Shown here: positions 1 to 64,000 of the stretch, one piece after another | Layout of the letters: the number at the start of each line of letters is the position of its first letter | Numbering within the stretch: the first letter of the stretch is position 1 | Source of the DNA: an uncultured Eubacteriales bacterium | Lineage (GTDB): Bacteria; Bacillota; Clostridia; Lachnospirales; Lachnospiraceae | Direction of reading: 5' to 3' | Length of the DNA stretch: 64,000 nt | Assembly: GCA_949283695.1 (NCBI GenBank) | Contig: CASDTX010000029.1 | Span: forward strand, 1-64,000 | Notes under the pieces: model-generated | What the model was told of the DNA's origin: nothing | The model's input: the letters and a program-made list of their open reading frames with translations, nothing else | Databases searched by the model: none | Made by a program: the position numbers and the translations under genes

Positions 1-36
1 AAGTTTCTTTTGGATTCTTCGTTCTTTTCTGCCCAT
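1..36 (-). CDS. Unknown protein, N-terminus only (runs off the left edge)
   Basis: Twelve codons of a reading frame lie at the window edge, reading MGRKERRIQKKL. It starts at an ATG preceded by an SD-like GTGAGGT with five bases of spacing. A good promoter (107-136) and a leader hairpin (42-89) lie just upstream in the right orientation, which makes it a likely real gene. A basic, Lys/Arg-rich start is all that can be seen, so no family can be named. pnp often follows rpsO, but this N-terminus does not look like polynucleotide phosphorylase. Confidence 0.5.
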   Translation of the reverse strand, partial: MGRKERRIQKKL

Positions 37-41
37 TTCAA

Positions 42-89
42 CCTCACTGCGAAAAAGTTTTTTGCCATAATCTTATTTTCGCAGTGAGG
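42..89 (-). promoter_or_regulatory. Leader hairpin covering the RBS of the left-edge gene
   Basis: A perfect 14-bp inverted repeat (arms 76-89 and 42-55, 20-nt loop) lies between promoter 107-136 and the ATG at 36. The 3' arm on the transcript contains the GTGAGG that serves as SD. Folding would therefore hide the ribosome-binding site. There is no U-tract after it, so it is not a terminator. Confidence 0.55.
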
Positions 90-106
90 CTGTGTATTTT
101 CAACAG

Positions 107-136
107 ATTTTAGTGCGAATTATTTTTACCTGTCAA
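107..136 (-). promoter_or_regulatory. Sigma-A-type promoter for the left-edge gene
   Basis: TTGACA (131-136) and TAAAAT (107-112) are separated by 18 bp on the minus strand. Transcription would start near 99 and run off the left edge. The promoter lies beyond the rpsO terminator, so the next gene has its own start. Confidence 0.65.
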
Positions 137-150
137 AACTGGGAAGAAAC

Positions 151-220
151 TGTGAAGAGGATGTGAACGGTGCCTGTCACCTTTGCAAAGGTGACAGGCA
201 CCGTTCACATCCTCTTCACA
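151..220. repeat. Perfect 70-bp palindrome without a loop
   Basis: Every base from 151 to 185 is complementary to 186 to 220, with no mismatch and no spacer. The core is GGTGCCTGTCACC and its complement. It abuts the rpsO terminator. No reading frame uses it. It resembles dispersed REP-like palindromes of bacteria, but whether other copies exist cannot be seen here. Confidence 0.75.
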
Positions 221-251
221 AAAAAACGAAGCGGCATTTTTTCCGCTTCGT
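220..251 (-). terminator. Rho-independent terminator of rpsO
   Basis: A 9-bp stem (226-234 with 243-251, 8-nt loop) is followed on the minus strand by seven T residues. It lies about 30 bp past the rpsO stop codon. Confidence 0.85.
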
Positions 252-279
252 CCTTTGTCTTTCACTGATCTTGATTTGA

Positions 280-546
280 TTATTTTCTGAGTCCAAGTCT
301 CTCGATCAGGGAACGGTATCTTTCGATATCTACTTTCTTTAAGTATGCAAGAAGTCCTCTTCTCTGGCCTACCATTTTCAGAAGTCCTCTTCTTGAATGG
401 TGATCCTTCGGGTTTGCTTTGAAGTGCTCTGTCAGCTCATTGATGCGTGCTGTCAGAATCGCTACCTGTACTTCCGGAGATCCTGTATCTCCTTCGCTTC
501 TTCCATACTCTTTGATAATTGCCTGTTTCTTTTCTTTTGCGATCAT
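280..546 (-). CDS. rpsO: 30S ribosomal protein S15
   Basis: This 88-residue protein is full length for S15, a primary 16S rRNA-binding protein of the small-subunit platform. The family pattern is clear: GDTGSPEVQ near residue 20, then the helical [19 protein letters not shown] stretch containing the conserved DHHSRR rRNA contact, and the C-terminal [14 protein letters not shown]. The ATG at 546 has a strong AAGGAGG SD. It has its own promoter (648-676) inside the end of ribF and a terminator at 220-251, so it can be made separately from the translation-factor cluster upstream. The roughly 100-nt leader could hold an S15 autoregulatory site, which is known in several bacteria but only inferred here. 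Confidence 0.98.
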
Positions 547-647
547 TGTTTTTCCTCCTTAATGATACTCTGTTTAACCGCCTGGTATTAAGTAATGGTT
601 GGAGTGTTCCGATTACCGAACACCGGCTGATCTCTGTAACCTCGGTT

Positions 648-676
648 AGTATAGCACAGCAGTCCTCAGATGTAAA
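648..676 (-). promoter_or_regulatory. Sigma-A-type promoter of rpsO
   Basis: TTTACA (671-676) and TATACT (648-653) are spaced by 17 bp on the minus strand, ending just past ribF. The start would be near 641, giving a leader of about 95 nt. Confidence 0.7.
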
Positions 677-686
677 GCGGAATTTC

Positions 687-1580
687 TCAATGGAGCTGAA
701 AGAATTCCTCTCCATACTGCATATCTTTCATCACCTGCGTCTTCAGTTCATCCAGTGACCCGAACTTGATCTCCGGACGCTCGAAGCCGCAGAATTGTGC
801 TGTGACTTCTTTTCCATAGGCATTCCCTTCATATCCGTAGACAAATACTTCCAGAAGCCTTCTGTGTTCATCTGTTACTGTAGGTTTTATTCCGGCATTT
901 CCCACGCCATAATACCATTTTCCGTCGATTTTCACTCTGCAGGCATACACGCCGAACCGGGGAAGGATCTTTTTTGGCTCAGGTTCTATATTCATAGTTG
1001 GGAACCCCAATGTCCGTCCCAGCTGTTTGCCGTGCCTTACTTTTCCTGTCAGCTCGTAAGGATACCCCAGCAGACGCTCTGCCAGTTTCACGTCCCCCTG
1101 GGAAAGTGCATCTCTGATATAGGTGCTGCTTATCACCAGATCCTGATACCGCTCTTTCTCTACGACATCCACTGTATACCCGTATTCTCCCGCGAATTCC
1201 TCCAGCATCTGCACATTGCCGCGCTTCTGGCAGCCAAAAGAGAAATCTGTGCCGACGACTACATGAGCCGCATGGAATGTCCCGCAGAGGACCTCGCGGA
1301 TGAAGGTTTCGGCCTCCATATTTCTCAGTTCTTTCGTAAACGGAACCTCCACCAGCCAGTCCACCTGGTCCATGAGACGCTCTCTGCGCTCCTGCTTTGT
1401 CAGCAAGGCTTCCCGGTGCATATCGAACGCGCATACAACACTCTCACATTCTTCGGATGCATACTCCCGTATCAGGTTCACCAGTTTCTGGTGTCCCCGG
1501 TGCAGACCGTCGAACTTTCCCAGAGTCACTGCCGTCTTCTTTGTCCCGTGAAAGGATTCAATCCCTGTAATTTCTTTCAT
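687..1580 (-). CDS. ribF: Bifunctional riboflavin kinase / FMN adenylyltransferase
   Basis: RibF turns riboflavin into FMN and then FAD in the cytoplasm. The N-terminal nucleotidyltransferase domain shows VTLGKFDGLHRGHQKL (Rossmann HxGH-type motif) and VVGTDFSFGCQKRGN, with STYIRDAL near residue 155. The C-terminal flavokinase domain begins with GKVRHGKQLGRTLGFPTMNI, the PTAN-type ATP/flavin site, and continues through GVYACRV and EVFVYGYEGNAYGKEV. About 297 residues is normal for the family. I chose the ATG at 1580 because AGAGG lies five bases ahead; the ATG five codons earlier abuts its SD. It follows truB by about 67 bp in the conserved truB-ribF-rpsO order. Confidence 0.96.
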   Translation of the reverse strand: MKEITGIESFHGTKKTAVTLGKFDGLHRGHQKLVNLIREYASEECESVVCAFDMHREALLTKQERRERLMDQVDWLVEVPFTKELRNMEAETFIREVLCGTFHAAHVVVGTDFSFGCQKRGNVQMLEEFAGEYGYTVDVVEKERYQDLVISSTYIRDALSQGDVKLAERLLGYPYELTGKVRHGKQLGRTLGFPTMNIEPEPKKILPRFGVYACRVKIDGKWYYGVGNAGIKPTVTDEHRRLLEVFVYGYEGNAYGKEVTAQFCGFERPEIKFGSLDELKTQVMKDMQYGEEFFQLH

Positions 1581-1647
1581 GTCAGCCTCTTCCATCCTCT
1601 TTCTCTGCTATCCTCTCCGCCGCTCTTCCACGCCGGTGCGCGCGATT

Positions 1648-2586
1648 CTATCCCTGTCTGTGAAGTGATTCTGGATCCAGGAACATTTTCTCCAGCCGGA
1701 GCTCTCTCCTCTGCGCGTCGCATCGGTAGATCCCGATGAACCTTCCCTCTCTGTCATAGACTCTGTACCTCTGATCCGGGCTCAGGGCCCCGCCGGATCT
1801 GTTCTCCCGGGTCACCGCGCCAAAGCTCAGAGGATTCCCGTTATACGCCAGAGCCGCCGCCCCCGCTTTCACGGTCAGAGCCTCTTGCTCGGCAAATACT
1901 TCATCCAGCGGAATGAGGAGTTCTCCCAGCCGCCCCTCCTGCACTGCCTTCTCTACCTGGTCCAGACGCAGACTGCTGCTGATAGAGAATCTCCCCACCC
2001 GGGTGCGCAGCAGCGATTCCATACAGCCGCCTGTCCCCAGCTTCTCCCCGATATCGTGGCACAGCGTGCGGATATAAGTCCCTTTCGAGCAGTCCACGGT
2101 CATCCGGATCCTCGGGATACGAATCTCACTGATCCGGATCTCATGAATCTTGACTCTGCGGCTTTTACGCTCTACGACTTTGCCTTCTCTCGCCAGATCA
2201 CAGAGCTTCCTTCCTCCGACTTTCAGAGCCGAATACATAGGCGGGATCTGATCATACTCCCCGACGAATCCGCGGATACACGCTTCCGCCTTGCCCGCGG
2301 TGATGCCGGATACACTCCTCTCTTCCAGAATCTGGCCGGAGATATCCTGCGTATCCGTGGACCTTCCGAGAAGAAGAACTGCCTCATAGGTCTTGTCCTT
2401 ATCTGTCAGAAGATCGCAGACCTTGGTCGCCCGTCCGAGACAGACAGGAAGCACTCCCTCCGCATCCGGATCGAGAGTGCCTGTATGTCCGATTTTCTTC
2501 TGTCCGACAATTCCCCGCAGCCTTGCCACCACATCGTGAGAAGTATATCCTTTTTCTTTATATATGTTCAGTATTCCGTTTATCAT
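1648..2586 (-). CDS. truB: tRNA pseudouridine-55 synthase
   Basis: TruB isomerises U55 of the T-loop in elongator tRNAs. The catalytic aspartate is in GHTGTLDPDAEGVLPVCLG near residue 40, followed by KTYEAVLLLGRSTDTQD, PPMYSALKVGGRKLCDLAREG, and the KGTYIRTLCHDIGEKLG strand-helix typical of the family. The C-terminal part from about residue 235 is PUA-like. At 312 residues it is standard length. Its ATG overlaps the stop of the upstream DHH phosphoesterase (TAATG), so the two are translationally coupled. Confidence 0.96.
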   Translation of the reverse strand: MINGILNIYKEKGYTSHDVVARLRGIVGQKKIGHTGTLDPDAEGVLPVCLGRATKVCDLLTDKDKTYEAVLLLGRSTDTQDISGQILEERSVSGITAGKAEACIRGFVGEYDQIPPMYSALKVGGRKLCDLAREGKVVERKSRRVKIHEIRISEIRIPRIRMTVDCSKGTYIRTLCHDIGEKLGTGGCMESLLRTRVGRFSISSSLRLDQVEKAVQEGRLGELLIPLDEVFAEQEALTVKAGAAALAYNGNPLSFGAVTRENRSGGALSPDQRYRVYDREGRFIGIYRCDAQRRELRLEKMFLDPESLHRQG

Positions 2587-3563
2587 TACTTTTTATCCTG
2601 GTCCTCGCAGTGATCCAACTGAAGGGCGATTCTGGCAGTGATATTATTGATCACATCATGGCTGGAACCTTTCATCGTCACTCCTGCCGCACGGACATGG
2701 CCGCCGCCGCCGAAATGTCTGGCGATCACACTTACATCTACTTTTCCCTTGGAACGCAGGCTTACCTTGAATGTCTGCGGTTCTGTCTCGTGAAGGAAAA
2801 TCGCCACTTCCACGCCTTTCGTCTGTCTCAGCTGACTTACGATTCCTTCCAGATCCGCAGGCTGCGCCTGGAAGAATTCCATAGAGCGCTTCCGGATAAC
2901 GGAGACGATACATCGTTTATCCATGATCAGCATGCTCTCAAGAAGTGCCCGGCCCAGGATCTGATTCTGTATGTAGGTCTTCGCATAGTAAGTCTTATCA
3001 ATGATCTCGCTGCCGTTGATCCCTTTGCGCATCAGCGCCGCGGCGATCTCCATCGTCTCCGGGGAAGTACAGGAGTACTGGAACACGCCTGTGTCATGCG
3101 CGATTCCCATATAAAGTGCCTCAGCCACAGGTTTGCTGATCTTCTCCGGATCCAGCAGAGTATACACCAGCTCTGACGTGGAGCTTGCATCCGGTTCTAC
3201 ATAATTGTCGTCCGCGAAGGCTTCATTGCTGACATGGTGGTCAATGCACAGTGACGCCTCAGCCTGGCTGAACAGCGGAGCGGAAAATCCCAGCCGCTTG
3301 ATATCCCCGCAGTCCAGAGCGATGAAAAGATCATACACCTTTCCTTCCGGGATCTGTGTCTTCACTTCATCCGTCCCCTGAATCATGCGGTACGCCTCCG
3401 GAATCTCTTCCAGATAAACATCCGCGCTGATCTGGGGATACTGTTCCTTCAGGTAGAGATACAGTCCCATACAGGATCCCACACAGTCGCCGTCCGGGCG
3501 GACATGTCCGCCCAGCGCAACGCTTCTTTTCCCTTCTAAAATATCTTTCAATTCAATCATCAT
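2586..3563 (-). CDS. nrnA: DHH/DHHA1 phosphoesterase (nanoRNase / pAp phosphatase type)
   Basis: This cytoplasmic, metal-dependent phosphoesterase of the NrnA family degrades very short RNAs or cyclic-dinucleotide breakdown products and dephosphorylates 3'-phosphoadenosine 5'-phosphate. Visible motifs are GHVRPDGDCVGS (first metal site), ALDCGD, and the signature CIDHHVSNEAFAD near residue 100. The C-terminal DHHA1 domain carries GGGGHVRAAG near residue 295. The 325-residue length fits. It sits between rbfA (2-bp gap) and truB (overlap), its usual place in the infB operon of Firmicutes. The exact in vivo substrate (oligoribonucleotides, pAp, pApA) cannot be told from sequence, so the symbol is by family. 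Confidence 0.9.
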   Translation of the reverse strand: MMIELKDILEGKRSVALGGHVRPDGDCVGSCMGLYLYLKEQYPQISADVYLEEIPEAYRMIQGTDEVKTQIPEGKVYDLFIALDCGDIKRLGFSAPLFSQAEASLCIDHHVSNEAFADDNYVEPDASSTSELVYTLLDPEKISKPVAEALYMGIAHDTGVFQYSCTSPETMEIAAALMRKGINGSEIIDKTYYAKTYIQNQILGRALLESMLIMDKRCIVSVIRKRSMEFFQAQPADLEGIVSQLRQTKGVEVAIFLHETEPQTFKVSLRSKGKVDVSVIARHFGGGGHVRAAGVTMKGSSHDVINNITARIALQLDHCEDQDKK

Positions 3564-3565
3564 GC

Positions 3566-3940
3566 TTACACCTCAGCTTCATTATCCAAACTCTTAGTTA
3601 CCTCATTGATTTTTCTGCTGATATTTACTCCATATTCAATCGACTGATCCACAATGAATCGGATCTCCGGGGTATTGCGCAGATTGATCCTGTGGGCCAG
3701 CTCGCGGCGGATATATCCCTCCGCGCTCTGGAGACCCTTGATCGTATCTTTCTGCGCCTTCTCATCACCGAGAACGCTGATATATGCCTTGCATGTCTTC
3801 AGATCCGGAGCCACTTCCACAGCCACCACAGAAGTCATGGGCGCAACTCTCGGATCCTTGATCCCGTCGCGCAGGATATTGCTCAGCTCTCTCTGGACCT
3901 CAGCGTTCACTCTTGTGTTCTTGATACTGTTTTTTCTCAT
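3566..3940 (-). CDS. rbfA: Ribosome-binding factor A
   Basis: RbfA is a small KH-like protein that binds 16S rRNA helices near the decoding centre and helps late 30S maturation. The 124 residues show RVNAEVQRELSNILR at the N-terminus, DPRVAPMTSVVAVEVAPDLKTCKAYISVLG, and the RRELAHRINLRNTPEIRFIVDQSIEYGVNIS core. It lies 27 bp after infB and 2 bp before the DHH phosphoesterase, as in other Firmicutes. Confidence 0.97.
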   Translation of the reverse strand: MRKNSIKNTRVNAEVQRELSNILRDGIKDPRVAPMTSVVAVEVAPDLKTCKAYISVLGDEKAQKDTIKGLQSAEGYIRRELAHRINLRNTPEIRFIVDQSIEYGVNISRKINEVTKSLDNEAEV

Positions 3941-3967
3941 TGCTGCTCCTTCTTTCTGTCAGTAGGG

Positions 3968-6871
3968 TTATTTTCTCTCAATCTCGACCATCTTGTAGGC
4001 TTCTACCTCGTCGCCTTCCTTGATGTCGTTATAATTCTCAAATACAAAGCCGCACTCGTATCCGGCTCTTACTTCCTTCACATCATCCTTGAATCGCTTC
4101 AGAGATGCCAGCGGTCCGTCAAATACAACGATTCCGTCACGGATCAGGCGGACCGAACAGTTTCTCTCAAAGATCCCGTCTCTGACATACGCACCCGCGA
4201 TCGTTCCGACGCCGGAAGCCTTGAATGTCTGGCGCACTTCTGCGTGGCCCAGCACTTTCTCCTCGAAGATCGGATCCAGCATACCTTTCATGGCAGCCTC
4301 TACGTCCTCGATGGCGTTGTAAATGACCCTGTAAAGTCTCAGATCGACGCCTTCCCGCTCCGCGATATCCTTCGCCGTCGCATCCGGACGCACATTGAAT
4401 CCGATGATAATCGCGTTGGAAGCAGATGCCAGGATCACATCTGACTCATTGATCGCGCCCACGCCTCCGTGGATAACTTTGACTACGACTTCCTCGTTGG
4501 ACAGCTTCAGAAGACTCTGCTTCAATGCCTCGACAGAGCCCTGTACATCCGCCTTGACAACGATATTCAGCTCTTTTAAGTTTCCTTCCTGGATCTGGCT
4601 GAACAGATCGTCAAGCGACATCCTGGACTTTGTCTCGTCCAGAAGCTTCACCTTGTTCTGCGCGATAAAGGTATCGGCAAAGTTTCTCGCCTCACGCTCA
4701 GACTCGCATCCCACGAACACCTCTCCTGCGTTCGGCACATCATTTAAGCCAAGGATCTCCACCGGCTTGGACGGACCTGCTTCTTTCACTCTGCGGCCCT
4801 TGTCATCCATCATGGCACGTACACGGCCGTGTGCACTTCCTGCAGCAATGGCATCTCCCACATGAAGCGTACCCTTCTGAACGAGCACAGTTGCCACGGA
4901 ACCTTTGCCTTTGTCAAGTTCTGCCTCGATCACAAGGCCCCTTGCCGCACGGTTCGGATTTGCTTTCAGCTCCATTACCTCTGCAGTCAGCAGAATCATC
5001 TCCAGCAGCTCCGGAATCCCTTCTTTGGTGTGTGCGGATACCGGCACGAACACGGTACTTCCGCCCCAATCCTCAGGGATCAGTTCATACTCGGTCAGCT
5101 CCTGTTTGACACGTTCGATATTGGCACTTGGCTTATCGATCTTATTGATGGCCACGATGATCTCCACACCGGCTGCTTTCGCATGGTTGATCGCCTCCAC
5201 AGTCTGCGGCATCACGCCGTCATCCGCTGCCACAACAAGGATCGCGATATCCGTAGAGTTGGCGCCTCGCATACGCATAGCCGTAAACGCCTCGTGTCCC
5301 GGAGTATCAAGGAATGTGATCTTCTCACCGTTGATCTCCACCACATACGCTCCGATGTGCTGGGTGATTCCTCCAGCCTCGCGATCCGTGACATTGGAAT
5401 GGCGGATTGCATCCAGCAGGGACGTTTTTCCGTGATCTACGTGACCCATGACACAGACAACCGGCGGACGTTTCACCATCAGGTTCTCATCCTCTTCCTC
5501 CTCTTTCAGGAGTTCTTCGATCACATCCACGACTTCTTCTTTCTCGCAGAGCACCTCGAAGTCCATCGCAATCTCTTCCGCGGTATCAAAATCAATCTCC
5601 TGATTCACAGTCACGATCTTCCCCTGAAGGAACAGCTTCTTGATAATCACAGAAGGCGTGATCTTCATCTTGTCAGCAAGCTCTTTGATCGTCAGGACAT
5701 CCGGAATGGTGATCTGTTTGATCTTCTCTTCCTTCTTCTCCTCCTGCTTCGGCTGCGGCTTCTTCACCTCCGCTACCTGTTTCTGCTTTCTGCCCTTCTT
5801 GCTCTTGCCTTCGAAGGCCTCGTCTCTATATTCTTTCTTCTTATTATCACGCTCTTTGTCTTTCGCCTTATTCCTCTGGCTCTTCTGCTGCTCTACAACA
5901 GAGGAGCTCACATCGTCGCGGCGCACATCCCGTCTGTCGCCCCGCGGTCCCTGACCTCCCGGACGCTGATCGCGGTCACGGTCACGTCCGCCTCTCTGAT
6001 CTCTCTGGTCCCCGCGTGCCGGTCTTCCCTCGCCGAACGGACGGCCCTGGCCCCGCTCTCCGCGCGGCGGACGGTCTCCGGACGGTCTTCCGTCTCTGCC
6101 CTCTCCCGGGCGGCCTCCCTGGGGTCTCTCGCCGCGCGGCGGACGGCCTCCCTGGCCGGATCTCTCCTGCCGTTCCTGCCGGGCCGGACGATCCCCTGCC
6201 GGACGTGGATTCTGAGAAGTTCTCTCCCCACGGGCACCCTGCGGTGCTCTCTCTGCCGGTCTCTCTTGGCGAACCGGGCGATCCCCTGCCGGACGGTCTC
6301 CGGACGGACGAACTTCTGCCTGCCTGCGCTCCGGCTGTCTTACCTCTGCCTGACGTTCTGCTGCCGGGCGGTCCGCTGCCGGATGTCCCGCAGCCGGACG
6401 AACTGCCTGGCCGGGTCTCTCTGTGCGCACCGGACGGTCTCCTGCCGGTCTTCCCTCTCCGGCCGGACGTGCGCCGGACGGCCTTCCCTCAGCAGAGCGC
6501 GCAGTCTGCGGACGTGCTCCCGGCTGTCCCGGACGGTTTCCTGCCGGGCGTGCCCCGCCCTGCCCCTGGCGCTGCGCCGGACGGCTTCCCTGAATCCGGC
6601 TGCTGTTCTTAGAATTCTGCGGACGGATCACAAAGGCCAGGTTCTTCTTCTTGGGAGCTGCGTCCTTCTTCTCTGCGGAATCTGCCGGTTTCTCTTCGCT
6701 CTTCCCGGCCTTTGCCGCTCCCCTTTCCCTGCGGATCTCTTCCACTACTCCGTCCTCCAGCATACTCGTGTGGCTCTTCGCATCCACATGTTTCTTCTGC
6801 AGGAGCTCCATGAGTTCTTTATTGTCAAGCCCAAGCTCCTTTGCAAGTTCTTGTACTCTCATTTTCGTCAT
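3968..6871 (-). CDS. infB: Translation initiation factor IF-2
   Basis: IF-2 is the GTPase that recruits initiator tRNA to the 30S subunit and promotes subunit joining. An IF2_N helix ([15 protein letters not shown]) is followed by a very long basic linker, roughly residues 90-330, built of repeats such as [14 protein letters not shown] and RGGRDRDR. It is extremely rich in Arg, Pro, Gly, Gln and Glu. A second IF2_N-like module ([14 protein letters not shown]) precedes the G domain: GHVDHGKT (G1), DTPGHEAF (G3), NKID (G4). Domains II-IV follow. At 967 residues it is long because of the linker. SD AAGGAGG lies 10 bases before the ATG. A 721-codon opposite-strand frame across the linker is a composition artefact. 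Confidence 0.97.
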
Positions 6872-6886
6872 ATTTCAACTACCTCC

Positions 6887-7210
6887 TTATGCAATATCCT
6901 CTCGATTTTTAAGCTCTCTTTGAATCCCGTCTGCAAATCCTTCGTCCAATATCGCCAGAGATGCACGGAATTCTTTTCCCATTGCATGCCCTAAGGTATC
7001 TTTATCTCCGTAAAAACAAATTGGAACCTTATAAAATTTACACATATCGCGAAATTTCTTCTTTGTATTGTCTGATGCGTCTGACGCAATGATCACAAGG
7101 CAGGCTCTTCCTGACTTCGTCTCACTCTCCGTCATGGCCTCGCCGCTTGCACATCTTCCCGCTTTCACTGCCAGCCCGATCAGGGACAGGATCTTATCAC
7201 GCTTCGCCAA
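6887..7210 (-). CDS. ylxQ: L7Ae/L30e-type RNA-binding protein YlxQ
   Basis: A small KTxLysis-turn-RNA-binding fold protein of the L7Ae/L30e/S12e superfamily, found between infB and ylxR-nusA in Firmicutes. Seen: LSLIGLAVKAGRCASGE, then ACLVIIASDASDNTKKKF and YKVPICFYGDKDTLGHAMGKEFRASLAILDEGFA. I place the start at a TTG at 7210 (protein MAKRDKILSLIGLAVKAG), preceded by AAAGGAGA inside the end of ylxR. The ATG 10 codons upstream would add a tail unlike the family and overlaps ylxR more. About 107 residues. Its exact cellular role is unsettled; k-turn binding is known for homologues. Confidence 0.9.
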   Translation of the reverse strand: MAKRDKILSLIGLAVKAGRCASGEAMTESETKSGRACLVIIASDASDNTKKKFRDMCKFYKVPICFYGDKDTLGHAMGKEFRASLAILDEGFADGIQRELKNREDIA

Positions 7211-7475
7211 TCTCACCCATCTCCTTTTCCAGTCTGTCATATACCTCCTGCGGGATCTCCTGCTTAAAGGAGCGCTCCAGCCCCCGGCTCTTCACCGCCT
7301 TCTGAAAGCATTCCACGGATCGGCACAGATATGCTCCGCGTCCGTTCTTTTTTCCTCCGGCGTCTGCCACGAACTCCCCCTCTTCCGTCCTCAGAATCCG
7401 GATCAGTTCCTTCTTAGGCTTCATCTCACCGCATCCCACACATTTTCTCATGGGAATCTTCTTCTTTACTGCCAA
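7197..7475 (-). CDS. ylxR: YlxR (DUF448) RNA-binding/regulatory protein
   Basis: A DUF448 protein of about 92 residues with the signature PMRKCVGCGEMKPKKELIRILR and, later, GRGAYLCRSVECFQKAVK. The family is nearly always encoded just after nusA. Homologues have been described as nucleoid-associated or RNA-binding, and one binds RNase P RNA, but the role is not generally established. I chose the TTG at 7475 (MAVKKKIPMRKC) because AAAGGAG lies eight bases before it. The GTG three codons upstream overlaps that SD and cannot use it. Its 3' end overlaps ylxQ by 14 bp. Confidence 0.93.
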   Translation of the reverse strand: MAVKKKIPMRKCVGCGEMKPKKELIRILRTEEGEFVADAGGKKNGRGAYLCRSVECFQKAVKSRGLERSFKQEIPQEVYDRLEKEMGEIGEA

Positions 7476-7496
7476 ACAATTCACTCCTTTAAGCTC

Positions 7497-8735
7497 TTAC
7501 TCTTCATCCGTCTCAATAAACTCGATCTCTTCTTCATTATCCTCCCAGGCGCTGTCTATTCCTTCCGCATCATCGTAAGCCGCATATTCCCCGTTCTCAT
7601 CGTAAGCTTCCTCGGAATAGTCGTCCTCATAATCACCGGTATATCCTTCTTCCCCGACAAGGCCCATCTGCTCCATATAGTTCTCCGGCAGATCCCCTGC
7701 CTCAATCGCCTGCGTCTCGCTCTTGATGTCGATCTTATATCCGGTCAGGCGGGCTGCCAGGCGGGCGTTCTGTCCTTCCTTTCCGATGGCAAGAGAGAGC
7801 TGATAATCGGGCACGATCACGCTGGCAATCTTCTCTTCCGGATCAGCCATAACCGAGATCACCTTGGCCGGGCTCAGCGCATTCTCGATCAGAAGCGCCG
7901 GGTTCTCATCCCAGTTGATAATATCGATCTTCTCGCCTCGCAGCTCTTTCACAACCGCGTTTACTCTGGCACCGTTCATACCCACACATGCGCCCACAGG
8001 GTCTACATTCGGATCATTGGACCACACCGCCATCTTCGTACGGGATCCCGCCTCTCTGGCGATGCTCTTGATTTCTACCGTACCGTCTCTCACCTCGGCC
8101 ACCTCAGCCTCGAACAGCCGCTTTACCAGCTCCGGATGAGTCCGTGAAACAAGGATCTTGGGTCCCTTCGGTGTATTTTTCACTTCGACTACATATAATT
8201 TAATACGCTCCGTGGGCTCAAAATGTTCCGTCTTAACCTGCTCGTTCTCTGTCAGCATCGCGTCCGCTCTTCCCAGATTGATACTGATATTTCTTCCCAC
8301 ATAGCGCTGTACAACGCCTGTTACAATATCTTTCTCTTTCTCAAAATACTGGTCAAATACAACCTTGCGCTCTTCTTCCCGGATCTTCTGAAGGATCAGG
8401 TTCTTGGCATTCTGCGTCGCGATGCGGCCGAACTCCTTCGAATGTACCGGAACCTGGGCCACGTCGCCGATCTGAAGGGCAGAGTCTAATTTCTCCGCAT
8501 CTTCAAGGCTGATCTCCAGGGCCGGATCCATGACCTCATCCACAACTTCTTTCTCTGCATATACTGCATAATCGCAGGTCTCTCTGTCCATGATTACCTT
8601 GATATTGTCCGCGGTACCGAAGTGGTTCTTGCAGGCGCTGATCAGGGAATTCTCAATCGCATCCATCATCACGTCCCTGCCGATATTCTTCTCTTTCTCA
8701 AGGATTGTCAATGCTTCCATTAACTCTGTGTTCAT
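7497..8735 (-). CDS. nusA: Transcription termination/antitermination factor NusA
   Basis: NusA binds RNA polymerase and nascent RNA to modulate pausing, termination and antitermination. Domains in order: N-terminal RNAP-binding region (NTELMEALTILEKEKNIGRDVMMDAIENS), S1 domain around residues 135-200 (DIVTGVVQRYVGRNISINLG), then two KH domains with VDPVGACVGMNGARVNAVVKELRGEKIDII and YQLSLAIGKEGQNARLAARLTGYKIDI. The final 60 residues are strongly acidic (Glu/Asp/Tyr), a low-complexity tail. The ATG at 8735 has AGGAGG nine bases before it; the frame extends nine codons upstream without an SD. About 412 residues. It follows rimP by 23 bp. Confidence 0.97.
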   Translation of the reverse strand: MNTELMEALTILEKEKNIGRDVMMDAIENSLISACKNHFGTADNIKVIMDRETCDYAVYAEKEVVDEVMDPALEISLEDAEKLDSALQIGDVAQVPVHSKEFGRIATQNAKNLILQKIREEERKVVFDQYFEKEKDIVTGVVQRYVGRNISINLGRADAMLTENEQVKTEHFEPTERIKLYVVEVKNTPKGPKILVSRTHPELVKRLFEAEVAEVRDGTVEIKSIAREAGSRTKMAVWSNDPNVDPVGACVGMNGARVNAVVKELRGEKIDIINWDENPALLIENALSPAKVISVMADPEEKIASVIVPDYQLSLAIGKEGQNARLAARLTGYKIDIKSETQAIEAGDLPENYMEQMGLVGEEGYTGDYEDDYSEEAYDENGEYAAYDDAEGIDSAWEDNEEEIEFIETDEE

Positions 8736-8758
8736 TCTTATCTTCCTCCTAAATAAAT

Positions 8759-9226
8759 TCAAAAATCCAGAGCCAGACGGATCAGAGCGATCTGCGCCCT
8801 CTCAAATGTCTGTTCCGTGTCGTCTTCATATGTGATCGTCACGGTTGACTCATCATACCTCGTAAGAATTCCCGTAAATTCCTTCTGGCGGTCAATGGCC
8901 CGGTAAGTCCTGATCTCCACTTCTTCGCCGATGCTCCGCTTGAAATCCTTTTCCTTCTTCAGCGGTCTGCCCAGACCAGGAGAACTCACTTCAAATACAT
9001 AGGAATCTTCAATATAATCTTCCCTGTCAAGGATATCAGAGAACCGCCGGCTGACTGCCTCACAGTCGTCCACAGTAATGCCGCCGGGCTTGTCGATATA
9101 GGCCCGCAGATACCATGTGCCCCCTTCTTTGACATACTCTACATCCACCAGTTCAAACTCAAGCTCTGTCACAATCGGTTCCAGAAGCTGTTCTGTCTTC
9201 TGTTCATATTCCTCTCTTCTTGACAC
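8759..9226 (-). CDS. rimP: Ribosome maturation factor RimP
   Basis: RimP acts in 30S maturation before S12 and S19 join. The 155 residues have the typical layout: helical N-terminus ending LEFELVDVEYVKEGGTWYLRAYID, DCEAVSRRFSDILD, YVFEVSSPGLGRPL near residue 90, and an Sm-like C-domain (EFTGILTRYDESTVTITYED). The start codon is GTG with AAGGAG six bases ahead. It is the first gene of the rimP-nusA-ylxR-ylxQ-infB-rbfA cluster, behind a promoter at 9377-9405 and a leader with a strong hairpin. Confidence 0.96.
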   Translation of the reverse strand: MSRREEYEQKTEQLLEPIVTELEFELVDVEYVKEGGTWYLRAYIDKPGGITVDDCEAVSRRFSDILDREDYIEDSYVFEVSSPGLGRPLKKEKDFKRSIGEEVEIRTYRAIDRQKEFTGILTRYDESTVTITYEDDTEQTFERAQIALIRLALDF

Positions 9227-9321
9227 GCTGCACTCCTTCTCCTTTCCTTCTTTGATCCGGGCGGTTCAAGGTTCCGCCGCTTTGCATCTCTGTGTACATT
9301 TACGGAAATCCACATCAACAA

Positions 9322-9349
9322 AGAAGAGTGAACTCTCGTTCACTCTTCT
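9322..9349 (-). promoter_or_regulatory. Hairpin in the rimP-nusA leader
   Basis: A perfect 11-bp stem with a 6-nt loop, followed on the minus strand by a weak T-rich run (TTGTT). It lies downstream of the candidate promoter 9377-9405 and about 95 nt before rimP. It could be an attenuator of the operon or the terminator of the preceding topoisomerase gene. Confidence 0.5.
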
Positions 9350-9376
9350 GCCGGATTCCTTATGTAACTATAAGGA

Positions 9377-9405
9377 ACTGTATCACCTTTTTCCAGATAA
9401 ATCAA
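9377..9405 (-). promoter_or_regulatory. Candidate promoter of the rimP-nusA-infB operon
   Basis: TTGATT (9400-9405), 17 bp, TACAGT (9377-9382) on the minus strand, with TG one base before the -10 (extended -10). The hexamers are imperfect, so it is moderate evidence only. Confidence 0.5.
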
Positions 9406-9433
9406 GTACTTTATGAAAATTTTGTGTAACCGT

Positions 9434-11674
9434 TCACCGTGATTTGATCCCGGTACCATCCCTTCTCGCCAGTTTCAGTCTGTTTAAGCTTACTTCCCGG
9501 CCGCCGAAAACAGCCTTCGCCTCCGTGCCTTCTTCGAAAAGCCAGACCTGCTCCAGCTCGTCCTTCTTCTGCAGGCGGATTCCTCTTACGCCCACAGCCG
9601 CCTTCTTCTTCACCGGCACCTCTGCGGCCGGGAACCGCAGGAAATATCCGTTCTTCGTCTGCAGCACCACGTTCAGGCTGTCCGTGATCACCTGCACACA
9701 GATCAGCCGGTCTCCTTCCTGGAGTTTGGCCGCGGCCACCGTGCGCTTGGAAACCTGGAACTCGCTTCCTTCCACCTTCTTCACCATTCCCTGAGCCGTG
9801 GCGAACAGAAGGCGGGCGAACCGCATCTGCTCCGAGTCACAGACCATCACAATCTGTTCCTCACTGCTGGAATAATTGCTGACATTGTCAACCGGGGTTC
9901 CCTTGTCTCTGAATTTCCCGTATGGCAGATCCAGAACCCGCACCTGGTGCATCCTGCCCGTGTCCGTAAAGATACAGAGCCTTCCCGTATTCAGACAGGG
10001 AACCACGTACTTATTCTCACTGTCCGCAGCTTCTTTGTTTCTCTCATAGACTGAGAGATCCACGGTTCTGGCATACCCGAACCGATCCATGAGGAAGACC
10101 ACTTCCTGCTCCTCGATCTTCTTCTCCTCGAAGACCGCTTCCTCCGCATTCTCCACCACGGTACGGCGTTTTCTGCCGTATTCCTTCTTATAAGAATCCA
10201 GTTCTTCTATGATCACGCCGGCCATGGAATCATAATGATTCAGAATATCCTCATAGCGGGCAATATTCTTCAGTGTCTGCTCATGCTCTGCACGAAGCGC
10301 CTCGACTTCCAGGCCGATGAGCCGGTACAGACGCATCTCCAGGATGGCCGTGGCCTGACGCTCTGTAAACCGCAGCATGGAAGCCATCTTCCGGGAGATC
10401 TTGGATTTGAATGTGATATTGTCAGTCACACCATTTACCAGACAGGCTCTTGCATCCTTGACAGACTTGCTGCCTCTTAAGATCTCAATAATCAGGTCAA
10501 TGACATCGCAGGCCTTGATCAGCCCTTCCTGCACTTCACGCTTCTCCTGCTCCTTCTTCAGCAGGGTCGTGTACTTTCTGGTCGCCAGTTCGAACTGGAA
10601 GTCCACGTGATGTTCAATGATCTGTTTCAGTCCCAGAGTCTCCGGCCGGCCGTCTGCCACTGCCAGCATGTTCACCCCGAACGTGTCTTCCAGGCGGGTC
10701 TTCTTATAGAGCATATTCTTGAGATTTTCCGCATCTGCCCCACGTTTGAGCTCCAGAACGATCCGGATTCCTTCCTTGGAGGACTGGTTGGAAATATCCA
10801 CGATATCCGTGGTCTTCTTCGTCTCCACCAGATTCGCCACGTCGTTCAGGAACTTGGAAATCCCAGTGCCGATCATCGGATAGGGAATCTCACTGATCAC
10901 GAGCTGCTTCTTTCCGCCTTTGAGCTCTTCTGTCTCCACTTTGCCGCGGATCTTGATCTTCCCCTGGCCAGTCTCATAAATGTTCACAAGATCGTCTTTA
11001 TTCACGATGATCCCGCCCGTGGGGAAGTCCGGCCCCTTGATATATTTCATCAGCTGCCTGGTGGTCACGGCGTCGTTTTTGATATATGCTTTGACCGCGT
11101 CTATCACTTCTCCCAGATTATGCGTAGGGATACTGGTAGCCATCCCCACGGCGATTCCCTCCGCGCCGTTGATCAGGATGTTCGGCACCCGCACGGGAAG
11201 AACCAGAGGCTCCTTCTCCGTCTCGTCAAAGTTGGGCCCGAAATCCACCACGTCCTTGTCCAGGTCTCCCAGACAGACTTCCTGTGTAAATTTCGTAAGT
11301 CTGGCTTCCGTATAACGCATGGCCGCTGCGCCGTCCCCCTCGATGGAACCGAAGTTTCCGTGCCCGTCCACCAGGATCTGCCCTTTCTTGAACTCCTGTG
11401 CCATCACCACAAGGGCCTCATAGATCGAGCTGTCCCCGTGGGGATGATACTTACCCATGGTATCCCCTACGATACGGGCGCATTTCCTGTAGGGTCTGTC
11501 ATAGCGGATCCCCAGCTCGTACATATCATAGAGCGTTCGCCTCTGCACCGGCTTCAATCCGTCCCTCACGTCCGGCAGGGCACGGGCAATGATCACGCTC
11601 ATCGCATAATCAATGTATGATTTCTTCATAAGTTCCGAGTACTCGGTTCTTATGATCTGTGATTCACTGTTCAT
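9434..11674 (-). CDS. parC: Type IIA topoisomerase, subunit A (topoisomerase IV ParC type)
   Basis: The breakage-reunion subunit of a type IIA topoisomerase. Seen: YAMSVIIARALPDVRDGLKPVQRRTLYDMYELG, GKYHPHGDSSIYEALV (quinolone-determining region, with two serines), and the catalytic tyrosine in AAAMRYTEARLTKF near residue 122. A long coiled coil (around residues 430-500) and a beta-pinwheel C-terminus follow. I see no canonical GyrA box (QRRGGKG-like), only VKKKAAVGVRGIRL, which favours decatenating topoisomerase IV over gyrase. 746 residues. The ATG at 11674 follows GGAG by about seven bases. It is 54 bp downstream of its ATPase partner. Gyrase A is the alternative label; a genome-wide check for a second pair would settle it. 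Confidence 0.85.
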   Translation of the reverse strand: MNSESQIIRTEYSELMKKSYIDYAMSVIIARALPDVRDGLKPVQRRTLYDMYELGIRYDRPYRKCARIVGDTMGKYHPHGDSSIYEALVVMAQEFKKGQILVDGHGNFGSIEGDGAAAMRYTEARLTKFTQEVCLGDLDKDVVDFGPNFDETEKEPLVLPVRVPNILINGAEGIAVGMATSIPTHNLGEVIDAVKAYIKNDAVTTRQLMKYIKGPDFPTGGIIVNKDDLVNIYETGQGKIKIRGKVETEELKGGKKQLVISEIPYPMIGTGISKFLNDVANLVETKKTTDIVDISNQSSKEGIRIVLELKRGADAENLKNMLYKKTRLEDTFGVNMLAVADGRPETLGLKQIIEHHVDFQFELATRKYTTLLKKEQEKREVQEGLIKACDVIDLIIEILRGSKSVKDARACLVNGVTDNITFKSKISRKMASMLRFTERQATAILEMRLYRLIGLEVEALRAEHEQTLKNIARYEDILNHYDSMAGVIIEELDSYKKEYGRKRRTVVENAEEAVFEEKKIEEQEVVFLMDRFGYARTVDLSVYERNKEAADSENKYVVPCLNTGRLCIFTDTGRMHQVRVLDLPYGKFRDKGTPVDNVSNYSSSEEQIVMVCDSEQMRFARLLFATAQGMVKKVEGSEFQVSKRTVAAAKLQEGDRLICVQVITDSLNVVLQTKNGYFLRFPAAEVPVKKKAAVGVRGIRLQKKDELEQVWLFEEGTEAKAVFGGREVSLNRLKLARRDGTGIKSR

Positions 11675-11728
11675 GTTCTGTCTCCTTTGTCACGCCGGCG
11701 GTTCCCGGTCCGGGCCGCCGCGCGGTAC

Positions 11729-13651
11729 CTAAATATCCAGCTCTGCCTCTGTCGCGTTCTCGTAGATGAACGCCCGTCTGGGAGGCACTTCCGTCCCCAT
11801 CAGCATCTCCGTCACGCTGGAAGCCATCCTGGCGTCCTCGATCTCCACCAGCTTCAGGAGCCGGCGCTCCGGATCCAAAGTTGTCTCCCAGAGCTGCTCC
11901 GCATCCATCTCGCCCAGACCTTTATATCTCTGAAGGGTGAATGGCCCGGAGTGGGTCTTCCGATACTTCTCCAGCGCTTTATCGTCGTAGAGGTATTCTT
12001 CCTTTCCGTTCTTGGGCATCGCTTTATAAAGAGGCGGCATAGCGATATACACATGTCCCTCATAGATCAGCTCTGGCATGAACCGGTAGAACAGAGTCAG
12101 CAGAAGGGTGGAAATATGGGCGCCGTCCACATCCGCGTCTGCCATAATAATAATCTTGTCATACCGCAGTTTCGTTATATCAAAATCATTGCCGTACCCT
12201 TCCGAAAATCCGCACCCGAAGGCATTGATCATGGTCTTGATCTCCGCGTTGGCCAGAATCTTGTCAATGCTTGCCTTCTCCACATTCAGGATCTTCCCCC
12301 GGATCGGAAGGATTGCCTGGAAGTTCCGGTTTCTGGCCGTCTTCGCCGATCCGCCGGCAGAGTCCCCCTCTACGATAAAGATCTCGCACTGCCGGGGATC
12401 CCGGCTCTCGCAGTTGGCCAGCTTTCCATTGCTGTCGAAGGAATACTTCTGCTTGGTCAGGAGATTGGTCTTTGCCTTTTCTTCCGTCTTCCTGATCTTC
12501 GCCGCCTTCTCTGCGCTGGAAAGTACGGTCTTCAGGGTATCCAGATTCCGGTCGAAGTAGCGGACGATCTCCTCTCCCGTCACCTTGCCCACCGCTTTCG
12601 CCGCGTCCGGGTTGTCCAGCTTCGTCTTCGTCTGGCCCTCGAACCTGGGGTCCGGATGCTTGATGGAGATGATCGCCGTCATTCCGTTTCGGATATCCGC
12701 CCCGGTAAAGTTGGCATCCTTCTCCTTCAGGATCCCAAGTTCCCTCGCATACTGATTCATGACCGTAGTAAACGTGGTTTTAAATCCGGTCAGGTGAGTG
12801 CCTCCCTCGGCATTATAGATGTTATTGCAGAATCCCAGTACATTTTCATGAAATTCGTTTACATACTGAAGTGCGGCCTCCACCTCGATATTGTCGGCTT
12901 CTCCTTTGAAATAAACCGGCTCATGAAGCACCTCTTTCTTCTGATTCAGATCCCGGATAAATCCCAGAATCCCGTCCGGTTCATGGTAGACGAGATGTTC
13001 CGGCTCCTCCAGCCGGTTATCGTCGAAGATAATTGTAAGATTCGGGTTCAGGTAAGCCGTCTCATGCAGCCTGCTTTTGATCTCATCCGCCCGGAACCAG
13101 GTCTTCTCGAATATCGTGTCATCCGGCAGGAAGTTCACCGTTGTCCCTGTCTTCCTCGTCTTCCCGATCCTGGGGAGAAGCCCGTCCTCCAGCTCAATCA
13201 CCGGCACTCCGCGCTCATAGCGGTCGTGGTGAATATAGCCGTCACGGCTGATTTTCACATCCATCCAGGCTGAGAGCGCGTTCACCACGGAAGAGCCCAC
13301 GCCGTGCAGACCGCCGCTTGTCTTATATGCAGAGTCGTCGAACTTCCCGCCTGCGTGAAGGGTCGTGTACACAAGCCGGGCGGCGGAAACTCCCTTCTGA
13401 TGCATGTCAACCGGAACTCCGCGTCCGTTATCAGATATGGTGGCAGACCCGTCCTTCTCCAGCGCCACATGGATCTCAGAACAGAACCCTGCCAGATGCT
13501 CATCCACAGAGTTATCCATCATCTCATAGATCAGATGGTTCAGCCCCTTTGTAGATACACTGCCGATATACATGCCCGGGCGCTTCCTGACCGCTTCCAG
13601 TCCTTCCAGTACCGCGATGCTCCCTGCATCGTATGTATTCTTACCTGCCAT
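11729..13651 (-). CDS. parE: Type IIA topoisomerase, ATPase subunit B (topoisomerase IV ParE type)
   Basis: The GHKL ATPase/TOPRIM subunit. ATP site: LEAVRKRPGMYIGS, DNSVDEHLAG, ISDNGRGVPVDMH and the GGLHGVGSSVVNALS lid. The TOPRIM domain has EGDSAGGSAKTARNRNFQ and IMADADVDGAHIS. The C-terminal PLYKAMPK and RYKGLGEMDAEQLWETT are intact. The TOPRIM stretch AKTARNRNFQ departs from the usual AKQGRDRxxQ, a local oddity at a drug-contact loop. The start is the ATG at 13651 with AAAGGAG eight bases ahead; the frame continues 28 codons upstream, but those lie before the promoter's start. About 640 residues, cotranscribed with the A subunit. Confidence 0.86.
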   Translation of the reverse strand: MAGKNTYDAGSIAVLEGLEAVRKRPGMYIGSVSTKGLNHLIYEMMDNSVDEHLAGFCSEIHVALEKDGSATISDNGRGVPVDMHQKGVSAARLVYTTLHAGGKFDDSAYKTSGGLHGVGSSVVNALSAWMDVKISRDGYIHHDRYERGVPVIELEDGLLPRIGKTRKTGTTVNFLPDDTIFEKTWFRADEIKSRLHETAYLNPNLTIIFDDNRLEEPEHLVYHEPDGILGFIRDLNQKKEVLHEPVYFKGEADNIEVEAALQYVNEFHENVLGFCNNIYNAEGGTHLTGFKTTFTTVMNQYARELGILKEKDANFTGADIRNGMTAIISIKHPDPRFEGQTKTKLDNPDAAKAVGKVTGEEIVRYFDRNLDTLKTVLSSAEKAAKIRKTEEKAKTNLLTKQKYSFDSNGKLANCESRDPRQCEIFIVEGDSAGGSAKTARNRNFQAILPIRGKILNVEKASIDKILANAEIKTMINAFGCGFSEGYGNDFDITKLRYDKIIIMADADVDGAHISTLLLTLFYRFMPELIYEGHVYIAMPPLYKAMPKNGKEEYLYDDKALEKYRKTHSGPFTLQRYKGLGEMDAEQLWETTLDPERRLLKLVEIEDARMASSVTEMLMGTEVPPRRAFIYENATEAELDI

Positions 13652-13706
13652 TTGCCTTACTCCTTTTCGTCTGTGCTCCGCGTCAGCGCAGAGCAGTCCA
13701 GTGAAT

Positions 13707-13735
13707 ACTATATCATCTGGCCTGGAGATTTTCAA
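13707..13735 (-). promoter_or_regulatory. Sigma-A-type promoter of the parE-parC operon
   Basis: TTGAAA (13730-13735), 17 bp, TATAGT (13707-13712) on the minus strand. The -35 overlaps the spoIIP stop codon, so the topoisomerase pair is separated from the sporulation genes at this point. Confidence 0.75.
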
Positions 13736-14922
13736 TCACTTTTCAAGATCACATGGGCCAGGGTATCCGCCAGAACCTCCATGGCATTCATCATCTCTTC
13801 CACCGTGTTCGTCTGCGCCCCTGCTTCAATGAGCAGTGATTTCGGCAGCAGATGCAGATTGTAGCGGTAGGCCCGCAGATAAATATGCCGCACAAATCCC
13901 GGATACATGGATTCTGAGGCGAGCTGCATCTGCAGGGAAAACGCCAGATTGTCCTGGATGTATGGATTATAGAGATAGTCAATATCTCCGTTGGTCCGGG
14001 AACGGCTCAGCCCGTTGAAATACATGATCTTTGCCGTTGGTTTCCCGTTGATCTCGGTCACCAGATGAGTGCCCTCTGCCACGCCGTCTCTGTGCAGATC
14101 GATGGCCACCTCCAGGGTTGGATTGGCCTCGATCAGAGGGCGCACAGAAGCCTCTGCGTTCTCGTAGGCATTGCTCCGGTCAAGCTGGCCGTTAATAATA
14201 TCATAGACTCCCGTGTCATGGATCGTTTCAATTCCTTTCTCATTTAAAAGCCGGGTCAGATAATCGCCCACTCCCAGAATACTTGTGGCCGGATCTCCCG
14301 GAGTCGAATCCGCGAACTCTTCCTGGGAATGCGTATGGAAAATCAATACTTTCGGTCCCCCTGTGGTATTGTCGATCTTCATGCTCCGGCCAAGAAGATC
14401 ATCTGCGTTGAGCTGCTCCGGCCCGATCATGGTGGAGCTGTCCACTGTATAAAAGTTGCTGAGAAGATAGTCGAAATCTCTTAATTTCTCAATGGACATA
14501 TCCACCGTGGGCGCAGCTGTCTGCGCCGCTGTCTCCGACTCGTCCGGTTCGCCGATCAGATTCCCGTTCTCATCCACTGCATTTTCATCATTCGCCTGGG
14601 CTTCCAGGATCTTCCCCAGAGTCTCTTCATCCTCAATAGAAACGCCTCCGGACGCATGATCTTCCACATAGCTGACCAGAGGGAGCCAGGCCAGCGCCCT
14701 CTCCCGCACCCACTCGGAGATCCCCTGATCCGGCGTGCGGTTCAGGTAAGACAGTCCCGGCATGTACATCTCCTCTGCATTCTTCAAGAGCTCCTTCTGG
14801 AAACGATACCGCCAGTTCTCCCCGAATCCTTCTGCCCCGATCCACGTGATGCAGACAGCCAGAAGAACTGTGTATGCCGTCATTTTCGTCTGTCGTAAAT
14901 TCCTGCGTTTCCATTGTTCCAT
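13732..14922 (-). CDS. spoIIP: Stage II sporulation protein P
   Basis: SpoIIP is a membrane-anchored peptidoglycan amidase/endopeptidase that works with SpoIID and SpoIIM in septal thinning and engulfment. After a basic start (EQWKRRNLRQTKM) there is one membrane segment (TAYTVLLAVCITWIGAEGF), then a variable region with an acidic stretch around residues 95-125. The catalytic domain follows: KVLIFHTHSQEEF (first metal His), VAIDLHRDGVAE, and SLLIEAGAQTNTVEEM near the C-terminus. 396 residues. It follows gpr by about 60 bp, the same gpr-spoIIP order as in Bacillus. The upstream gap is too short to call a separate sporulation promoter with confidence. Confidence 0.95.
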   Translation of the reverse strand: MEQWKRRNLRQTKMTAYTVLLAVCITWIGAEGFGENWRYRFQKELLKNAEEMYMPGLSYLNRTPDQGISEWVRERALAWLPLVSYVEDHASGGVSIEDEETLGKILEAQANDENAVDENGNLIGEPDESETAAQTAAPTVDMSIEKLRDFDYLLSNFYTVDSSTMIGPEQLNADDLLGRSMKIDNTTGGPKVLIFHTHSQEEFADSTPGDPATSILGVGDYLTRLLNEKGIETIHDTGVYDIINGQLDRSNAYENAEASVRPLIEANPTLEVAIDLHRDGVAEGTHLVTEINGKPTAKIMYFNGLSRSRTNGDIDYLYNPYIQDNLAFSLQMQLASESMYPGFVRHIYLRAYRYNLHLLPKSLLIEAGAQTNTVEEMMNAMEVLADTLAHVILKSD

Positions 14923-14982
14923 ACCAAAGCCGCATTCCTTTCCGGATCATTCTTCTGAAATTCTATTCCTTCCGGCCCGGAC

Positions 14983-16038
14983 TTATGCCACAGGTTCTTC
15001 TGACGGACTGTTGATAAAGAGCATGTTGATGGCCTCGGAAATGGTATGGCTGATCTGATGAATCATCTCGTCCACATCTTTCGGCGTGACGAACATTCCA
15101 TTCAAATGCGGAGCGATCAGTTCCCGGATGAATTCATACTTTTCTCCCGCGCTGTAAGAGCGAAGCACCTCGCCGGTCCCCTTCAGAGAATCCGAATTCT
15201 CCAGCGCCCGGATGAAGTTCTCCATCGTGTCATTGACAATCGTCGCCGCATCCACAACTGTGGGAACCCCGATCCCGATCACAGGGACGCCCAGGGATTC
15301 CTCGGTCATCCCGATCCGGTGATTCCCCACTCCGGAGCCGGGATGAATCCCGGTGTCCGCGATCTGGACCGTCCGGTTCAGCCTTCTGCTGCTGCGGGCC
15401 GCCAGCGCATCCACCGCGATCACAAGATCCGGATGGGTCTCATTCACGATCCCGCGGACGATCTCCGCGCTCTCCATCCCGGTCTGCCCCATCACCCCCG
15501 GCACGATGGCGCTGACAATGTCCGCGTTCTCCATGCCCATGGCATACTTCCCATATTCTCTGACAATGTGCCGGGTTACATTGAGATGATCCGCCACATA
15601 AGGTCCCAGTGCGTCCGGGGTCACGGCCCGGTTCCCAAGTCCCACCACCAGAACCGAGAGATCGCCGTCCTCTGCCAAGTGATCGCCGTCCTCTGACTTG
15701 GCCCCGCCGGGGCCCTCTGTTCCTTTGACGGTCTTGCCCTCCCAGTGTTTCTCAACCAGTTCCCGGATATAGCCGCTCAGCCGGGCCGCGATTTCCATCT
15801 GCCGCTCTTCATCGGGCACAGCAAGATCCGGTGTCTCCAGAGTGAGATAGGTTCCCACAGGCTTTCCCATGGCCTTCGCTCCGTTCTCAGTCTCAATCTC
15901 CACCCGGGTCACTTTCAGTTCCAGTGTTTCGTCATAACTCTCTTCCAGCACAACGCCTGAGATTTCTACGTTATCGGATTCGAACCGCTCCTTCTCCTCG
16001 AGAGCCAGATCTGTCCGCACACTGTAATTCTTTACCAT
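14983..16038 (-). CDS. gpr: GPR spore germination endopeptidase
   Basis: GPR is made as an inactive zymogen in the forespore and cleaves small acid-soluble spore proteins during germination (family A25). The N-terminal SVRTDLALEEKERF resembles the SASP cleavage site and marks the autoprocessing region. The core has VLVVGLGNRAVTPDALGP, DLVIAVDALAARSSRRLNRTVQIADTGIHPGSGVGNHR, and VPVIGIGVPTVVDA. Between about residues 110 and 125 there is a short insertion, SEDGDHLAEDGDL, encoded by a 21-nt tandem duplication (around 15661-15702). 351 residues. The ATG at 16038 follows GAGG by seven bases. It is divergent from rpsT, the arrangement known in Bacillus. Confidence 0.95.
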   Translation of the reverse strand: MVKNYSVRTDLALEEKERFESDNVEISGVVLEESYDETLELKVTRVEIETENGAKAMGKPVGTYLTLETPDLAVPDEERQMEIAARLSGYIRELVEKHWEGKTVKGTEGPGGAKSEDGDHLAEDGDLSVLVVGLGNRAVTPDALGPYVADHLNVTRHIVREYGKYAMGMENADIVSAIVPGVMGQTGMESAEIVRGIVNETHPDLVIAVDALAARSSRRLNRTVQIADTGIHPGSGVGNHRIGMTEESLGVPVIGIGVPTVVDAATIVNDTMENFIRALENSDSLKGTGEVLRSYSAGEKYEFIRELIAPHLNGMFVTPKDVDEMIHQISHTISEAINMLFINSPSEEPVA

Positions 16039-16135
16039 GTCCCATCCTCACTTTCCTCGGTTTCATTTAAACAGGAACCTCACAGAAGGTTCTCGTTCAC
16101 AGAATCAGTTTTTGCAGTATTTCTTAAATTATGTA

Positions 16136-16164
16136 TTGACAACCCCTTCCAGTTGGCATAAAAT
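16136..16164 (+). promoter_or_regulatory. Sigma-A-type promoter of rpsT
   Basis: Perfect TTGACA (16136-16141), 17 bp, TAAAAT (16159-16164). Start near 16171 gives a leader of about 88 nt before the TTG start of rpsT. Confidence 0.8.
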
Positions 16165-16258
16165 AAACGAGTATGTTCCAGCGGAGCGTCCGTGTCCGAA
16201 TTCGCCGGAATACATGATCCACAATTTGAATTTGATGATATATTTGGAGGTGTACAGA

Positions 16259-16522
16259 TTGGCTAACATTAAGTCTGCTAAGAAAAGAATTTTAGTAAAC
16301 GAGACAAAGGCTGCAAGAAACAAAGCGATCAAGTCTAAAGTGAAAACGGCTGTGAAGAAAGTTGATGCCGCAATCGCACAGAAAGACGCAGAGGCTGCTA
16401 AGACAGCACTTCAGGCAGCGATCGTCGAGATCTCAAAGGCAGGAAGCAAGGGTGTTTATCACAAGAAGACTGTTTCCAGAAAGATCTCCCGTCTGTCAAA
16501 AGCTGTAAACAGCATCGCTTAA
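16259..16522 (+). CDS. rpsT: 30S ribosomal protein S20
   Basis: S20 binds 16S rRNA at the base of the small subunit. The protein (ANIKSAKKRILVNETKAARN ... KGVYHKKTVSRKISRLSKAVNSIA) is 87 residues, exactly S20-like. The start is a TTG at 16259: GGAGG (16246-16250) lies eight bases before it, and the mature S20 begins ANIKSAKKR. The longer frame extending upstream crosses the promoter and cannot be translated from it. A rare start codon on rpsT is also known in E. coli (UUG), where it takes part in autoregulation; the same is possible here. It has its own promoter and terminator, and it is the only plus-strand gene in the first 30 kb. Confidence 0.97.
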   Translation: MANIKSAKKRILVNETKAARNKAIKSKVKTAVKKVDAAIAQKDAEAAKTALQAAIVEISKAGSKGVYHKKTVSRKISRLSKAVNSIA

Positions 16523-16539
16523 TCACATAGAATTAGCAA

Positions 16540-16574
16540 CAGGCATCCGCACCGTCAGGCGGATGCCTGTTTTT
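16540..16574 (+). terminator. Rho-independent terminator of rpsT
   Basis: An 11-bp perfect stem (16540-16550 with 16559-16569, 8-nt loop) is followed by five T residues. Confidence 0.9.
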
Positions 16575-16595
16575 GTCTGACCTGTTTTTCTCTAA

Positions 16596-16621
16596 TCAGA
16601 GTTTTGCATCAGAGTTTTGCA
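16596..16621. repeat. 13-bp tandem duplication at a gene end
   Basis: Two exact copies of TCAGAGTTTTGCA sit side by side. The second copy contains the last codons and stop of the minus-strand phosphoribosyltransferase gene; the first lies just beyond the stop. Confidence 0.85.
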
Positions 16622-17250
16622 TATCCGAAACTGTTGATGATCCCGTCCAGTCTCACGCCCTCTCTGCACAAGGGGCATTCATGCGTGCTGTATACATGGT
16701 AATCCGGAAGATCTGAGCTTGTGAAAATCGTCTTAACCTCCATCCCCGCCACCTTTGAAATCGCACTGAACACTGCACAGATGCCGCACACGGTTCCTCC
16801 GTAATAAATCACGGACTCAATGGCCTGCATCGTCAGCGTGCCTGTTGCCATAGAATCGGTCAGTATGAGAACCTGTTTTCCCTCGATCATCCTCTGACTG
16901 TTCTCCCGGAAGAGGATCTGTCCTGTAAAATCAAACTCCGGCGTAACCACAGAAATGTTATTTCCCGCACTCATGGACATATTGGACGTATCCGACAGAA
17001 ACTCTGCCATGAACGTACCGATTACTTCCGTATTCTTCAGGCAGACAATGGTATCCACCATGGTGTTCGTCAAGTACTCCGCCGCAAGCGTCCGCGCTGT
17101 CTCTCTTGCATTATTATGTCTGGTCTTCACGGTAGACATATCAATATACGTGTTGACATGAGAATTCTTTGTCGCGAAATGACCGCTCAGCATCTTAATG
17201 CGCGCTTTCGGGTTCTTTGTTGACCGCAGGTTCACGAATCTTTCATCCAT
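16609..17250 (-). CDS. PRTase-fold protein, orotate phosphoribosyltransferase-like
   Basis: A type I phosphoribosyltransferase fold of about 213 residues. The PRPP-binding loop is recognisable as QVLILTDSMATGTLTMQAI near residue 140, though the usual acidic pair (DDxxxTG) is changed to TDSMATG. An earlier VVxxxxG-type strand and a conserved C-terminal HECPLCREGVRLDGIINSFGYAKL with a CPLC pair are present. Proteins like this are often named orotate phosphoribosyltransferase in Clostridia, but no other pyrE-like context is nearby, so the substrate is open. Start: ATG at 17250 with GGGAGA eight bases ahead; eight earlier codons carry that SD. Ends in a 13-bp tandem duplication. Confidence 0.75.
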   Translation of the reverse strand: MDERFVNLRSTKNPKARIKMLSGHFATKNSHVNTYIDMSTVKTRHNNARETARTLAAEYLTNTMVDTIVCLKNTEVIGTFMAEFLSDTSNMSMSAGNNISVVTPEFDFTGQILFRENSQRMIEGKQVLILTDSMATGTLTMQAIESVIYYGGTVCGICAVFSAISKVAGMEVKTIFTSSDLPDYHVYSTHECPLCREGVRLDGIINSFGYAKL

Positions 17251-17356
17251 ACTCTTCTCTCCCTTCTGTTTCAAGTTCTGCCGTTCTTTCCTGTTTCTAA
17301 CAAGATTTTATCACACCGCGGGAGAAAAAGCAGTAACTATTTTGCGTGCGCTGCAG

Positions 17357-18733
17357 CTAACGTCTGCCGGTGTCCAGCCCTCGCCATACGGTGGCCAGCA
17401 TGGTGACAAAGCTTGCGGTCCCGCCGATCACATTGGAGATCGGTTCTGCCAGGAATACGCCGTCGGTCCCCAGCCCTGCCGCACGGGGCAGCAGGATCGT
17501 CAGCGGCACCACGATCAGAACCTTCCGGAACAGGGAGAAGAACACCGCCTGCTTGGGCCGGTTCAGCGCCACGTACGTCGACTGTCCGGCAAACTGCAGA
17601 GCCATCATAAAGATCCCGCAGAAATAGATGCGCATGGCCGGAATCCCTTCCCGGATCAGCTCACTCTCCCGGGTAAACAGCTGGAGGAAGAATCGGGGTT
17701 CAAAGAATAATACTGCCCAGACCGCCAGAGAAAAGACAATACACCCGATACTCATAAACCGAATCGCAGACTTCACTCTGTCATAGCACCCGGCCCCGTA
17801 ATTATAACCGATCACCGGCTGTGCACCAGAAGTCAGACCGGTGACCGGCATGGTGATAATCTCCCGCACAGAGTTGATCACAGTCATAATTCCCACATAG
17901 AGGTCCCCGCCGTGCCGTGCCAGCACTGCATTGCAGACGATCTGAACCGTGCCGTTGGTAACCGCCATCACGAATCCTGAGGTGCCCAGAAGCGTGATCT
18001 CCCGTACCAGCTTCCCTTCCAGCCGCATTGCCCTGCGCGTCAGCCTTAGCAGAGCCCGCTTCCCGGTGAGAAATGCCAGCACCCACACCGCAGAGGCGCC
18101 CTGAGAGATAACTGTAGCTATGGCTGCGCCCCGAACCCCCATGCCGCACCCGAAGATCAGAATCGGATCCAGTATGATATTGAGCACTGCTCCCAGAAGG
18201 ACTGTCAGCATCCCCATCCTTCCGAATCCCTGTGCATTGATGAAGTTGTTCATGCCCAGGCTGGTCATGACAAACAAGGTTCCTATCAGATAGACCGAAA
18301 GATACTCTTCCGCGTAGGGATAGGTCGCGTCACTGGCGCCGAACAGATACAGCAGCGGCTTCTGAAAGATCAGACACACTGCCATCAGGATCCCGCCGGA
18401 AATCAGCAGCATGGCAAACGAATTTCCCATCACTTTCTCCGCCCGCTGCTCCTCATGGCCGCCCCGCGCGATGGAACAGAGCGGAGCTCCGCCCATTCCG
18501 AACAGATTGGCAAACGCCGTGATCATTGTAATCACGGGCAGGCACAGGCCGATTCCGGTCAGAGCCTGAGCGGAAGCATGCGGAATATGTCCGATATAGA
18601 TCCGGTCCACAATGCTGTACATCACATTGATGAGCTGGGCCACCGTCATAGGAAGGGCCAGACTTAAAATATTGCGGGCAATACTGCCCTTGCTGAAATC
18701 ATTGGCATTTTCCGCCCTCTTCATCTCACTCAA
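17357..18733 (-). CDS. MATE family efflux transporter
   Basis: A 12-helix multidrug and toxic compound extrusion transporter of about 458 residues, driven by a Na+ or H+ gradient. Seen: ARNILSLALPMTVAQLINVMYSIVDRIYIGHIP at the N-terminus, then two related six-helix halves; TGLTSGAQPVIGYNYGAG in the second half is typical. Substrate unknown. Start: TTG at 18733 with AGGAAG seven bases upstream; an ATG three codons later (18724) is possible. The longest frame (18775) would begin inside the ilvC terminator hairpin. No promoter was clear. It ends in TGRR and is followed by the phosphoribosyltransferase about 100 bp on. Confidence 0.9.
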   Translation of the reverse strand: MSEMKRAENANDFSKGSIARNILSLALPMTVAQLINVMYSIVDRIYIGHIPHASAQALTGIGLCLPVITMITAFANLFGMGGAPLCSIARGGHEEQRAEKVMGNSFAMLLISGGILMAVCLIFQKPLLYLFGASDATYPYAEEYLSVYLIGTLFVMTSLGMNNFINAQGFGRMGMLTVLLGAVLNIILDPILIFGCGMGVRGAAIATVISQGASAVWVLAFLTGKRALLRLTRRAMRLEGKLVREITLLGTSGFVMAVTNGTVQIVCNAVLARHGGDLYVGIMTVINSVREIITMPVTGLTSGAQPVIGYNYGAGCYDRVKSAIRFMSIGCIVFSLAVWAVLFFEPRFFLQLFTRESELIREGIPAMRIYFCGIFMMALQFAGQSTYVALNRPKQAVFFSLFRKVLIVVPLTILLPRAAGLGTDGVFLAEPISNVIGGTASFVTMLATVWRGLDTGRR

Positions 18734-18759
18734 ACGTACACTTCCTTTCCCTGCCGCGG

Positions 18760-18799
18760 AAAAAGGACCCGCCACCGTTCCGTCAGTGGCAGGCCCTTT
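18760..18799 (-). terminator. Terminator of ilvN-ilvC
   Basis: A 14-bp stem (18762-18775 with 18786-18799) whose two imperfect positions are G-U pairs on the minus-strand RNA only, followed by a T run. It lies about 28 bp after the ilvC stop and serves that transcript. Confidence 0.8.
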
Positions 18800-18826
18800 C
18801 AGTCTTACGATTCCATATTCCGCAGA

Positions 18827-19858
<1,032 letters not shown>

Positions 19859-19955
19859 CTAAAAATAAATAAAATCCGCCGGTCTGCCCGGCTTATATGT
19901 ATAGTGAAAGGCTTGCGTCGCTAGACCTCTTACTAACCAAATTTGGGGGGCCGGA

Positions 19956-20453
19956 TTAAAGATAGGCCACATCCTTGCTTCCACGAGAAAGACCTGTAAT
20001 GCCCGTTCTCGCCAGTTCCAGGATCTCATATCCCTTCAGAAGATTCAGAAACGCTTCCAGCTTGCTCTGATTGCCGGTGAGCTCAACGATCAGGGAGTCT
20101 TCCTCCACATCTACGATCTTGGCCCGGAAGATATCTGCAACCGAGATAATCTCACCTCTCTGGGCCGCGTCTGCCCGCAGCTTCACCATAATCAGTTCCC
20201 GATACACAGATTCGCCGTCCTTCAGCACCTTGATGTTCACAACATCTTCCAGCTTCCTGACCTGCTTCTCAATCTGCTCCAGAATCAGTTCATCTCCGGA
20301 TGACACTACCGTGATCCTTGTAAATCTGGGATCTGCGGTCATACCTGCGGTGATACTGTCGATGCTGTATCCGCGGCGGCTGAACAGTCCCGCGATCCGG
20401 CTTAATACGCCGGGGTTATTGTCTACAAGCAATGAAAATACCTGTTTACGCAT
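19956..20453 (-). CDS. ilvN: Acetolactate synthase small (regulatory) subunit
   Basis: The regulatory subunit of acetohydroxyacid synthase, conferring valine feedback control on the large subunit, which is not in this window. The ACT domain is clear: RKQVFSLLVDNNPGVLSRIAGLFSRRGYSIDSITAG at the start, then DPRFTRITVVSSGDE. The C-terminal domain carries REIMVKLRADAAQR-like sequence and SLIVELTGNQSKLEAFLNLL. 165 residues is normal. Start: ATG at 20453 with AAGGAGAGAG ahead; a longer frame has no SD and would start inside the promoter. Head of the ilvN-ilvC unit. Confidence 0.96.
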   Translation of the reverse strand: MRKQVFSLLVDNNPGVLSRIAGLFSRRGYSIDSITAGMTADPRFTRITVVSSGDELILEQIEKQVRKLEDVVNIKVLKDGESVYRELIMVKLRADAAQRGEIISVADIFRAKIVDVEEDSLIVELTGNQSKLEAFLNLLKGYEILELARTGITGLSRGSKDVAYL

Positions 20454-20506
20454 AAGGCTCTCTCCTTTTTTTAAAAAACAGATTGCGCTCTGTTTTGTCT
20501 CTAATA

Positions 20507-20535
20507 ATATTACCAACTGTATTATCCTTTGTCAA
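20507..20535 (-). promoter_or_regulatory. Sigma-A-type promoter of ilvN-ilvC
   Basis: Perfect TTGACA (20530-20535), 17 bp, TAATAT (20507-20512) on the minus strand. The short leader contains an 8-bp AT-rich hairpin followed by T residues just before the SD, which might act as a weak attenuator. No T-box is visible. Confidence 0.85.
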
Positions 20536-20552
20536 GATGCACCTTAGATTTT

Positions 20553-22340
20553 TTACTTCTTTTGACTTTCAATCTGTTCTGCCAGATCGTTTAAATAGAC
20601 CCACCGCTCGGTCTTCTCATCCAGCTCCCTCTGCGTCTGTTCCTGCTCGCTGAGCAGCTCTCTGAGCTTTACCGAATTGGTGGCATTTGCCGCCATCTGC
20701 CGGTCAATTGACTCCAGTTTCTCCTCCAGCGCGGCGATGTCGTCGTCAATGGTCTCATATTCCCTCTGCTCATTGTAGGAGAACTTCAGTTTCTTCGGCT
20801 GTCCTTTCTTCCAGCTGGCAGCCGATTCTTTGCTGCTTCTTTCTGCCCGTTCCTGGATCTGAGGCGTCTTCCGAAGGGTCTTCGCTTCCAGATAATCCGT
20901 ATATCCGCCCTCGTACTGGGTCACATGGCCCTCACCGTCCAGCTCCAGAATCCGGTCCGCCACATTATCAAGGAAGTACCGGTCATGAGAAACCGTAATC
21001 ACGATTCCGGAGAAACGGTTCAGATAATCTTCCAGTATAGTCAGTGTTGGAATATCCAGATCATTTCCCGCCTCGTCGAAGAGCAGGACGTTCGCATTCT
21101 GTGCAAGCACGCCCAGAAGATAGAGCCTGCGCTTCTCTCCTCCGGAGAGCTTTCCCACCGGCGCATACTGCATATCCGGGGTGAAGAGGAACCGTTCCAG
21201 CAGCGCAGAGGCGCTGATCTTACCGTCCCTTGTTGTAATATATTCCGCGATATCCTTCACGTAATCAATCACCCGCTGGGAATCATCCATCCCTTTCTCT
21301 TCCTGGGCGAAATATCCGATACGGATGGTCTCTCCGATCTCAATCTTCCCGGAGTCCGGCTTCTCAATCCCTGCCAGCATCTTCATCAGCGTGGTTTTCC
21401 CGCACCCGTTAGGTCCGATGATCCCCAGCCGCTGATTCTTCAGGACGGTATAGCTGTAGTCTTCCAGGATCTTCTTCTCCCCATAGCTCTTGCTGACATG
21501 GTGAAGTTCGATCGTCTTCTTCCCCATCCGTGTCTCTGCAGAATCCAGTTCCACTGTCTGATCCGCCTGCGGGGCTTTCCCGCTTTTCAGCGCTTCCAGC
21601 CGCATCAGCCTGGCTTTCTGCTTCGTGGATCTCGCCCGGCATCCCCGCTTCGCCCACTCCAGTTCCATGCGCAGTACGCTCTGGCGCTTCCGCTCTGAGG
21701 CCAGCTCCATCTCCTCCCGGGCGGCCTTCAGCTCCAGGAATCCCGAATAGTCTGCGTCATACCCGTACATTTTCCCATGGCTGATCTCCAGGATCCGGTT
21801 CGTCACCCGGTCCAGGAAATAGCGGTCGTGAGTTACGATCAGCACCGTTCCCCGGCAGCTTCGCAGGTATTCCTCCAGCCAGCGGATCATCGCCCCGTCC
21901 AGGTGGTTGGTCGGCTCATCCAGCAGCAGGACATCGAAGTCCTCCGCCAGCGTCTTGGCCAGAACCATCCGTCTCTTCTGGCCCCCGGACAGGGTCTCGA
22001 TCTTCTGATCAAAATCTGTAATTCCCAGCTCCATCAGATTGCTCTCCACCTTCCAGTCCTCTGCCTCGCCGGATCCGAATGCATAGGACCGGATATCGCA
22101 GTCTTCAGGAAATACCGGATTCTGCCGCACAAATGCGATTTTCAGACCGTTCTGCTTCACGATCTGCCCCGCGTCAGGGGTCTCCTCGCCTGCTGTCATC
22201 CGCAGGAGGGTCGACTTCCCCATGCCGTTCATCCCCACGATCCCGATCTTATCCCCCTGCTGAACACCGAAAGAAGCGTCGTCATAGATCACTTTCTCTC
22301 CATAGATCTTGCTGATGTGTTCCATATTAATAATGTTCAT
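20553..22340 (-). CDS. ABC-F ATPase, Uup/YfmR-like
   Basis: A soluble protein with two ABC domains and no membrane segments. First cassette: IVGMNGMGKSTLL, LSGGQKRRMVLAKTL, LLLDEPTNHLDG. Second: IIGPNGCGKTTLMKML, LSGGEKRRLYLL, and a Walker B that reads VLLFDEAGNDLD, where Glu-Pro-Thr is normal. A C-terminal coiled coil (roughly residues 510-595) is the Uup hallmark; such proteins act on the ribosome. About 595 residues from the ATG at 22340, which has GGAG five bases ahead. The frame runs 84 codons further upstream through a 30-bp hairpin, and I reject that extension. It ends 100 bp before ilvN. A resistance role is possible for ABC-F proteins in general but not indicated. Confidence 0.88.
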   Translation of the reverse strand: MNIINMEHISKIYGEKVIYDDASFGVQQGDKIGIVGMNGMGKSTLLRMTAGEETPDAGQIVKQNGLKIAFVRQNPVFPEDCDIRSYAFGSGEAEDWKVESNLMELGITDFDQKIETLSGGQKRRMVLAKTLAEDFDVLLLDEPTNHLDGAMIRWLEEYLRSCRGTVLIVTHDRYFLDRVTNRILEISHGKMYGYDADYSGFLELKAAREEMELASERKRQSVLRMELEWAKRGCRARSTKQKARLMRLEALKSGKAPQADQTVELDSAETRMGKKTIELHHVSKSYGEKKILEDYSYTVLKNQRLGIIGPNGCGKTTLMKMLAGIEKPDSGKIEIGETIRIGYFAQEEKGMDDSQRVIDYVKDIAEYITTRDGKISASALLERFLFTPDMQYAPVGKLSGGEKRRLYLLGVLAQNANVLLFDEAGNDLDIPTLTILEDYLNRFSGIVITVSHDRYFLDNVADRILELDGEGHVTQYEGGYTDYLEAKTLRKTPQIQERAERSSKESAASWKKGQPKKLKFSYNEQREYETIDDDIAALEEKLESIDRQMAANATNSVKLRELLSEQEQTQRELDEKTERWVYLNDLAEQIESQKK

Positions 22341-22400
22341 ACATACTCCATTCCGCGCCGGATCAGCGGCACCATTCGCAAAGCCGAACTGATACACAGA

Positions 22401-22475
22401 AACTCCCGGCGTACTCTTCAAAACGATTCCTTCTTCACTGATACAGGAATCATTTTGAAGAGTACGCCGGGAGTT
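22401..22475 (-). promoter_or_regulatory. Long hairpin upstream of the ABC-F gene
   Basis: Two 30-nt arms (22401-22430 and 22446-22475) are complementary at 29 positions, the remaining one being a G-T type pair, around a 15-nt loop. It lies 61 bp before the ABC-F start and about 50 bp after the permease stop. No T-run follows on either strand. It may be an attenuator, an RNA stabiliser or a mobile palindrome. Confidence 0.7.
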
Positions 22476-22525
22476 GTCAAGAGGAAACCGGATGATTTTC
22501 CTCGCCGCCGCGAAAATGGAACTGG

Positions 22526-23146
22526 TCACCGCCTCCTTCGGAAGAGCAGGATCCCCCATGCCATGCACAGAATCCCTGCACCCAGGATCCAATATTTCGT
22601 CTCATAATCAATGAGCATCCCAAAGGGATACAGCTTCTTCAGATACCGGTACCCGGCGCTGATCCCCGCCACATAATACCCCAGGGAGATCATATATCCT
22701 GCGATGAGATTGTCCGTCACTGCATAGGCCAGGATCCCCAGACCACCGAAGGCAATGATTTCGGCCATGGTTCCGAAAAAGTATTTCCCCGGTTCAATCT
22801 CACAGTCTCCTGCCGCCAGTACCGCGATACTGCCGGCGGTCAGAAGTGCAGAGACCGTCAGACTGATCACTGTCCTGGTCAGGTAAACCCCGGTCATCTT
22901 CGTGTATCTCACCTTTACAACATCCCACAGATCCCGGTCCTGCTCGGGCAGAAATACGGGAACGAAAAGGATGATCCCGATCAGCGCCACATACGTCTCC
23001 AGCACCTTGGTACTCTGGGCCGCATCCAGATTCTTCACCCCCAGCACCAGGGGGGATGCGGCCAGCAGAAGCACGCAGATCAGAACATGCTGCCAGGCAT
23101 TATGCCGCAGCTGTACTTTTGTGATTTCCCAATATTTTGCCGCCAC
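22526..23146 (-). CDS. ABC-type membrane protein, small permease-like subunit
   Basis: A 206-residue hydrophobic protein with about six membrane segments, beginning EITKVQLRHNAWQHVLICVLLL and ending ILGAGILCMAWGILLFRRRR. I recognise no specific family, but its size, hydropathy and position behind an ABC permease and ATPase suggest a second membrane subunit of the same exporter. The start is a GTG at 23146, overlapping the preceding permease gene by 47 bp; GGGG lies about 11 bases ahead. Translational coupling is likely. Confidence 0.7.
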   Translation of the reverse strand: MAAKYWEITKVQLRHNAWQHVLICVLLLAASPLVLGVKNLDAAQSTKVLETYVALIGIILFVPVFLPEQDRDLWDVVKVRYTKMTGVYLTRTVISLTVSALLTAGSIAVLAAGDCEIEPGKYFFGTMAEIIAFGGLGILAYAVTDNLIAGYMISLGYYVAGISAGYRYLKKLYPFGMLIDYETKYWILGAGILCMAWGILLFRRRR

Positions 23147-24338
23147 GTTTTAAATGCCCCTTTCTCTTTCTTTCATAAATCAGAATCACCAGCACCAGAA
23201 CCGCCAGTGACAATCCTGCGTAGAATCCCCGGTTTGCAGCCAGCTGCCCGAAGCCTTCCGCGAACCCGGCATAGTTCATCTCTGTATTGTGCCGGGGCAC
23301 CAGATTCCATCCATACATACCGCCGCCCAAGCCGGTGACACCGCCCATCAGGCCGGCAAACCACCAGACCGTCTGGACAAGCACTGCCAGCGCGGTTTCC
23401 GTCAGCTCTGTACACAGCATTCCCACAGATACCACTGCCATCACCGTCGGCATCAGCCATCCCAGATCGTATTTCAGCCACGCCAGATAGTCCGGACGCA
23501 CTGCCAGGCCTGACCGGATACACTCCGCTGTCGGCAGCAGCGACAAGAGCAGGATCGGCAGCATATGCATACACACAAGCGCCAGGTACCGGCTTCCCAT
23601 GACAACAGCGGAGGGCGCCTGCCTCACGAAGACCAGCTCCTGCATCCGGGCCCGCTTATCCCGCAGCATCCGGGTCGCTGTCACGAAGACCGGAAGAATG
23701 CCGGCCAGGATCCCCATATAATCACAGAACAGTCTTGCATATCCGCCGGTAAGTCCGTCCTTCTCGATCAGATCCTGATAATTCTTCACCGCCCCCTCGT
23801 AGTCCACCGGGATCTTCACCTGAGCCCACAGCCGCTCTTCTGTGTAGAAAGATCCCGGTCCCAGGATCTTGGCCACCTGGGTCATATCTTCCAGAAATTC
23901 TTCGTATTTAAGCCCTTTCCGGATACGTACCCGATATGGTTCTGTCTGAATATCGTGTTCCTCATAGTAGGCGCCGATCTCCGCCTCGATCTCTTCCGGC
24001 CGAAGTCCGGTCAGATCATAGATCATATCTGCGATCTTCTCTTTCTCTTCACTGCTTAAGGAGACATTCTTCGCGTATCCCACCGGGTAAGTTACGAAAT
24101 TGTCATAATAATAATCCCAGACAAGCTCTCCCGTGCCAGACTCCATCACGTCTTCTTCCGTAATGTCCGCGCTGTACCCGTACTGAGAATAGTTCTCCTG
24201 TCCTTCTTCCGGGGGAGTCAGGATCTTCTGACCGCCCAGCTGACTCTGAAAGAAGAGGACCAGGCATCCGATGTAGAGCCAATAGATCAGACTTTTTGCC
24301 GTCTGGGAACATTCCTTTCGAAAGAGGCTGATCATCAT
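23100..24338 (-). CDS. ABC-2 type permease with large extracellular domain
   Basis: A 412-residue membrane protein. An N-terminal membrane helix (SLIYWLYIGCLVLFFQSQLGG) is followed by roughly 165 polar residues, probably outside the cell, containing the acidic EEDVMESGTGELVWDYYYDNF, and then about five to six further helices to the C-terminus. This is the ABC-2 export permease pattern. Its start ATG overlaps the stop of the ATPase gene by four bases (ATGA), so they form one system. Cargo unknown; peptide or lipid-type envelope stress exporters have this arrangement beside a two-component pair. Confidence 0.78.
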   Translation of the reverse strand: MMISLFRKECSQTAKSLIYWLYIGCLVLFFQSQLGGQKILTPPEEGQENYSQYGYSADITEEDVMESGTGELVWDYYYDNFVTYPVGYAKNVSLSSEEKEKIADMIYDLTGLRPEEIEAEIGAYYEEHDIQTEPYRVRIRKGLKYEEFLEDMTQVAKILGPGSFYTEERLWAQVKIPVDYEGAVKNYQDLIEKDGLTGGYARLFCDYMGILAGILPVFVTATRMLRDKRARMQELVFVRQAPSAVVMGSRYLALVCMHMLPILLLSLLPTAECIRSGLAVRPDYLAWLKYDLGWLMPTVMAVVSVGMLCTELTETALAVLVQTVWWFAGLMGGVTGLGGGMYGWNLVPRHNTEMNYAGFAEGFGQLAANRGFYAGLSLAVLVLVILIYERKRKGHLKRGGKILGNHKSTAAA

Positions 24339-25213
24339 AAGGCATCCCCCTTCCTCTGCATCAGATACATATAGGCGTCTTCCACCCCCGCCTCACACAG
24401 CTGCGCGCCGGAGAACGGCTGCCGGTCTGTGAGGAACCGCACCATAACATTATTTCCCAGCGTGATCATACTGGTCACCAGATAGGACGCCCGGATCTTC
24501 TCCAGCTGTTTCCTGCTGATCTCCGCCCGGTACACCCTTCCATCCACAAGGGAAATCAGCTCTTCCACGGTTCCGCGAAAGAGGATTCTGCCTTCGTCCA
24601 TGATCCCGATCTCCTCGCAGGCCGCTTCCACATCACCCACGATATGGGTGGAGAGGATCACGATCCGCTCCTCCGCGATCTCGCAGAGCAGATTCCGGAA
24701 GCGCACCCGCTCCTCCGGATCCAGACCGGCCGTCGGCTCATCCACGATCAGGACTTTCGGATCATGCAGGATGGCCTGTGCGATCCCCAGCCTCCGCTTC
24801 ATCCCGCCCGAGAGCGCCCGCACTTTGGTCCGCCCGTTCTCACTTAAGTTCACTCGTTCCAGAAGCACCGGGATCCGCTGCTTTCGCTGTGCCCTTGTAA
24901 GTCCGGAGAGCACCCCCAGATAATCCATGGCCTCGTACACGGTCATATTCGGATACATGGAAAATTCCTGGGGAAGATATCCCGTGATCTTGCGTATCTC
25001 AGAAGCACGACTGACCGGAATGCCGCATACGGTCACCCTTCCGCTGTCTTTCTCCAGGAGGGACGCCAGCACTTTCATCAGCGTTGTCTTCCCCGCCCCG
25101 TTTCTTCCCAGAAGCCCGAACATTCCTTCGGTAATCTTCAGATCGACTCCCCGCAGCGCCTGTTTCTTTCCATAGGATTTGTTCAGATTTTGAATTACAA
25201 TCTCCGTCTTCAT
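24335..25213 (-). CDS. ABC transporter ATP-binding protein
   Basis: A single-cassette ATPase of about 292 residues. Walker A GLLGRNGAGKTTLMKVL, signature LSGGMKRRLGIAQAIL, Walker B VLIVDEPTAGLDP and the H-loop STHIVGDVE are intact. The C-terminal 80 residues are a variable regulatory tail. Start: ATG at 25213 with AAAGGG eight bases upstream; a GTG three codons earlier would overlap that SD. It heads an ATPase-permease-permease unit behind a promoter (25281-25312) that carries the same tandem TAGGA box as the response-regulator promoter, so control by the adjacent two-component system is inferred. Confidence 0.92.
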   Translation of the reverse strand: MKTEIVIQNLNKSYGKKQALRGVDLKITEGMFGLLGRNGAGKTTLMKVLASLLEKDSGRVTVCGIPVSRASEIRKITGYLPQEFSMYPNMTVYEAMDYLGVLSGLTRAQRKQRIPVLLERVNLSENGRTKVRALSGGMKRRLGIAQAILHDPKVLIVDEPTAGLDPEERVRFRNLLCEIAEERIVILSTHIVGDVEAACEEIGIMDEGRILFRGTVEELISLVDGRVYRAEISRKQLEKIRASYLVTSMITLGNNVMVRFLTDRQPFSGAQLCEAGVEDAYMYLMQRKGDAL

Positions 25214-25280
25214 TGATGTCACCCTTTCTGTGCATTCATTTCAAACATCCCGGTTTCTTCCGTTCTGTTCTCATGAACCT

Positions 25281-25312
25281 ACTATACCGTCGAAAATCCT
25301 ATTTTTCTCCTA
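25281..25312 (-). promoter_or_regulatory. ABC operon promoter with tandem TAGGA box
   Basis: On the minus strand two TAGGA half-sites (25308-25312 and 25297-25301) are 11 bp apart and end exactly 10 bp before a -10 TATAGT (25281-25286). The usual -35 position has no match and falls between the half-sites, as at activator-dependent promoters of OmpR-family regulators. The box begins a few bases past the kinase stop codon. Confidence 0.7.
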
Positions 25313-25319
25313 CAAAGAT

Positions 25320-26552
25320 TTAAGACTTTCTGCAGAAAAAGGATACACTTACAAAAGCTCCTCCCTCTACACTGTTGGCCAGATTCAGGCAGCCGCCGTG
25401 CTTCTCGGCGAGCACGCGGCAGATATGAAGTCCGATCCCGAAATGCTCCTGTACTCCGCCGGTCTCTTCCGCCCGCACCGCCGGATCCCTCCCCCGGAAA
25501 TACGGTTCTGCGGCGGATGCAAGCCCCTCTGTGTCGAATCCCGGGCCGTCGTCCCGCACATAGAGGAACAGCCGGTCCTGCTCATAATCCAGCAGGATCT
25601 CCACCTCCTTTCCGGCAAAGCGCAGGGCATTCGAAAGCAGGTTTTCCAGCACTTCCAGAAAGAGGGATTCGTCCAGCCAGACAGAGGCATCGCTTCCGCC
25701 GGCGGCTGTCAGAATCCGGATATCTCCGACCAGATTCAGGGGTTCTGTAATCTCCTGGATCAGGGAATACAGATGGGCCTTGGTGGTCTCTGTCCGGGTG
25801 ATTTCAAGCTCTTCAAAACTGCGGATCTGCCGCATGGTCCTCGTATAATCCTCCAGACGCTTCAGCTGCTGGGACATCAATTTCAGAGTCGAAGTCAGTT
25901 TCTCCTCACTCACCTTCCCCTCTGGGGCGTACCGGTACAGGAGTTCAGAATATCCCCGCAGCACAGTCAGCGGGGTCCGCATATCATGAGCAAAGACTGC
26001 GTTAATCTCCTTCTGATCCTCGATCTTACGCCAGAGAGCTTCCCGGTCAGCCACCACTTCCCGGCGCATCTGCTCAAAGGTTCTGCACAGCTGTCCCATC
26101 TCATCCTTGCTGTCATAGGAAACTGTAAAATCCAGATTGTGCCGGCCCATCTCCTCCGCCCCTTTCCGCAGGATCTCAAACGGCCGGCGCATCCGGTTCC
26201 GGTAGAACAGGACCGCCGCCCCTGCCGATCCCGCCCCCACGCAGATCCAGGGTGAGACCGTAAAAATCAGCTGAAGAGCCGCCATTTCCGACCGTTCTTT
26301 CTCCGGCAGAAGATACACGATCTCCTCAATGCTGTTAAGACTTCCGACAGTTTTGATCGAATCCATTGCCCCATAGATTCCATAGGACTGAATCAGCTCA
26401 TTGTATCTGACTGTACAGTACTGCCGAATCGTCCATGTACACACAAACGCACCGCAAAAAGCCAGCAGCAAGTATGCCGCCAGCGCCCATTTTACAGAGA
26501 GATTCCGGATCCATTTCCGGAACTGTCCTATCTTCTCATCGATCCAGTCCAC
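25320..26552 (-). CDS. Sensor histidine kinase
   Basis: A membrane sensor of about 410 residues. Two membrane helices (WALAAYLLLAFCGAFVCTW and PWICVGAGSAGAAVLFY) flank an extracellular loop of about 85 residues. A HAMP-like linker precedes the H-box FAHDMRTPLTVLRGYSELL with the phospho-accepting His. The ATPase domain has NLLSNALRF (N box), RDDGPGFD (G1) and FGIGLHICRVLAEKHGG (G2). Start: GTG at 26552 with GGAGTGGGG just ahead; another GTG six codons upstream is possible. It overlaps the regulator gene by about 25 bp. The signal is unknown; the ABC genes downstream point to envelope or antimicrobial stress. Confidence 0.92.
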   Translation of the reverse strand: MDWIDEKIGQFRKWIRNLSVKWALAAYLLLAFCGAFVCTWTIRQYCTVRYNELIQSYGIYGAMDSIKTVGSLNSIEEIVYLLPEKERSEMAALQLIFTVSPWICVGAGSAGAAVLFYRNRMRRPFEILRKGAEEMGRHNLDFTVSYDSKDEMGQLCRTFEQMRREVVADREALWRKIEDQKEINAVFAHDMRTPLTVLRGYSELLYRYAPEGKVSEEKLTSTLKLMSQQLKRLEDYTRTMRQIRSFEELEITRTETTKAHLYSLIQEITEPLNLVGDIRILTAAGGSDASVWLDESLFLEVLENLLSNALRFAGKEVEILLDYEQDRLFLYVRDDGPGFDTEGLASAAEPYFRGRDPAVRAEETGGVQEHFGIGLHICRVLAEKHGGCLNLANSVEGGAFVSVSFFCRKS

Positions 26553-27214
26553 TGATACCCCACTCCCCACACGGTGCGGATCACTTCCTGATCCGTATAT
26601 TCTGCGATCTTTCCCCGGATCCTCCGCACATGCTCGGCCACAATCGTGCTGTCGCCGTCTGCGTCATATCCCCGCACCTTTTCATAGATTCTTTCTTTGC
26701 TGAATACCTGCCCCGGATGAAGGGAAAGAAACGCAAGGATATCGTATTCTGTTCTCGTCAGATCAATCCGGTGAGAGCCGCAGAGGATACTGCGCTCCTG
26801 ATAACAGATCGTCAGATCGCCTTCTTTCTTGACCGGGCCTGTATGCCGCCCCCGCGCCTCCCTGCGGAAATGGGCCATCACCCTTGCGCCCAGTTCTTCC
26901 ACACTGAACGGTTTCGTGATGTAGTCGTCTCCGCCCATCATCAGTCCGGTGATCCGGTCCTGTTCCTCCACACGCGCAGACAGAAAGAGGATCGGACACC
27001 CCACCTTCTCCCGGATCTTCGCACACACGCTCAGCCCGTCCATGTCCGGCATATTGATATCCAGCAGGATCATATCCGGATCACCGGATATCTTCTCCAG
27101 CGCCTCCCGGCCCCCGCCGGCTGTCAGCACTTCATAGCCCTGCAGCTCCAGATAATCTTTCAGGAGAAGGACAATGCCCTCCTCGTCGTCCACAACCAGA
27201 ATCCGCTGTCCCAT
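26528..27214 (-). CDS. OmpR-family response regulator
   Basis: 228 residues. The receiver domain has the acidic pocket VDDEEG, phospho-acceptor Asp in MILLDINMPDMDG (about residue 52), and the conserved KPFSVEELGARV lysine. The C-terminal winged helix shows LTRTEYDILAFLSLHPGQVFSKERIYEKV and VRRIRGKI, with VWGVGYQW at the end. The ATG at 27214 follows AAAGGAGG. Its own promoter (27244-27275) carries the tandem TAGGA box that also precedes the ABC genes, implying autoregulation. Confidence 0.95.
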   Translation of the reverse strand: MGQRILVVDDEEGIVLLLKDYLELQGYEVLTAGGGREALEKISGDPDMILLDINMPDMDGLSVCAKIREKVGCPILFLSARVEEQDRITGLMMGGDDYITKPFSVEELGARVMAHFRREARGRHTGPVKKEGDLTICYQERSILCGSHRIDLTRTEYDILAFLSLHPGQVFSKERIYEKVRGYDADGDSTIVAEHVRRIRGKIAEYTDQEVIRTVWGVGYQWTGSMRR

Positions 27215-27243
27215 CTGTGTGTACCTCCTTTTCCTGAAAGACT

Positions 27244-27275
27244 ATTTTAGCAGGCATTTTCCTATACTTTTCCTA
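27244..27275 (-). promoter_or_regulatory. Response-regulator promoter with tandem TAGGA box
   Basis: TAGGA half-sites at 27271-27275 and 27260-27264 (minus strand) are 11 bp apart and exactly 10 bp before -10 TAAAAT (27244-27249). The flanking TTTG before the first half-site is also shared with the ABC promoter. No -35 hexamer match is visible. Confidence 0.7.
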
Positions 27276-27282
27276 CAAATCA

Positions 27283-28359
27283 TCATCCGCAGACATTTTC
27301 TGTCTTTGGCTCTTCCTTTCGCTCTGCCTTTCGGTCAAGGACGAACCGGTTCACAAGCACCACCCCCAGACTCAGGATCAGAAGAAAATAGAAATTAATC
27401 CCCCTGCTCACCAGCATGGACGGTATCAGGTATGCCCCGGTAAATACATGGGCGAACACTGTCTGGTACATCAGTTCCGTGATCCCCTGAGCCCCGGGCA
27501 GGGGGAGCATGTCTACCGCGATATAGACCGAGGCCTGCAGAAGGATCACCTTCACAGCTCCCGCCCCTTCCAGGCCGAATCCAAGATACACCAGATACGT
27601 AAGCACGAATACACTGCACCGCTGCAGAAAGGTCACAAACACCACATACAGCAGTTTCCCTCTGTGATTTCTCAGCCATGCAACTGCGCTCTGATAACTG
27701 TCCACAAAGTTCCGGATCTTCTCTTCCCTTCGCTCAGACGGCTTCCAGATCCGCATCCGGATCAGGAGACCTTCGAAGCACTGTGCCCCTTTTAGAATCA
27801 CTTTCGGGAACAGCATCACACCCAGAATCAGGATGACCAGAACCACATTTAATGTCAGTCCCAGGAGATACAGCGGGAAGAAGCTCCCCAGCTCTTCCCG
27901 CAGGGGATCTCTCCAGAACAGAAGAATCCCTGTTCCCATAACTACCAGCACGAACTTGTAGACCACTGCCACTGTCATAAGCACCACCGTGCTGTCCGAT
28001 CCTCTGTTTCCGTCCTTGTTCATATAATATAGCTGAACCGGCTGTCCGCCGCTGGCAGAGGGCGTGATCCCCGAGTAAAAGAACCCGATAAAAGAATATT
28101 GAATGCAGCGGAAAAGAGAACTGCATTTTCTATTGTTTCTCTGTGCCCGCATTGCCCGGAGCAGATACCAGATCATATAACCTTCTGCACAGACAAAAAA
28201 GACTGCAAGACCGGCCGCCGGAATCAGATACCCGAGCGACATTCTCCGCACAGAACGGATAATTTCCGAGAGATCCCTCCCGCTGAACAGTGCGTAAAAT
28301 GTCAGTATCATCACCGCAAGGAACAGTCCGATCTGCAGTGCCCGTTTTCTAGCGCTCAT
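27283..28359 (-). CDS. Flippase-like integral membrane protein (UPF0104/LPG synthase TM family)
   Basis: 358 residues with about eight membrane helices. It belongs to the AglD/MprF-transmembrane-type family: NRKCSSLFRCIQYSFIGFFYSGITPSASGGQPVQLYYM is the family signature (TP.xxGGxP), and MLPLPGAQGITELMY near residue 290 the second one. It lacks the MprF aminoacyl-transferase domain. Such proteins are thought to move lipids or lipid-linked sugars across the membrane. It is 15 bp downstream of the NlpC/P60-like gene, in one unit with the glycosyltransferase; lipid-linked glycan or glycolipid export is the inference. Confidence 0.85.
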   Translation of the reverse strand: MSARKRALQIGLFLAVMILTFYALFSGRDLSEIIRSVRRMSLGYLIPAAGLAVFFVCAEGYMIWYLLRAMRAQRNNRKCSSLFRCIQYSFIGFFYSGITPSASGGQPVQLYYMNKDGNRGSDSTVVLMTVAVVYKFVLVVMGTGILLFWRDPLREELGSFFPLYLLGLTLNVVLVILILGVMLFPKVILKGAQCFEGLLIRMRIWKPSERREEKIRNFVDSYQSAVAWLRNHRGKLLYVVFVTFLQRCSVFVLTYLVYLGFGLEGAGAVKVILLQASVYIAVDMLPLPGAQGITELMYQTVFAHVFTGAYLIPSMLVSRGINFYFLLILSLGVVLVNRFVLDRKAERKEEPKTENVCG

Positions 28360-28374
28360 ATCTCATCCCCCGCT

Positions 28375-29016
28375 TCAGCGCCTGTAATGCATGCGCGGCT
28401 TCATCCCCGCATGTACATATGCATTTCCGGCAAAAGCCGGCTGTGCAAGATGGAAGACCGGTGCCGGATACCGCCCGCAGATCGTTTCTTCCGTTTCCAC
28501 CAGATCTCTTAAGCTGCCTTCATAGATCTTGTGCTTTCCCTGGTACTCATAGAAGTCTTTCGGCGTCACAAGAGAGAAATGCTTCCCGAACCTGCACACC
28601 CCTGCCTCCTCCAGAAGCTTCGCTGTGTAAGAAGAACAGGTATAATGCCCTTTCTGCACGAACGGACGGTTCAGGAGAAGGAAGGGCAGCCCCAGCACCG
28701 TATAGTGATACCGGAATCTCTGCCGCATAGCCTGGCTGAGTTCGTCCGCAATGTACCGTTTCTGCTCCTCTGTACACTCCAAACTGCAGATCATATAATC
28801 CGCATCCGGAAACGCCTTCAGAATCTTCCGCTTATCCTCCCGCTCGAACCCCGCGATCAGCGGAACAGACGGATGCCTGCGCCCGATGCTGTACGCCTCG
28901 TCCAGATAGGGATCCAGTGCCAGCGCTACGTGAATATATTTCTGTCTGATCACTCTGCGGATGATCCCGGCGAAGAATCCGGGCGTATCCACGAAAGCGA
29001 GATAAATCTGTGCCAT
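28375..29016 (-). CDS. Permuted NlpC/P60 (papain-like) hydrolase-like protein
   Basis: 213 residues. The order His-then-Cys is that of permuted papain-like NlpC/P60 proteins (YiiX/YaeF type): KYIHVALALDPYLDEAYSIGRR near residue 32 supplies a His strand, and GHYTCSSYTAKLLEEAGV near residue 130 supplies the nucleophile-like Cys at the helix start. No signal peptide is seen, so it is probably cytoplasmic or at the inner membrane face. Family members are proposed lipid or peptide amidases/acyltransferases; the substrate is unknown. It lies 23 bp after the glycosyltransferase. Confidence 0.68.
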   Translation of the reverse strand: MAQIYLAFVDTPGFFAGIIRRVIRQKYIHVALALDPYLDEAYSIGRRHPSVPLIAGFEREDKRKILKAFPDADYMICSLECTEEQKRYIADELSQAMRQRFRYHYTVLGLPFLLLNRPFVQKGHYTCSSYTAKLLEEAGVCRFGKHFSLVTPKDFYEYQGKHKIYEGSLRDLVETEETICGRYPAPVFHLAQPAFAGNAYVHAGMKPRMHYRR

Positions 29017-29039
29017 ATCACTGTGCCTCCTCTTTGGTC

Positions 29040-30062
29040 TTACTGGAACTGATAGATCCTCCTTGCGAACCGGTATCCGCCCACGGTCAGCTTCCCGCCC
29101 AATCTGCCCGGAAGGTAAGTCAGACCGCTTAAAGTGGAGTATCTGAGTCTGTGGTAGAGAGCGGAATCATATTCCCGGATCCTCTCCCACATCTCGTACC
29201 GCTTCCGCTGCGCATCCGCTGTCTGCATCAGCAGCAGATGAATGGAAGAGATCGACAGCATAATTGAGATGTTCCGCGTCATATATGCCGCCAGTTTGGG
29301 ATGAATCGCTTTTACCTCTCTGAGGTCCACGCTGCGCGCAACCAGCTCGGTCACCCGGATTTGCTGGTCGATCCGCTTCATCAGCACGTTCTCATTCACA
29401 GACTGGTCATCCCGCCCCAGGTAGTAGTGATAGAGATCCAGATCCTGATAGCAGATCGTCTTCACATAGGGAAGGGGCTGGTAGGAGAACAAATTGTCTA
29501 CATAAAACGTATGCTCCGGCAGTTTCACTTTTGATTCCCGCAGCACTTCTGTCCGAAACATCAGTGCATGCATGATCAAATACTGCGACGCCCGGAAGCG
29601 TCCAATCGTATCCCAGGTACAGTTCTCTCCCTCGGGGAACACATTTCTGTAATCCATCACACGGCTCTTCCCCTCGTCCAGATGGTCATACACATAATTG
29701 CAGACAAACAGATCCGGCAGCTCGTGTTTCGCTTCGATGGTTTTCATTCGTGCCAGAAAGGTCTTATATGCTACCTGATCCAGCCAGTCATCCGAGTCCA
29801 CGACTTTATAATACATGCCCTCTGCCAGTTCAAGACCTTTATTCACTCCGGAGCCGTGCCCGCCATTCTCCTTATGCACCACACGTACGATATCCGGGTA
29901 GCGGATCTGGTACTCATCAGCAATCGCCGCCGTCCCGTCAGATGAACCGTCATTGATCAAGATCACTTCTATATCTCTGCCTCCCGCGAGAAGCGAATCT
30001 ACACACCTCCTCATATAACTTTCAGAATTGTAGCACGGTACGGCAAATGTGATATACTTCAT
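29040..30062 (-). CDS. Glycosyltransferase family 2
   Basis: A GT-A fold glycosyltransferase of 340 residues: YITFAVPCYNSESYMRRCVDSLL, IEVILINDGSSDGTAAIADEY, NGGHGSGVNKGLELAEGMYYKVVDSDDWLD (with the DxD-type DSDD near residue 95). There is no membrane helix, so it is cytoplasmic and uses a nucleotide sugar. It heads the unit glycosyltransferase - NlpC/P60-like - flippase-like protein, followed by the two-component genes. Acceptor unknown; a membrane-associated glycolipid or wall polymer is likely from context. The promoter region (30109-30154) contains two TTCTTAAGA sites. Confidence 0.9.
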   Translation of the reverse strand: MKYITFAVPCYNSESYMRRCVDSLLAGGRDIEVILINDGSSDGTAAIADEYQIRYPDIVRVVHKENGGHGSGVNKGLELAEGMYYKVVDSDDWLDQVAYKTFLARMKTIEAKHELPDLFVCNYVYDHLDEGKSRVMDYRNVFPEGENCTWDTIGRFRASQYLIMHALMFRTEVLRESKVKLPEHTFYVDNLFSYQPLPYVKTICYQDLDLYHYYLGRDDQSVNENVLMKRIDQQIRVTELVARSVDLREVKAIHPKLAAYMTRNISIMLSISSIHLLLMQTADAQRKRYEMWERIREYDSALYHRLRYSTLSGLTYLPGRLGGKLTVGGYRFARRIYQFQ

Positions 30063-30108
30063 ATTCTAATCCTCCCTCTGTGGTTTCCTTTCATTCATCT
30101 ATGAACCT

Positions 30109-30154
30109 ATTGTAAAAAAGCGTTCTTAAGATAACAGGAAGGTAATTCTTAAGA
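30109..30154 (-). promoter_or_regulatory. Candidate promoter with two TTCTTAAGA sites, glycosyltransferase operon
   Basis: A -10 TACAAT (30109-30114, minus strand) has a poor -35. Two palindromic TTCTTAAGA sites (30123-30131 and 30146-30154) lie 23 bp apart over the spacer and upstream of the -35; the second is part of a perfect 14-bp palindrome, AATTCTTAAGAATT. The layout suggests regulated transcription. Confidence 0.5.
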
Positions 30155-30192
30155 ATTCGAAAAGATTTTTTAAACGAAGGAAAAAGACTGCC

Positions 30193-30378
30193 TCATCTGT
30201 TAAATCTCTGTAATGCGCGGTCCAGTGCGGACCACAGCCCGGAAATCACAAACATGACCGCTCCGATCGGTACGATAATCAGAATCAGCACAGCCATCAG
30301 AAGCCAGCTTACACATCTTCCAAAACATCTTTTTCTCTTTTCCATGTCATTTCCATTTCTCAGCACCATTTCTTCCAT
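30193..30378 (-). CDS. Small single-pass membrane protein
   Basis: 61 residues, not recognised. A polar, basic start (MEKRKRCFGRCVSW) precedes one membrane segment (LLMAVLILIIVPIGAVMFVISGL) and a short amphipathic tail (WSALDRALQRFNR). AGGTG lies seven bases before the ATG, which supports translation. It is 130 bp upstream of the glycosyltransferase and could belong to that envelope block. Confidence 0.55.
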   Translation of the reverse strand: MEEMVLRNGNDMEKRKRCFGRCVSWLLMAVLILIIVPIGAVMFVISGLWSALDRALQRFNR

Positions 30379-30640
30379 CTTCTTTCACCTCGCAGAATTC
30401 CACGCTCAGCTCTCTGACTTCTCTCTGCCGCGCAGCTGTTGTTTCCTCACATCAATATCCTAACAGAGCCGCCGGATCTCTTCCATTCAGACGACTTACA
30501 ATTCCCATCCCCCATCTTACACTTTTGTAAGAACTGCTCCCGTTTGGCCCGCGCCATTTGTAAAATATTCTTGATAGGTATTGAGAAAAAGAGAAAAACG
30601 TTATACCATAAGAAGGATTTTTAAGAAAGTGAGGGATTTC
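30379..30640. other. Intergenic region between divergent membrane-protein genes
   Basis: No gene is visible. On the plus strand TTGAGA (30581-30586), 17 bp, TACCAT (30604-30609) is a weak candidate promoter for the downstream gene. On the minus side I see no clear promoter for the 61-residue gene. Confidence 0.4.
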
Positions 30641-31480
30641 ATGAATCAAAAAAAGGGGTTTTCCGATTATTTTGAAGATGATTTTGAAGTAACTTATGAA
30701 GAAGAACCGGATATTACAGAATCTTCCCCGGACAAGGATTACCACAGTCAGGAGACGATTGTCATGGATCCGGATGAATATGATACCCGCAGCCGTCGCT
30801 CCCGGTATCCGGACAGCGGATATGAGGAGACATTCGGCAGACAGGATAAGGGTTCGTCTGACCGCGATCGGGGCAGCCGCAGCCGGAACAGACAGAACGA
30901 AAGGTACACGGATCAGGAATCTGATTCCAGACAGAAACGCAGCTCACGCCGCAGAAGAAGCCGGGGCGTGCCTCTTGCCGCTCCCATCCGCAAAGGCGGC
31001 CGGGCGCTCTCCCGTCTGGCATCCGCGCTGGTACGGAGCCTGACCGCGCTGCTGATCCTGGCAGTCACCGCCTATGTCACCTGGACATTCTGGCGGGCAA
31101 GTACGCCCTATGGTGATATCATAGAAGCAGTCGAGAAAAAGAGCATCTCCATGACCCTGGCCGCTTATTTATGCGCGCCGGCACTTTTCCTCTTATTTGA
31201 GTTTATTTCGCTGTGCTGGTCCATGACCAGGGTCCGGGTAAGAGACGGGATGCAGACCTGGAAAGAAGACACCGGCAGAGGCCTCTTCTCTTTCCTCTTT
31301 GTATTTGCCTCCTCCTATGTCTGTTTCCTGTTCAGCCGTTTTCTTCCCGAATCACCTGACGTGCTGTACGGGATCAAAGGAGCTGCCGAAGTATACGGCT
31401 CCATGCACAATGTCCTCTTCGGACTCTGCGCCGCAGGCGTGGTGTCGTGCATCGTAAGGAAGTACTGGTCGAACCGGTAA
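30641..31480 (+). CDS. Uncharacterised membrane protein with long charged N-terminal region
   Basis: About 279 residues, family not recognised. The first 110 residues are hydrophilic and low-complexity: an acidic part (FEDDFEVTYEEEPD) followed by Arg/Ser/Asp repeats (DRDRGSRSRNRQ, RSSRRRRSRG). Four membrane helices follow, beginning at SLTALLILAVTAYVTW, with a cytoplasmic-type loop between helices two and three. Start: ATG at 30641 with GAGGG five bases ahead; a longer frame would begin inside the candidate promoter. It is convergent with the integrase-fold gene, and the shared hairpin at 31488-31535 probably ends its transcript. Confidence 0.75.
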   Translation: MNQKKGFSDYFEDDFEVTYEEEPDITESSPDKDYHSQETIVMDPDEYDTRSRRSRYPDSGYEETFGRQDKGSSDRDRGSRSRNRQNERYTDQESDSRQKRSSRRRRSRGVPLAAPIRKGGRALSRLASALVRSLTALLILAVTAYVTWTFWRASTPYGDIIEAVEKKSISMTLAAYLCAPALFLLFEFISLCWSMTRVRVRDGMQTWKEDTGRGLFSFLFVFASSYVCFLFSRFLPESPDVLYGIKGAAEVYGSMHNVLFGLCAAGVVSCIVRKYWSNR

Positions 31481-31487
31481 AACGCCA

Positions 31488-31535
31488 TGAACTGGCCAAA
31501 GTCAGGGCTTTTCAATCCTGACTTTGACCAGTTCA
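31488..31535 (+). terminator. Terminator hairpin overlapping the end of the convergent gene
   Basis: A 19-bp stem with one G-T pair and a 10-nt loop (31507-31516), followed on the plus strand by a T-rich run. Its right arm is made by the last codons of the minus-strand integrase-fold gene. Confidence 0.75.
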
Positions 31536-32368
31536 TTTGCTTTTCTGCGGAGATTGTTTCTATAAGACAGTCCCTTATATCTTCTGATCTGCTGTTCTGT
31601 TCTGCCCATCTGAGCAGCCGTCTGCCCGGCCGAAGCCCCATAAGAAAAGAGATTGAACGCACAGCAGTTTCGCACCGCCTCGGCACTGTACGGCGGGATT
31701 CCCGCCTTCCCGCACAGCCGTTTCATCATCCGGCTGATATACATGGTATTCAGCCTCCGTCCGCTTCTGTTATAGAAGAGGCTCTCGTGCACTTCCCGCT
31801 GGTCCATATATTCCATAAGAATATTCCATGCATCTTCCGGGATGAAACAGGGCTCTTCCCTGCCGCTGAGCACTGCATAGCACCCATCCTCATAGATGGC
31901 AAAGTCTTCCGGTCCGTCCAGAGCGATAATCTCTGTGGAAGTCATACCGGTACGGTACAGCAGCGTCAGAATGGTGTACGCCGCCTGCTCCTCCGACGCG
32001 GCACGCAGAAGCGCGTCCATCTCCTCCACAGGCACGCACTTCGCCAGCCCGCTCTCCCTGGGCAGATTCTTCAAATACGGATAGAAGAAGTCTTCTGTCT
32101 GTGAGAACTCTGCGAACGAATGCAGCTCCCGGAACTTCTTGGTCAGCGTCCGCGGACTCAGCTGCCCGCGCTCTGTCCGCCGGCTCATCAGCTCATAATA
32201 CCGCTTCACATCCCCACGGTCCGCTTCGGCAAAGCATCTGCCCGTGATCCGGCAGAATTCCATAATGTCTGACCAGTAGGACGCTTCGGTAGACGGACTG
32301 CGGAACCGCTTTCGAAATAAATCCCAAATTTCAGGATTGACAAACTCCGGTTCAGCGTTTTGGCTCAT
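31502..32368 (-). CDS. Tyrosine recombinase/integrase-fold protein, probably catalytically degenerate
   Basis: 288 residues with the two-domain layout of tyrosine recombinases: a SAM-like N-domain (SPSTEASYWSDIMEFCRITG, LSPRTLTKKFRELHSFAEF) and a catalytic-type domain. However, the box I arginine of TGxRxSE is Thr here (RTGMTSTEII), the HxxRH motif reads EAVRNCC, the LGH motif reads MGR, and no clear beta-hairpin lysine is present. Only one Arg and a candidate Tyr (RRYKG) remain. No attachment sites or mobile genes are nearby. Start: ATG at 32368 with GGAGG nine bases ahead; the longer frame precedes the promoter's start. A repurposed DNA-binding protein is more likely than an active integrase. 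Confidence 0.78.
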   Translation of the reverse strand: MSQNAEPEFVNPEIWDLFRKRFRSPSTEASYWSDIMEFCRITGRCFAEADRGDVKRYYELMSRRTERGQLSPRTLTKKFRELHSFAEFSQTEDFFYPYLKNLPRESGLAKCVPVEEMDALLRAASEEQAAYTILTLLYRTGMTSTEIIALDGPEDFAIYEDGCYAVLSGREEPCFIPEDAWNILMEYMDQREVHESLFYNRSGRRLNTMYISRMMKRLCGKAGIPPYSAEAVRNCCAFNLFSYGASAGQTAAQMGRTEQQIRRYKGLSYRNNLRRKANELVKVRIEKP

Positions 32369-32428
32369 TCTGTCGGCCCTCCCTGCCTTGTTCAATTCAG
32401 TCCAATAAATGTTATTAGTATTATTCAT

Positions 32429-32457
32429 ACTATAACATTTCTATCCGAATCCTGCAA
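32429..32457 (-). promoter_or_regulatory. Promoter of the integrase-fold gene
   Basis: TTGCAG (32452-32457), 17 bp, TATAGT (32429-32434) on the minus strand. A start near 32422 fixes the ATG at 32368 as the first usable start codon. Confidence 0.65.
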
Positions 32458-32520
32458 GCAAAAAAGGAGAACCGAAGGAACCCTTTCTGACATTGCAAAA
32501 GTTCCTGTTCTCCTTTTTGC
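32458..32520 (-). terminator. Terminator of the SPFH-RHH-small protein unit
   Basis: Long interrupted stem (GGAGAAC and GGAAC blocks pairing across a loop of about 20 nt) followed on the minus strand by TTTTTT. It lies about 65 bp after the 76-residue gene. Confidence 0.75.
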
Positions 32521-32586
32521 TTTCTTTCTTCTCTGGTGTACGTGTTGCACATGCTGCGGGCGGTGTGCCCTCATACACGGACAGCT

Positions 32587-32817
32587 TTACTCATCGAATT
32601 CCAGGACGGCGATATGGAACTGAGGGGTTTCTTTCAGTTCTTTCACAGTTCCCCGTCTTGTTTTCAGCCGCTCCGCCTGTCTGAAATTTCCACTCATCCC
32701 AAGAGCATGCTCAATCATGTAGTAATAAGACGTAGGGAGCACGCCCTCTGACACGTTCACTTCCATTCCAGGCTTCAGAGCCTCTGTATCTTCAATTGTA
32801 AATTCCATTGTGCGCAT
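32587..32817 (-). CDS. Small conserved-looking protein, function unknown
   Basis: About 76 residues, soluble, not recognised. It reads MRTMEFTIEDTEALKPGMEV at the start, then SEGVLPTSYYYMIEHALGMS, RLKTRRGTVKELKETPQF and HIAVLEFDE. The mix of short strands and one helix suggests a small beta-rich domain. Start: ATG at 32817 with AGGAG 10 bases ahead. It closes the SPFH-RHH unit, 59 bp after the RHH gene and before a strong terminator, so it is probably part of that system. Confidence 0.6.
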   Translation of the reverse strand: MRTMEFTIEDTEALKPGMEVNVSEGVLPTSYYYMIEHALGMSGNFRQAERLKTRRGTVKELKETPQFHIAVLEFDE

Positions 32818-32876
32818 CTTCTGTTCTCTCCTGCATTCCATGTTCTCCGCAGAATCCCTGTCTTGGGTATCCGCTC

Positions 32877-33080
32877 TCAGCTTAGATCCAGTTCGGGCGG
32901 CTCGTCAAGATGTTCCGGGGCGTATTTCCCGTTCTTCTTTCTCTGCCGCACGCATTCGGTCAGCAGATATTCGATCTGCCCGTTGACCGACCGGAAATCA
33001 TCCTCTGCCCAGGCTGCAATGGCATCGTATAATTTCGCTGAAAGCCGCAATGGGATCTGCTTCTTCTTCGTATCTGCCAT
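32877..33080 (-). CDS. Arc-like ribbon-helix-helix protein
   Basis: 67 residues with an Arc/MetJ ribbon-helix-helix domain: strand [10 protein letters not shown], helix [15 protein letters not shown], then [19 protein letters not shown]. The C-terminal tail ([13 protein letters not shown]) is acidic. RHH dimers bind DNA through the paired N-terminal strands. It is encoded 21 bp after the SPFH gene; no toxin gene is adjacent, so an antitoxin role is not supported. GGAG lies eight bases before the ATG. Confidence 0.8.
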
Positions 33081-33101
33081 GGCTGAGGCTCCGCCGGCCG
33101 C

Positions 33102-34130
33102 CTAGTACAGACTTCCGGAATTCACAACCGGCTGAGCGTCTCTGTTTCCGCAGAGCACTACAAGCAGATTTGAGACCATGGCAGCCTTGCGCTCTTCATC
33201 CAGTTCCACAACCGCATTCTGGTTCAGCCGGTCAAGTGCCATCTCTACCATCCCGACTGCTCCGTCTACGATCATCTTCCGCGCATCAACGATCGCCGAC
33301 GCCTGCTGCCTCTGCAGCATCACTGCCGCAATCTCTGGTGCGTAGGCAAGATAGGTAATTCTGGCCTCAATCACTTCCAGGCCAGCCTCTTCTACTTTCT
33401 GCTGGATCTCATTCTTAATCCGCTCTGCCACAATCTCACTGGATCCTCTCAGGCTGCCCTCGTCTGCGATCCCGTCGCCTGTGGTGTCTACATTAGGCGC
33501 CACGTCGTAGGGATAGATCCGGACGATATTCCTTACCGCGCTGTCGCACTGCAGAGACAGATATTCTTTGTAGTTGTCTACATTAAATACTGCTTTCGCA
33601 GTGTCTGTCACACGCCACATCACGGCGATCCCGATCTCCACCGGATTTCCCAGACAGTCATTGATCTTCTGCCGGTTGTTGTTCAGCGTCATAATCTTAA
33701 GAGAAATCTTCTTGCCTCCTGTGGATTCTGCGTTCCCCAGATTCATATTGAACGCCATAGAGAATGACTGAGGCTTCTTCTCTGTACGGTCAACATCCCC
33801 GCTCTGATTAAGTCGGGTGTTGGCCGCCGGATTCACACTGGTACAGAACGGATTCACGAAATAGAATCCCTCGCCTTTGAGCGACCCCACATACCGGCCG
33901 AATAAAGTCAATACCAGCGCTTCCTGCGGCTTAAGCACCCGCAGCCCGCAGTACGGGAACCAGCCGATGCACAGCCAGACAATGCTGATGATCAGCAGCG
34001 CCGGTCCATACCCGTCCCCTATCATCACCCCGCCGAAAATACATCCTGCAATTGCAGCAAGATACAGGAGCGTGGTCAATATGAGAACCAGCATCCCATT
34101 CTGTTTGTTGGACAAAATCTTTTCTGTCAT
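33102..34130 (-). CDS. SPFH/band 7 domain membrane protein
   Basis: 342 residues. Two N-terminal membrane segments ([22 protein letters not shown] and [19 protein letters not shown]) anchor the protein. The SPFH domain follows ([59 protein letters not shown]), then a helical, coiled-coil-prone region ([51 protein letters not shown]). SPFH proteins form membrane oligomers and organise microdomains or control proteases. It heads a three-gene unit with an RHH protein and a 76-residue protein behind promoter 34174-34202. Confidence 0.92.
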
Positions 34131-34173
34131 ATAAGTATCCCTCCTATCATTAAAACATCTATTTGATATCTTT

Positions 34174-34202
34174 ATGATATCACTTAGACTTCATAATGTA
34201 AA
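34174..34202 (-). promoter_or_regulatory. Promoter of the SPFH unit
   Basis: TTTACA (34197-34202), 17 bp, TATCAT (34174-34179) with TG one base upstream of the -10 on the minus strand. A second GATATC follows five bases later, giving a GATATC-N5-GATATC pair over the -10, a possible operator. Confidence 0.7.
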
Positions 34203-34225
34203 GAGGATTCTGACAAATTTTAGAA

Positions 34226-34843
34226 TCAGCGGATAAAGTTGGTCTTACAGCCCGGCTCTTTCTCCGGAAGTCCATATTCCTTCTTGCCAAGGGCAATGCT
34301 CTTCATCAGGAATGCCATATTTCTCGCCAGTGTGCGCATGGTCTGCATTCCTTCCAGATCCTGCTCTGCCTCTCCCGGAGCCGCTCCGTGCACGCTGTTC
34401 CAGTACTGGCTGGACGCCACCGGCATGCCTGAGATTGTGAAATACTTATTCAGCTCATCATATGTAGCAGAAAGTCCGCCTCTTCTGGCTGCCGCAACCG
34501 CAGCTCCCACCTTCATCGTCTTATCGCAGTGACAGCTGTAGAACAGCCGGTCAAGAAATGCAACCAGCGTCGCGTTCGCCGATGCATAGTAAACCGGGCT
34601 GCCGACCACAAGACCGTCACACTCCCGGAACTTCTCCGCAGCCGCGTTTACCGCGTCGTCGAATACGCATTTGCCGTTCTTCGCACAGGATCCACAGGCA
34701 ATGCATCCTCTGACTGCCTGATTCCCGATGTGAAGAATCTCTGTCTCAATCCCCTCTTCGGCAAACACTTTTTCCATTTCCTTCAGGGCCAGAGCGGTAT
34801 TCCCGTTCGCCCGCGGACTTCCGTTAATCATCAGAACTTTCAT
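34226..34843 (-). CDS. Flavodoxin-fold NAD(P)H:FMN oxidoreductase family protein
   Basis: 205 residues starting MKVLMINGSPRANGNTALAL, the FMN phosphate loop of the NADPH-dependent FMN reductase/flavodoxin-2 group. GCIACGSCAKNGKCVFDD near residue 45 carries four Cys in a CxxCxxxxxC-type pattern common in iron-sulphur flavoprotein relatives. DGLVVGSPVYYASANATLVAFLDRLFY is the second flavin loop. Electron donor and substrate are unknown. Start: ATG at 34843. It stands just downstream of the sucrose operon but past that operon's hairpin, so it may be a separate unit. Confidence 0.85.
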   Translation of the reverse strand: MKVLMINGSPRANGNTALALKEMEKVFAEEGIETEILHIGNQAVRGCIACGSCAKNGKCVFDDAVNAAAEKFRECDGLVVGSPVYYASANATLVAFLDRLFYSCHCDKTMKVGAAVAAARRGGLSATYDELNKYFTISGMPVASSQYWNSVHGAAPGEAEQDLEGMQTMRTLARNMAFLMKSIALGKKEYGLPEKEPGCKTNFIR

Positions 34844-34893
34844 CTTCCTACTGCCCCCTTCTTCTCGTCTCAGCATTTCTGTTTCTTCTTAAG

Positions 34894-34925
34894 AGAGCGG
34901 GAGAAGATTTCTCTCCTCCCGCTCT
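34894..34925 (-). terminator. Hairpin after the sucrose operon
   Basis: A perfect 10-bp GC-rich stem (34894-34903 with 34916-34925) lies just past the GH32 stop. The T-run is poor (CTT), so termination may be partial. Confidence 0.5.
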
Positions 34926-34938
34926 TCTCAAGACAGAA

Positions 34939-36408
34939 TTATAGCTCTGCCTGTTCAGAATGTAAAGTATCTGCCTCGTAGATCCTGCATCCCCGGCATT
35001 CACTGACGTCAAGCCGGCGCTCCGCCCGGTCCAGATAGATCCGGGTGGTAAACACCGCTTCTCCGTCATTGACGAACAGTTCTGCGATGGAGCTGTCAAT
35101 CACGGCCAGCAGCCGCTCAACCCCTTTCTCCACACGGCCGGTCCTGCTCCTGCGTCCGCCGCCGCATTGGGAGATGCTGCCGTCCGGATTTACAAACGTA
35201 ATTTCTATCTTCTCTTTGTCTGCGCGTATCGTAAGTCCATTCTCTGCCGTCCCGATCCGGATGCTGCAGGGTTCCCCGCCCATTCCTTCGGCGGAAACCA
35301 GTACTGCCCTGCGGAATGTCAGGCGTCCGTCATCTGAAATCATTCGCTCTCTCCATTGCTGTTCCAACAGCTCCCGCACCGGTGATCGGAAGATTCTCCC
35401 GTCCCGGAAGGTAAGCTCCGTGGGCAGTGTCAGGCAGTGCTGCCATCCGTTCTCTACGGACAGATTCCGGTGCGTCTTTTCTGTATCCGGCATTCCGGCC
35501 CAGCCGATCAGGATTCTTCTCCCATCCTCGGAGACAAATGTCTGAGGCGCGTAGAAATCAAATCCCATATCCCACTCCCGAAAGGTCTTCTCCACATCTT
35601 CCGAGTCCGAGAGAAAGGCATATCCGGACTGATAGATATTCTGATAACGCTCCGGCTCTGACGGCAGCCCCTGCGGGCAGAAGGACAGCACGCGCTTCCC
35701 GCCCAGATCGAAGATGTCCGGGCACTCCCACATATAGCCGAAAGCTTTCGCCGGGATCAGTTCCCGGTGCAGAGTCCACTCTTTTCTGTCATCTGATTCA
35801 TAGATCAGGATACCGCCTTTGTCCCGGCGGTTCCCGCTCTCGTCCCATGCTCTGGCACGAGCTCCCAGCACCATGTAATATTTCCCGTTTTCCTTCCATA
35901 CTTTGGGATCTCTGACATGCTGAGTCATGTGCTGCGGATAGTCCTCCATTCTGAGCAGGACGCTCTTCTCTGACATGTGCTGCCCGTCCTCAGACTCCAC
36001 CAGGATCTGCGTCGACATCCGCCCCGCGTCAATGTAGTCATACTCCCCGGGATTCTTCACATTTCCCGTATAGAACAGATACATCCTGTCATCCTCGATG
36101 AGCGCGGAGCCGGAATATACGCCGCTGGCATCTTCCGGAATATCGGTCGTCAGCACCGGACTGTGATACTCCCAGTGCAGCAGGTCTTCGCTGGTGCAGT
36201 GTCCCCAGTAGCCGCCGCCCCCGTGAACGCTTAGCGGAGAGTACTGAAAATAAGCATGGAATCTTCCTTTGAACTGGCACAGTCCGTTGGGATCATTGAT
36301 CCATCCCACCGGCGGCATGATATGAAATTCTGTGCGGTAGGGACAGCTTTGAACTGTCCCCGCCATTTTCTTTAATTCTTCCCGTTCTCTCTGAAAACCA
36401 TTTTCCAT
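34939..36408 (-). CDS. scrB: Sucrose-6-phosphate hydrolase (GH32)
   Basis: A cytoplasmic GH32 beta-fructosidase of 489 residues, hydrolysing sucrose-6-phosphate made by the adjacent PTS. The catalytic nucleophile is in VGWINDPNGLCQFKGRFHAYFQYSP (residue about 38), the transition-state stabiliser in HVRDPKVWKENGKYYMVLGA, and the acid/base in MWECPDIFDLGGKR. A C-terminal beta-sandwich ends near HSEQAEL. SD AGAGGG precedes the ATG at 36408. It lies 11 bp after the PTS gene, so both are one operon. Confidence 0.94.
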   Translation of the reverse strand: MENGFQREREELKKMAGTVQSCPYRTEFHIMPPVGWINDPNGLCQFKGRFHAYFQYSPLSVHGGGGYWGHCTSEDLLHWEYHSPVLTTDIPEDASGVYSGSALIEDDRMYLFYTGNVKNPGEYDYIDAGRMSTQILVESEDGQHMSEKSVLLRMEDYPQHMTQHVRDPKVWKENGKYYMVLGARARAWDESGNRRDKGGILIYESDDRKEWTLHRELIPAKAFGYMWECPDIFDLGGKRVLSFCPQGLPSEPERYQNIYQSGYAFLSDSEDVEKTFREWDMGFDFYAPQTFVSEDGRRILIGWAGMPDTEKTHRNLSVENGWQHCLTLPTELTFRDGRIFRSPVRELLEQQWRERMISDDGRLTFRRAVLVSAEGMGGEPCSIRIGTAENGLTIRADKEKIEITFVNPDGSISQCGGGRRSRTGRVEKGVERLLAVIDSSIAELFVNDGEAVFTTRIYLDRAERRLDVSECRGCRIYEADTLHSEQAEL

Positions 36409-36419
36409 CTCAGTCCCTC

Positions 36420-38381
36420 TTACCTCGTAATCTCTGCGATTTTCTCTCCCACGGTTACATTTCTTTCTGCTTCTCGCACAACATGGCTTCCCTCAGCCGG
36501 TTCTGTGAAGATCAGGCAGGCAGCCGTATCATATCCTTCTGCCGCGATCCGGTCTTTCTCGAATTCCAGAATCAGATCCCCTTTCTTCAGCGCCTGACCG
36601 TCAGACACATGTACCTGGAAGTATTTTCCCTGCAGGTTGACCGTGTCAATCCCCACATGGATCAGAATTCCGCTGCCGCCCTTTGTCCGCAGGCCGACTG
36701 CATGCTTGGTATCCATCACCATCTCTACCGTACAGTCTGCCGGCGCATAGATCTTCCCCTCGGACGGCTCGATCGCCACCCCATCACCGAGAATCTTCTG
36801 GGCGAACGTAGGGTCCTTTACCTTTTCAATTCCGATGAATGCTCCCGACGTGAAAGCACGGATCTCTTCCGGAGCTGCCTCTCCTGCAGGCACGCTGCTC
36901 TCAGCCTTGAGCTGTTCCGCTGCAGGGGCTGACTGGCTCTTTCCGGCAGCGGGATGTGAGGCCTCCGCCGGCTTCATACGGTCAAATCCAATCCCGATGA
37001 GGAATGCGAAGATAAATCCGGCTGCCAGTGAGATCACATGGGCTATGATGTAATTGACGTATCCGTTATTCACCGGATCCGCCAGCGCAATTCCCGGGAC
37101 GACCGTCGTACCGAATCCGAGAGCTGCCAGATCCGTGAAGTATACGATGATTCCTCCCACTGCTCCGCCCAGGCATCCGCCGATAATCGGGTAGCGGTAT
37201 CTTAAGTTCACACCGAACAGAGCCGGCTCCGTGATTCCGAAGAGTACGGAGATAAAACTGGGAATACATAACTCCTTCGCTTTCGCGTCCTTCATGTTTC
37301 TCGCCAGATATCCGAGCACAGCGCCGCCCTGCGCGATAATAGCTACAGACATCAGCGGATTCAGAAAGTTCCTTCCTGTGTCAACGAGAAGCTGTGATTC
37401 GATGGCGCCAAACACATGGTGCAGACCCGTGATTACAATCAGCTGCTGTACTCCGGAGAATACCGCATATCCGATCACACCCAGATGCTGGGTCATCCAT
37501 ACAAGCACTGCTGTGATCCCGTTCGCCAGGCCTCTTCCCACCGGTCCGATGATCATGAACAGCAGGAACGAGCTCACCAGAGTTGTCAGAAGCGGGGATA
37601 CCAGCAGTCTGATCACTTCCGGCACCTTCTTCTCGAAGAAGATATCCAGCTTCGCGGTAACCACGCCGATCAGCAGGGCCACGATGATGCCTCCCTGGAA
37701 ACCGATCAGATCCACCGGAAGTCCCAGAATATGAAGGGTAGTTACTTCCACCGTCCCCTGTGCGGCCGCGCCGGCATCAGCCAGACTGTTCGTCAGCATG
37801 ATACAGCCGATCACAATTCCCATGATGGGCCTTCCGCCAAACCGTTTGACCGTACTGTAAGCCACACACAGCGGCAGGAATCCAAAGATAGCGCCTGACG
37901 AGATGTTAATGAGCCGTGATAAGCCATATAGTGTTTCATTATTCTGAACAAACTCAATGTTTCCAAGTACACTGGACAATCCTGTCAAAAGTGCCGCGGC
38001 CAGGATCCCCGGCATGATCTCGATAAATACATCCGAGAGTGCCTTCACTGCCCTTTGCAGCGGGTTCATCCGCTTATTCGCCTTGGTCTTCAGATCCCCC
38101 AGACTCATACTGTCCATATGCAGAGATTCCGCCAGCACCTGGCATACATCGTTTACCAGTCCCGCTCCAAAGATAATCTGAAGCTGGTCTCCCGCGACAA
38201 ATACACCTTTGACAAGATCTACATCCTCGATCGCGCGGATATCTGCCTTATCATTATCTTCCAGTACAAGACGCAGACGGGTCGCACAGTGCGCGATTCC
38301 GAGAATATTATTCCTGCCTCCCGCAAGCCGGGTGAGTTCTGATGCGATGTTTTCATAGCGTTTTCTTTTATCAGCATCCAT
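36420..38381 (-). CDS. scrA: Sucrose-type PTS transporter, EIIBCA
   Basis: About 653 residues, all three domains fused. EIIB: NNILGIAHCATRLRLVLED with the phosphorylated Cys near residue 25. EIIC: about ten membrane helices from residue 105 to 460, including PLCVAYSTVKRFGG and ITEPALFGVNLRYRYP. EIIA (glucose type): SGAFIGIEKVKDPTFAQKILGDG, GILIHVGIDTVNLQGKYF with the active His near residue 590, and GEKIAEITR at the end. It imports and phosphorylates the sugar; the adjacent sucrose-6-phosphate hydrolase makes sucrose the likely substrate, with trehalose or beta-glucosides less likely. Start: ATG at 38381 with GGGAGG seven bases ahead. Confidence 0.9.
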   Translation of the reverse strand: MDADKRKRYENIASELTRLAGGRNNILGIAHCATRLRLVLEDNDKADIRAIEDVDLVKGVFVAGDQLQIIFGAGLVNDVCQVLAESLHMDSMSLGDLKTKANKRMNPLQRAVKALSDVFIEIMPGILAAALLTGLSSVLGNIEFVQNNETLYGLSRLINISSGAIFGFLPLCVAYSTVKRFGGRPIMGIVIGCIMLTNSLADAGAAAQGTVEVTTLHILGLPVDLIGFQGGIIVALLIGVVTAKLDIFFEKKVPEVIRLLVSPLLTTLVSSFLLFMIIGPVGRGLANGITAVLVWMTQHLGVIGYAVFSGVQQLIVITGLHHVFGAIESQLLVDTGRNFLNPLMSVAIIAQGGAVLGYLARNMKDAKAKELCIPSFISVLFGITEPALFGVNLRYRYPIIGGCLGGAVGGIIVYFTDLAALGFGTTVVPGIALADPVNNGYVNYIIAHVISLAAGFIFAFLIGIGFDRMKPAEASHPAAGKSQSAPAAEQLKAESSVPAGEAAPEEIRAFTSGAFIGIEKVKDPTFAQKILGDGVAIEPSEGKIYAPADCTVEMVMDTKHAVGLRTKGGSGILIHVGIDTVNLQGKYFQVHVSDGQALKKGDLILEFEKDRIAAEGYDTAACLIFTEPAEGSHVVREAERNVTVGEKIAEITR

Positions 38382-38536
38382 TGTGATACCTCCCATATCA
38401 TTCAATCCTTCAACAACTGTATCTGCATGCATTTTTCTTTCCCGCGGTAGGTACGCTGCGTTCACGCGTCTGCCACAAGCCGTAATCTGCGCACAATTGC
38501 AGCTTTATGACTCACGCTTCTGTGATTACAGCGTAT

Positions 38537-38560
38537 GAACAAATGTATTATTATTTGTTC
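38537..38560. promoter_or_regulatory. Dyad operator candidate between scrA and the AraC gene
   Basis: A perfect 8-bp inverted repeat, GAACAAAT-N8-ATTTGTTC, abuts the -35 of the AraC-gene promoter and lies in the divergent region. No consensus cre site was found. Confidence 0.5.
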
Positions 38561-38589
38561 TTGCAATTATTATTATACTGGAATATACT
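38561..38589 (+). promoter_or_regulatory. Promoter of the AraC-type regulator gene
   Basis: TTGCAA (38561-38566), 17 bp, TATACT (38584-38589). The dyad at 38537-38560 ends at its -35. Confidence 0.6.
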
Positions 38590-38660
38590 CGGTATTATAT
38601 AGACGAATGTTGTTTAACTATACAGTTTTGTTGGAACTGTTCCGACAGAGAGGAGCCCCT

Positions 38661-39473
38661 GTGAAAGACTATATTTTTTCCAATGATTTTTCCCGGAATC
38701 TGGACGCCATGATCTATACCTGCGGGTACGAGACATGTACTCCGTCCCACAGCTATGGTCCTGTGGTGCGCAGCGGTTATTTGATACATTACATTCTGGA
38801 TGGAAAAGGAATCTACAAGACAGACGGACATATCTACCAGCTTCGGAAAGGAGATGCCTTTCTGATCCGTCCGAACACTCTGATCTATTATGAAGCTGAC
38901 CGCTATCATCCGTGGACGTATACCTGGATCGGATTCCAGGGGATTAAAATGGAAGAGTACCTGAAGCGGACGTCTCTTCTGGAAACTCCCTACTTTCATT
39001 ACGGGAAGGACGACCGGGTGCGTCTCTGCCATGAGAAAATGTTCGAGGCCTATAACCTGCCGGAAAACCGGGATCTGATGATGAACAGTATCCTGTACGA
39101 ATATCTGTATCTTCTGGCCAGCAAGTTCCCCAGGACATCCATCCCGCCCAGAGAGAAGAAGATCACATATGTGGAAGAAGCGCTTCGCTATATCGAAAGC
39201 AACTACGCCCATTCCGTCAACATCCAGGTCATTGCAGATCACCTGAGTATCGAGCGCACGTACCTGTACCGCCTGTTCAAAGATATCACCGGCAGCTCCC
39301 CTCAGGAATACCTTCTGGACTACCGGATCCGCCGTGCCTGTACGCTTCTGAAGGACACTGATCTCCCGGTCAGCGATATTGCCCGCTCCGTAGGCTATGA
39401 CGACGCTCTTTATTTCTCCCGTCTTTTCAAACAAAAGAAAGGGCGGACGCCCACCCAGTACAGAAAAGAATAA
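38661..39473 (+). CDS. AraC-family transcriptional regulator of the sucrose operon
   Basis: About 270 residues. The N-terminal cupin-like ligand domain (GYLIHYILDGKGIYKTDGHIYQLRKGDAFLIRPNTLIYYEAD) is followed by two helix-turn-helix motifs: VNIQVIADHLSIERTYLYRLFKDITGSSPQEYLLDYRI and PVSDIARSVGYDDALYFSRLFKQKKGRTPTQYRK. This is the MsmR/RafR-like group of sugar-operon activators. It is divergent from scrA, so control of that operon is the natural inference. Start: GTG at 38661 with AGGAG five bases ahead; upstream ATGs have no SD. Confidence 0.9.
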   Translation: MKDYIFSNDFSRNLDAMIYTCGYETCTPSHSYGPVVRSGYLIHYILDGKGIYKTDGHIYQLRKGDAFLIRPNTLIYYEADRYHPWTYTWIGFQGIKMEEYLKRTSLLETPYFHYGKDDRVRLCHEKMFEAYNLPENRDLMMNSILYEYLYLLASKFPRTSIPPREKKITYVEEALRYIESNYAHSVNIQVIADHLSIERTYLYRLFKDITGSSPQEYLLDYRIRRACTLLKDTDLPVSDIARSVGYDDALYFSRLFKQKKGRTPTQYRKE

Positions 39474-39518
39474 AGGGACGGCAGTCTTTCTGTCGTCCCT
39501 CTGCTCTGCAGCTGTCTT

Positions 39519-40655
39519 CTACAGTTCCAGCTTCTGTGCGAAATCTGCCATTGCCTCAGAGATCTTGATCTGCTGGGGACAGACCGCCTCGCAGCTTCTG
39601 CATCCTACGCAGGCGCCGGGTTTCTTCTCCTCCGGCCAGGATGACAGCGCCATCGGCGCAATGAATCCGCCCTCAGTAAAGCAGTGCTCATTATACAGGC
39701 TCAAAAGCTCCGGAATATCCAGTTCCTGCGGACAGTGGCTGACGCAGTAATGGCATGCGGTACACGGAAGGGTCTTCTTCCGGAGCATACCGTCCGCGAT
39801 TCCCAGAAGTGTCTGCATCTCTTCTTCATTCAGCGGCAGATCTTCTTCATATGTATGAATATTTGCCAGAAGCTGCTCCATATTGGACATCCCGGACAGC
39901 ACCATTTTCACCTCCGGGAGCGTCTGCAGAAAGCGGAATGCCCACGCCGGGGTGTCTTCATCCGGCCGGAGCGCTCTCAGCTTCTCCGTATTCTCCTCTG
40001 AGAGAGACGCCAGCTTGCCTCCCCGCAGCGGTTCCATAACCCATACCGGGATTCCATGCTCGGCCAGAAGCTCCATCTTCTCTTTCGCATTCTGGAAGGT
40101 CCAGTCCAGATAGTTGATCTGCAGCTGGCAGAATTCCATGCTCTCGCCATAGGCATCGAGGAATCTCTTGATCACATCATAACTTCCATGGGCAGAGAAC
40201 CCGAGGTGACGGATCCTTCCATTTCTCTTCTGTTCCATCAGATAATCGTAAATCCTGTACTTCTCATCCAGATAAGCATCAATATTCATCTCGCATACAT
40301 TGTGGAACAGATAGAAATCAAAATATTCCACCTGACATTTCTGAAGCTGTTCTTCAAAGATCTGCTCCACCTTATCCATATTGGACAGATCGTATCCCGG
40401 GAATTTCGTCGCCAGATAAAAGCTCTCTCTCGGATATTTCTTCAGCGCGTTCCCCATCACAATCTCTGACTGTCCGTCGTGATATCCCCAGGCTGTATCA
40501 TAGTAATTGATCCCATGCTCCATCGCACAGGCAACCATCTCCTCTGCAGCGGCAGCGTCAATCTTGGAGTCGTCTCCGTCAATAACCGGGAGCCGCATTG
40601 CCCCCATCCCGAGCCCGGACAGTTTCAAATCCTGAAAATCTCTGTAAATCATCAT
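39519..40655 (-). CDS. Aldo/keto reductase with C-terminal 2x[4Fe-4S] ferredoxin domain
   Basis: 378 residues. The TIM-barrel part has LGMGAMRLP, INYYDTAWGYHDGQSE (catalytic Asp and Tyr), YLATKFPGYD (Lys) and YLFHNV (His), the full AKR tetrad. The C-terminal ferredoxin-like module has CTACHYCVSHCP and CVGCRSCEAVCP, enough for two 4Fe-4S clusters. Such fused proteins are common in anaerobic Clostridia; the substrate is unknown. AGGAGG precedes two adjacent ATGs (40655 or 40652). It has its own promoter at 40740-40768. Confidence 0.92.
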   Translation of the reverse strand: MMIYRDFQDLKLSGLGMGAMRLPVIDGDDSKIDAAAAEEMVACAMEHGINYYDTAWGYHDGQSEIVMGNALKKYPRESFYLATKFPGYDLSNMDKVEQIFEEQLQKCQVEYFDFYLFHNVCEMNIDAYLDEKYRIYDYLMEQKRNGRIRHLGFSAHGSYDVIKRFLDAYGESMEFCQLQINYLDWTFQNAKEKMELLAEHGIPVWVMEPLRGGKLASLSEENTEKLRALRPDEDTPAWAFRFLQTLPEVKMVLSGMSNMEQLLANIHTYEEDLPLNEEEMQTLLGIADGMLRKKTLPCTACHYCVSHCPQELDIPELLSLYNEHCFTEGGFIAPMALSSWPEEKKPGACVGCRSCEAVCPQQIKISEAMADFAQKLEL

Positions 40656-40739
40656 AGAACCTCCTTCTTACTCCGCGGAATCCTTCCCGCTCCTGCAGAA
40701 TCCTGCTCCAGAACCGATAAAGATTCCTTCCCACCAGAT

Positions 40740-40768
40740 ATTATACTCGCTTTTGCAGATCTGGTCTA
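40740..40768 (-). promoter_or_regulatory. Promoter of the aldo/keto reductase gene
   Basis: TAGACC (40763-40768), 17 bp, TATAAT (40740-40745) on the minus strand. A 6-bp inverted repeat, CCAGAT and ATCTGG, flanks the spacer and may be an operator. Confidence 0.65.
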
Positions 40769-40861
40769 ATACTTTCCTTATATAAGATACAATACCTTTC
40801 AGCTATGGAAACGCCGGTTAAGACATTCCGGCACATCGTAAGATGCAACATACAGATAGAA

Positions 40862-40896
40862 ATAGAGGAGCCGGACTTCTGATCCGACTCCTCTAT
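40862..40896 (-). terminator. Terminator of the IscU-like/GGGtGRT operon
   Basis: A 14-bp stem with one G-U pair and a 7-nt loop lies about 25 bp after the GGGtGRT stop. The following U-tract is short. Confidence 0.65.
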
Positions 40897-40918
40897 CATG
40901 CTCAAAGAGTACTGTTTC

Positions 40919-41929
40919 TTAGAACTTGCCAGCCTTTGCTGCTTCCTCGATGGAAACTGCAACTGCAACCGTCATACCAACCATCGGGTTGTTGCCTGCT
41001 CCGATCAGACCCATCATCTCAACGTGAGCCGGAACGGATGAAGATCCTGCGAACTGTGCATCAGAGTGCATACGTCCGAGTGTATCTGTCATACCATAGG
41101 AAGCCGGGCCTGCTGCCATGTTGTCCGGGTGAAGCGTACGTCCTGTACCGCCGCCGGAAGCAACTGAGAAGTATTTCTTTCCAGCCTCTACACACTCTTT
41201 CTTGTAGGTACCTGCAACCGGATGCTGGAAACGTGTGGGGTTCGTGGAGTTACCTGTGATGGAAACGTCAACGCCCTCTTTCCACATGATCGCAACACCT
41301 TCACGAACATCGTTCGCGCCGTAGCAGTTAACTTTGGAGCGAAGTCCGTCAGAGTAAGCGGTTCTGGAAACTTCTTTCAGTTCTCCTGTATAGTAGTCAT
41401 AATCTGTCTGAACATATGTGAATCCGTTGATTCTGGAAATGATCTTCGCAGCGTCTTTTCCAAGACCGTTCAGGATAACACGAAGCGGTTTTTTACGAAC
41501 TTTGTTCGCCTTCTCCGCGATACCGATCGCACCCTCTGCTGCAGCGAAGGACTCGTGTCCTGCCAGGAATGCAAAACAGTCTGTCTCTTCTTCCAGAAGC
41601 ATCTTACCGAGGTTTCCGTGTCCAAGACCTACTTTACGCTGATCAGCAACGGATCCCGGGATACAGAAAGCCTGAAGTCCCTCTCCGATTGCTGCTGCTG
41701 CGTCTGCTGCTCTTGTGCAGCCCTTCTTGATCGCGATCGCTGCACCTGTGATATAAGCCCAGCATGCATTCTCGAAACAGATCGGCTGAATGCCTTTGAT
41801 CTGATTGTAAACGTCCAGTCCGGCATCCTTTGTGATCTTCTCAGCTTCTTCGAGGGAAGCGATGCCATAGCTGTTCAAAACTTCATTGATTTTATCAATT
41901 CTTCTTTCATATGATTCAAATAAAGCCAT
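40919..41929 (-). CDS. GGGtGRT protein family member
   Basis: 336 residues, soluble. It carries the sequence that names the family, SVASGGGTGRTLHPDNMAAGPASYG, near residue 260, plus GLGHGNLGKMLLEEETDCFAFLAGHESFAAAEGAIGIAEKA and FENACWAYITGAAIAIKKG. Abundant Gly/Ala loops and the ITGNSTNPTRFQHPVAGTYKKEC segment suggest a nucleotide- or cofactor-binding fold, but no known reaction can be assigned. SD AGGAGG precedes the ATG. It lies 82 bp after an IscU-like gene, a pairing that implies a link to iron-sulphur chemistry; that link is inference. Confidence 0.85.
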   Translation of the reverse strand: MALFESYERRIDKINEVLNSYGIASLEEAEKITKDAGLDVYNQIKGIQPICFENACWAYITGAAIAIKKGCTRAADAAAAIGEGLQAFCIPGSVADQRKVGLGHGNLGKMLLEEETDCFAFLAGHESFAAAEGAIGIAEKANKVRKKPLRVILNGLGKDAAKIISRINGFTYVQTDYDYYTGELKEVSRTAYSDGLRSKVNCYGANDVREGVAIMWKEGVDVSITGNSTNPTRFQHPVAGTYKKECVEAGKKYFSVASGGGTGRTLHPDNMAAGPASYGMTDTLGRMHSDAQFAGSSSVPAHVEMMGLIGAGNNPMVGMTVAVAVSIEEAAKAGKF

Positions 41930-42011
41930 TTATATATCCTCCTGATTTATTTACCTTTGTCGGTTTCCCCTGTAACGAAAACGTCTGTCCGGGATCATCC
42001 GGCTTCCGTTA

Positions 42012-42704
42012 TTACTCTTTACGCGGGTCAATAATCTTCACTGCATCAGCAACACGGCCGTACTGTCCTTTTGCCTTCTCCCATGCGTCGTTCGGAGTAT
42101 CGCCTGCTTTGATGAAGTCTGTGAATTTTCCAAGGCTTACGAACTGGTATCCGATGATCTCATCATTCTCGTCAAGAGCGATACCTGTTACATAGCCTTC
42201 TGCCATCTCAAGGTAACGAGGACCTTTAGCCAGTGTACCATACATCGTACCAACCTGTGAGCGAAGTCCCTTTCCAAGGTCTTCCAGGCCTGCGCCGATC
42301 GGAAGTCCGTCTTCGGAGAATGCGCTCTGTGTTCTTCCGTATACGATCTGAAGGAAGAGTTCTCTCATTGCTGTATTGATCGCATCACATACGAGGTCTG
42401 TGTTCAGTGCCTCTAAGATCGTTTTGCCCGGGAGGATCTCAGATGCCATTGCTGCGGAATGTGTCATTCCGGAACATCCGATTGTCTCTACCAGCGCTTC
42501 CTGAATGATGCCGTCTTTTACATTCAGTGTCAGTTTGCATGTTCCCTGCTGAGGTGCACACCAGCCCACACCATGTGTAAGACCGGAAATATCCTTAATC
42601 TCTTTTGCCTTTACCCATTTCGCCTCTTCCGGGATCGGAGCTGGTCCGTGATTCGCGCCCTGAGCCACCGGACACATCATTTCTACTTCATGTGAATAAA
42701 TCAT
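42012..42704 (-). CDS. IscU/NifU-like iron-sulphur scaffold family protein
   Basis: 230 residues, longer than IscU. The central part resembles the IscU core: GTCKLTLNVKDGIIQEALVETIGCSGMTHSAAMASEILPGKTILEAL has the conserved IGC, followed by a Cys in DLVCDAINTAMREL in place of the usual HC. Further Cys residues are at the start (MMCPVAQG) and in GVGWCAPQQG. The 85-residue C-terminal extension (YGTLAKGPRYLEMAEGYVTGIALDENDEIIGYQFVSLGKF) is not part of IscU. No cysteine desulphurase is nearby. SD AAAGGAG, seven bases before the ATG. First gene of the two-gene operon. Confidence 0.82.
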   Translation of the reverse strand: MIYSHEVEMMCPVAQGANHGPAPIPEEAKWVKAKEIKDISGLTHGVGWCAPQQGTCKLTLNVKDGIIQEALVETIGCSGMTHSAAMASEILPGKTILEALNTDLVCDAINTAMRELFLQIVYGRTQSAFSEDGLPIGAGLEDLGKGLRSQVGTMYGTLAKGPRYLEMAEGYVTGIALDENDEIIGYQFVSLGKFTDFIKAGDTPNDAWEKAKGQYGRVADAVKIIDPRKE

Positions 42705-42820
42705 GTTAAAACTCCTTTCAATATGTATGATTTTCTTCTACATACGGCACCTGATATTTTCGCACAAAAATCGACAGCCCCCGCCGTGCCTGACCGGCAA
42801 TATGAACTGTCTGTGCGTCT

Positions 42821-42852
42821 GTGATCCGGCGGCTGGCGCCGCAGATCTCACC
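42821..42852 (-). promoter_or_regulatory. GC-rich hairpin in the IscU-like operon leader
   Basis: Within the leader of about 160 nt, a GC-rich interrupted stem (outer GTGA/TCAC, inner GCGGC/GCCGC) closes on a short loop. More GC-rich sequence follows towards the gene. No known riboswitch consensus was recognised. Confidence 0.45.
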
Positions 42853-42868
42853 TGCACCATATATAGCT

Positions 42869-42897
42869 ATTTTCGCATAATTTACACCATTCGTCAA
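42869..42897 (-). promoter_or_regulatory. Promoter of the IscU-like/GGGtGRT operon
   Basis: TTGACG (42892-42897), 17 bp, GAAAAT (42869-42874) on the minus strand, giving a leader of about 160 nt. Confidence 0.6.
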
Positions 42898-42917
42898 TCA
42901 TCACTTTGACAATATTT

Positions 42918-43472
42918 TCACGGAGAAACGGCCTCTGATGCCTCTGCTTCCAGACGGGTCTTCAGCATCCCAAGCGCAGTCTCAACCGTGTGCATGCGGT
43001 TTTCCATCCTGCTGCCGTCAAACCGGCACTCTTTGACTTCTGTCTTCCCTCTCAGGAAGCAGCCGATGTACACAAGCCCCACCGGCTTCTCCCGGGTGCC
43101 GCCTCCCGGCCCGGCGATCCCGGTCGCGCTCAGAGCTGCGTCCGCTCCCGCCGCCTTGGCTGCGCCTTCCGCCATCTCCCTGGCTGTCTGCTGGCTTACC
43201 GCGCCGTAGGCTTTCAGTGTCTCATGGCGCACCCCCACCAGACGTTCCTTGGCTTCATTGGAGTATGTCACATACCCCTCGTTTAACACATCGGACGCCC
43301 CGGCCACATTCACAAGCGTCCCGGCGATCAGACCGCCCGTGCAGGATTCCGCTGTGGTCACGGTCAGCCCCTGCCCGGCCAGCAGCTCCACAACGCGCTC
43401 CTCCAGCGGCTTTTCCCGTCGCTTTTCCCGCGGCTGTTCAGCCGCAATTCTTTCGCTGTTCTTTCGATCCAT
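42918..43472 (-). CDS. CinA C-terminal domain protein (nicotinamide-nucleotide amidase type)
   Basis: About 184 residues, only the amidase domain of CinA (PncC-like), which deamidates NMN to nicotinate mononucleotide. Signature: TTAESCTGGLIAGTLVNVAGASDVLNEGYVTYSNEAK, then ALSATGIAGPGGGTREKPVGLVYIG. A charged, Lys/Arg/Glu-rich N-terminal extension of about 28 residues precedes it. Start: ATG at 43472 with TAGGAG 12 bases ahead; the ATG four codons earlier abuts the SD. It follows pgsA by 15 bp; pgsA-cinA adjacency is common in Firmicutes. Confidence 0.92.
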   Translation of the reverse strand: MDRKNSERIAAEQPREKRREKPLEERVVELLAGQGLTVTTAESCTGGLIAGTLVNVAGASDVLNEGYVTYSNEAKERLVGVRHETLKAYGAVSQQTAREMAEGAAKAAGADAALSATGIAGPGGGTREKPVGLVYIGCFLRGKTEVKECRFDGSRMENRMHTVETALGMLKTRLEAEASEAVSP

Positions 43473-43487
43473 TTCTGAGTTCATCTC

Positions 43488-44030
43488 CTACATGCCGCCC
43501 TGGGTGAGCACCTGTCTGTTCTTCCATACATAATCAACCAGTGAAATGATCGTCAGCGCCACGGCAATCCAGATCAGTCCTGTACCGATCAGATCGAACA
43601 CGCCGCCGAAATCCGCGATCAGCACAATGATCATGGCCATCTGGAACACTGTCTTAAACTTGCCCCAGTAGCTGGCTGCTATCACGATTCCATTGTCGGA
43701 AGCCACAAGACGGAATCCGCTGATAATAAACTCTCTTGCAATAATCACAATCACGATGGCTGCATCCAGTTTCCCGGATGGAATGAGACAAATCATGGCT
43801 GAGCAGACAAGCAGTTTATCCGCAAGGGGATCCATAAACTTCCCGAAATTGGTCACCAGATGATATTTCCTTGCGATCTTCCCGTCCAGCATGTCCGTCA
43901 GGCTGGCAATGATAAAAAGTCCCAGGGCGATCCACTTATTTGCTGCGCCTCCCACATCTGTGAGCATAAAAAATACAAAAAACGGCACCATAATCACTCG
44001 AAGTACAGTCAGTTTGTTTGGTAAATTCAT
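43488..44030 (-). CDS. pgsA: CDP-diacylglycerol-glycerol-3-phosphate 3-phosphatidyltransferase
   Basis: Makes phosphatidylglycerophosphate, the committed step to phosphatidylglycerol and cardiolipin. The CDP-alcohol phosphotransferase motif DG-x2-AR-x8-G-x3-D-x3-D is present as DMLDGKIARKYHLVTNFGKFMDPLADK. Five to six membrane helices in 180 residues; starts MNLPNKLTVLRVIMVPFFVF. Its ATG overlaps the rimO stop by four bases. Confidence 0.95.
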   Translation of the reverse strand: MNLPNKLTVLRVIMVPFFVFFMLTDVGGAANKWIALGLFIIASLTDMLDGKIARKYHLVTNFGKFMDPLADKLLVCSAMICLIPSGKLDAAIVIVIIAREFIISGFRLVASDNGIVIAASYWGKFKTVFQMAMIIVLIADFGGVFDLIGTGLIWIAVALTIISLVDYVWKNRQVLTQGGM

Positions 44031-45349
44031 AACAGTTCTCCTATCAGATCATAATCTACAGCTCCGGTCACTTTCACTCTCGCGAAATCACCGGACAACA
44101 GTTCCTCATCCGTGTTGATAAAGATCAGTCCGTCCACATTGGGCGCGTCCCGGTAGGTGCGGCCCACATATGCGTTCTCGTCAGCCACCTTGCCCTCGAT
44201 CATCACCAGCACTTCCTGCCCGATCATCCTCTCCGCATTGTCAAATGCGATCTCCTGCTGAAGTTCCATCAGCTCGCCCTGGCGTTCTTCTTTGACTTCT
44301 TCGCTGATCTGTCCCTCCATCTCAGCTGCAGGAGTTCCCTCCTCCGGAGAATAGGTGAATACGCCCAGGCGGTCAAATTCCATCTCATCTACGAACTCCA
44401 TCAGTTCTTCATGCTGTTCCTGCGTCTCGCCCGGGAATCCGGTAATCAATGTGGTGCGCAGGCAGATATCCGGGATCTCTCTGCGCAGTTTCCCGATGAT
44501 ATCCTGAAGTTCCTGCTTCGATGTCCGTCTTCCCATCCGTCTGAGAACAGCGTCGCTGGCATGCTGTATGGGCAGATCCAGATAATGACACACCTTCGGT
44601 TCTTCCTTCATCACCTGGATCAGATCGTCCGTGATCTCCTCCGGATAACAATACAGGATCCGGATCCAGCGCAGCCCGCTGATCCTGCAGAGTTCTCGGA
44701 TCAACTTGTGAAGAGACTTTTCTCCGTAGAGGTCTTTCCCGTAAAGGGTGGTCTCCTGTGCGACCAGGATCAGTTCCTTCACCCCCTGCTCTGCCAGCTC
44801 CCGCGCCTCCCGGAGCAGGCGCTCCATAGGAACACTCCGGAAGTTCCCCCGGATCTTGGGAATGATACAGTAGGTGCAGTGCTTGTCACATCCTTCTGCA
44901 ATCTTCAGATAAGCGAAATGTCCGCCCGTGGTCACCAGACGTTTCGTGTCCGGCAGGGGCAGCGCCTCCAGATCTGAGAGCATCACCGAATGTGTCCCCG
45001 CAAGCGCGGCGTCCACCGCATCCAGGATCCGGTCGTAAGCCGTCGTTCCCAGCACCTCGTCCACTTCCGGGATCTCGTCCAGGATCTCCTGGCGGTATCT
45101 CTGCGCCAGGCATCCGGTCACAATCAGCGCCTGAACCCGGCCCTCTTTCTTATATTCTGCCATCTCCAGGATATTCTGGATACTCTCTTCCTTGGCATCA
45201 TGGATAAAACAGCAGGTGTTAATCACGATGATATCCGCCTCTGTCTCGTCGTCCGTCATCTCATATCCCCTGGACGCAAGCAGTCCCAGCATTACTTCCG
45301 TGTCCACCAGGTTTTTGTCACACCCCAGGGAAATAAACAATATTTTCAT
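44027..45349 (-). CDS. rimO: Ribosomal protein S12 methylthiotransferase
   Basis: A radical-SAM enzyme of about 440 residues that methylthiolates an Asp of S12. UPF0004 domain: ILFISLGCDKNLVDTEVMLG, INTCCFIHDAKEES, VTGCLAQRY (three cluster Cys). Radical SAM: KIAEGCDKHCTYCIIPKIRG with CxxxCxxC. TRAM domain at the C-terminus (GQEVLVMIEG to FARVKVTGAVDYDLIGEL). CDKN at the first motif separates RimO from MiaB. Start: ATG at 45349 with GGAG seven bases ahead. Confidence 0.95.
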   Translation of the reverse strand: MKILFISLGCDKNLVDTEVMLGLLASRGYEMTDDETEADIIVINTCCFIHDAKEESIQNILEMAEYKKEGRVQALIVTGCLAQRYRQEILDEIPEVDEVLGTTAYDRILDAVDAALAGTHSVMLSDLEALPLPDTKRLVTTGGHFAYLKIAEGCDKHCTYCIIPKIRGNFRSVPMERLLREARELAEQGVKELILVAQETTLYGKDLYGEKSLHKLIRELCRISGLRWIRILYCYPEEITDDLIQVMKEEPKVCHYLDLPIQHASDAVLRRMGRRTSKQELQDIIGKLRREIPDICLRTTLITGFPGETQEQHEELMEFVDEMEFDRLGVFTYSPEEGTPAAEMEGQISEEVKEERQGELMELQQEIAFDNAERMIGQEVLVMIEGKVADENAYVGRTYRDAPNVDGLIFINTDEELLSGDFARVKVTGAVDYDLIGELL

Positions 45350-45460
45350 ACACATTCTCCGTTTCTAATTCAGAATCACCGGAAGTGCCAAAAGGCACAT
45401 CCCGGGATTGTAAGCGGCCACCAGAGTCCCGGGCAGGCCCGGACTTCGGCTCGCCGCCGC

Positions 45461-45491
45461 AAAAAAGGCAGATACCACACGTGCATCTGCC
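45461..45491 (-). terminator. Terminator after rpoZ
   Basis: A stem with GGCAGAT/ATCTGCC arms is followed on the minus strand by six T residues, just past the rpoZ stop. The remaining spacer to rimO (45356-45460) holds two further small GC hairpins and no gene. Confidence 0.8.
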
Positions 45492-45502
45492 TGCTTACTC
45501 TC

Positions 45503-45745
45503 TTACTCTTCCGCATTCTCGGCCAGGATCTTCAGCTTCCCGTCGTTCAGTTCTTCAATCGCGATCGACAGCGGCTTCTCACCCATTTTTGCATTTACCA
45601 GCGGAAGATCTCCGGCAATGAGCTGTCTCGCACGTTTGGACGTGGCCATTACGATCGAATACCGGCTGTTGACGATCTTCGATTCGCCCTCCTCAACGTC
45701 TTTATTTACTACCTTCATCAAATCTGTGTAAGATGGATGCAGCAT
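45503..45745 (-). CDS. rpoZ: RNA polymerase omega subunit
   Basis: 80 residues, slightly divergent but recognisable: LHPSYTDLMKVVNKDVEEGESKIVNSRYSIVMATSKRARQLIAG matches the conserved omega core (SRY..V..A.KRARQL). Omega aids assembly of the beta' subunit. It overlaps the end of gmk by 28 bp, and AAAGGAG sits inside gmk. The yicC-gmk-rpoZ order is the standard one in Firmicutes. Confidence 0.92.
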   Translation of the reverse strand: MLHPSYTDLMKVVNKDVEEGESKIVNSRYSIVMATSKRARQLIAGDLPLVNAKMGEKPLSIAIEELNDGKLKILAENAEE

Positions 45746-46383
45746 GTTTCATCTTCTCCTTTCAGTCTTTCCAAATCTTCTTTTATACTTTTCATAAATG
45801 CTTTATTGCGAAAGCTTCTGTGGTGCTCTCCCTGGATAATGGCATGCATCTCTTCCACACACGCATCCAGGTCGTCATTTACGATCAGATAATCGTAACT
45901 GTCCATTCCCTCCGCCTCCTCACAGGCCCGGCTCATTCTGCTCCTGATCACATCCATGGTCTCTGTGCCTCTGCCTACAAGGCGGCTTTTCAGCTCAACG
46001 GCGCTCGGCGGCGTAACAAACAGAAGCAGTGTTTCCGGGAATGCCTCTTTGACTTTCAGCGCGCCCTGAATCTCTATCTCCAGGATCACATCCTTTCCCT
46101 CATCCAGCTTCTGTTCCACATACTCGCGCGGAGTACCATAGTAATTTTCCACGTACTTAGCATACTCTATCAGCCGGCCTTTGGCAATCATTTTTTCAAA
46201 TTCGTCTTTCGAAATGAAGAAATATTCCCTTCCGTCTGCTTCTCCCTCCCGGGGGCTGCGTGTCGTGGCTGATATAGAAAGTGCATATGTATCCGGATAT
46301 TTTGAGAGCAGTTCTTTCATCAGTGTTCCCTTGCCTGCTCCGGAAAACCCGGATACAACGATCAAAATTCCTTTGCTGTTCAT
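45718..46383 (-). CDS. gmk: Guanylate kinase
   Basis: Phosphorylates GMP to GDP. P-loop LIVVSGFSGAGKGTLMKELL, then the GMP site SISATTRSPREGEADGREYFFISKDEFE and YGTPREYVEQKLDEGKDVILEIEIQGALKVKE. About 221 residues from the ATG at 46383, with AAGGAAG eight bases ahead. Unusually, the frame stays open upstream for 38 codons to the TAG stop of yicC, so yicC and gmk share one frame separated by a single stop. Confidence 0.96.
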   Translation of the reverse strand: MNSKGILIVVSGFSGAGKGTLMKELLSKYPDTYALSISATTRSPREGEADGREYFFISKDEFEKMIAKGRLIEYAKYVENYYGTPREYVEQKLDEGKDVILEIEIQGALKVKEAFPETLLLFVTPPSAVELKSRLVGRGTETMDVIRSRMSRACEEAEGMDSYDYLIVNDDLDACVEEMHAIIQGEHHRSFRNKAFMKSIKEDLERLKGEDETCCIHLTQI

Positions 46384-46428
46384 AACTCTCTTCCTTTTTC
46401 TGATTCTGATTACAGGATCCTGAAGCTG

Positions 46429-46518
46429 TGCTCCTGTTTCTTCCATATTCTGGACCTGCATTCCTGCTGATTCATTATTCTGGATCTGCGTTCCTGCCTA
46501 TTCAATATTCTGGATCTG
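46429..46518 (-). repeat. 30-bp tandem repeats across the yicC stop codon
   Basis: Three diverged copies of a 30-bp unit, plus the start of a fourth, begin in the last codons of yicC and run into the yicC-gmk spacer. In the yicC frame they read QIQNIE-stop, QIQNNESAGM, QVQNMEETGA, then QLQDP. Confidence 0.8.
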
Positions 46519-47376
46519 CTCCCGGATCTTCTCGATCTCTGTCTTCAGGCTGATGGCGTGATCCGACACCTCAATATCATTCGCCTTAGACAGGATGGTA
46601 TTCGCCTCCCGGTTCATCTCCTGGGCGATGAAATCAAGCTTGCGCCCGATCCCTTCCTTCTCTTCCAGTGTATTTCTCATATGCTGGATATGGCTCTTTA
46701 ACCGTACCACTTCTTCATCTGTACAGATCTTGTCCGCGAAGAGGATCACTTCCGCGGCGATCCGGCTCTCCTCAATCTGGCTGTCCGCCAGGAGTTCCCG
46801 CATCTTCTCTTCCAGCTTTGCCCGGTATTCCGCAACAATCTGCGGAGAGCGCTCTTCAATAAAACCGATCTGTTCTCCAATCACGTCCAGCTTCGCGAGA
46901 ATATCTTTCTTCAGGTTCTCTCCCTCCGCTGTCCGCGTACTGACGAACTGGGTGAACGCGCCTTCCAGCGCTTCTTTCAGCCCGTTCCACAGTTCTTCTT
47001 CATCCTCTGCCTGTTCCTCCATGACAAGGACCTCCGGGCAGCGGGCCAGCGTGGAAACCCGGACATCATTCTCCAGGCCGAACGCTTCTTCCATCTGCCG
47101 GAAATAACGCACGTATTCCGCGGCGATAGCGGCGTTGTACTTGACAGAGACCTGCTTCTGCGAGAGGTCTTCATAGCTGATGAAAATATCTACTTTACCT
47201 CTGTTGGCATAGGTTTTCAGAAGGGCTCTGATCGACGTCTCGAAAAAGTTCAGTTTCTTCGGCATCCTGATATTCACATCGAGATACCTGTGGTTTACGC
47301 TCTTAAGCTCTACCGTAAATTTTCTGGATTCCTTCTGTATCTCACATCTTCCGAATCCGGTCATACTCTTAATCAT
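46498..47376 (-). CDS. yicC: YicC family endoribonuclease-like protein
   Basis: 292 residues. Begins MIKSMTGFGRCEIQ, the invariant YicC start, and ends with the DUF1732 region GRKLDFIAQEMNREANTILSKANDIEVSDHAISLKTEIEKIREQIQNIE. YicC of E. coli has been described as an endoribonuclease; the Firmicutes form (YloC) sits before gmk. Start: ATG at 47376. Terminal codons are the first unit of a 30-bp tandem repeat. The promoter (47516-47545) lies upstream of a terminator-like hairpin in the leader. Confidence 0.92.
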   Translation of the reverse strand: MIKSMTGFGRCEIQKESRKFTVELKSVNHRYLDVNIRMPKKLNFFETSIRALLKTYANRGKVDIFISYEDLSQKQVSVKYNAAIAAEYVRYFRQMEEAFGLENDVRVSTLARCPEVLVMEEQAEDEEELWNGLKEALEGAFTQFVSTRTAEGENLKKDILAKLDVIGEQIGFIEERSPQIVAEYRAKLEEKMRELLADSQIEESRIAAEVILFADKICTDEEVVRLKSHIQHMRNTLEEKEGIGRKLDFIAQEMNREANTILSKANDIEVSDHAISLKTEIEKIREQIQNIE

Positions 47377-47436
47377 GTTGATCCATCCTCTGTTCTTACT
47401 ACGTCCCCGCGCGGGCAGCGTCAGCCAGGCCCAAAG

Positions 47437-47488
47437 AAAAACAGCGGGCACTGTCTGCAAGCCAGCTTGCGCAGTCTCCGCTGTTTTT
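47437..47488 (-). terminator. Terminator-like hairpin, end of the GltD-like gene and leader of yicC
   Basis: Outer 11-bp stem with A/T runs at its ends plus an inner GCAAG/CTTGC stem. On the minus strand it ends in TTTTT. It lies downstream of the yicC promoter, so it is in the yicC leader as well as after the GltD-like gene. Confidence 0.75.
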
Positions 47489-47515
47489 CCGGCGCATGTG
47501 GGACTTGTGATTCAC

Positions 47516-47545
47516 ATTATACCCCCTGCGAGCATGAATGGTCAA
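47516..47545 (-). promoter_or_regulatory. Promoter of the yicC-gmk-rpoZ operon
   Basis: TTGACC (47540-47545), 18 bp, TATAAT (47516-47521) on the minus strand; the -35 overlaps the stop codon of the GltD-like gene. Confidence 0.75.
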
Positions 47546-48777
47546 CAGGTCTTTTCTGCGTGTTTTGCTTTCACATAGTCGTCCATCGCGTCGGCAATGA
47601 TCTTGGAACATTTTACGGCTTCAACCACGGTCTTGGCCCCTGTCACTACATCTCCCGAGGCAAAGATGCCTTCCATCGTGGTTTCGCCCTTGTCATCTGT
47701 CTTCAGAAGTCCCCGGCCGTCAACCTGAAGTTCCCGGTCCCGGTTCACGATCCTGTCCTGGGGTCCCTGGGAGATGGAGATAATGATGCTGTCAGCGGGC
47801 ACGAACCTGGCAGTCTCCTCGTGCTTGATCATCCGTCCTTCCTCGTCCCACTCCACATCACAGATCATGGCACCGTCATCCCGGATCTCTGTAGCAGTCT
47901 GCAGGAACTCAAACTCAACGCCGTCAATCTTGGCATACTCCACTTCTTTCGGGGAGGCCGCCGGAACCTCCGTCACGGAGTACACCGTCACATGCTGGGT
48001 GCCTTTTCGGATGGCGGTCCTGGCCACATCCATCGCGGCATTTCCCGCGCCGATCACAAGCACCCGCTCCCCCAGATCAAATACATCCGGATTGTTCAGA
48101 TAATTGATTCCATAATGCACATTGCCCAGCGTCTCTCCTGGAATATTCAGGCGGTAGGGTCTCCAGGTGCCGGTGCCGATAAACACGGCGTCATATCCGT
48201 CCTTCAGCAGGTCATGAACCCCTGTGGAGCCGCCCAGCGCAAAATTCGGCCTGAATTTGATGCCGAGAGCCTTCATCTTCTCATAATACCGGTCCAGGAT
48301 TGTCTTCGGAAGCCGGAATTCGGGGATCCCGTAGCGCAGGATTCCGCCGATCTTCTCCCGGATCTCAAAGATCGTAACCTTGTACCCCCGGACCGCCAGA
48401 AGGATCGCGATCGTGATGCCTGCCGGACCGGCGCCGACCACCCCGATCCTGTGTCCGTTCCACTCCGGTTTCTCCAGTTTCATTTTATCGAAGCAGGTAT
48501 CCGAAATATAATTCTCAATGGAAGAAATGTGAACCGGTTCTCCTTTGATTCCCTTCACGCAGTGTCCTTCGCACTGCTTTTCGTGATCGCAGACAAGAGA
48601 ACAGATTACAGACAGTGGGTTGTTGCTGAAGACCATTTCCGCCGCTTCCGTCATCTCGCCTCCGAGAAACATCTGAATCATCTGCGGAATCGGTGTGTTG
48701 ATCGGGCAGCCTTCCCTGCATCTCGGCTTTTTACAGTTTAGACATCTCTTCGCTTCATCAATGGCATGTAATCCCAT
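47542..48777 (-). CDS. GltD-like FAD/NAD(P)-dependent oxidoreductase
   Basis: 411 residues, resembling the small subunit of glutamate synthase and the NfnB/PreT group. N-terminal Fe-S helical domain: AKRCLNCKKPRCREGCPINTPIPQMI and SLVCDHEKQCEGHCVKG. FAD motif RIGVVGAGPAGITIAILLAVRGYKVTIFE, second Rossmann VLVIGAGNAAMDVARTAIRKG, and GIFASGDVVTGAKTVVEAV. No glutamate synthase large subunit or NfnA partner is adjacent, so the physiological role is open. Start: ATG at 48777 with AGGAGG upstream. Confidence 0.85.
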   Translation of the reverse strand: MGLHAIDEAKRCLNCKKPRCREGCPINTPIPQMIQMFLGGEMTEAAEMVFSNNPLSVICSLVCDHEKQCEGHCVKGIKGEPVHISSIENYISDTCFDKMKLEKPEWNGHRIGVVGAGPAGITIAILLAVRGYKVTIFEIREKIGGILRYGIPEFRLPKTILDRYYEKMKALGIKFRPNFALGGSTGVHDLLKDGYDAVFIGTGTWRPYRLNIPGETLGNVHYGINYLNNPDVFDLGERVLVIGAGNAAMDVARTAIRKGTQHVTVYSVTEVPAASPKEVEYAKIDGVEFEFLQTATEIRDDGAMICDVEWDEEGRMIKHEETARFVPADSIIISISQGPQDRIVNRDRELQVDGRGLLKTDDKGETTMEGIFASGDVVTGAKTVVEAVKCSKIIADAMDDYVKAKHAEKTC

Positions 48778-49126
48778 GAATAAATACCTCCTGCTCTCAG
48801 ACCTGTTTTTTATTTTCTTCTGAACTCTAGTTTGACACAAAAATCCAAAAAATCAATATTTGTTATTTTCTTAACTTCTGATCTGATTTATACATCCGTG
48901 GTTCTCCTATTTTTCACCCTCATTGTACACAATAAAAAACAAAACAGCCGTTCCCGCGGGGCTGAATCTGATGAAATTTTAACGCAGCGGTTCAGTCATC
49001 GAGAACAGCGCGGGCTGAACTGCTGCATTTTAGCGGGTTCCATAAGACAAAGTCCGGTATTGAAATCAGCATTCTTTGTGGTATACTTTACTTCAAAATG
49101 TAACCTAACAGAACGGAGATACACTT
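48778..49126. other. Intergenic region between divergent GltD-like and rqcH genes
   Basis: No gene is visible in these 349 bp. A 12-bp stem with one G-T pair (48984-48995 with 49015-49026) and a smaller CAGCC/GGCTG hairpin followed on the minus strand by a T-rich run (about 48930-48965) are present. A promoter for rqcH is at 49060-49087; none is clear for the minus-strand gene. Confidence 0.5.
49060..49087 (+). promoter_or_regulatory. Promoter of rqcH
   Basis: TTGAAA (49060-49065), 16 bp, TATACT (49082-49087), about 35 bp before the ATG. Confidence 0.65.
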
Positions 49127-50872
49127 ATGGCATTTGACGGAATTGTGGTGGCCAATCTGGTCCACGAATTAAAGACAGAACTGACCGGCGGGCGCATCGC
49201 GAAAATCGCCCAGCCAGAGGCGGATGAACTCCTCCTCACAATCAAATCTCCGGCAGGACAAAAGAGGCTGCTGATCAGCGCGGACGCCTCCCTGCCGCTG
49301 ATCTATCTCACCGGCAGCACCAAGCCCAGCCCCATCACCGCGCCCAACTTCTGCATGCTGCTTCGGAAGCATATCAGCAACGGGCGGATCATCCAGATCC
49401 GGCAGCCCAGGCTGGAGCGGATCATTATCTTCACGATTGAGCATCTGGACGAGATGGGCGACCTGTGCCGCAAGGAGCTGATCGTGGAAATTATGGGCAA
49501 GCACAGCAACATCATCTTCTGTACAGAGGACGGCCGGATCATTGACAGTATCAAACATGTGTCCGCACAGATCAGTTCTGTGCGTGAGGTTCTTCCGGGA
49601 AGGGAGTATTTCATCCCGGATACCATGCACAAGGAGGATCCCCTGAATGTAGATCAGGAGACTTTCCGCCGGCTGCTCACGGAAAAGCCGGCTGCTCTGT
49701 CGAAAGCGATCTATACCAGCTTCACAGGCATCAGCCCGGTAACGGCGGAGGAGATCTGCTTCCTTGCAGGCCTGGACTCTTCCATCCCTGCAAAGGAATA
49801 TTCCCAGGATATTCTGACCCATTTGTTTACCCAGTTTCAGATCTGCTTCTCGGCGGTCCGGGAGCAGCAGTTCTCTCCCGCTATTTACTATGACGAGCTG
49901 GAACCGAAAGAGTTTTCTTCCCTGCCGCTGACACATTTTCCGCAGTATACGAAGAAGGCATTCTCCTCGGTCTCCGAGATGCTTTATACGTACTACTCCA
50001 CCCGCAGCCAGATCACCCGGATCCGCCAGAAATCCGCGGATCTGCGCCATGTGGTACAGACGGCACTGGAACGCAACCGGAAGAAATATGACCTCCAGAT
50101 CCGCCAGCTAAAGGACACGGAAAACCGCGGTCAATACAAGGTCTACGGGGAGCTGATCAACACCTATGGCTATCACGTCCCGGAGGGGGCCAAACAGATG
50201 GAAGCCCTCAATTATTACACAAACGAGATGATCACCATCCCTCTGGATCCGGTCAAAACACCGCAGGAAAACGCCCAGCGGTATTTCGGAAAATACAACA
50301 AGCAGAAGCGAACCTTTGAAGCACTCTCGGTACTGTGCAGGGAGACAAAAGATGAGATCGCGTACCTGGAATCCATTCAGACCGCCCTGGATATCGCGCT
50401 GACAGAAGACGATCTGGCCGGCATCAAAGAAGAGCTGGCTGAGACCGGCTACATCCGGCGCAGATTCACCCGCAAGAAAGTAAAAATCAAGAATACGCCG
50501 CTCCACTATATCTCAAGCGACGGATTCCATATTTATGTAGGGAAAAACAATCTGCAGAATGAGGAGCTCACCTTCCATACTGCCGCGGGAAATGACTGGT
50601 GGTTCCACGCCAAACAGGCCCCCGGTTCCCATGTCATCGTGAAGTCTGAGGGGGCAGAGCTGCCGGACCGCACCTTTGAGGAGGCCGGACGGCTGGCCGC
50701 TTACTATTCCAGCATGCGCGGGAGCGAGAAGGTAGAGATTGATTACGTAGAGAAAAAACATGTGAAAAAGCCGAAAGGCGCCAAACCAGGATTCGTCGTT
50801 TATTATACGAATTATTCCCTTGTCATTGACAGTGACATCCGCGGGATCCGGGAAGTGAACGAAAGGCAATAA
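49127..50872 (+). CDS. rqcH: NFACT-family ribosome quality-control protein RqcH
   Basis: 581 residues. RqcH binds stalled 50S-peptidyl-tRNA and drives C-terminal alanine tailing; older names are fibronectin-binding protein. NFACT-N: MAFDGIVVANLVHELKTELTGGRIAKI and NFCMLLRKHI; a Glu-Arg (PRLERIII) stands where DR is described in Bacillus. Central helical coiled coil (LRHVVQTALERNRKKYDLQIRQLKDTE) and NFACT-R domain: HYISSDGFHIYVGKNNLQNEELT, DWWFHAKQAPGSHVIVK. Complete, with its own promoter and terminator. Confidence 0.93.
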   Translation: MAFDGIVVANLVHELKTELTGGRIAKIAQPEADELLLTIKSPAGQKRLLISADASLPLIYLTGSTKPSPITAPNFCMLLRKHISNGRIIQIRQPRLERIIIFTIEHLDEMGDLCRKELIVEIMGKHSNIIFCTEDGRIIDSIKHVSAQISSVREVLPGREYFIPDTMHKEDPLNVDQETFRRLLTEKPAALSKAIYTSFTGISPVTAEEICFLAGLDSSIPAKEYSQDILTHLFTQFQICFSAVREQQFSPAIYYDELEPKEFSSLPLTHFPQYTKKAFSSVSEMLYTYYSTRSQITRIRQKSADLRHVVQTALERNRKKYDLQIRQLKDTENRGQYKVYGELINTYGYHVPEGAKQMEALNYYTNEMITIPLDPVKTPQENAQRYFGKYNKQKRTFEALSVLCRETKDEIAYLESIQTALDIALTEDDLAGIKEELAETGYIRRRFTRKKVKIKNTPLHYISSDGFHIYVGKNNLQNEELTFHTAAGNDWWFHAKQAPGSHVIVKSEGAELPDRTFEEAGRLAAYYSSMRGSEKVEIDYVEKKHVKKPKGAKPGFVVYYTNYSLVIDSDIRGIREVNERQ

Positions 50873-50908
50873 GAAATCGCTGAGGTCGCAGGACTTCAGC
50901 GATTTCTT
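50871..50908. terminator. Bidirectional terminator between rqcH and the DUF815 gene
   Basis: A 17-bp stem with one G-T pair and a 4-nt loop directly at the rqcH stop, followed by TTATTTT. It can serve both convergent genes. Confidence 0.8.
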
Positions 50909-50911
50909 ATT

Positions 50912-50965
50912 TTGAGACATATTTTGCAGGGTCTTTCTTTGAGACTTATTTTATAGGGTCTTTCT
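50912..50965 (-). repeat. 27-bp tandem repeat across the DUF815-gene stop codon
   Basis: Two 27-bp copies (50912-50938 and 50939-50965), differing at a few positions. In the gene's frame the first copy reads KDPIK-stop and the second KDPAKYVSK before a TAA, so the present stop matches a Tyr codon (TAT) in the other copy. Confidence 0.85.
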
Positions 50966-52250
50966 GTCCCAGCAGATAGTCCACGAACTGCTGGGCGGTC
51001 CTTCCGGACAGCCCGCCGTGGGACAGTTCCCACTTATTCGCTGCCAGAAGCAGCTCTTCCTCAGACATGTCGATGCCGCCTTTTCTCGCCAGCACCCGCA
51101 CAATCTCCTGGAATTCCTTCTTGTCCGGGGATCCATAATAGATGGTCACGCCGAATCTTGCCACGAGAGACAGCTTCTCCTGCACAGTATCGTTGGTATG
51201 CAGCTCCTCGTCGCGGTCCGCCTTGTCCCGGAAGGTCTCACGGATCAGGTGACGGCGGTTGGATGTGGCATAGATCAGTACATTTTCCGGTTTTCTCTCC
51301 AGTCCGCCCTCGATCACGGCTTTTAAGTATTTATACTCAATCTCGAATTCTTCAAAGGACAGATCATCCATGTAGATGATGAACTTATAGTTGCGGTTCT
51401 TCACCTGGGCGATCACATCATTCAAGTCTTTAAACTGATGTTTGTACACCTCGATCATCCGCAGCCCCTGATCATAATATTGATTCAGAATGGCTTTCAC
51501 TGAAGTCGATTTGCCTGTCCCCGCATCACCGAAAAGCAGACAGTTATTGGCTTTTCTTCCTTCTACGAATGCCTCTGTGTTGTCGATCAGCTTTTTCTTC
51601 GCGATCTCATAGCCCACCAGGTCGTCCAGGTGTACATGGGCGATATTGGTGATTGGAACGATCTCCATGTCCCCGCCTTCCGGGTGTTCGATGCGGAAGG
51701 CCTTATGAAGTCCCAGCTTGCCCACGCCGAACTCTCGGTAGAACTGTGTCATCTTCTGTTTGAATTCTTCGGCGCTCTCAGCGTCTCCCAGGGCTTTCGC
51801 CAGCGTACAGATCCGGTCCCGGATCCGGCGGTTGAACACGTTTCCGCCCGCTGCAGTGTTCTGGTAGTTCATCAGGATCTGGATGCATCCGGCCTCCAGG
51901 TCCTTCTCCAGATCTGAGAAATCATAATCAAACAGTTCTTTGAAGATCGTGAAATCGTGAAGGGCGATCTCATTGATGCTGCCCTCTGTCTCTCCCACGA
52001 TCTCACAGGACGTACTGTATCCGTTCTCGTCGTTGACCAGAAGAAATGTCAGATAGGTGTGCCAGAGATTCCCCTCGAACCCGTGGCTCACCGACAGTTC
52101 CAGAAGTTCATTGACACATTCAAACAGAAGACTTCTTAAATCTTCTTTGTTGTAATACTCATTTCCGTGATTCTCCATAAGGAATGTCATATCCTTCAGG
52201 AGTTCGCCGTAGTCCATATTCTTATACAGCATAAGTTCATTTGTACGCAT
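50946..52250 (-). CDS. DUF815-type AAA ATPase
   Basis: About 434 residues. A helical N-terminal half is followed by an AAA-type domain: NCLLFGDAGTGKSTSVKAIL (Walker A near residue 235), KFIIYMDDLSFEEFE (Walker B-like), VLIYATSNRRHLIRETF (sensor 1) and LSGRTAQQFVDYLLG. DUF815 proteins are widespread single-gene ATPases of unknown function. Start: ATG at 52250. The C-terminus is cut by a stop inside a 27-bp tandem repeat. It is convergent with rqcH. Confidence 0.88.
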   Translation of the reverse strand: MRTNELMLYKNMDYGELLKDMTFLMENHGNEYYNKEDLRSLLFECVNELLELSVSHGFEGNLWHTYLTFLLVNDENGYSTSCEIVGETEGSINEIALHDFTIFKELFDYDFSDLEKDLEAGCIQILMNYQNTAAGGNVFNRRIRDRICTLAKALGDAESAEEFKQKMTQFYREFGVGKLGLHKAFRIEHPEGGDMEIVPITNIAHVHLDDLVGYEIAKKKLIDNTEAFVEGRKANNCLLFGDAGTGKSTSVKAILNQYYDQGLRMIEVYKHQFKDLNDVIAQVKNRNYKFIIYMDDLSFEEFEIEYKYLKAVIEGGLERKPENVLIYATSNRRHLIRETFRDKADRDEELHTNDTVQEKLSLVARFGVTIYYGSPDKKEFQEIVRVLARKGGIDMSEEELLLAANKWELSHGGLSGRTAQQFVDYLLGQKDPIK

Positions 52251-52334
52251 CGTCTCTCTTCGTCTCCTTCTGATGTGCCGGCGCGTCCTCAAGTTCGGGC
52301 AGTCTGCCGGCCGTTTCTGCTTTCGTTTACTCGA

Positions 52335-53465
52335 TTAATAATTCCCGAGGATCTTCAGGTTCTTCGCCTCTTCCCGCAGTCCCCGGATCGCGTTTTTCAC
52401 CGCCGCTTCCTCGAGATTTCCCTCGAAATCCACAAAAAAGCAGTATTCCCAGGGCCTTCCTTTGATGGGCCTGGACTCGATCTTCGTCATATTTAAATCA
52501 TTATAGATGAAATGCGAAAGGATCTGGTACAGAGAACCGCTCTGATGAGGAACCTCGAACCGGATGCTGATCTTTGACGCGTTCCGCAGAAAGATCTTCT
52601 GGTTTGTCACCACAATAAAACGGGTCGAGTTATCCGCGTCGTCATTGATCTCCTCTACCAGGACTTCCAGCCCATGTACTTTCGCCGCGTAGGCGCTGCA
52701 CACTGCCGCCTGGGCGATGTCCTGGTCCTTCAGCACCTTTTTCGCCGCGATGGCTGTATTCACCACACTGATCTTCTGCCAGTCCGAATGGCTGTCCAGG
52801 AAGCGTGCCGTCTGCATCAGCGCCTCGGTCTTTGAATATACGCGCTGAATATCTGAGAGCTTTGCCCCCGGCAGACCGGCCAGTGTGTGTACGATCGGCA
52901 GAATGGTCTCTGCTACGATATAGTTCTCGAACTCGTCCAGCAGGTCATACATCTCAATGACCGGTCCGGCCGTAGAATTCTCAATCGGAAGAACCGCGTA
53001 ATCCGCTGACCCTTCCTCAATCGCTTCCATTGCATCCCGGAAGGTCCTTACATGGAAGCTGTTCACATCCTCCCCGAAGAACTGCTGCATGGCAGCCTGG
53101 CCGTAGGCGCCTTCCGTTCCCTGAAATACGACCCTGGCTGTCTGTTTCTCCAGGCTGTCTATGCGGATAAAGGGAAGCCGTCCCAGGGCTCCTGCCTCCA
53201 CAAGCTGCTGGTACTGCAGCTTCCGGCTCATGGACATCAGCTGCTGGTAGAGCTCCTGAATTCCTTTCTTATTGAAGTCTCCGCTTACCTGCGCGGCCAC
53301 GTCCGCCAGCTTGTCCTTCTCCCGCTGCCGGTCAAACACCTTGCGTCCTGCATTCACCTTATATTCCCCTACTTCCTCACAGACCTTCATCCGTTTCTCG
53401 TAGAGTTCGGCAATCTGATGATCAATCTCATCCAGCTGTGTTCTTAATTCTTCAAGCGCTGCCAT
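52335..53465 (-). CDS. pheA: Bifunctional chorismate mutase / prephenate dehydratase
   Basis: 376 residues leading to phenylpyruvate. The AroQ mutase domain is residues 1-90 (ELRTQLDEIDHQIAELYEKRMKVCEEVGEYK). The dehydratase domain starts ARVVFQGTEGAYGQAAM and has YAVLPIENSTAGPV and the catalytic Thr in NSTRFIVV. A C-terminal ACT domain (FEVPHQSGSLYQILSHFIYNDLNMTKIESRPIKGRPWEYCFFVDF) contains the ESRP Phe-binding motif, so feedback inhibition by phenylalanine is expected. Start: ATG at 53465 with AGGAG ahead. Confidence 0.95.
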   Translation of the reverse strand: MAALEELRTQLDEIDHQIAELYEKRMKVCEEVGEYKVNAGRKVFDRQREKDKLADVAAQVSGDFNKKGIQELYQQLMSMSRKLQYQQLVEAGALGRLPFIRIDSLEKQTARVVFQGTEGAYGQAAMQQFFGEDVNSFHVRTFRDAMEAIEEGSADYAVLPIENSTAGPVIEMYDLLDEFENYIVAETILPIVHTLAGLPGAKLSDIQRVYSKTEALMQTARFLDSHSDWQKISVVNTAIAAKKVLKDQDIAQAAVCSAYAAKVHGLEVLVEEINDDADNSTRFIVVTNQKIFLRNASKISIRFEVPHQSGSLYQILSHFIYNDLNMTKIESRPIKGRPWEYCFFVDFEGNLEEAAVKNAIRGLREEAKNLKILGNY

Positions 53466-53624
53466 TTTATTTTTCTCCTGTCTTCTGAATATCACTTTCC
53501 CTTAGTGTCGGCGGACAAGGGGCAGCACACCTCTTGTACACCTACGCTTACCAAGTATATTACATTTTTTCCGCAAAATCTACGTTTCCTTGCAAATTCG
53601 AATCCGACGGAACACAGTTATCGG

Positions 53625-53653
53625 TTGAAAATCCTTTCGTTTTAGTATATGAT
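53625..53653 (+). promoter_or_regulatory. Promoter of the nitroreductase gene
   Basis: TTGAAA (53625-53630), 17 bp, TATGAT (53648-53653), about 29 bp before the ATG. It may also drive pyrB. Confidence 0.7.
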
Positions 53654-53681
53654 TATGTGGAGAATTTAGGGAGGTACACAA

Positions 53682-54218
53682 ATGAACGTTACAGAATGTT
53701 TAAAAACCCGAAGAAGTATCCGTCGGTTTAAAGCGGATTCTGTTGACCATTCTATCATTGACTCTGTCGTTTCATCGGCATCTTATTCCCCTTCCTGGAA
53801 GAACACCCAGATCACCCGTTATACCGCAGTTGAAGATCCCGCTCTGCTCGCAGAGATCGCGGAGAACTATACGCCGGACTTCAACGCGCAGATCATCCGT
53901 CAGGCGCCTGTTCTGATGGCGGTCAGCTATGTCAAAGGCCGCTGCGGCTATGAGCGGGACGGCTCCTTTTCTACGAAGAAAGAGGACCGCTGGCAGATGT
54001 TCGACGCGGGCATAGCCTGCCAGAGCTTCTGTCTGGCTGCCTGGGACAAGGGACTGGGGACAGTCATTATGGGAATATTCGATGAAGACGGAATCGCAGA
54101 CCTGCTCGGCATTCCCGAAGATCAGGAGCTTGCCGCTCTGATCGCTGTGGGATATCCGGATATTGAGCCGGCCGCCCCGAAACGAAAGTCCGTGGAGCAG
54201 CTTCTTCAGTACAGATAA
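53682..54218 (+). CDS. Nitroreductase family FMN protein
   Basis: 178 residues, begins MNVTECLKTRRSIRRFKADSVDHSIIDSVVSSASYSPSWKNTQ, the R-S-R-F flavin contact of the family, and has GIACQSFCLAAWDKGLGTVIMG and ALIAVGYPDIEPAAPKRKSVEQLL. Uses FMN and NAD(P)H; substrate unknown. AGGGAGG lies seven bases before the ATG. It is followed 72 bp on by pyrB, with only a small 7-bp hairpin between them, so cotranscription is possible. Confidence 0.9.
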   Translation: MNVTECLKTRRSIRRFKADSVDHSIIDSVVSSASYSPSWKNTQITRYTAVEDPALLAEIAENYTPDFNAQIIRQAPVLMAVSYVKGRCGYERDGSFSTKKEDRWQMFDAGIACQSFCLAAWDKGLGTVIMGIFDEDGIADLLGIPEDQELAALIAVGYPDIEPAAPKRKSVEQLLQYR

Positions 54219-54290
54219 ACAGAGAACTGATTCATTCATAACAGATAGATTCAAGGGATACGTTCCTGTATCCCACAAGGAGGTTACGAT

Positions 54291-55211
54291 ATGAGACATT
54301 TAATGAGTCCGCTGGATTTCTCAGTGGAAGAGCTTGACAAACTGCTGGATCTGGCACAGGATATCGAGGCACACAGAGAGAAATACGCCCATGCCTGCGA
54401 GGGGAAAAAGCTTGCAACTCTTTTCTACGAGCCAAGTACCCGCACCCGCTTAAGCCATGAGGCGGCTATGCTCAACCTGGGCGGAAGCGTGATGGGATTC
54501 TCCTCCGCTGACTCCAGTTCTGCCGCAAAAGGCGAGAGCGTATCCGATACGATCCGCACCGTCTCCTGCTATGCAGACATCTGTGCCATGCGCCATCCCA
54601 AAGAAGGAGCGCCCATGGTTGCCTGCCAGCATTCTTCCATCCCGGTGATCAATGCCGGAGACGGCGGACACCAGCATCCGACTCAGACACTGACAGATCT
54701 CTTGACAATCCGCAGCTTAAAAGGCCGTTTGGACAATCTGACCATCGGTCTGTGCGGCGACCTGAAATTCGGCCGCACCGTTCACTCACTGATCAATGCA
54801 CTGGTCAGATACGAGAACATCCGCTTCATTCTGATCTCTCCGGAAGAGCTCCGGCTCCCGGAATACATCCGCCACGATGTGCTTGACCGCAATCAGGTTC
54901 CCTACGAGGAAGTCGTGCGGCTGGAGGACGCGATGCCGAAGCTGGACATCCTCTATATGACACGTGTGCAGAAAGAGCGCTTCTTCAACGAAGAAGACTA
55001 TGTACGCATGAAAGATTTCTATATTCTGGACCGGGCGAAGATGAAGCTTGCCCCCAAGGATATGTATGTACTCCACCCGCTTCCGCGTGTGAACGAGATC
55101 TCCGTAGAAGTGGATGATGATCCGAGAGCGGCATATTTCCGCCAGGTACAGTACGGAGTCTACGTGCGTATGGCACTGATACTCACACTTCTTGATATCC
55201 ACGTGGACTGA
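54291..55211 (+). CDS. pyrB: Aspartate carbamoyltransferase catalytic subunit
   Basis: 306 residues; makes carbamoyl-aspartate in pyrimidine synthesis. Carbamoyl-phosphate motif [23 protein letters not shown], the catalytic-loop segment [35 protein letters not shown] and [11 protein letters not shown] are all intact. AAGGAGG seven bases before the ATG. The presence of pyrI shows an E. coli-like allosteric holoenzyme. Confidence 0.97.
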
Positions 55212-55376
55212 CAGAGGCAGCGTAAGACAGAACTTACGCATACCGCTGAAGCCCTGAGAGGATCTCTGTAAGAGACCGCAAGTCAACCGCTCCGATGCAG
55301 ACATTAGGGAGCATCAAACCGGCAGCGATGCAGGCCTGTCCGCCTGGTCCGCTGCCTGCGGGAAGAAAGAAAGGAA
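55212..55376 (+). promoter_or_regulatory. Structured spacer between pyrB and pyrI
   Basis: A 165-nt gap without a gene. It holds a 7-bp perfect hairpin (55220-55239), a sequence AGCCCTGAGAGGAT (55250-55263) that matches 12 of 14 positions of the PyrR-binding consensus, and a strong two-part hairpin (55321-55356, GGCAGCG/CGCTGCC outside, CAGGC/GCCTG inside) just before the pyrI SD. No terminator T-run. Confidence 0.45.
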
Positions 55377-55382
55377 ATGAAC

Positions 55383-55826
55383 ATGGTTAAAAATACACTG
55401 AATGTAGGACGCATCTCCGAAGGATTTGTACTTGATCATATCGAGGCAGGCAAAAGCATGGAAATCTATAAATACCTGCATCTCGACAAACTGGACTGCT
55501 GTGTGGCCATCATTAAGAATGCCCGAAGCAATAAAATGGGGAAAAAGGACATCATGAAAATCGAGTGTCCCATTGATTTCATGGATCTGGATATCCTTGG
55601 TTTCATTGACCACAATATCACTGTCAATATTATTGAAAACGGAGAGATTATTTCCAAGAAACCTCTCTCCCTTCCGAAAGAGATCCGGAACGTGATCCGG
55701 TGCAAGAATCCCCGGTGCATCACTTCCATTGAGCAGGGGCTGGATCATATCTTTGTTCTTACCGATGAAGAGAATCAGATCTACCGCTGCAAATACTGCG
55801 AAGAGAAATACCGCAGACACAGATAA
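55383..55826 (+). CDS. pyrI: Aspartate carbamoyltransferase regulatory subunit
   Basis: 147 residues. The N-terminal allosteric domain (VKNTLNVGRISEGFVLDHIEAGKSMEIYKYL) binds nucleotides. The C-terminal zinc domain has CKNPRC and, 29 residues on, CKYCEEKY, giving the four Cys ligands needed to contact PyrB. The ATG at 55383 has AAGGAA seven bases ahead; an ATG two codons earlier is too close to it. Followed by a perfect 10-bp hairpin (about 55846-55872) and a shared terminator. Confidence 0.96.
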   Translation: MVKNTLNVGRISEGFVLDHIEAGKSMEIYKYLHLDKLDCCVAIIKNARSNKMGKKDIMKIECPIDFMDLDILGFIDHNITVNIIENGEIISKKPLSLPKEIRNVIRCKNPRCITSIEQGLDHIFVLTDEENQIYRCKYCEEKYRRHR

Positions 55827-55845
55827 ATCACAGCCGCTGCGGCAG

Positions 55846-55872
55846 AACGAGTTCCGCTTGCAGAACTCGTTC
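55846..55872 (+). other. Hairpin after pyrI
   Basis: Perfect 10-bp stem GAACGAGTTC/GAACTCGTTC with a loop of about seven bases, about 20 bp past the pyrI stop, lacking a T-run. It may stabilise the mRNA end ahead of the terminator at 55904-55954. Confidence 0.45.
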
Positions 55873-55903
55873 CCCGGCGCGGCCGCTTTGGCGGCAGGAA
55901 TCT

Positions 55904-55954
55904 AAAAAAGCAGAAAACAGACTCCTTGACAGACCGTCTGTTCTCTGCTTTTTT
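55904..55954. terminator. Bidirectional terminator between pyrI and the DAHP synthase gene
   Basis: A 14-bp stem with one mismatch (55909-55922 with 55936-55949) is flanked by six A on the left and five T on the right, so it works on both strands for the convergent genes. Confidence 0.85.
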
Positions 55955-55970
55955 CATTCGTTTCTCATCA

Positions 55971-57002
55971 TCAGCACACTTCCGCGATCTGATAAATCAG
56001 CCGCTCGGTATCCTCCCATCCGAGACACGGATCAGTAATCGACTTGCCGTATACCCGGTTGTCATCGATCTTCTGGCAGCCTTCCTCCAGATAACTCTCG
56101 ATCATCACTCCCTTGATCAGCTTCTTTAATTCCGGATTGTAATTCCTGCTGTGGAGCACCTCACTGACGATCCGGATCTGCTCTTTAAACTGCTTGTTGG
56201 AGTTGGAATGATTCGCATCCACAATGGCAGCCGGATTCTGAAGGTCCCGCTTCTGATACAGGTCCAGAAGCCGCACCAGGTCCTCGTAATGATAGTTGGG
56301 GATGCAGGTGCCGTACTTGTCCACCCCGCCCCGGAGAATCACATGTGCCAGCTCGTTTCCGTCGGTTGTCACATCCATGCCCCGGTAGATAAACGTATGG
56401 GAACTCTGGGCTGCCACCACAGAGTTCAGCATCACGGAGAAGTCCCCGCTGGTGGGATTCTTCATTCCCACCGGAATATCCATGCTGCTGGCCGTGAGCC
56501 GGTGCTGCTGGTTCTCCACAGAACGGGCCCCGATGGCCTCGTAGGAAAGGATATCATCCAGGTAGCTCCTGTTCTCCGGATAAAGCATCTCGTCGGCCGC
56601 TGTCAGCCCGCTCTCCCGGATGGCCCGGGTGTGCATCCTGCGGATGGCGATAATCCCGGCCAGAAGGTCCGGGGCCTGATCCGGCCGGGGCTGATGGAGC
56701 ATCCCTTTGTAGCCCTCGCCTGTGGTCCTCGGCTTATTCGTATAGATGCGCGGAATCACCAGAATCCGGTCAGACACCTTCTCGCTGACCGCGGCCAGCC
56801 TGCTCACATATTCGCATACAGAGTCTTCGTTATCTGCCGAACAAGGGCCTGCAATCACAACAAACTTATCCGACTTCCCGGTGAAAATATCCCGGATCTC
56901 TCTGTCTCTTCTTTCCTTAAGCGACAAAATATCCTCCGAAAGAGGATATTCCGCTTTCAGATCTGCCGGCAGGGGCAGCTCTGCATTTATGTTCATTCCC
57001 AT
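55971..57002 (-). CDS. 3-deoxy-7-phosphoheptulonate synthase (DAHP synthase)
   Basis: 343 residues of the AroF/AroG/AroH type; condenses phosphoenolpyruvate and erythrose-4-phosphate, first step to chorismate. Seen: FVVIAGPCSADNEDSVCEY, IPRIYTNKPRTTGEGYKGM, SYEAIGARSVENQQHR, GMKNPTSGDFSVMLN, IVDANHSNSNKQF, GVMIESYLEEGCQ and SITDPCLGWEDTERLI. Start: ATG at 57002 with CGGAGG 10 bases ahead; an upstream GTG abuts the SD. It lies 38 bp after the RNase P RNA gene with no visible promoter of its own, so it may be transcribed from the rnpB promoter. Confidence 0.93.
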   Translation of the reverse strand: MGMNINAELPLPADLKAEYPLSEDILSLKERRDREIRDIFTGKSDKFVVIAGPCSADNEDSVCEYVSRLAAVSEKVSDRILVIPRIYTNKPRTTGEGYKGMLHQPRPDQAPDLLAGIIAIRRMHTRAIRESGLTAADEMLYPENRSYLDDILSYEAIGARSVENQQHRLTASSMDIPVGMKNPTSGDFSVMLNSVVAAQSSHTFIYRGMDVTTDGNELAHVILRGGVDKYGTCIPNYHYEDLVRLLDLYQKRDLQNPAAIVDANHSNSNKQFKEQIRIVSEVLHSRNYNPELKKLIKGVMIESYLEEGCQKIDDNRVYGKSITDPCLGWEDTERLIYQIAEVC

Positions 57003-57040
57003 CTGGTCCACGCCTCCGTCTTCTGTCGTAAATAAAAGGT

Positions 57041-57406
57041 GTTAAGCAAGACGATAAGCCGGGTTATGTCGCGGACGATCATCTATCTAGGCACAGCGTC
57101 GCCGCTGAGCTCAAGCGACCAACCTGAAGCGTGACGGGCCGCCACATTGCTTCGATCCGGTCTTGCTTCGGATGGGGTTTACATGTGCCCTCTCTGTTAC
57201 CAGCGAGGCGGTAGTCTCTTACACTGCCTTTCCACCCTTACCCGGATAAAACACACAAGCGCTTCTCCCGGGCGGTTTATTTCTGTTGCACTGGCCTTGG
57301 AGTCGCCTCCACCGGACGTTATCCGGCATCCTGCCCTGTGAAGCCCGGACTTTCCTCGTCTGCAGCCTTTCGGCATTCGCAGCCGCGATCGTCTGTCTTA
57401 CTTAAC
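57041..57406 (-). ncRNA. rnpB: RNase P RNA (bacterial type A)
   Basis: The catalytic RNA that matures tRNA 5' ends. On the minus strand, GAGGAAAGTCCGGGCT near the 5' end, AGAGACTACCGCC, AGATAGATGAT and ACATAACCCGGCTTA near the 3' end are the universally conserved regions. The two ends pair as P1 (57395-57406 with 57041-57052, 12 bp with one G-U). Length about 366 nt. Short reading frames in this region are spurious. Confidence 0.95.
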
Positions 57407-57416
57407 ACAATAACTG

Positions 57417-57422
57417 ATTATA
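57417..57422 (-). promoter_or_regulatory. -10 element of the rnpB promoter
   Basis: TATAAT on the minus strand about 10 bp before the RNase P RNA 5' end. The -35 region has no good match. Confidence 0.55.
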
Positions 57423-57480
57423 CTATACAAATCAGAAAAATACCACCCTTTCTTTCAGGCCGTTTCTTTCACCGTTTCTT

Positions 57481-57963
57481 TCAGGCCAAACCCATGCCTT
57501 CATCTACAATCAAATCTTCCCCGTCCGCCGCGGACGTGGCCAGCTGGTCGCACCGCTCGTTCTGCGGATGGCCGTCGTGTCCTTTCACCCAGTGGAAGGT
57601 CACGGCGTGGGGCTCCTTTGCCTTAAGCAGCCGCTTCCAGAGATCGACGTTTTTCACCGGTTCATTCTTGCCCCGCTTCCAGCCCTTCTTCAGCCATCCG
57701 TCCACCCAGTGCTGGTTAAACGCATTCACCACATACTGGGAATCCGAATACACTTCTACCGTACAGGGGCGGTTCAGAGCCTCCAGTCCCGCGATCACCG
57801 CCATCAGCTCCATCCGGTTGTTTGTGGTCTGCACATATCCGCAGGAGAGCTCCTTCACATGGAGTTCACCTTTGGGGTCCACGTATTCCAGCACCGCGCC
57901 GTATCCCCCGGGTCCGTCCGGATTCCCCCGCGCCGCGCCGTCTGTATAGATCTTTACAAGCAT
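57481..57963 (-). CDS. rnhA: Ribonuclease HI
   Basis: 160 residues; cleaves RNA in RNA-DNA hybrids. Catalytic residues are in place: Asp8 in [18 protein letters not shown], Glu52 in [16 protein letters not shown], Asp74 in [12 protein letters not shown], plus the His loop and last Asp in [20 protein letters not shown] basic protrusion ([16 protein letters not shown]) is present as in E. coli. It is the last gene of a minus-strand run beginning at the phosphorylase gene. Confidence 0.97.
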
Positions 57964-57981
57964 TCTCTCTTCTCCGTCTGT

Positions 57982-58680
57982 CTATTTCTCCAGAAGGAAA
58001 CTCTGTCCCTCCCGCTCAATCTTCCTAATTCTGTCTTTGTACTCTTCGGTGCATTTCTCAAGCAGCAGCCGGTCAAACACCGCGTAATTCCCCCAGAAAT
58101 GCATGGGGAAGACATGGGCTGCGGACGCCCGTTTCATAAAACAGTCCAGCCCCCAGCAGTACTGTTCTCCCAGTCTCGGATCTACCGGGACAAAGGCAAT
58201 GTCGATCTTCTCCGCCTGCAGCTTATTGATCTCCGCCTGGTAGGAGCGGCGCATTCCGGTGTTATATTCTTCCGGCTCCCCCTCCCAGTGCCACCAGTTC
58301 AGATCGCCCGCGTGATAGAGTGTTTTCCCGCCGCAGTGCACGAGGAACGCGACCCCCTCGTCATTGGAGCGCAGGGTTCTCACCCTGCATCCGGCGATCT
58401 CCTGCTCTTCATTCGGTTTCATGAATCGGATGTCCGATCCCATAGACTCTTCCCCCACCGGGATGTCCGAGGCAAGGAAAAACGTGATCTTCGCGAAATA
58501 GGTGCGGAGGGAGAAGATATCCGTTCTGTAATGATCATAATGTGCATGGCTGATAAACACAAAGAGCTTCTGATCCGGATCCATCGGGGGAAGCTCTCCT
58601 TTGTAATAATCAAACAGGAAATATCCTTCCTCCGTCTCTGTCAGGAATCCGCTGTGTCCAAGATATGTTACCTTCATCAT
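57982..58680 (-). CDS. Metallo-beta-lactamase fold hydrolase
   Basis: 232 residues. Begins KVTYLGHSGFLTETEEGYFLFDYY and has the HxHxDH metal motif in VFISHAHYDHYRTDIF, a third His region in LVHCGGKTLYHAGDLNWWHWE, and PVDPRLGEQYCWGLDCFMKRASAAHVFPMHFWGN. This is the UPF0173/UlaG-like group; substrate unknown. Its ATG overlaps the stop of the Mog-like gene by four bases. Confidence 0.88.
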   Translation of the reverse strand: MMKVTYLGHSGFLTETEEGYFLFDYYKGELPPMDPDQKLFVFISHAHYDHYRTDIFSLRTYFAKITFFLASDIPVGEESMGSDIRFMKPNEEQEIAGCRVRTLRSNDEGVAFLVHCGGKTLYHAGDLNWWHWEGEPEEYNTGMRRSYQAEINKLQAEKIDIAFVPVDPRLGEQYCWGLDCFMKRASAAHVFPMHFWGNYAVFDRLLLEKCTEEYKDRIRKIEREGQSFLLEK

Positions 58681-59144
58681 AAATTCAGATTCTCCACCAC
58701 CTGTACTGCTTCTGTAAGGATATATTCCATATCCTCCTTTGCCGTCTTCGCACTCTCCGGCAGATTGATCAGCAGAGTCTTCCCGCGGATCCCCGCTGCC
58801 AGGCGTTCCAGCATCGCTTTCTTCGAATACCTGAGATTATATGCCCTGAGCGCCTCCGGAATCCCCGGCAGAAGCCGATCTGCCGCATCCATCAGCGCGT
58901 CCGGCGCACAGTCATCTTCCAGGTATCCCACAGCTCCTGTCGTCAGGATCAGCTCCACTGCCCCTGCGTCAGACAGCTGGCGCAGAACTGCCGCGACCAC
59001 TTCTCTTTCCTGCGGCAGAAGCCCCGCCGCCTTCACCTCAAATCCTACCTGCTCCAGCATCCTCTTCAGAGCGGACGCTGCAGCGCTCTCTGCCTTTGCC
59101 TTATAGGCGCCTGTGTCAATGGTAAATATTGCTGCTTTCATCAT
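58677..59144 (-). CDS. MoaB/Mog-like domain protein with altered motifs
   Basis: About 155 residues aligned to the molybdopterin-binding MoaB/Mog fold: LILTTGAVGYLEDDCAPDALMDAADRLLPGIPEALRAYNLRYSKKAMLERLAAGIRGKTLLINLPESAKT. The family motifs TGGTG, (R)D and LPGSP are replaced by TTGAVG, ED and LPESA, so true cofactor chemistry is doubtful. No other molybdenum genes are present here. Start: ATG at 59144 after AAAGGGG; a longer frame upstream is Lys/Arg-rich and unlike the family. Coupled to the metallo-hydrolase gene. Confidence 0.75.
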   Translation of the reverse strand: MMKAAIFTIDTGAYKAKAESAAASALKRMLEQVGFEVKAAGLLPQEREVVAAVLRQLSDAGAVELILTTGAVGYLEDDCAPDALMDAADRLLPGIPEALRAYNLRYSKKAMLERLAAGIRGKTLLINLPESAKTAKEDMEYILTEAVQVVENLNL

Positions 59145-59223
59145 CTGTACCCCTTTCTTCTTTCTTCTCCCCTGTCTGTTTGTTCCCTTCCTGTTTCCCG
59201 GTTCCTTTCGCTGCTTTTGCTGT

Positions 59224-60576
59224 TCAGCTCTCATCATCGCCCAGGATCCGCCGCACGGTCTGTTCCGCGTGCTCATAGATGGTCTCCGGCTTCTCCCCGA
59301 TGCGGAAGACGCCGTCCTGATACAGGATCCTGCCGTTAATCATTGTCATCTTAACATTCAGCTTGCTGCCGCTGTACACGATGTTCTTCTCGATATGATG
59401 CAGCGGCTGCATGTTGGGCTGGGACAGATCGATCAGAATCAGATCCGCCCGCTTCCCCGCGGTCAGCGTATCGCATCCGGCAAGTCCCATGGCGCGGGCG
59501 CCGTTCACAGTCGCCATCTTCAGCACGTCCATTGCGGGCACGGCCTCCGGATCATTGCAGACCACCTTCTGAAGCCCGGTCACGAGGAACATCTCCCGGA
59601 ACATGTCCAGACAGTTGTTGCTGGCCGGCCCGTCCGTTCCGATTGCCACCGGGATTCCCAGATCCAGATAGCGTTTCACCGGTGCGATGCCGCTCGCCAG
59701 CTTTAAGTTTGATGCCGGATTGGTCACCACACAGATTCCCCGCTCTTTGAGAATCCGGAAATCATCCTCATCCATATGCACCCCGTGGAACAGTCCTCCT
59801 CCGTGGCGGAACAGTCCCAGAGAATCCATATAGGCCACCGGCGTCATGCCGGAACGCTCCCGGCACTCTTCTACTTCCTTCCTGGTCTCTGAACAGTGGA
59901 CGTAGACCGGCGCCTGATAGTTCTCCGCCAGAGCCGCGATCTCCTCCATCAGCCTGCGGCTGGTTGTATATTCCGCGTGGAATCCGATCTGGTATGACAG
60001 AAGACTCTCCGGATCCTTGTTGTACGCCAGATAGTCCCGCTCCATATCCCCCACGGTTCCTCCGAAATCATTGAGATCCCCGCAGAACACCATGCGGAAT
60101 CCGCTCTCTTCCGCCGCCCGGGCGCTGTCCGCCTTCTTCATGTACATATCAAACGCAGCAGTTATTCCGCTGGTCAGATACTCCATCACAGCCAGCTTGG
60201 TCAGCCAGTACACGTCCTCTTCGGTCAGCTTGGCCTCAGCGGGAAATACTTTGTCATACAGCCACTCCTGCAGCTTCATGTCGTCCGCATAGGACCGCAG
60301 GAATGTCATCGGGGAATGGGTGTGAGCGTTCTTGAAGCCCGGCATAATCAGATTGCCGCCGGCATCCATCTCCTCATCCCACACGGTCTGGTTCTCTCCT
60401 CCCGGTCCTTCCGCTGTCCGGGCTGCTGTTCCCTGACAGTCAGAAGGGCCGGCGTAGAGGATCTTCCCATCCTCAATCTGCAGTTCCCCCCGGAAGATGG
60501 CTCTGCCTTCTTCCATTGTCAATATTCGTGCATTATAAATTCTTGTTCTCATAGATTCTGTCTTCGTTCCTTCCAT
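59224..60576 (-). CDS. mtaD: Amidohydrolase, MTA/SAH deaminase type
   Basis: 450 residues of the TRZ/ATZ amidohydrolase group. Metal ligands: GFKNAHTHSPMTFLRSYADD, GFHAEYTTSRRL, VYVHCSETRKEVEECRE, and GTDGPASNNCLDMFRE. Most like enzymes deaminating 5'-methylthioadenosine or S-adenosylhomocysteine; guanine or cytosine-type deamination is less likely. It is 34 bp after a purine nucleoside phosphorylase, which would then split the inosine-type product. The first ATG has only a weak SD; MRTRIYNARI eight codons later (60552) is an alternative start. Confidence 0.85.
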   Translation of the reverse strand: MEGTKTESMRTRIYNARILTMEEGRAIFRGELQIEDGKILYAGPSDCQGTAARTAEGPGGENQTVWDEEMDAGGNLIMPGFKNAHTHSPMTFLRSYADDMKLQEWLYDKVFPAEAKLTEEDVYWLTKLAVMEYLTSGITAAFDMYMKKADSARAAEESGFRMVFCGDLNDFGGTVGDMERDYLAYNKDPESLLSYQIGFHAEYTTSRRLMEEIAALAENYQAPVYVHCSETRKEVEECRERSGMTPVAYMDSLGLFRHGGGLFHGVHMDEDDFRILKERGICVVTNPASNLKLASGIAPVKRYLDLGIPVAIGTDGPASNNCLDMFREMFLVTGLQKVVCNDPEAVPAMDVLKMATVNGARAMGLAGCDTLTAGKRADLILIDLSQPNMQPLHHIEKNIVYSGSKLNVKMTMINGRILYQDGVFRIGEKPETIYEHAEQTVRRILGDDES

Positions 60577-60610
60577 TCTGCCTGGTGACCGCAGTCACCT
60601 CTGCTTCTCG

Positions 60611-61432
60611 TCACATCTTCTCAATGCTCCTGGTTACCAGCCGCTCGAACTCTTCTGAGCGCCGGTCCGCCACAGCCTGAACATCCAGATGGCTCAGTTC
60701 TTCCTCTGATATGCCGCTGGCCATGTTGGACACACAGGAAATGCCGCATACCCGCAGCCCTGCATGCCGGGCTGCAATGGCCTCGCAGGCCGTGCTCATT
60801 CCTACCGCGTCTGCTCCCAGCACCGCATACATGCGGATCTCTGCCGGACTCTCGAAATTCGGCCCTGTTGTCTGCAGATAAACGCCCTCCCGCAGCCGGA
60901 TGTCTTCCGCCTCTGCCGTACTGCGGATCACATCCTGCAGGCCGGCATCATAGATATGGGTCATATCCGGGAACCGTTCCCCCAGCTCTGACACATTCTC
61001 CCCCACCAGCGGAGACGGGACAAAGCTGGAAATCTGGTCCGTAATCAGCATAAAATCCCCCACCTGAAAGCTTCTGTTGATTCCCCCGGATGCATTTGTC
61101 AGAAACAGGATCTCGATCCCCATCCGCTTCATCAGACGGATGGGAAGGACCACATCTTCCATGGAATAGCCTTCGTAATAGTGGACTCTCCCTTTCATAA
61201 CCACCGCAGGAACTTTCCCGATATATCCAAACAGGAATCTCCCGTCATGTCCCTCCACTGTAGACACCGGGAACCCGGGGATCTCACCGTAAGGAATTTC
61301 TTTTATGATCTTCATGTTGCGGGCATAGCCGCCAAGCCCGGATCCCAGGATCAGCCCCACTCTGGGAACGAAATCTGTCAGAGATCTGCAGGTTTCATAA
61401 CATTTCTCTAGTTTCTTGAACTGTCTGCTCAT
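60611..61432 (-). CDS. punA: Purine nucleoside phosphorylase (trimeric family)
   Basis: 273 residues. Phosphate loop GLILGSGLGGYA, base/ribose region GRVHYYEGYSMEDVVLPIRLM, FLTNASGGINRSFQVGDFMLITDQIS, and the PNP/MTAP family signature TTGPNFESPAEIRMYAVLGADAVGMSTACEAIAARHAGLRVCGISCVSNMASGI with the catalytic Glu and Asn. Acts on inosine/guanosine-type nucleosides. SD AAGGAG before the ATG; promoter at 61486-61514. It leads the unit punA-mtaD-Mog-like-metallo-hydrolase-rnhA. Confidence 0.93.
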   Translation of the reverse strand: MSRQFKKLEKCYETCRSLTDFVPRVGLILGSGLGGYARNMKIIKEIPYGEIPGFPVSTVEGHDGRFLFGYIGKVPAVVMKGRVHYYEGYSMEDVVLPIRLMKRMGIEILFLTNASGGINRSFQVGDFMLITDQISSFVPSPLVGENVSELGERFPDMTHIYDAGLQDVIRSTAEAEDIRLREGVYLQTTGPNFESPAEIRMYAVLGADAVGMSTACEAIAARHAGLRVCGISCVSNMASGISEEELSHLDVQAVADRRSEEFERLVTRSIEKM

Positions 61433-61485
61433 CGTAATCTATCTGCTCCTTTTTCTGTATCAGATCTTCTCTTTTACGTATTTTA

Positions 61486-61514
61486 TTATACTCTGCGGCA
61501 CTCCATAAGTCGAG
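61486..61514 (-). promoter_or_regulatory. Promoter of the punA-mtaD unit
   Basis: TCGACT (61509-61514), 17 bp, perfect TATAAT (61486-61491) on the minus strand, within the short gap after spoIVA. Confidence 0.7.
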
Positions 61515-61530
61515 CACTAAATATCGCCCC

Positions 61531-63003
61531 TCAGATGATAATACACACCATCCCGCCGTTCATATCGTTGACAATTTTCTGCATGGAATCCTGGAGTTTC
61601 ACCTGACTCTCATCATTGATCATGGCGATTTTGTTCCTCATCCCGTCCATAACCAGTTCTTCCACGGACTTTCCGAAAATGTTCGTTCCCCAGACGCCTT
61701 CCGGAGACGCACTCTCTTTCTTAATATATTCCACCAGATCTTCCGCCTGTTTCTCATTTCCTACGATGGGCGCGATCTCCGTCTCAATGTTTGCCCGGAT
61801 CATGTGGATGGACGGGGCCTCCGAGCGGATCTTCACTCCGTACTTGCTTCCCTGCTTAATGATCACAGGCTCTTCCAGCTTAATATCGTCTTTGGCCGGA
61901 CTGACGACCCCATACCCTTTCAGCTTCACATCCGCAAACGCATCCCGGATCCGGCTCAGCTCATCCCGCATAGATGCCAGTTCTCTGACCGTTGATATGA
62001 GCTCGTATTCGCCCTTGATCTCCTCCCCGGTCAGTTCGCTTAACACTTCGTAATAGTAACTCTGCTCGAATTCGATCCGGATACGCACGCGCCCGGTATC
62101 CATGGCGATCTGTTCTACTGCGATTCCCGTTATGTAAGGACTGTCTGTGCTGAGCTTTTGGGCGACGATGCTGCGGATCTCATCCATTCCCTCCATGATT
62201 TTCCTTACATTGGCCAGGAGATCCTGCTTGATTCTGTGATCTCTGGAGAGCATCTCCACCCACTTCGGCACATAGAATTCCACCTCTGTCACCGGGAACT
62301 CATAGAGGACCTGCCGCATGATCTCGCTGATGTCTTCGCTCTTAAGCTGTTCACAGTTCACAGGAACCACGGCAGCGCCATATTTCTGCTCCAGCTCTTC
62401 TTTCAGCGCCTTCGCCTCTTCCGTATATGGTTTCCGGCAGTTCAGCAGGATGACAAAGGGCTTGCCGATGCTTTTCAGCTCTTTGACTGTCTTCTCCTCT
62501 GCCTCCACATAATTCTCCCGGGGCAGATCCGTGATACTTCCGTCCGTGGTCACCACGAATCCGATCGTGGCGTGTTCGTGGATCACCTTCTGGGTGCCGA
62601 TGGCAGCCGCCTTTGTAAATGGGATCTCATACTCGAACCAGGGTGTTTTCACCTGCCGCTCTGCATCATTCTCCGTATGTCCGGAAGCCCCCTCCACCAT
62701 GAATCCTACACAGTCGATCAGCCGGATCTTAGCCTCGACATCTTCTGAGAGCTTCACCGGCGCTGCCTCCTTAGGCACGAATTTCGGCTCTGTCGTCATA
62801 ATAGTCGTCCCTGATGCAGACTGAGGCAGTTCGTCTTTTGTCCTTTCTTTCGCATGCTCATCTGTCATGCCCGGAAGCACGAGAAGATCCATGAACCGTT
62901 TGATGAATGTCGACTTGCCTGTCCGAACCGGGCCTACAACGCCGATATAGATCTCTCCGTTGGTCCGCGCTTTCATATCCCTGTATACCTGAAATGAATC
63001 CAT
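61531..63003 (-). CDS. spoIVA: Stage IV sporulation protein A (spore coat basement ATPase)
   Basis: 490 residues. SpoIVA hydrolyses ATP to polymerise on the forespore outer membrane and anchors coat and cortex assembly. Walker A IYIGVVGPVRTGKSTFIKRFM near residue 20; sensor threonines in SASGTTIMTTEPKFVP; Walker B-type RLIDCVGFMVEGASGHTEND. The C-terminal region ends ESQVKLQDSMQKIVNDMNGGMVCIII, the hydrophobic tail typical of SpoIVA. Start: ATG at 63003 with AAGGGGG seven bases ahead. Upstream lies a sigma-E-type promoter. It follows gpsA, the usual neighbour. Confidence 0.97.
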   Translation of the reverse strand: MDSFQVYRDMKARTNGEIYIGVVGPVRTGKSTFIKRFMDLLVLPGMTDEHAKERTKDELPQSASGTTIMTTEPKFVPKEAAPVKLSEDVEAKIRLIDCVGFMVEGASGHTENDAERQVKTPWFEYEIPFTKAAAIGTQKVIHEHATIGFVVTTDGSITDLPRENYVEAEEKTVKELKSIGKPFVILLNCRKPYTEEAKALKEELEQKYGAAVVPVNCEQLKSEDISEIMRQVLYEFPVTEVEFYVPKWVEMLSRDHRIKQDLLANVRKIMEGMDEIRSIVAQKLSTDSPYITGIAVEQIAMDTGRVRIRIEFEQSYYYEVLSELTGEEIKGEYELISTVRELASMRDELSRIRDAFADVKLKGYGVVSPAKDDIKLEEPVIIKQGSKYGVKIRSEAPSIHMIRANIETEIAPIVGNEKQAEDLVEYIKKESASPEGVWGTNIFGKSVEELVMDGMRNKIAMINDESQVKLQDSMQKIVNDMNGGMVCIII

Positions 63004-63007
63004 AAAG

Positions 63008-63057
63008 ATACCCCCTTGCTGTGCTGATACAGTGTATGCATACACAGAAGGGGGTAT
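63008..63057 (-). promoter_or_regulatory. Dyad that pairs the spoIVA RBS with upstream sequence
   Basis: A perfect 10-bp inverted repeat (63048-63057 with 63008-63017). The near arm contains the AAGGGGG SD. The far arm lies upstream of the predicted sigma-E start near 63024, so only transcripts coming through from gpsA contain both arms. A 14-bp palindrome, GTGTATGCATACAC (63032-63045), sits between them. Confidence 0.6.
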
Positions 63058-63059
63058 GA
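63031..63059 (-). promoter_or_regulatory. Sigma-E-type sporulation promoter of spoIVA
   Basis: The -10 is CATACACT (63031-63038), a full match to the Bacillus sigma-E pattern CATACAMT. The -35 is TCATACC (63053-63059), 5 of 7 to KMATATT, at 14 bp spacing. No sigma-A hexamers are nearby. It overlaps the end of gpsA. Confidence 0.72.
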
Positions 63060-63063
63060 CACT

Positions 63064-64000
63064 TTATTCTTCCCACTGAAGAGATCCGCTCTCGCTCCGG
63101 GATTCTCTGAGCATCAGGTCGTCAACCGCCTGTGCCGGGCTCTTCCCTTCGAAGAGAACCGCATTCACTTCGTCCACAATGGGCATGGACACCTCATATT
63201 TCTTGGCCAGCCGGGCCGCCGCTTTGGCAGAATAGACGCCTTCCACGACCATCTTCACCTCGTCCATGGCTTCCTGCATGGTTCTTCCCTGGCCGATCAG
63301 GTATCCTGCCTTCCGGTTCCTGCTGTGTACGCTGGCGCAGGTTACAATCAGATCCCCGATTCCCGTCAGGCCCGTGAAGCTCTCGATCTTTCCGCCCATC
63401 TTCACACCCAGGCGGGAGATCTCCGCGATTCCCCTGGTGATCAGGGCCGCCTTTGTATTGTCTCCATAGCCGAGTCCGTCCGCGATTCCCGCGGCAAGAG
63501 CGATCACGTTTTTCAGAGAGCCGCCCAGCTCGATTCCCAGGATATCCGGGCTTGTATATACCCGGAACACCCGGCTCAAAAACATGGTCTGCAGATACTC
63601 TGCTGTCTTCTTAGACTTCGCGCCGATCACACAGGTCGTGGGAAGCTTTCTCCCCACCTCTTCTGCGTGGCTCGGCCCGGAGAGCACAGCCACATCCGCC
63701 TGAGGGATCTCCTCCTCGATCTGCCTGGACAGCGTCATCAGGGTAGATTCTTCGATTCCCTTCGCCACGTCCACAATGATCTGTCCCTCAGCCACATAAG
63801 GCTTCATCTTCCGCGCGGTGCCTCTGGTAAACGGAGAAGGCACTGCCAGCACAAGAAAGTCTTTTCCCCGGACAGCGGACTTAAGATCCCCTGTAATGAT
63901 CATATCATCCGCCAGCCTGACGCCTGGAAGCTTCAGCTCATGCTCCCTCTTCTCATTCAACATCTTCACTTCACTCTCATCGATCGACCAGATGGTCACA
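63064..64000 (-). CDS. gpsA: NAD(P)H-dependent glycerol-3-phosphate dehydrogenase (5' end outside the window)
   Basis: Reduces dihydroxyacetone phosphate to sn-glycerol-3-phosphate for phospholipid synthesis. The N-terminal Rossmann glycine motif is beyond the right edge; the visible 311 residues start within the NAD-binding domain (TIWSIDESEV). Seen: FLVLAVPSP, VDVAKGIEESTLMTLSRQI, AVLSGPSHAEEVGRKLPT, the catalytic Lys region ELGGSLKNVIALAAGIADGLGYGDNTKAALITRGIAEI, and GLTGIGDLIVTCASVHSRNRKAGYLIGQG. It is complete at the C-terminus and followed by spoIVA. Confidence 0.96.
   Translation of the reverse strand, partial: VTIWSIDESEVKMLNEKREHELKLPGVRLADDMIITGDLKSAVRGKDFLVLAVPSPFTRGTARKMKPYVAEGQIIVDVAKGIEESTLMTLSRQIEEEIPQADVAVLSGPSHAEEVGRKLPTTCVIGAKSKKTAEYLQTMFLSRVFRVYTSPDILGIELGGSLKNVIALAAGIADGLGYGDNTKAALITRGIAEISRLGVKMGGKIESFTGLTGIGDLIVTCASVHSRNRKAGYLIGQGRTMQEAMDEVKMVVEGVYSAKAAARLAKKYEVSMPIVDEVNAVLFEGKSPAQAVDDLMLRESRSESGSLQWEE

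Follow-up and report, generated by a model that had tools for sequence, protein, structure and literature searches.

A putative tandem TAGGA operator at the response regulator and ABC transporter promoters of a two-component cassette in gut Clostridia

Two neighbouring promoters in the window, by which we mean the whole 64-kb stretch of DNA analyzed here, carry the same tandem TAGGA box, and the question is which protein this box serves and how. The promoters belong to a cassette of 5 genes on the minus strand, which encode a response regulator (RR), an overlapping histidine kinase (HK), an ABC transporter ATPase, and 2 permeases, here called P1 and P2. The RR (26528..27214, 228 amino acids) matched the Pfam families Response_reg and Trans_reg_C above cut-off and contained residues D9, D10, D52, and K101, and the combination of a receiver domain with a phospho-acceptor aspartate and a Trans_reg_C winged helix places it in the OmpR/PhoB family. 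The sensor HK (25320..26570, 416 amino acids) contained HAMP, HisKA, and HATPase_c domains, with the H-box at residue 195, and a single clear hydrophobic segment in the hydropathy profile. The ATPase (24335..25222, 295 amino acids) matched Pfam ABC_tran and contained the Walker A, LSGG, and Walker B motifs; its open reading frame starts with a GTG codon at position 25222, but the ATG codon at position 25213 appears to have the more suitable position relative to a ribosome-binding site.

The P1 protein (23100..24338, minus strand, 412 amino acids) is probably an ABC-2 type permease, as suggested by its hydropathy and by a match to ABC2_membrane_3 that was below cut-off (27.3 vs. 31.6 bits). The first strongly hydrophobic segment did not appear before residue 201, a comparison with solved structures yielded 2 weak, implausible matches and nothing more, and a search for relatives of P1 on plasmids gave none. 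The P2 protein (22526..23146, minus strand, 206 amino acids) contained 5 hydrophobic segments according to hydropathy, and a relative of it was present in all 80 of the loci found with P1 (the best 80 of 109). Since the ABC promoter directly follows the stop codon of the HK gene, the cassette is probably transcribed as at least 2 units.

The RR site, located at 27244-27275 on the minus strand, reads TTTG TAGGAAAAGTATAGGA N10 TAAAAT, and the ABC site, located at 25281-25312 on the same strand, reads TTTG TAGGAGAAAAATAGGA N10 TATAGT. The putative operator of the RR promoter spans 27260..27275 (box 1, 27271-27275; box 2, 27260-27264) and is followed after 10 bp by the −10 element TAAAAT of the RR-HK promoter at 27244..27249, while the putative operator of the ABC promoter spans 25297..25312 (box 1, 25308-25312; box 2, 25297-25301) and is followed after the same 10 bp by the −10 element TATAGT at 25281..25286. 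These spacings are kept in relatives, as is the repeat period of 11, corresponding to about one helical turn in a head-to-tail arrangement. Together, the 2 boxes cover about −38 to −22 relative to the estimated start, and a −35-like hexamer 16 to 18 bp from the −10 element was absent at both promoters. The original prediction gave the coordinates and spacings correctly at both promoters but included the preceding TTTG, which we do not consider to be part of the operator: before the RR gene it was not kept in relatives, and before the ABC genes it simply follows the kinase stop codon.

OmpR-family regulators bind direct repeats head-to-tail. The missing −35 hexamer, taken together with the rigid distance to the −10 element, is what one expects of an activator that takes over the −35 contact, and the geometry thereby fits the earlier suggestion of an OmpR-family activator positioned over the missing −35 element. 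We consider it highly probable that the TAGGA-N6-TAGGA pair is the operator of the adjacent RR, which would activate both the RR-HK and the ATPase-permease-permease transcripts. A signal sensed by the adjacent HK would lead to phosphorylation of the RR, and the phosphorylated RR would bind head-to-tail as a dimer, so that each 11-bp repeat would be occupied by one monomer and both monomers would lie on the same face of the DNA. The dimer would occupy the place of the missing −35 element and recruit RNA polymerase to the isolated −10 element, switching on 2 transcripts, RR-HK by positive autoregulation and ATPase-permease-permease for the exporter, which in turn may remove an antimicrobial peptide or an envelope-active antibiotic. 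In this scheme, we infer the RR as the binder, the activation, the dimeric mode of binding, and the antimicrobial export from the sequence features described here.

The bare repeat occurs at chance level. Allowing at most 1 mismatch, TAGGA-N6-TAGGA was observed 3 times in the 64-kb window vs. 2.96 expected, and exact copies were found at 4 sites in the 2.9-Mb genome vs. about 4.9 expected from the base composition of the window; the reversed control, with 13 matches in the genome, was commoner than the real repeat. When followed by N10-TANNNT, the repeat had 2 matches in the 2.9-Mb genome, with 0.066 expected and none for the reversed control, and both were the RR and ABC promoters of the cassette. 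The whole-genome scan that had been proposed as a check returned exactly these 2 sites, which qualifies the predicted regulon in that the exact pattern marks 2 promoters only in this genome. A search with the 32-mer pattern across 299 genomes of the family, this one included, gave 8 matches in 7 genomes, and only this genome had 2; the reversed pattern gave about 73 matches, far above the 8 real ones, so that this search on its own is no proof of enrichment. For the 6 single matches elsewhere, no match to the cassette was found within 1.5 kb on each side, except for one weak match to the ATPase. The case for an operator is therefore one of place and conservation.

To follow the sites among relatives, 99 genomes were searched with P1, of which 58 belong to the same genus, and relatives with 67% to 72% identity were identified in 7 further same-genus genomes; their named records are labelled Mediterraneibacter, with the exception of one labelled Clostridium sp. 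Marseille-P3244. The ABC operator was present in all 8 same-genus genomes with the cassette. Its second box was TAGGA in 8 of 8, while the first box was TAGGA in 3, TAGAA in 4, and TAGGG in 1 genome. The RR operator was present in 6 of 8 (this window, G313, G336, G327, G355, and G312), although the link to the RR gene in G312 is inferred, as the site is located at the end of another contig beside a flippase-like gene. It was absent from G348, where the upstream region has seemingly been deleted, and from G353, where the RR gene follows other sequence. A degenerate pattern, which the RR site of the window itself fails to match at one letter, gave 14 sites in 9 of the 58 same-genus genomes, compared with 4 for the reversed control, and these 9 were the 8 genomes with the cassette and G341. 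The site in G341 was considered as an extra regulon member and rejected, because it lies at the promoter of the regulator in a cassette that is decaying.

It was also noted that several same-genus genomes have a cassette that looks broken, by decay or by assembly error. The regulator in G341 (L137) was internally deleted and the kinase interrupted, and matches to the ATPase and P1 were absent; the ATPase match in G327 (L032) was confined to its start, and the regulator match in G336 (L030) was split. Furthermore, the contig end in G312 (G312:C56, L138) seems to contain 4 TAGG-type boxes in tandem in the promoter beside the flippase-like gene, by a near-duplication of about 20 bases, and this tandem may be an assembly artefact.

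For the more distant comparisons, we used the best 80 of 109 loci from a scan of species genomes with P1. Seven of these were from the same genus, and the others were from Dorea, Extibacter, Blautia, Ruminococcus-like species, other Clostridia, and a few more distant records. A regulator with at least 48% identity was located within 4.5 kb before the ATPase gene in 59 of the 80. The layout was kept across these loci, with a repeat period of 11 and a −10 element that begins 26 bases after box 1, while the letters of the boxes varied: most Lachnospiraceae with a site had TAGAGA or TAGGGA, and Ruminococcus-like species had the TTGATA type. Bases that did not enter the score were also conserved, being A-rich after box 1 and A/T-rich and ATT-like after box 2, and the extended operator is roughly TAGAGAAAATATAGAGAATTT-N5-TATAAT.

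The geometry was examined in 120 upstream regions of 130 nt from loci outside Mediterraneibacter, drawn from the same best 80 of 109. Two copies of the motif T[AT]G[AG] at a period of 11, followed by a −10 element at the fixed distance, were present in 64 of the 120 regions. Other periods from 7 to 16 gave 0 or 1 match at any −10 distance, and period 11 with other −10 distances gave between 0 and 2, the exception being a single offset whose 9 matches are probably overlapping readings of the −10 element. In 200 sets of dinucleotide-shuffled regions, the mean was 0.26 and the maximum was 3.

A promoter was counted as boxed if a site with a score of at least 19 was present within 400 nt upstream, using a score that was designed after inspection of the sequences and counts in which near-duplicate species were kept. 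In the best 80 of 109 loci, 62 of 78 readable ABC promoters reached this score (56 of 72 outside Mediterraneibacter) and 16 fell below it, as compared to 29 of 56 readable RR promoters (25 of 50 outside Mediterraneibacter), with 27 below. Both promoters were readable at 55 of these loci, where both scored in 25, the ABC promoter alone in 24, the RR promoter alone in 3, and neither in 3. The scoring sites in this sample comprised 58 distinct strings for ABC and 27 for RR. The sites, with their exact geometry, are conserved and concentrated at the 2 promoters: 91 matches were found in 51,906 promoter positions vs. 9 in 2,196,254 positions elsewhere in the same loci, a rate that is 428-fold lower outside the promoters. 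This bears out the comparison before orthologues suggested earlier, in that the spaced repeat is conserved at ABC and RR promoters and rare elsewhere. Autoregulation, which was part of the original prediction, fits the RR promoter of this window, which carries the box, but does not extend to about half of the RR promoters of relatives, which are below score. What is kept more constantly among relatives is the control of the pump, and autoregulation is optional there.

One of the 9 off-promoter matches, in L049, was in fact located at the ABC promoter of a cassette with a broken ATPase gene; another, in L087, was located between the HK and ATPase genes, and a third, in L058, about 600 nt before the RR gene. 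A TAGRGA-type pattern had 5 matches in 250 genomes of the family, all of which were located before the RR gene (1) or the ABC genes (4) of the cassette, and the control had none; as the 80 loci already included 3 of the 5 site strings, this result speaks for exclusiveness and is not a new sample. A Subdoligranulum record that was found by similarity to the RR only (55%) had a score of 20 both before the RR gene and before the ATPase gene; its ATPase was 42% identical, and matches to P1 and P2 were absent from the record. In a locus from Clostridioides difficile HC132 (L083), a related ATPase-permease-permease set was identified with 55% identity for the ATPase and 37% for P1, and no match to the RR or HK was found within the 17-kb locus. 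The ATPase gene in this locus is preceded by TAGGA-N6-TAGAA with a score of 16.5, which is under the threshold.

The same geometry bears on the sign of the regulation. The RR, bound over the promoter as a repressor, could block the polymerase until the signal arrives, and the site does overlap the −35 region, as repressor sites can, while autoregulation is compatible with either sign. However, neither promoter has a −35-like hexamer from which unassisted initiation could proceed, and the distance from box to −10 element is rigid over many relatives, as a contact with the polymerase predicts. We therefore regard repression as unlikely and retain activation by the adjacent RR.

Three same-genus sister cassettes (L038, L039, and L040) encode an RR that is 52% to 53% identical, and their best operator score was 15 to 16.5. 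They share another motif, TTGACTTTT, before both the RR and ABC genes (3 of 3 loci, 6 of 6 upstream regions), which is probably a second class of operator. Inspection by eye of the regions before RR revealed TTGGC, TTGTC, or TTGAC 11 bases upstream of TTGAC, with a TATA-like hexamer spaced as in the main operator class, so that the sister operators may have the same 11-bp frame with other letters. Since the sister RR differs and both promoters carry the other motif, both operators change together with the regulator. It was also observed that RR residue 155 was lysine in 15 of 15 rows with TTGA-type boxes and threonine, methionine, or valine in 39 rows with TAG-type boxes; the pattern follows the phylogeny, and we make no claim that this residue determines specificity. 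Box letters and regulator residues both vary along the phylogeny, which makes protein-DNA co-variation inseparable from descent.

These sister cassettes also speak to whether some other DNA-binding protein uses the site while the neighbouring RR acts elsewhere. Such a protein would account for L052, L068, L093, and L098, in each of which the ABC box is good and the locus, with 5 kb or more of sequence upstream, contains no regulator of at least 48% identity, and for the RR promoters without a box, about half of the total. Against it, the site is concentrated at the promoters of the cassette and precedes the RR gene itself in 29 of 56 cases, a regulator with the above identity is located within 4.5 kb before the ATPase gene in 59 loci (both among the best 80 of 109), and the cassettes with a more distant regulator carry a different shared motif. 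We consider this explanation to be very unlikely. A coincidence of 2 A/G-rich spacers, by chance or composition, would be consistent with the chance frequency of the bare repeat in genome and window and with its commoner reversed control, but it is hardly credible given the conservation before orthologues and the fixed geometry.

With the adjacent RR as the probable activator, the extent of the regulon was considered further. The original prediction allowed for an extension to the downstream ABC-F gene, which the features of the intervening region do not favour. This gene probably starts at position 22340, 185 nt beyond P2, and the gap contains a perfect inverted repeat (22401..22475, minus strand) with 23-bp arms at 22401-22423 and 22453-22475 and a 29-base loop, of which no further copies with up to 3 mismatches were found in the genome. 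The gap also contains the strongest promoter-like match of the region, TTGACA-17-CAAAAT, which overlaps the inverted repeat, and no operator box was found before the ABC-F gene. There was no terminator-like match in the gap and no T-run after the inverted repeat, so that read-through into the ABC-F gene is possible; the gene is nevertheless probably outside the regulon.

We are evenly divided over a broader view, that this is a widespread, apparently unnamed family of RR-HK-ATPase-large ABC-2-like permease-small permease cassettes in gut Clostridia, in which a rigid 0/11/26 operator layout carries letters that differ from clade to clade (TAGGA, TAGAGA, and TTGATA, with TTGAC in the sisters) and each regulator-operator pair is insulated from its relatives. 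If so, the combination of a constant frame with clade-specific letters would offer a natural data set on the divergence of specificity in the OmpR family. The findings provide a testable regulon for an uncharacterized two-component system and a pump that occur in many gut Lachnospiraceae and related bacteria, together with a DNA signature that can locate the promoters of the cassette in genomes.

No published description of this operator was evident in the open-licence literature, as judged from titles and the starts of abstracts. Among the closest known parallels, the regulator RR_1586 of Clostridioides difficile was bound in gel shifts to a direct repeat of an 11-nt motif, with sites reported both for its own operon and for genes of ABC transporters (PMC6222199). 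It resembles the system described here in having a receiver and a winged helix, a head-to-tail direct repeat, and both its own operon and ABC genes as targets, but its half-site consensus is DRTTAAGNWWW (PMC6222199), whereas the boxes here are of the TAGGA, TAGAGA, or TTGATA type with a fixed −10 distance. SpaRK, a two-component system with a lantibiotic regulator of the SpaR/NisR type, activates a nearby immunity ABC transporter and does not induce its own promoter, PspaR (PMC8991943), whereas the RR promoter here carries a box.

The CprABC type of lantibiotic-resistance cassette likewise combines one ATPase and 2 permeases with a two-component system, as found here, but the Cpr permeases consist of 238 and 252 amino acids with 6 predicted helices each, and cprR is located apart from its operon (PMC5786555). 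The permeases of the cassette have 412 and 206 amino acids rather than about 240 each and the RR gene is inside the cassette; on permease size and on helices as judged from hydropathy, we did not assign it to the CprABC type. Nor was it assigned to the BceAB type, which has a single ten-helix permease with an extracellular domain of 200 to 250 amino acids between helices VII and VIII (PMC5786555), since there are 2 permeases here and in P1 it is the N-terminal half that contains the long non-hydrophobic stretch.

The cassette probably serves in the detoxification of peptides or envelope-active antibiotics, and envelope stress is a plausible theme of the regulon. Our best guess for the signal sensed by the HK is a lantibiotic-like or other envelope-active compound, by analogy with the Cpr-like gene set and with a regulator of about 49% identity in a lantibiotic cluster of the gallidermin/nisin family. 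If the inducer is a lantibiotic or a host peptide, the system would be relevant to the resistance of gut commensals against antimicrobial peptides. No genes for lanthipeptide biosynthesis were identified among the 7 window proteins scanned against Pfam and NCBIfam. The regulator in question was the best RR match in an annotated plasmid record and is encoded on Priestia megaterium pBM700 (L146/L148). Within the surrounding 12.7 kb, in which the precursor-peptide promoters were viewed by eye, no site reached a score of 19 and 3 sites had scores of 18 to 18.5. The pBM700 cluster was also found to contain 2 genes for one precursor peptide.
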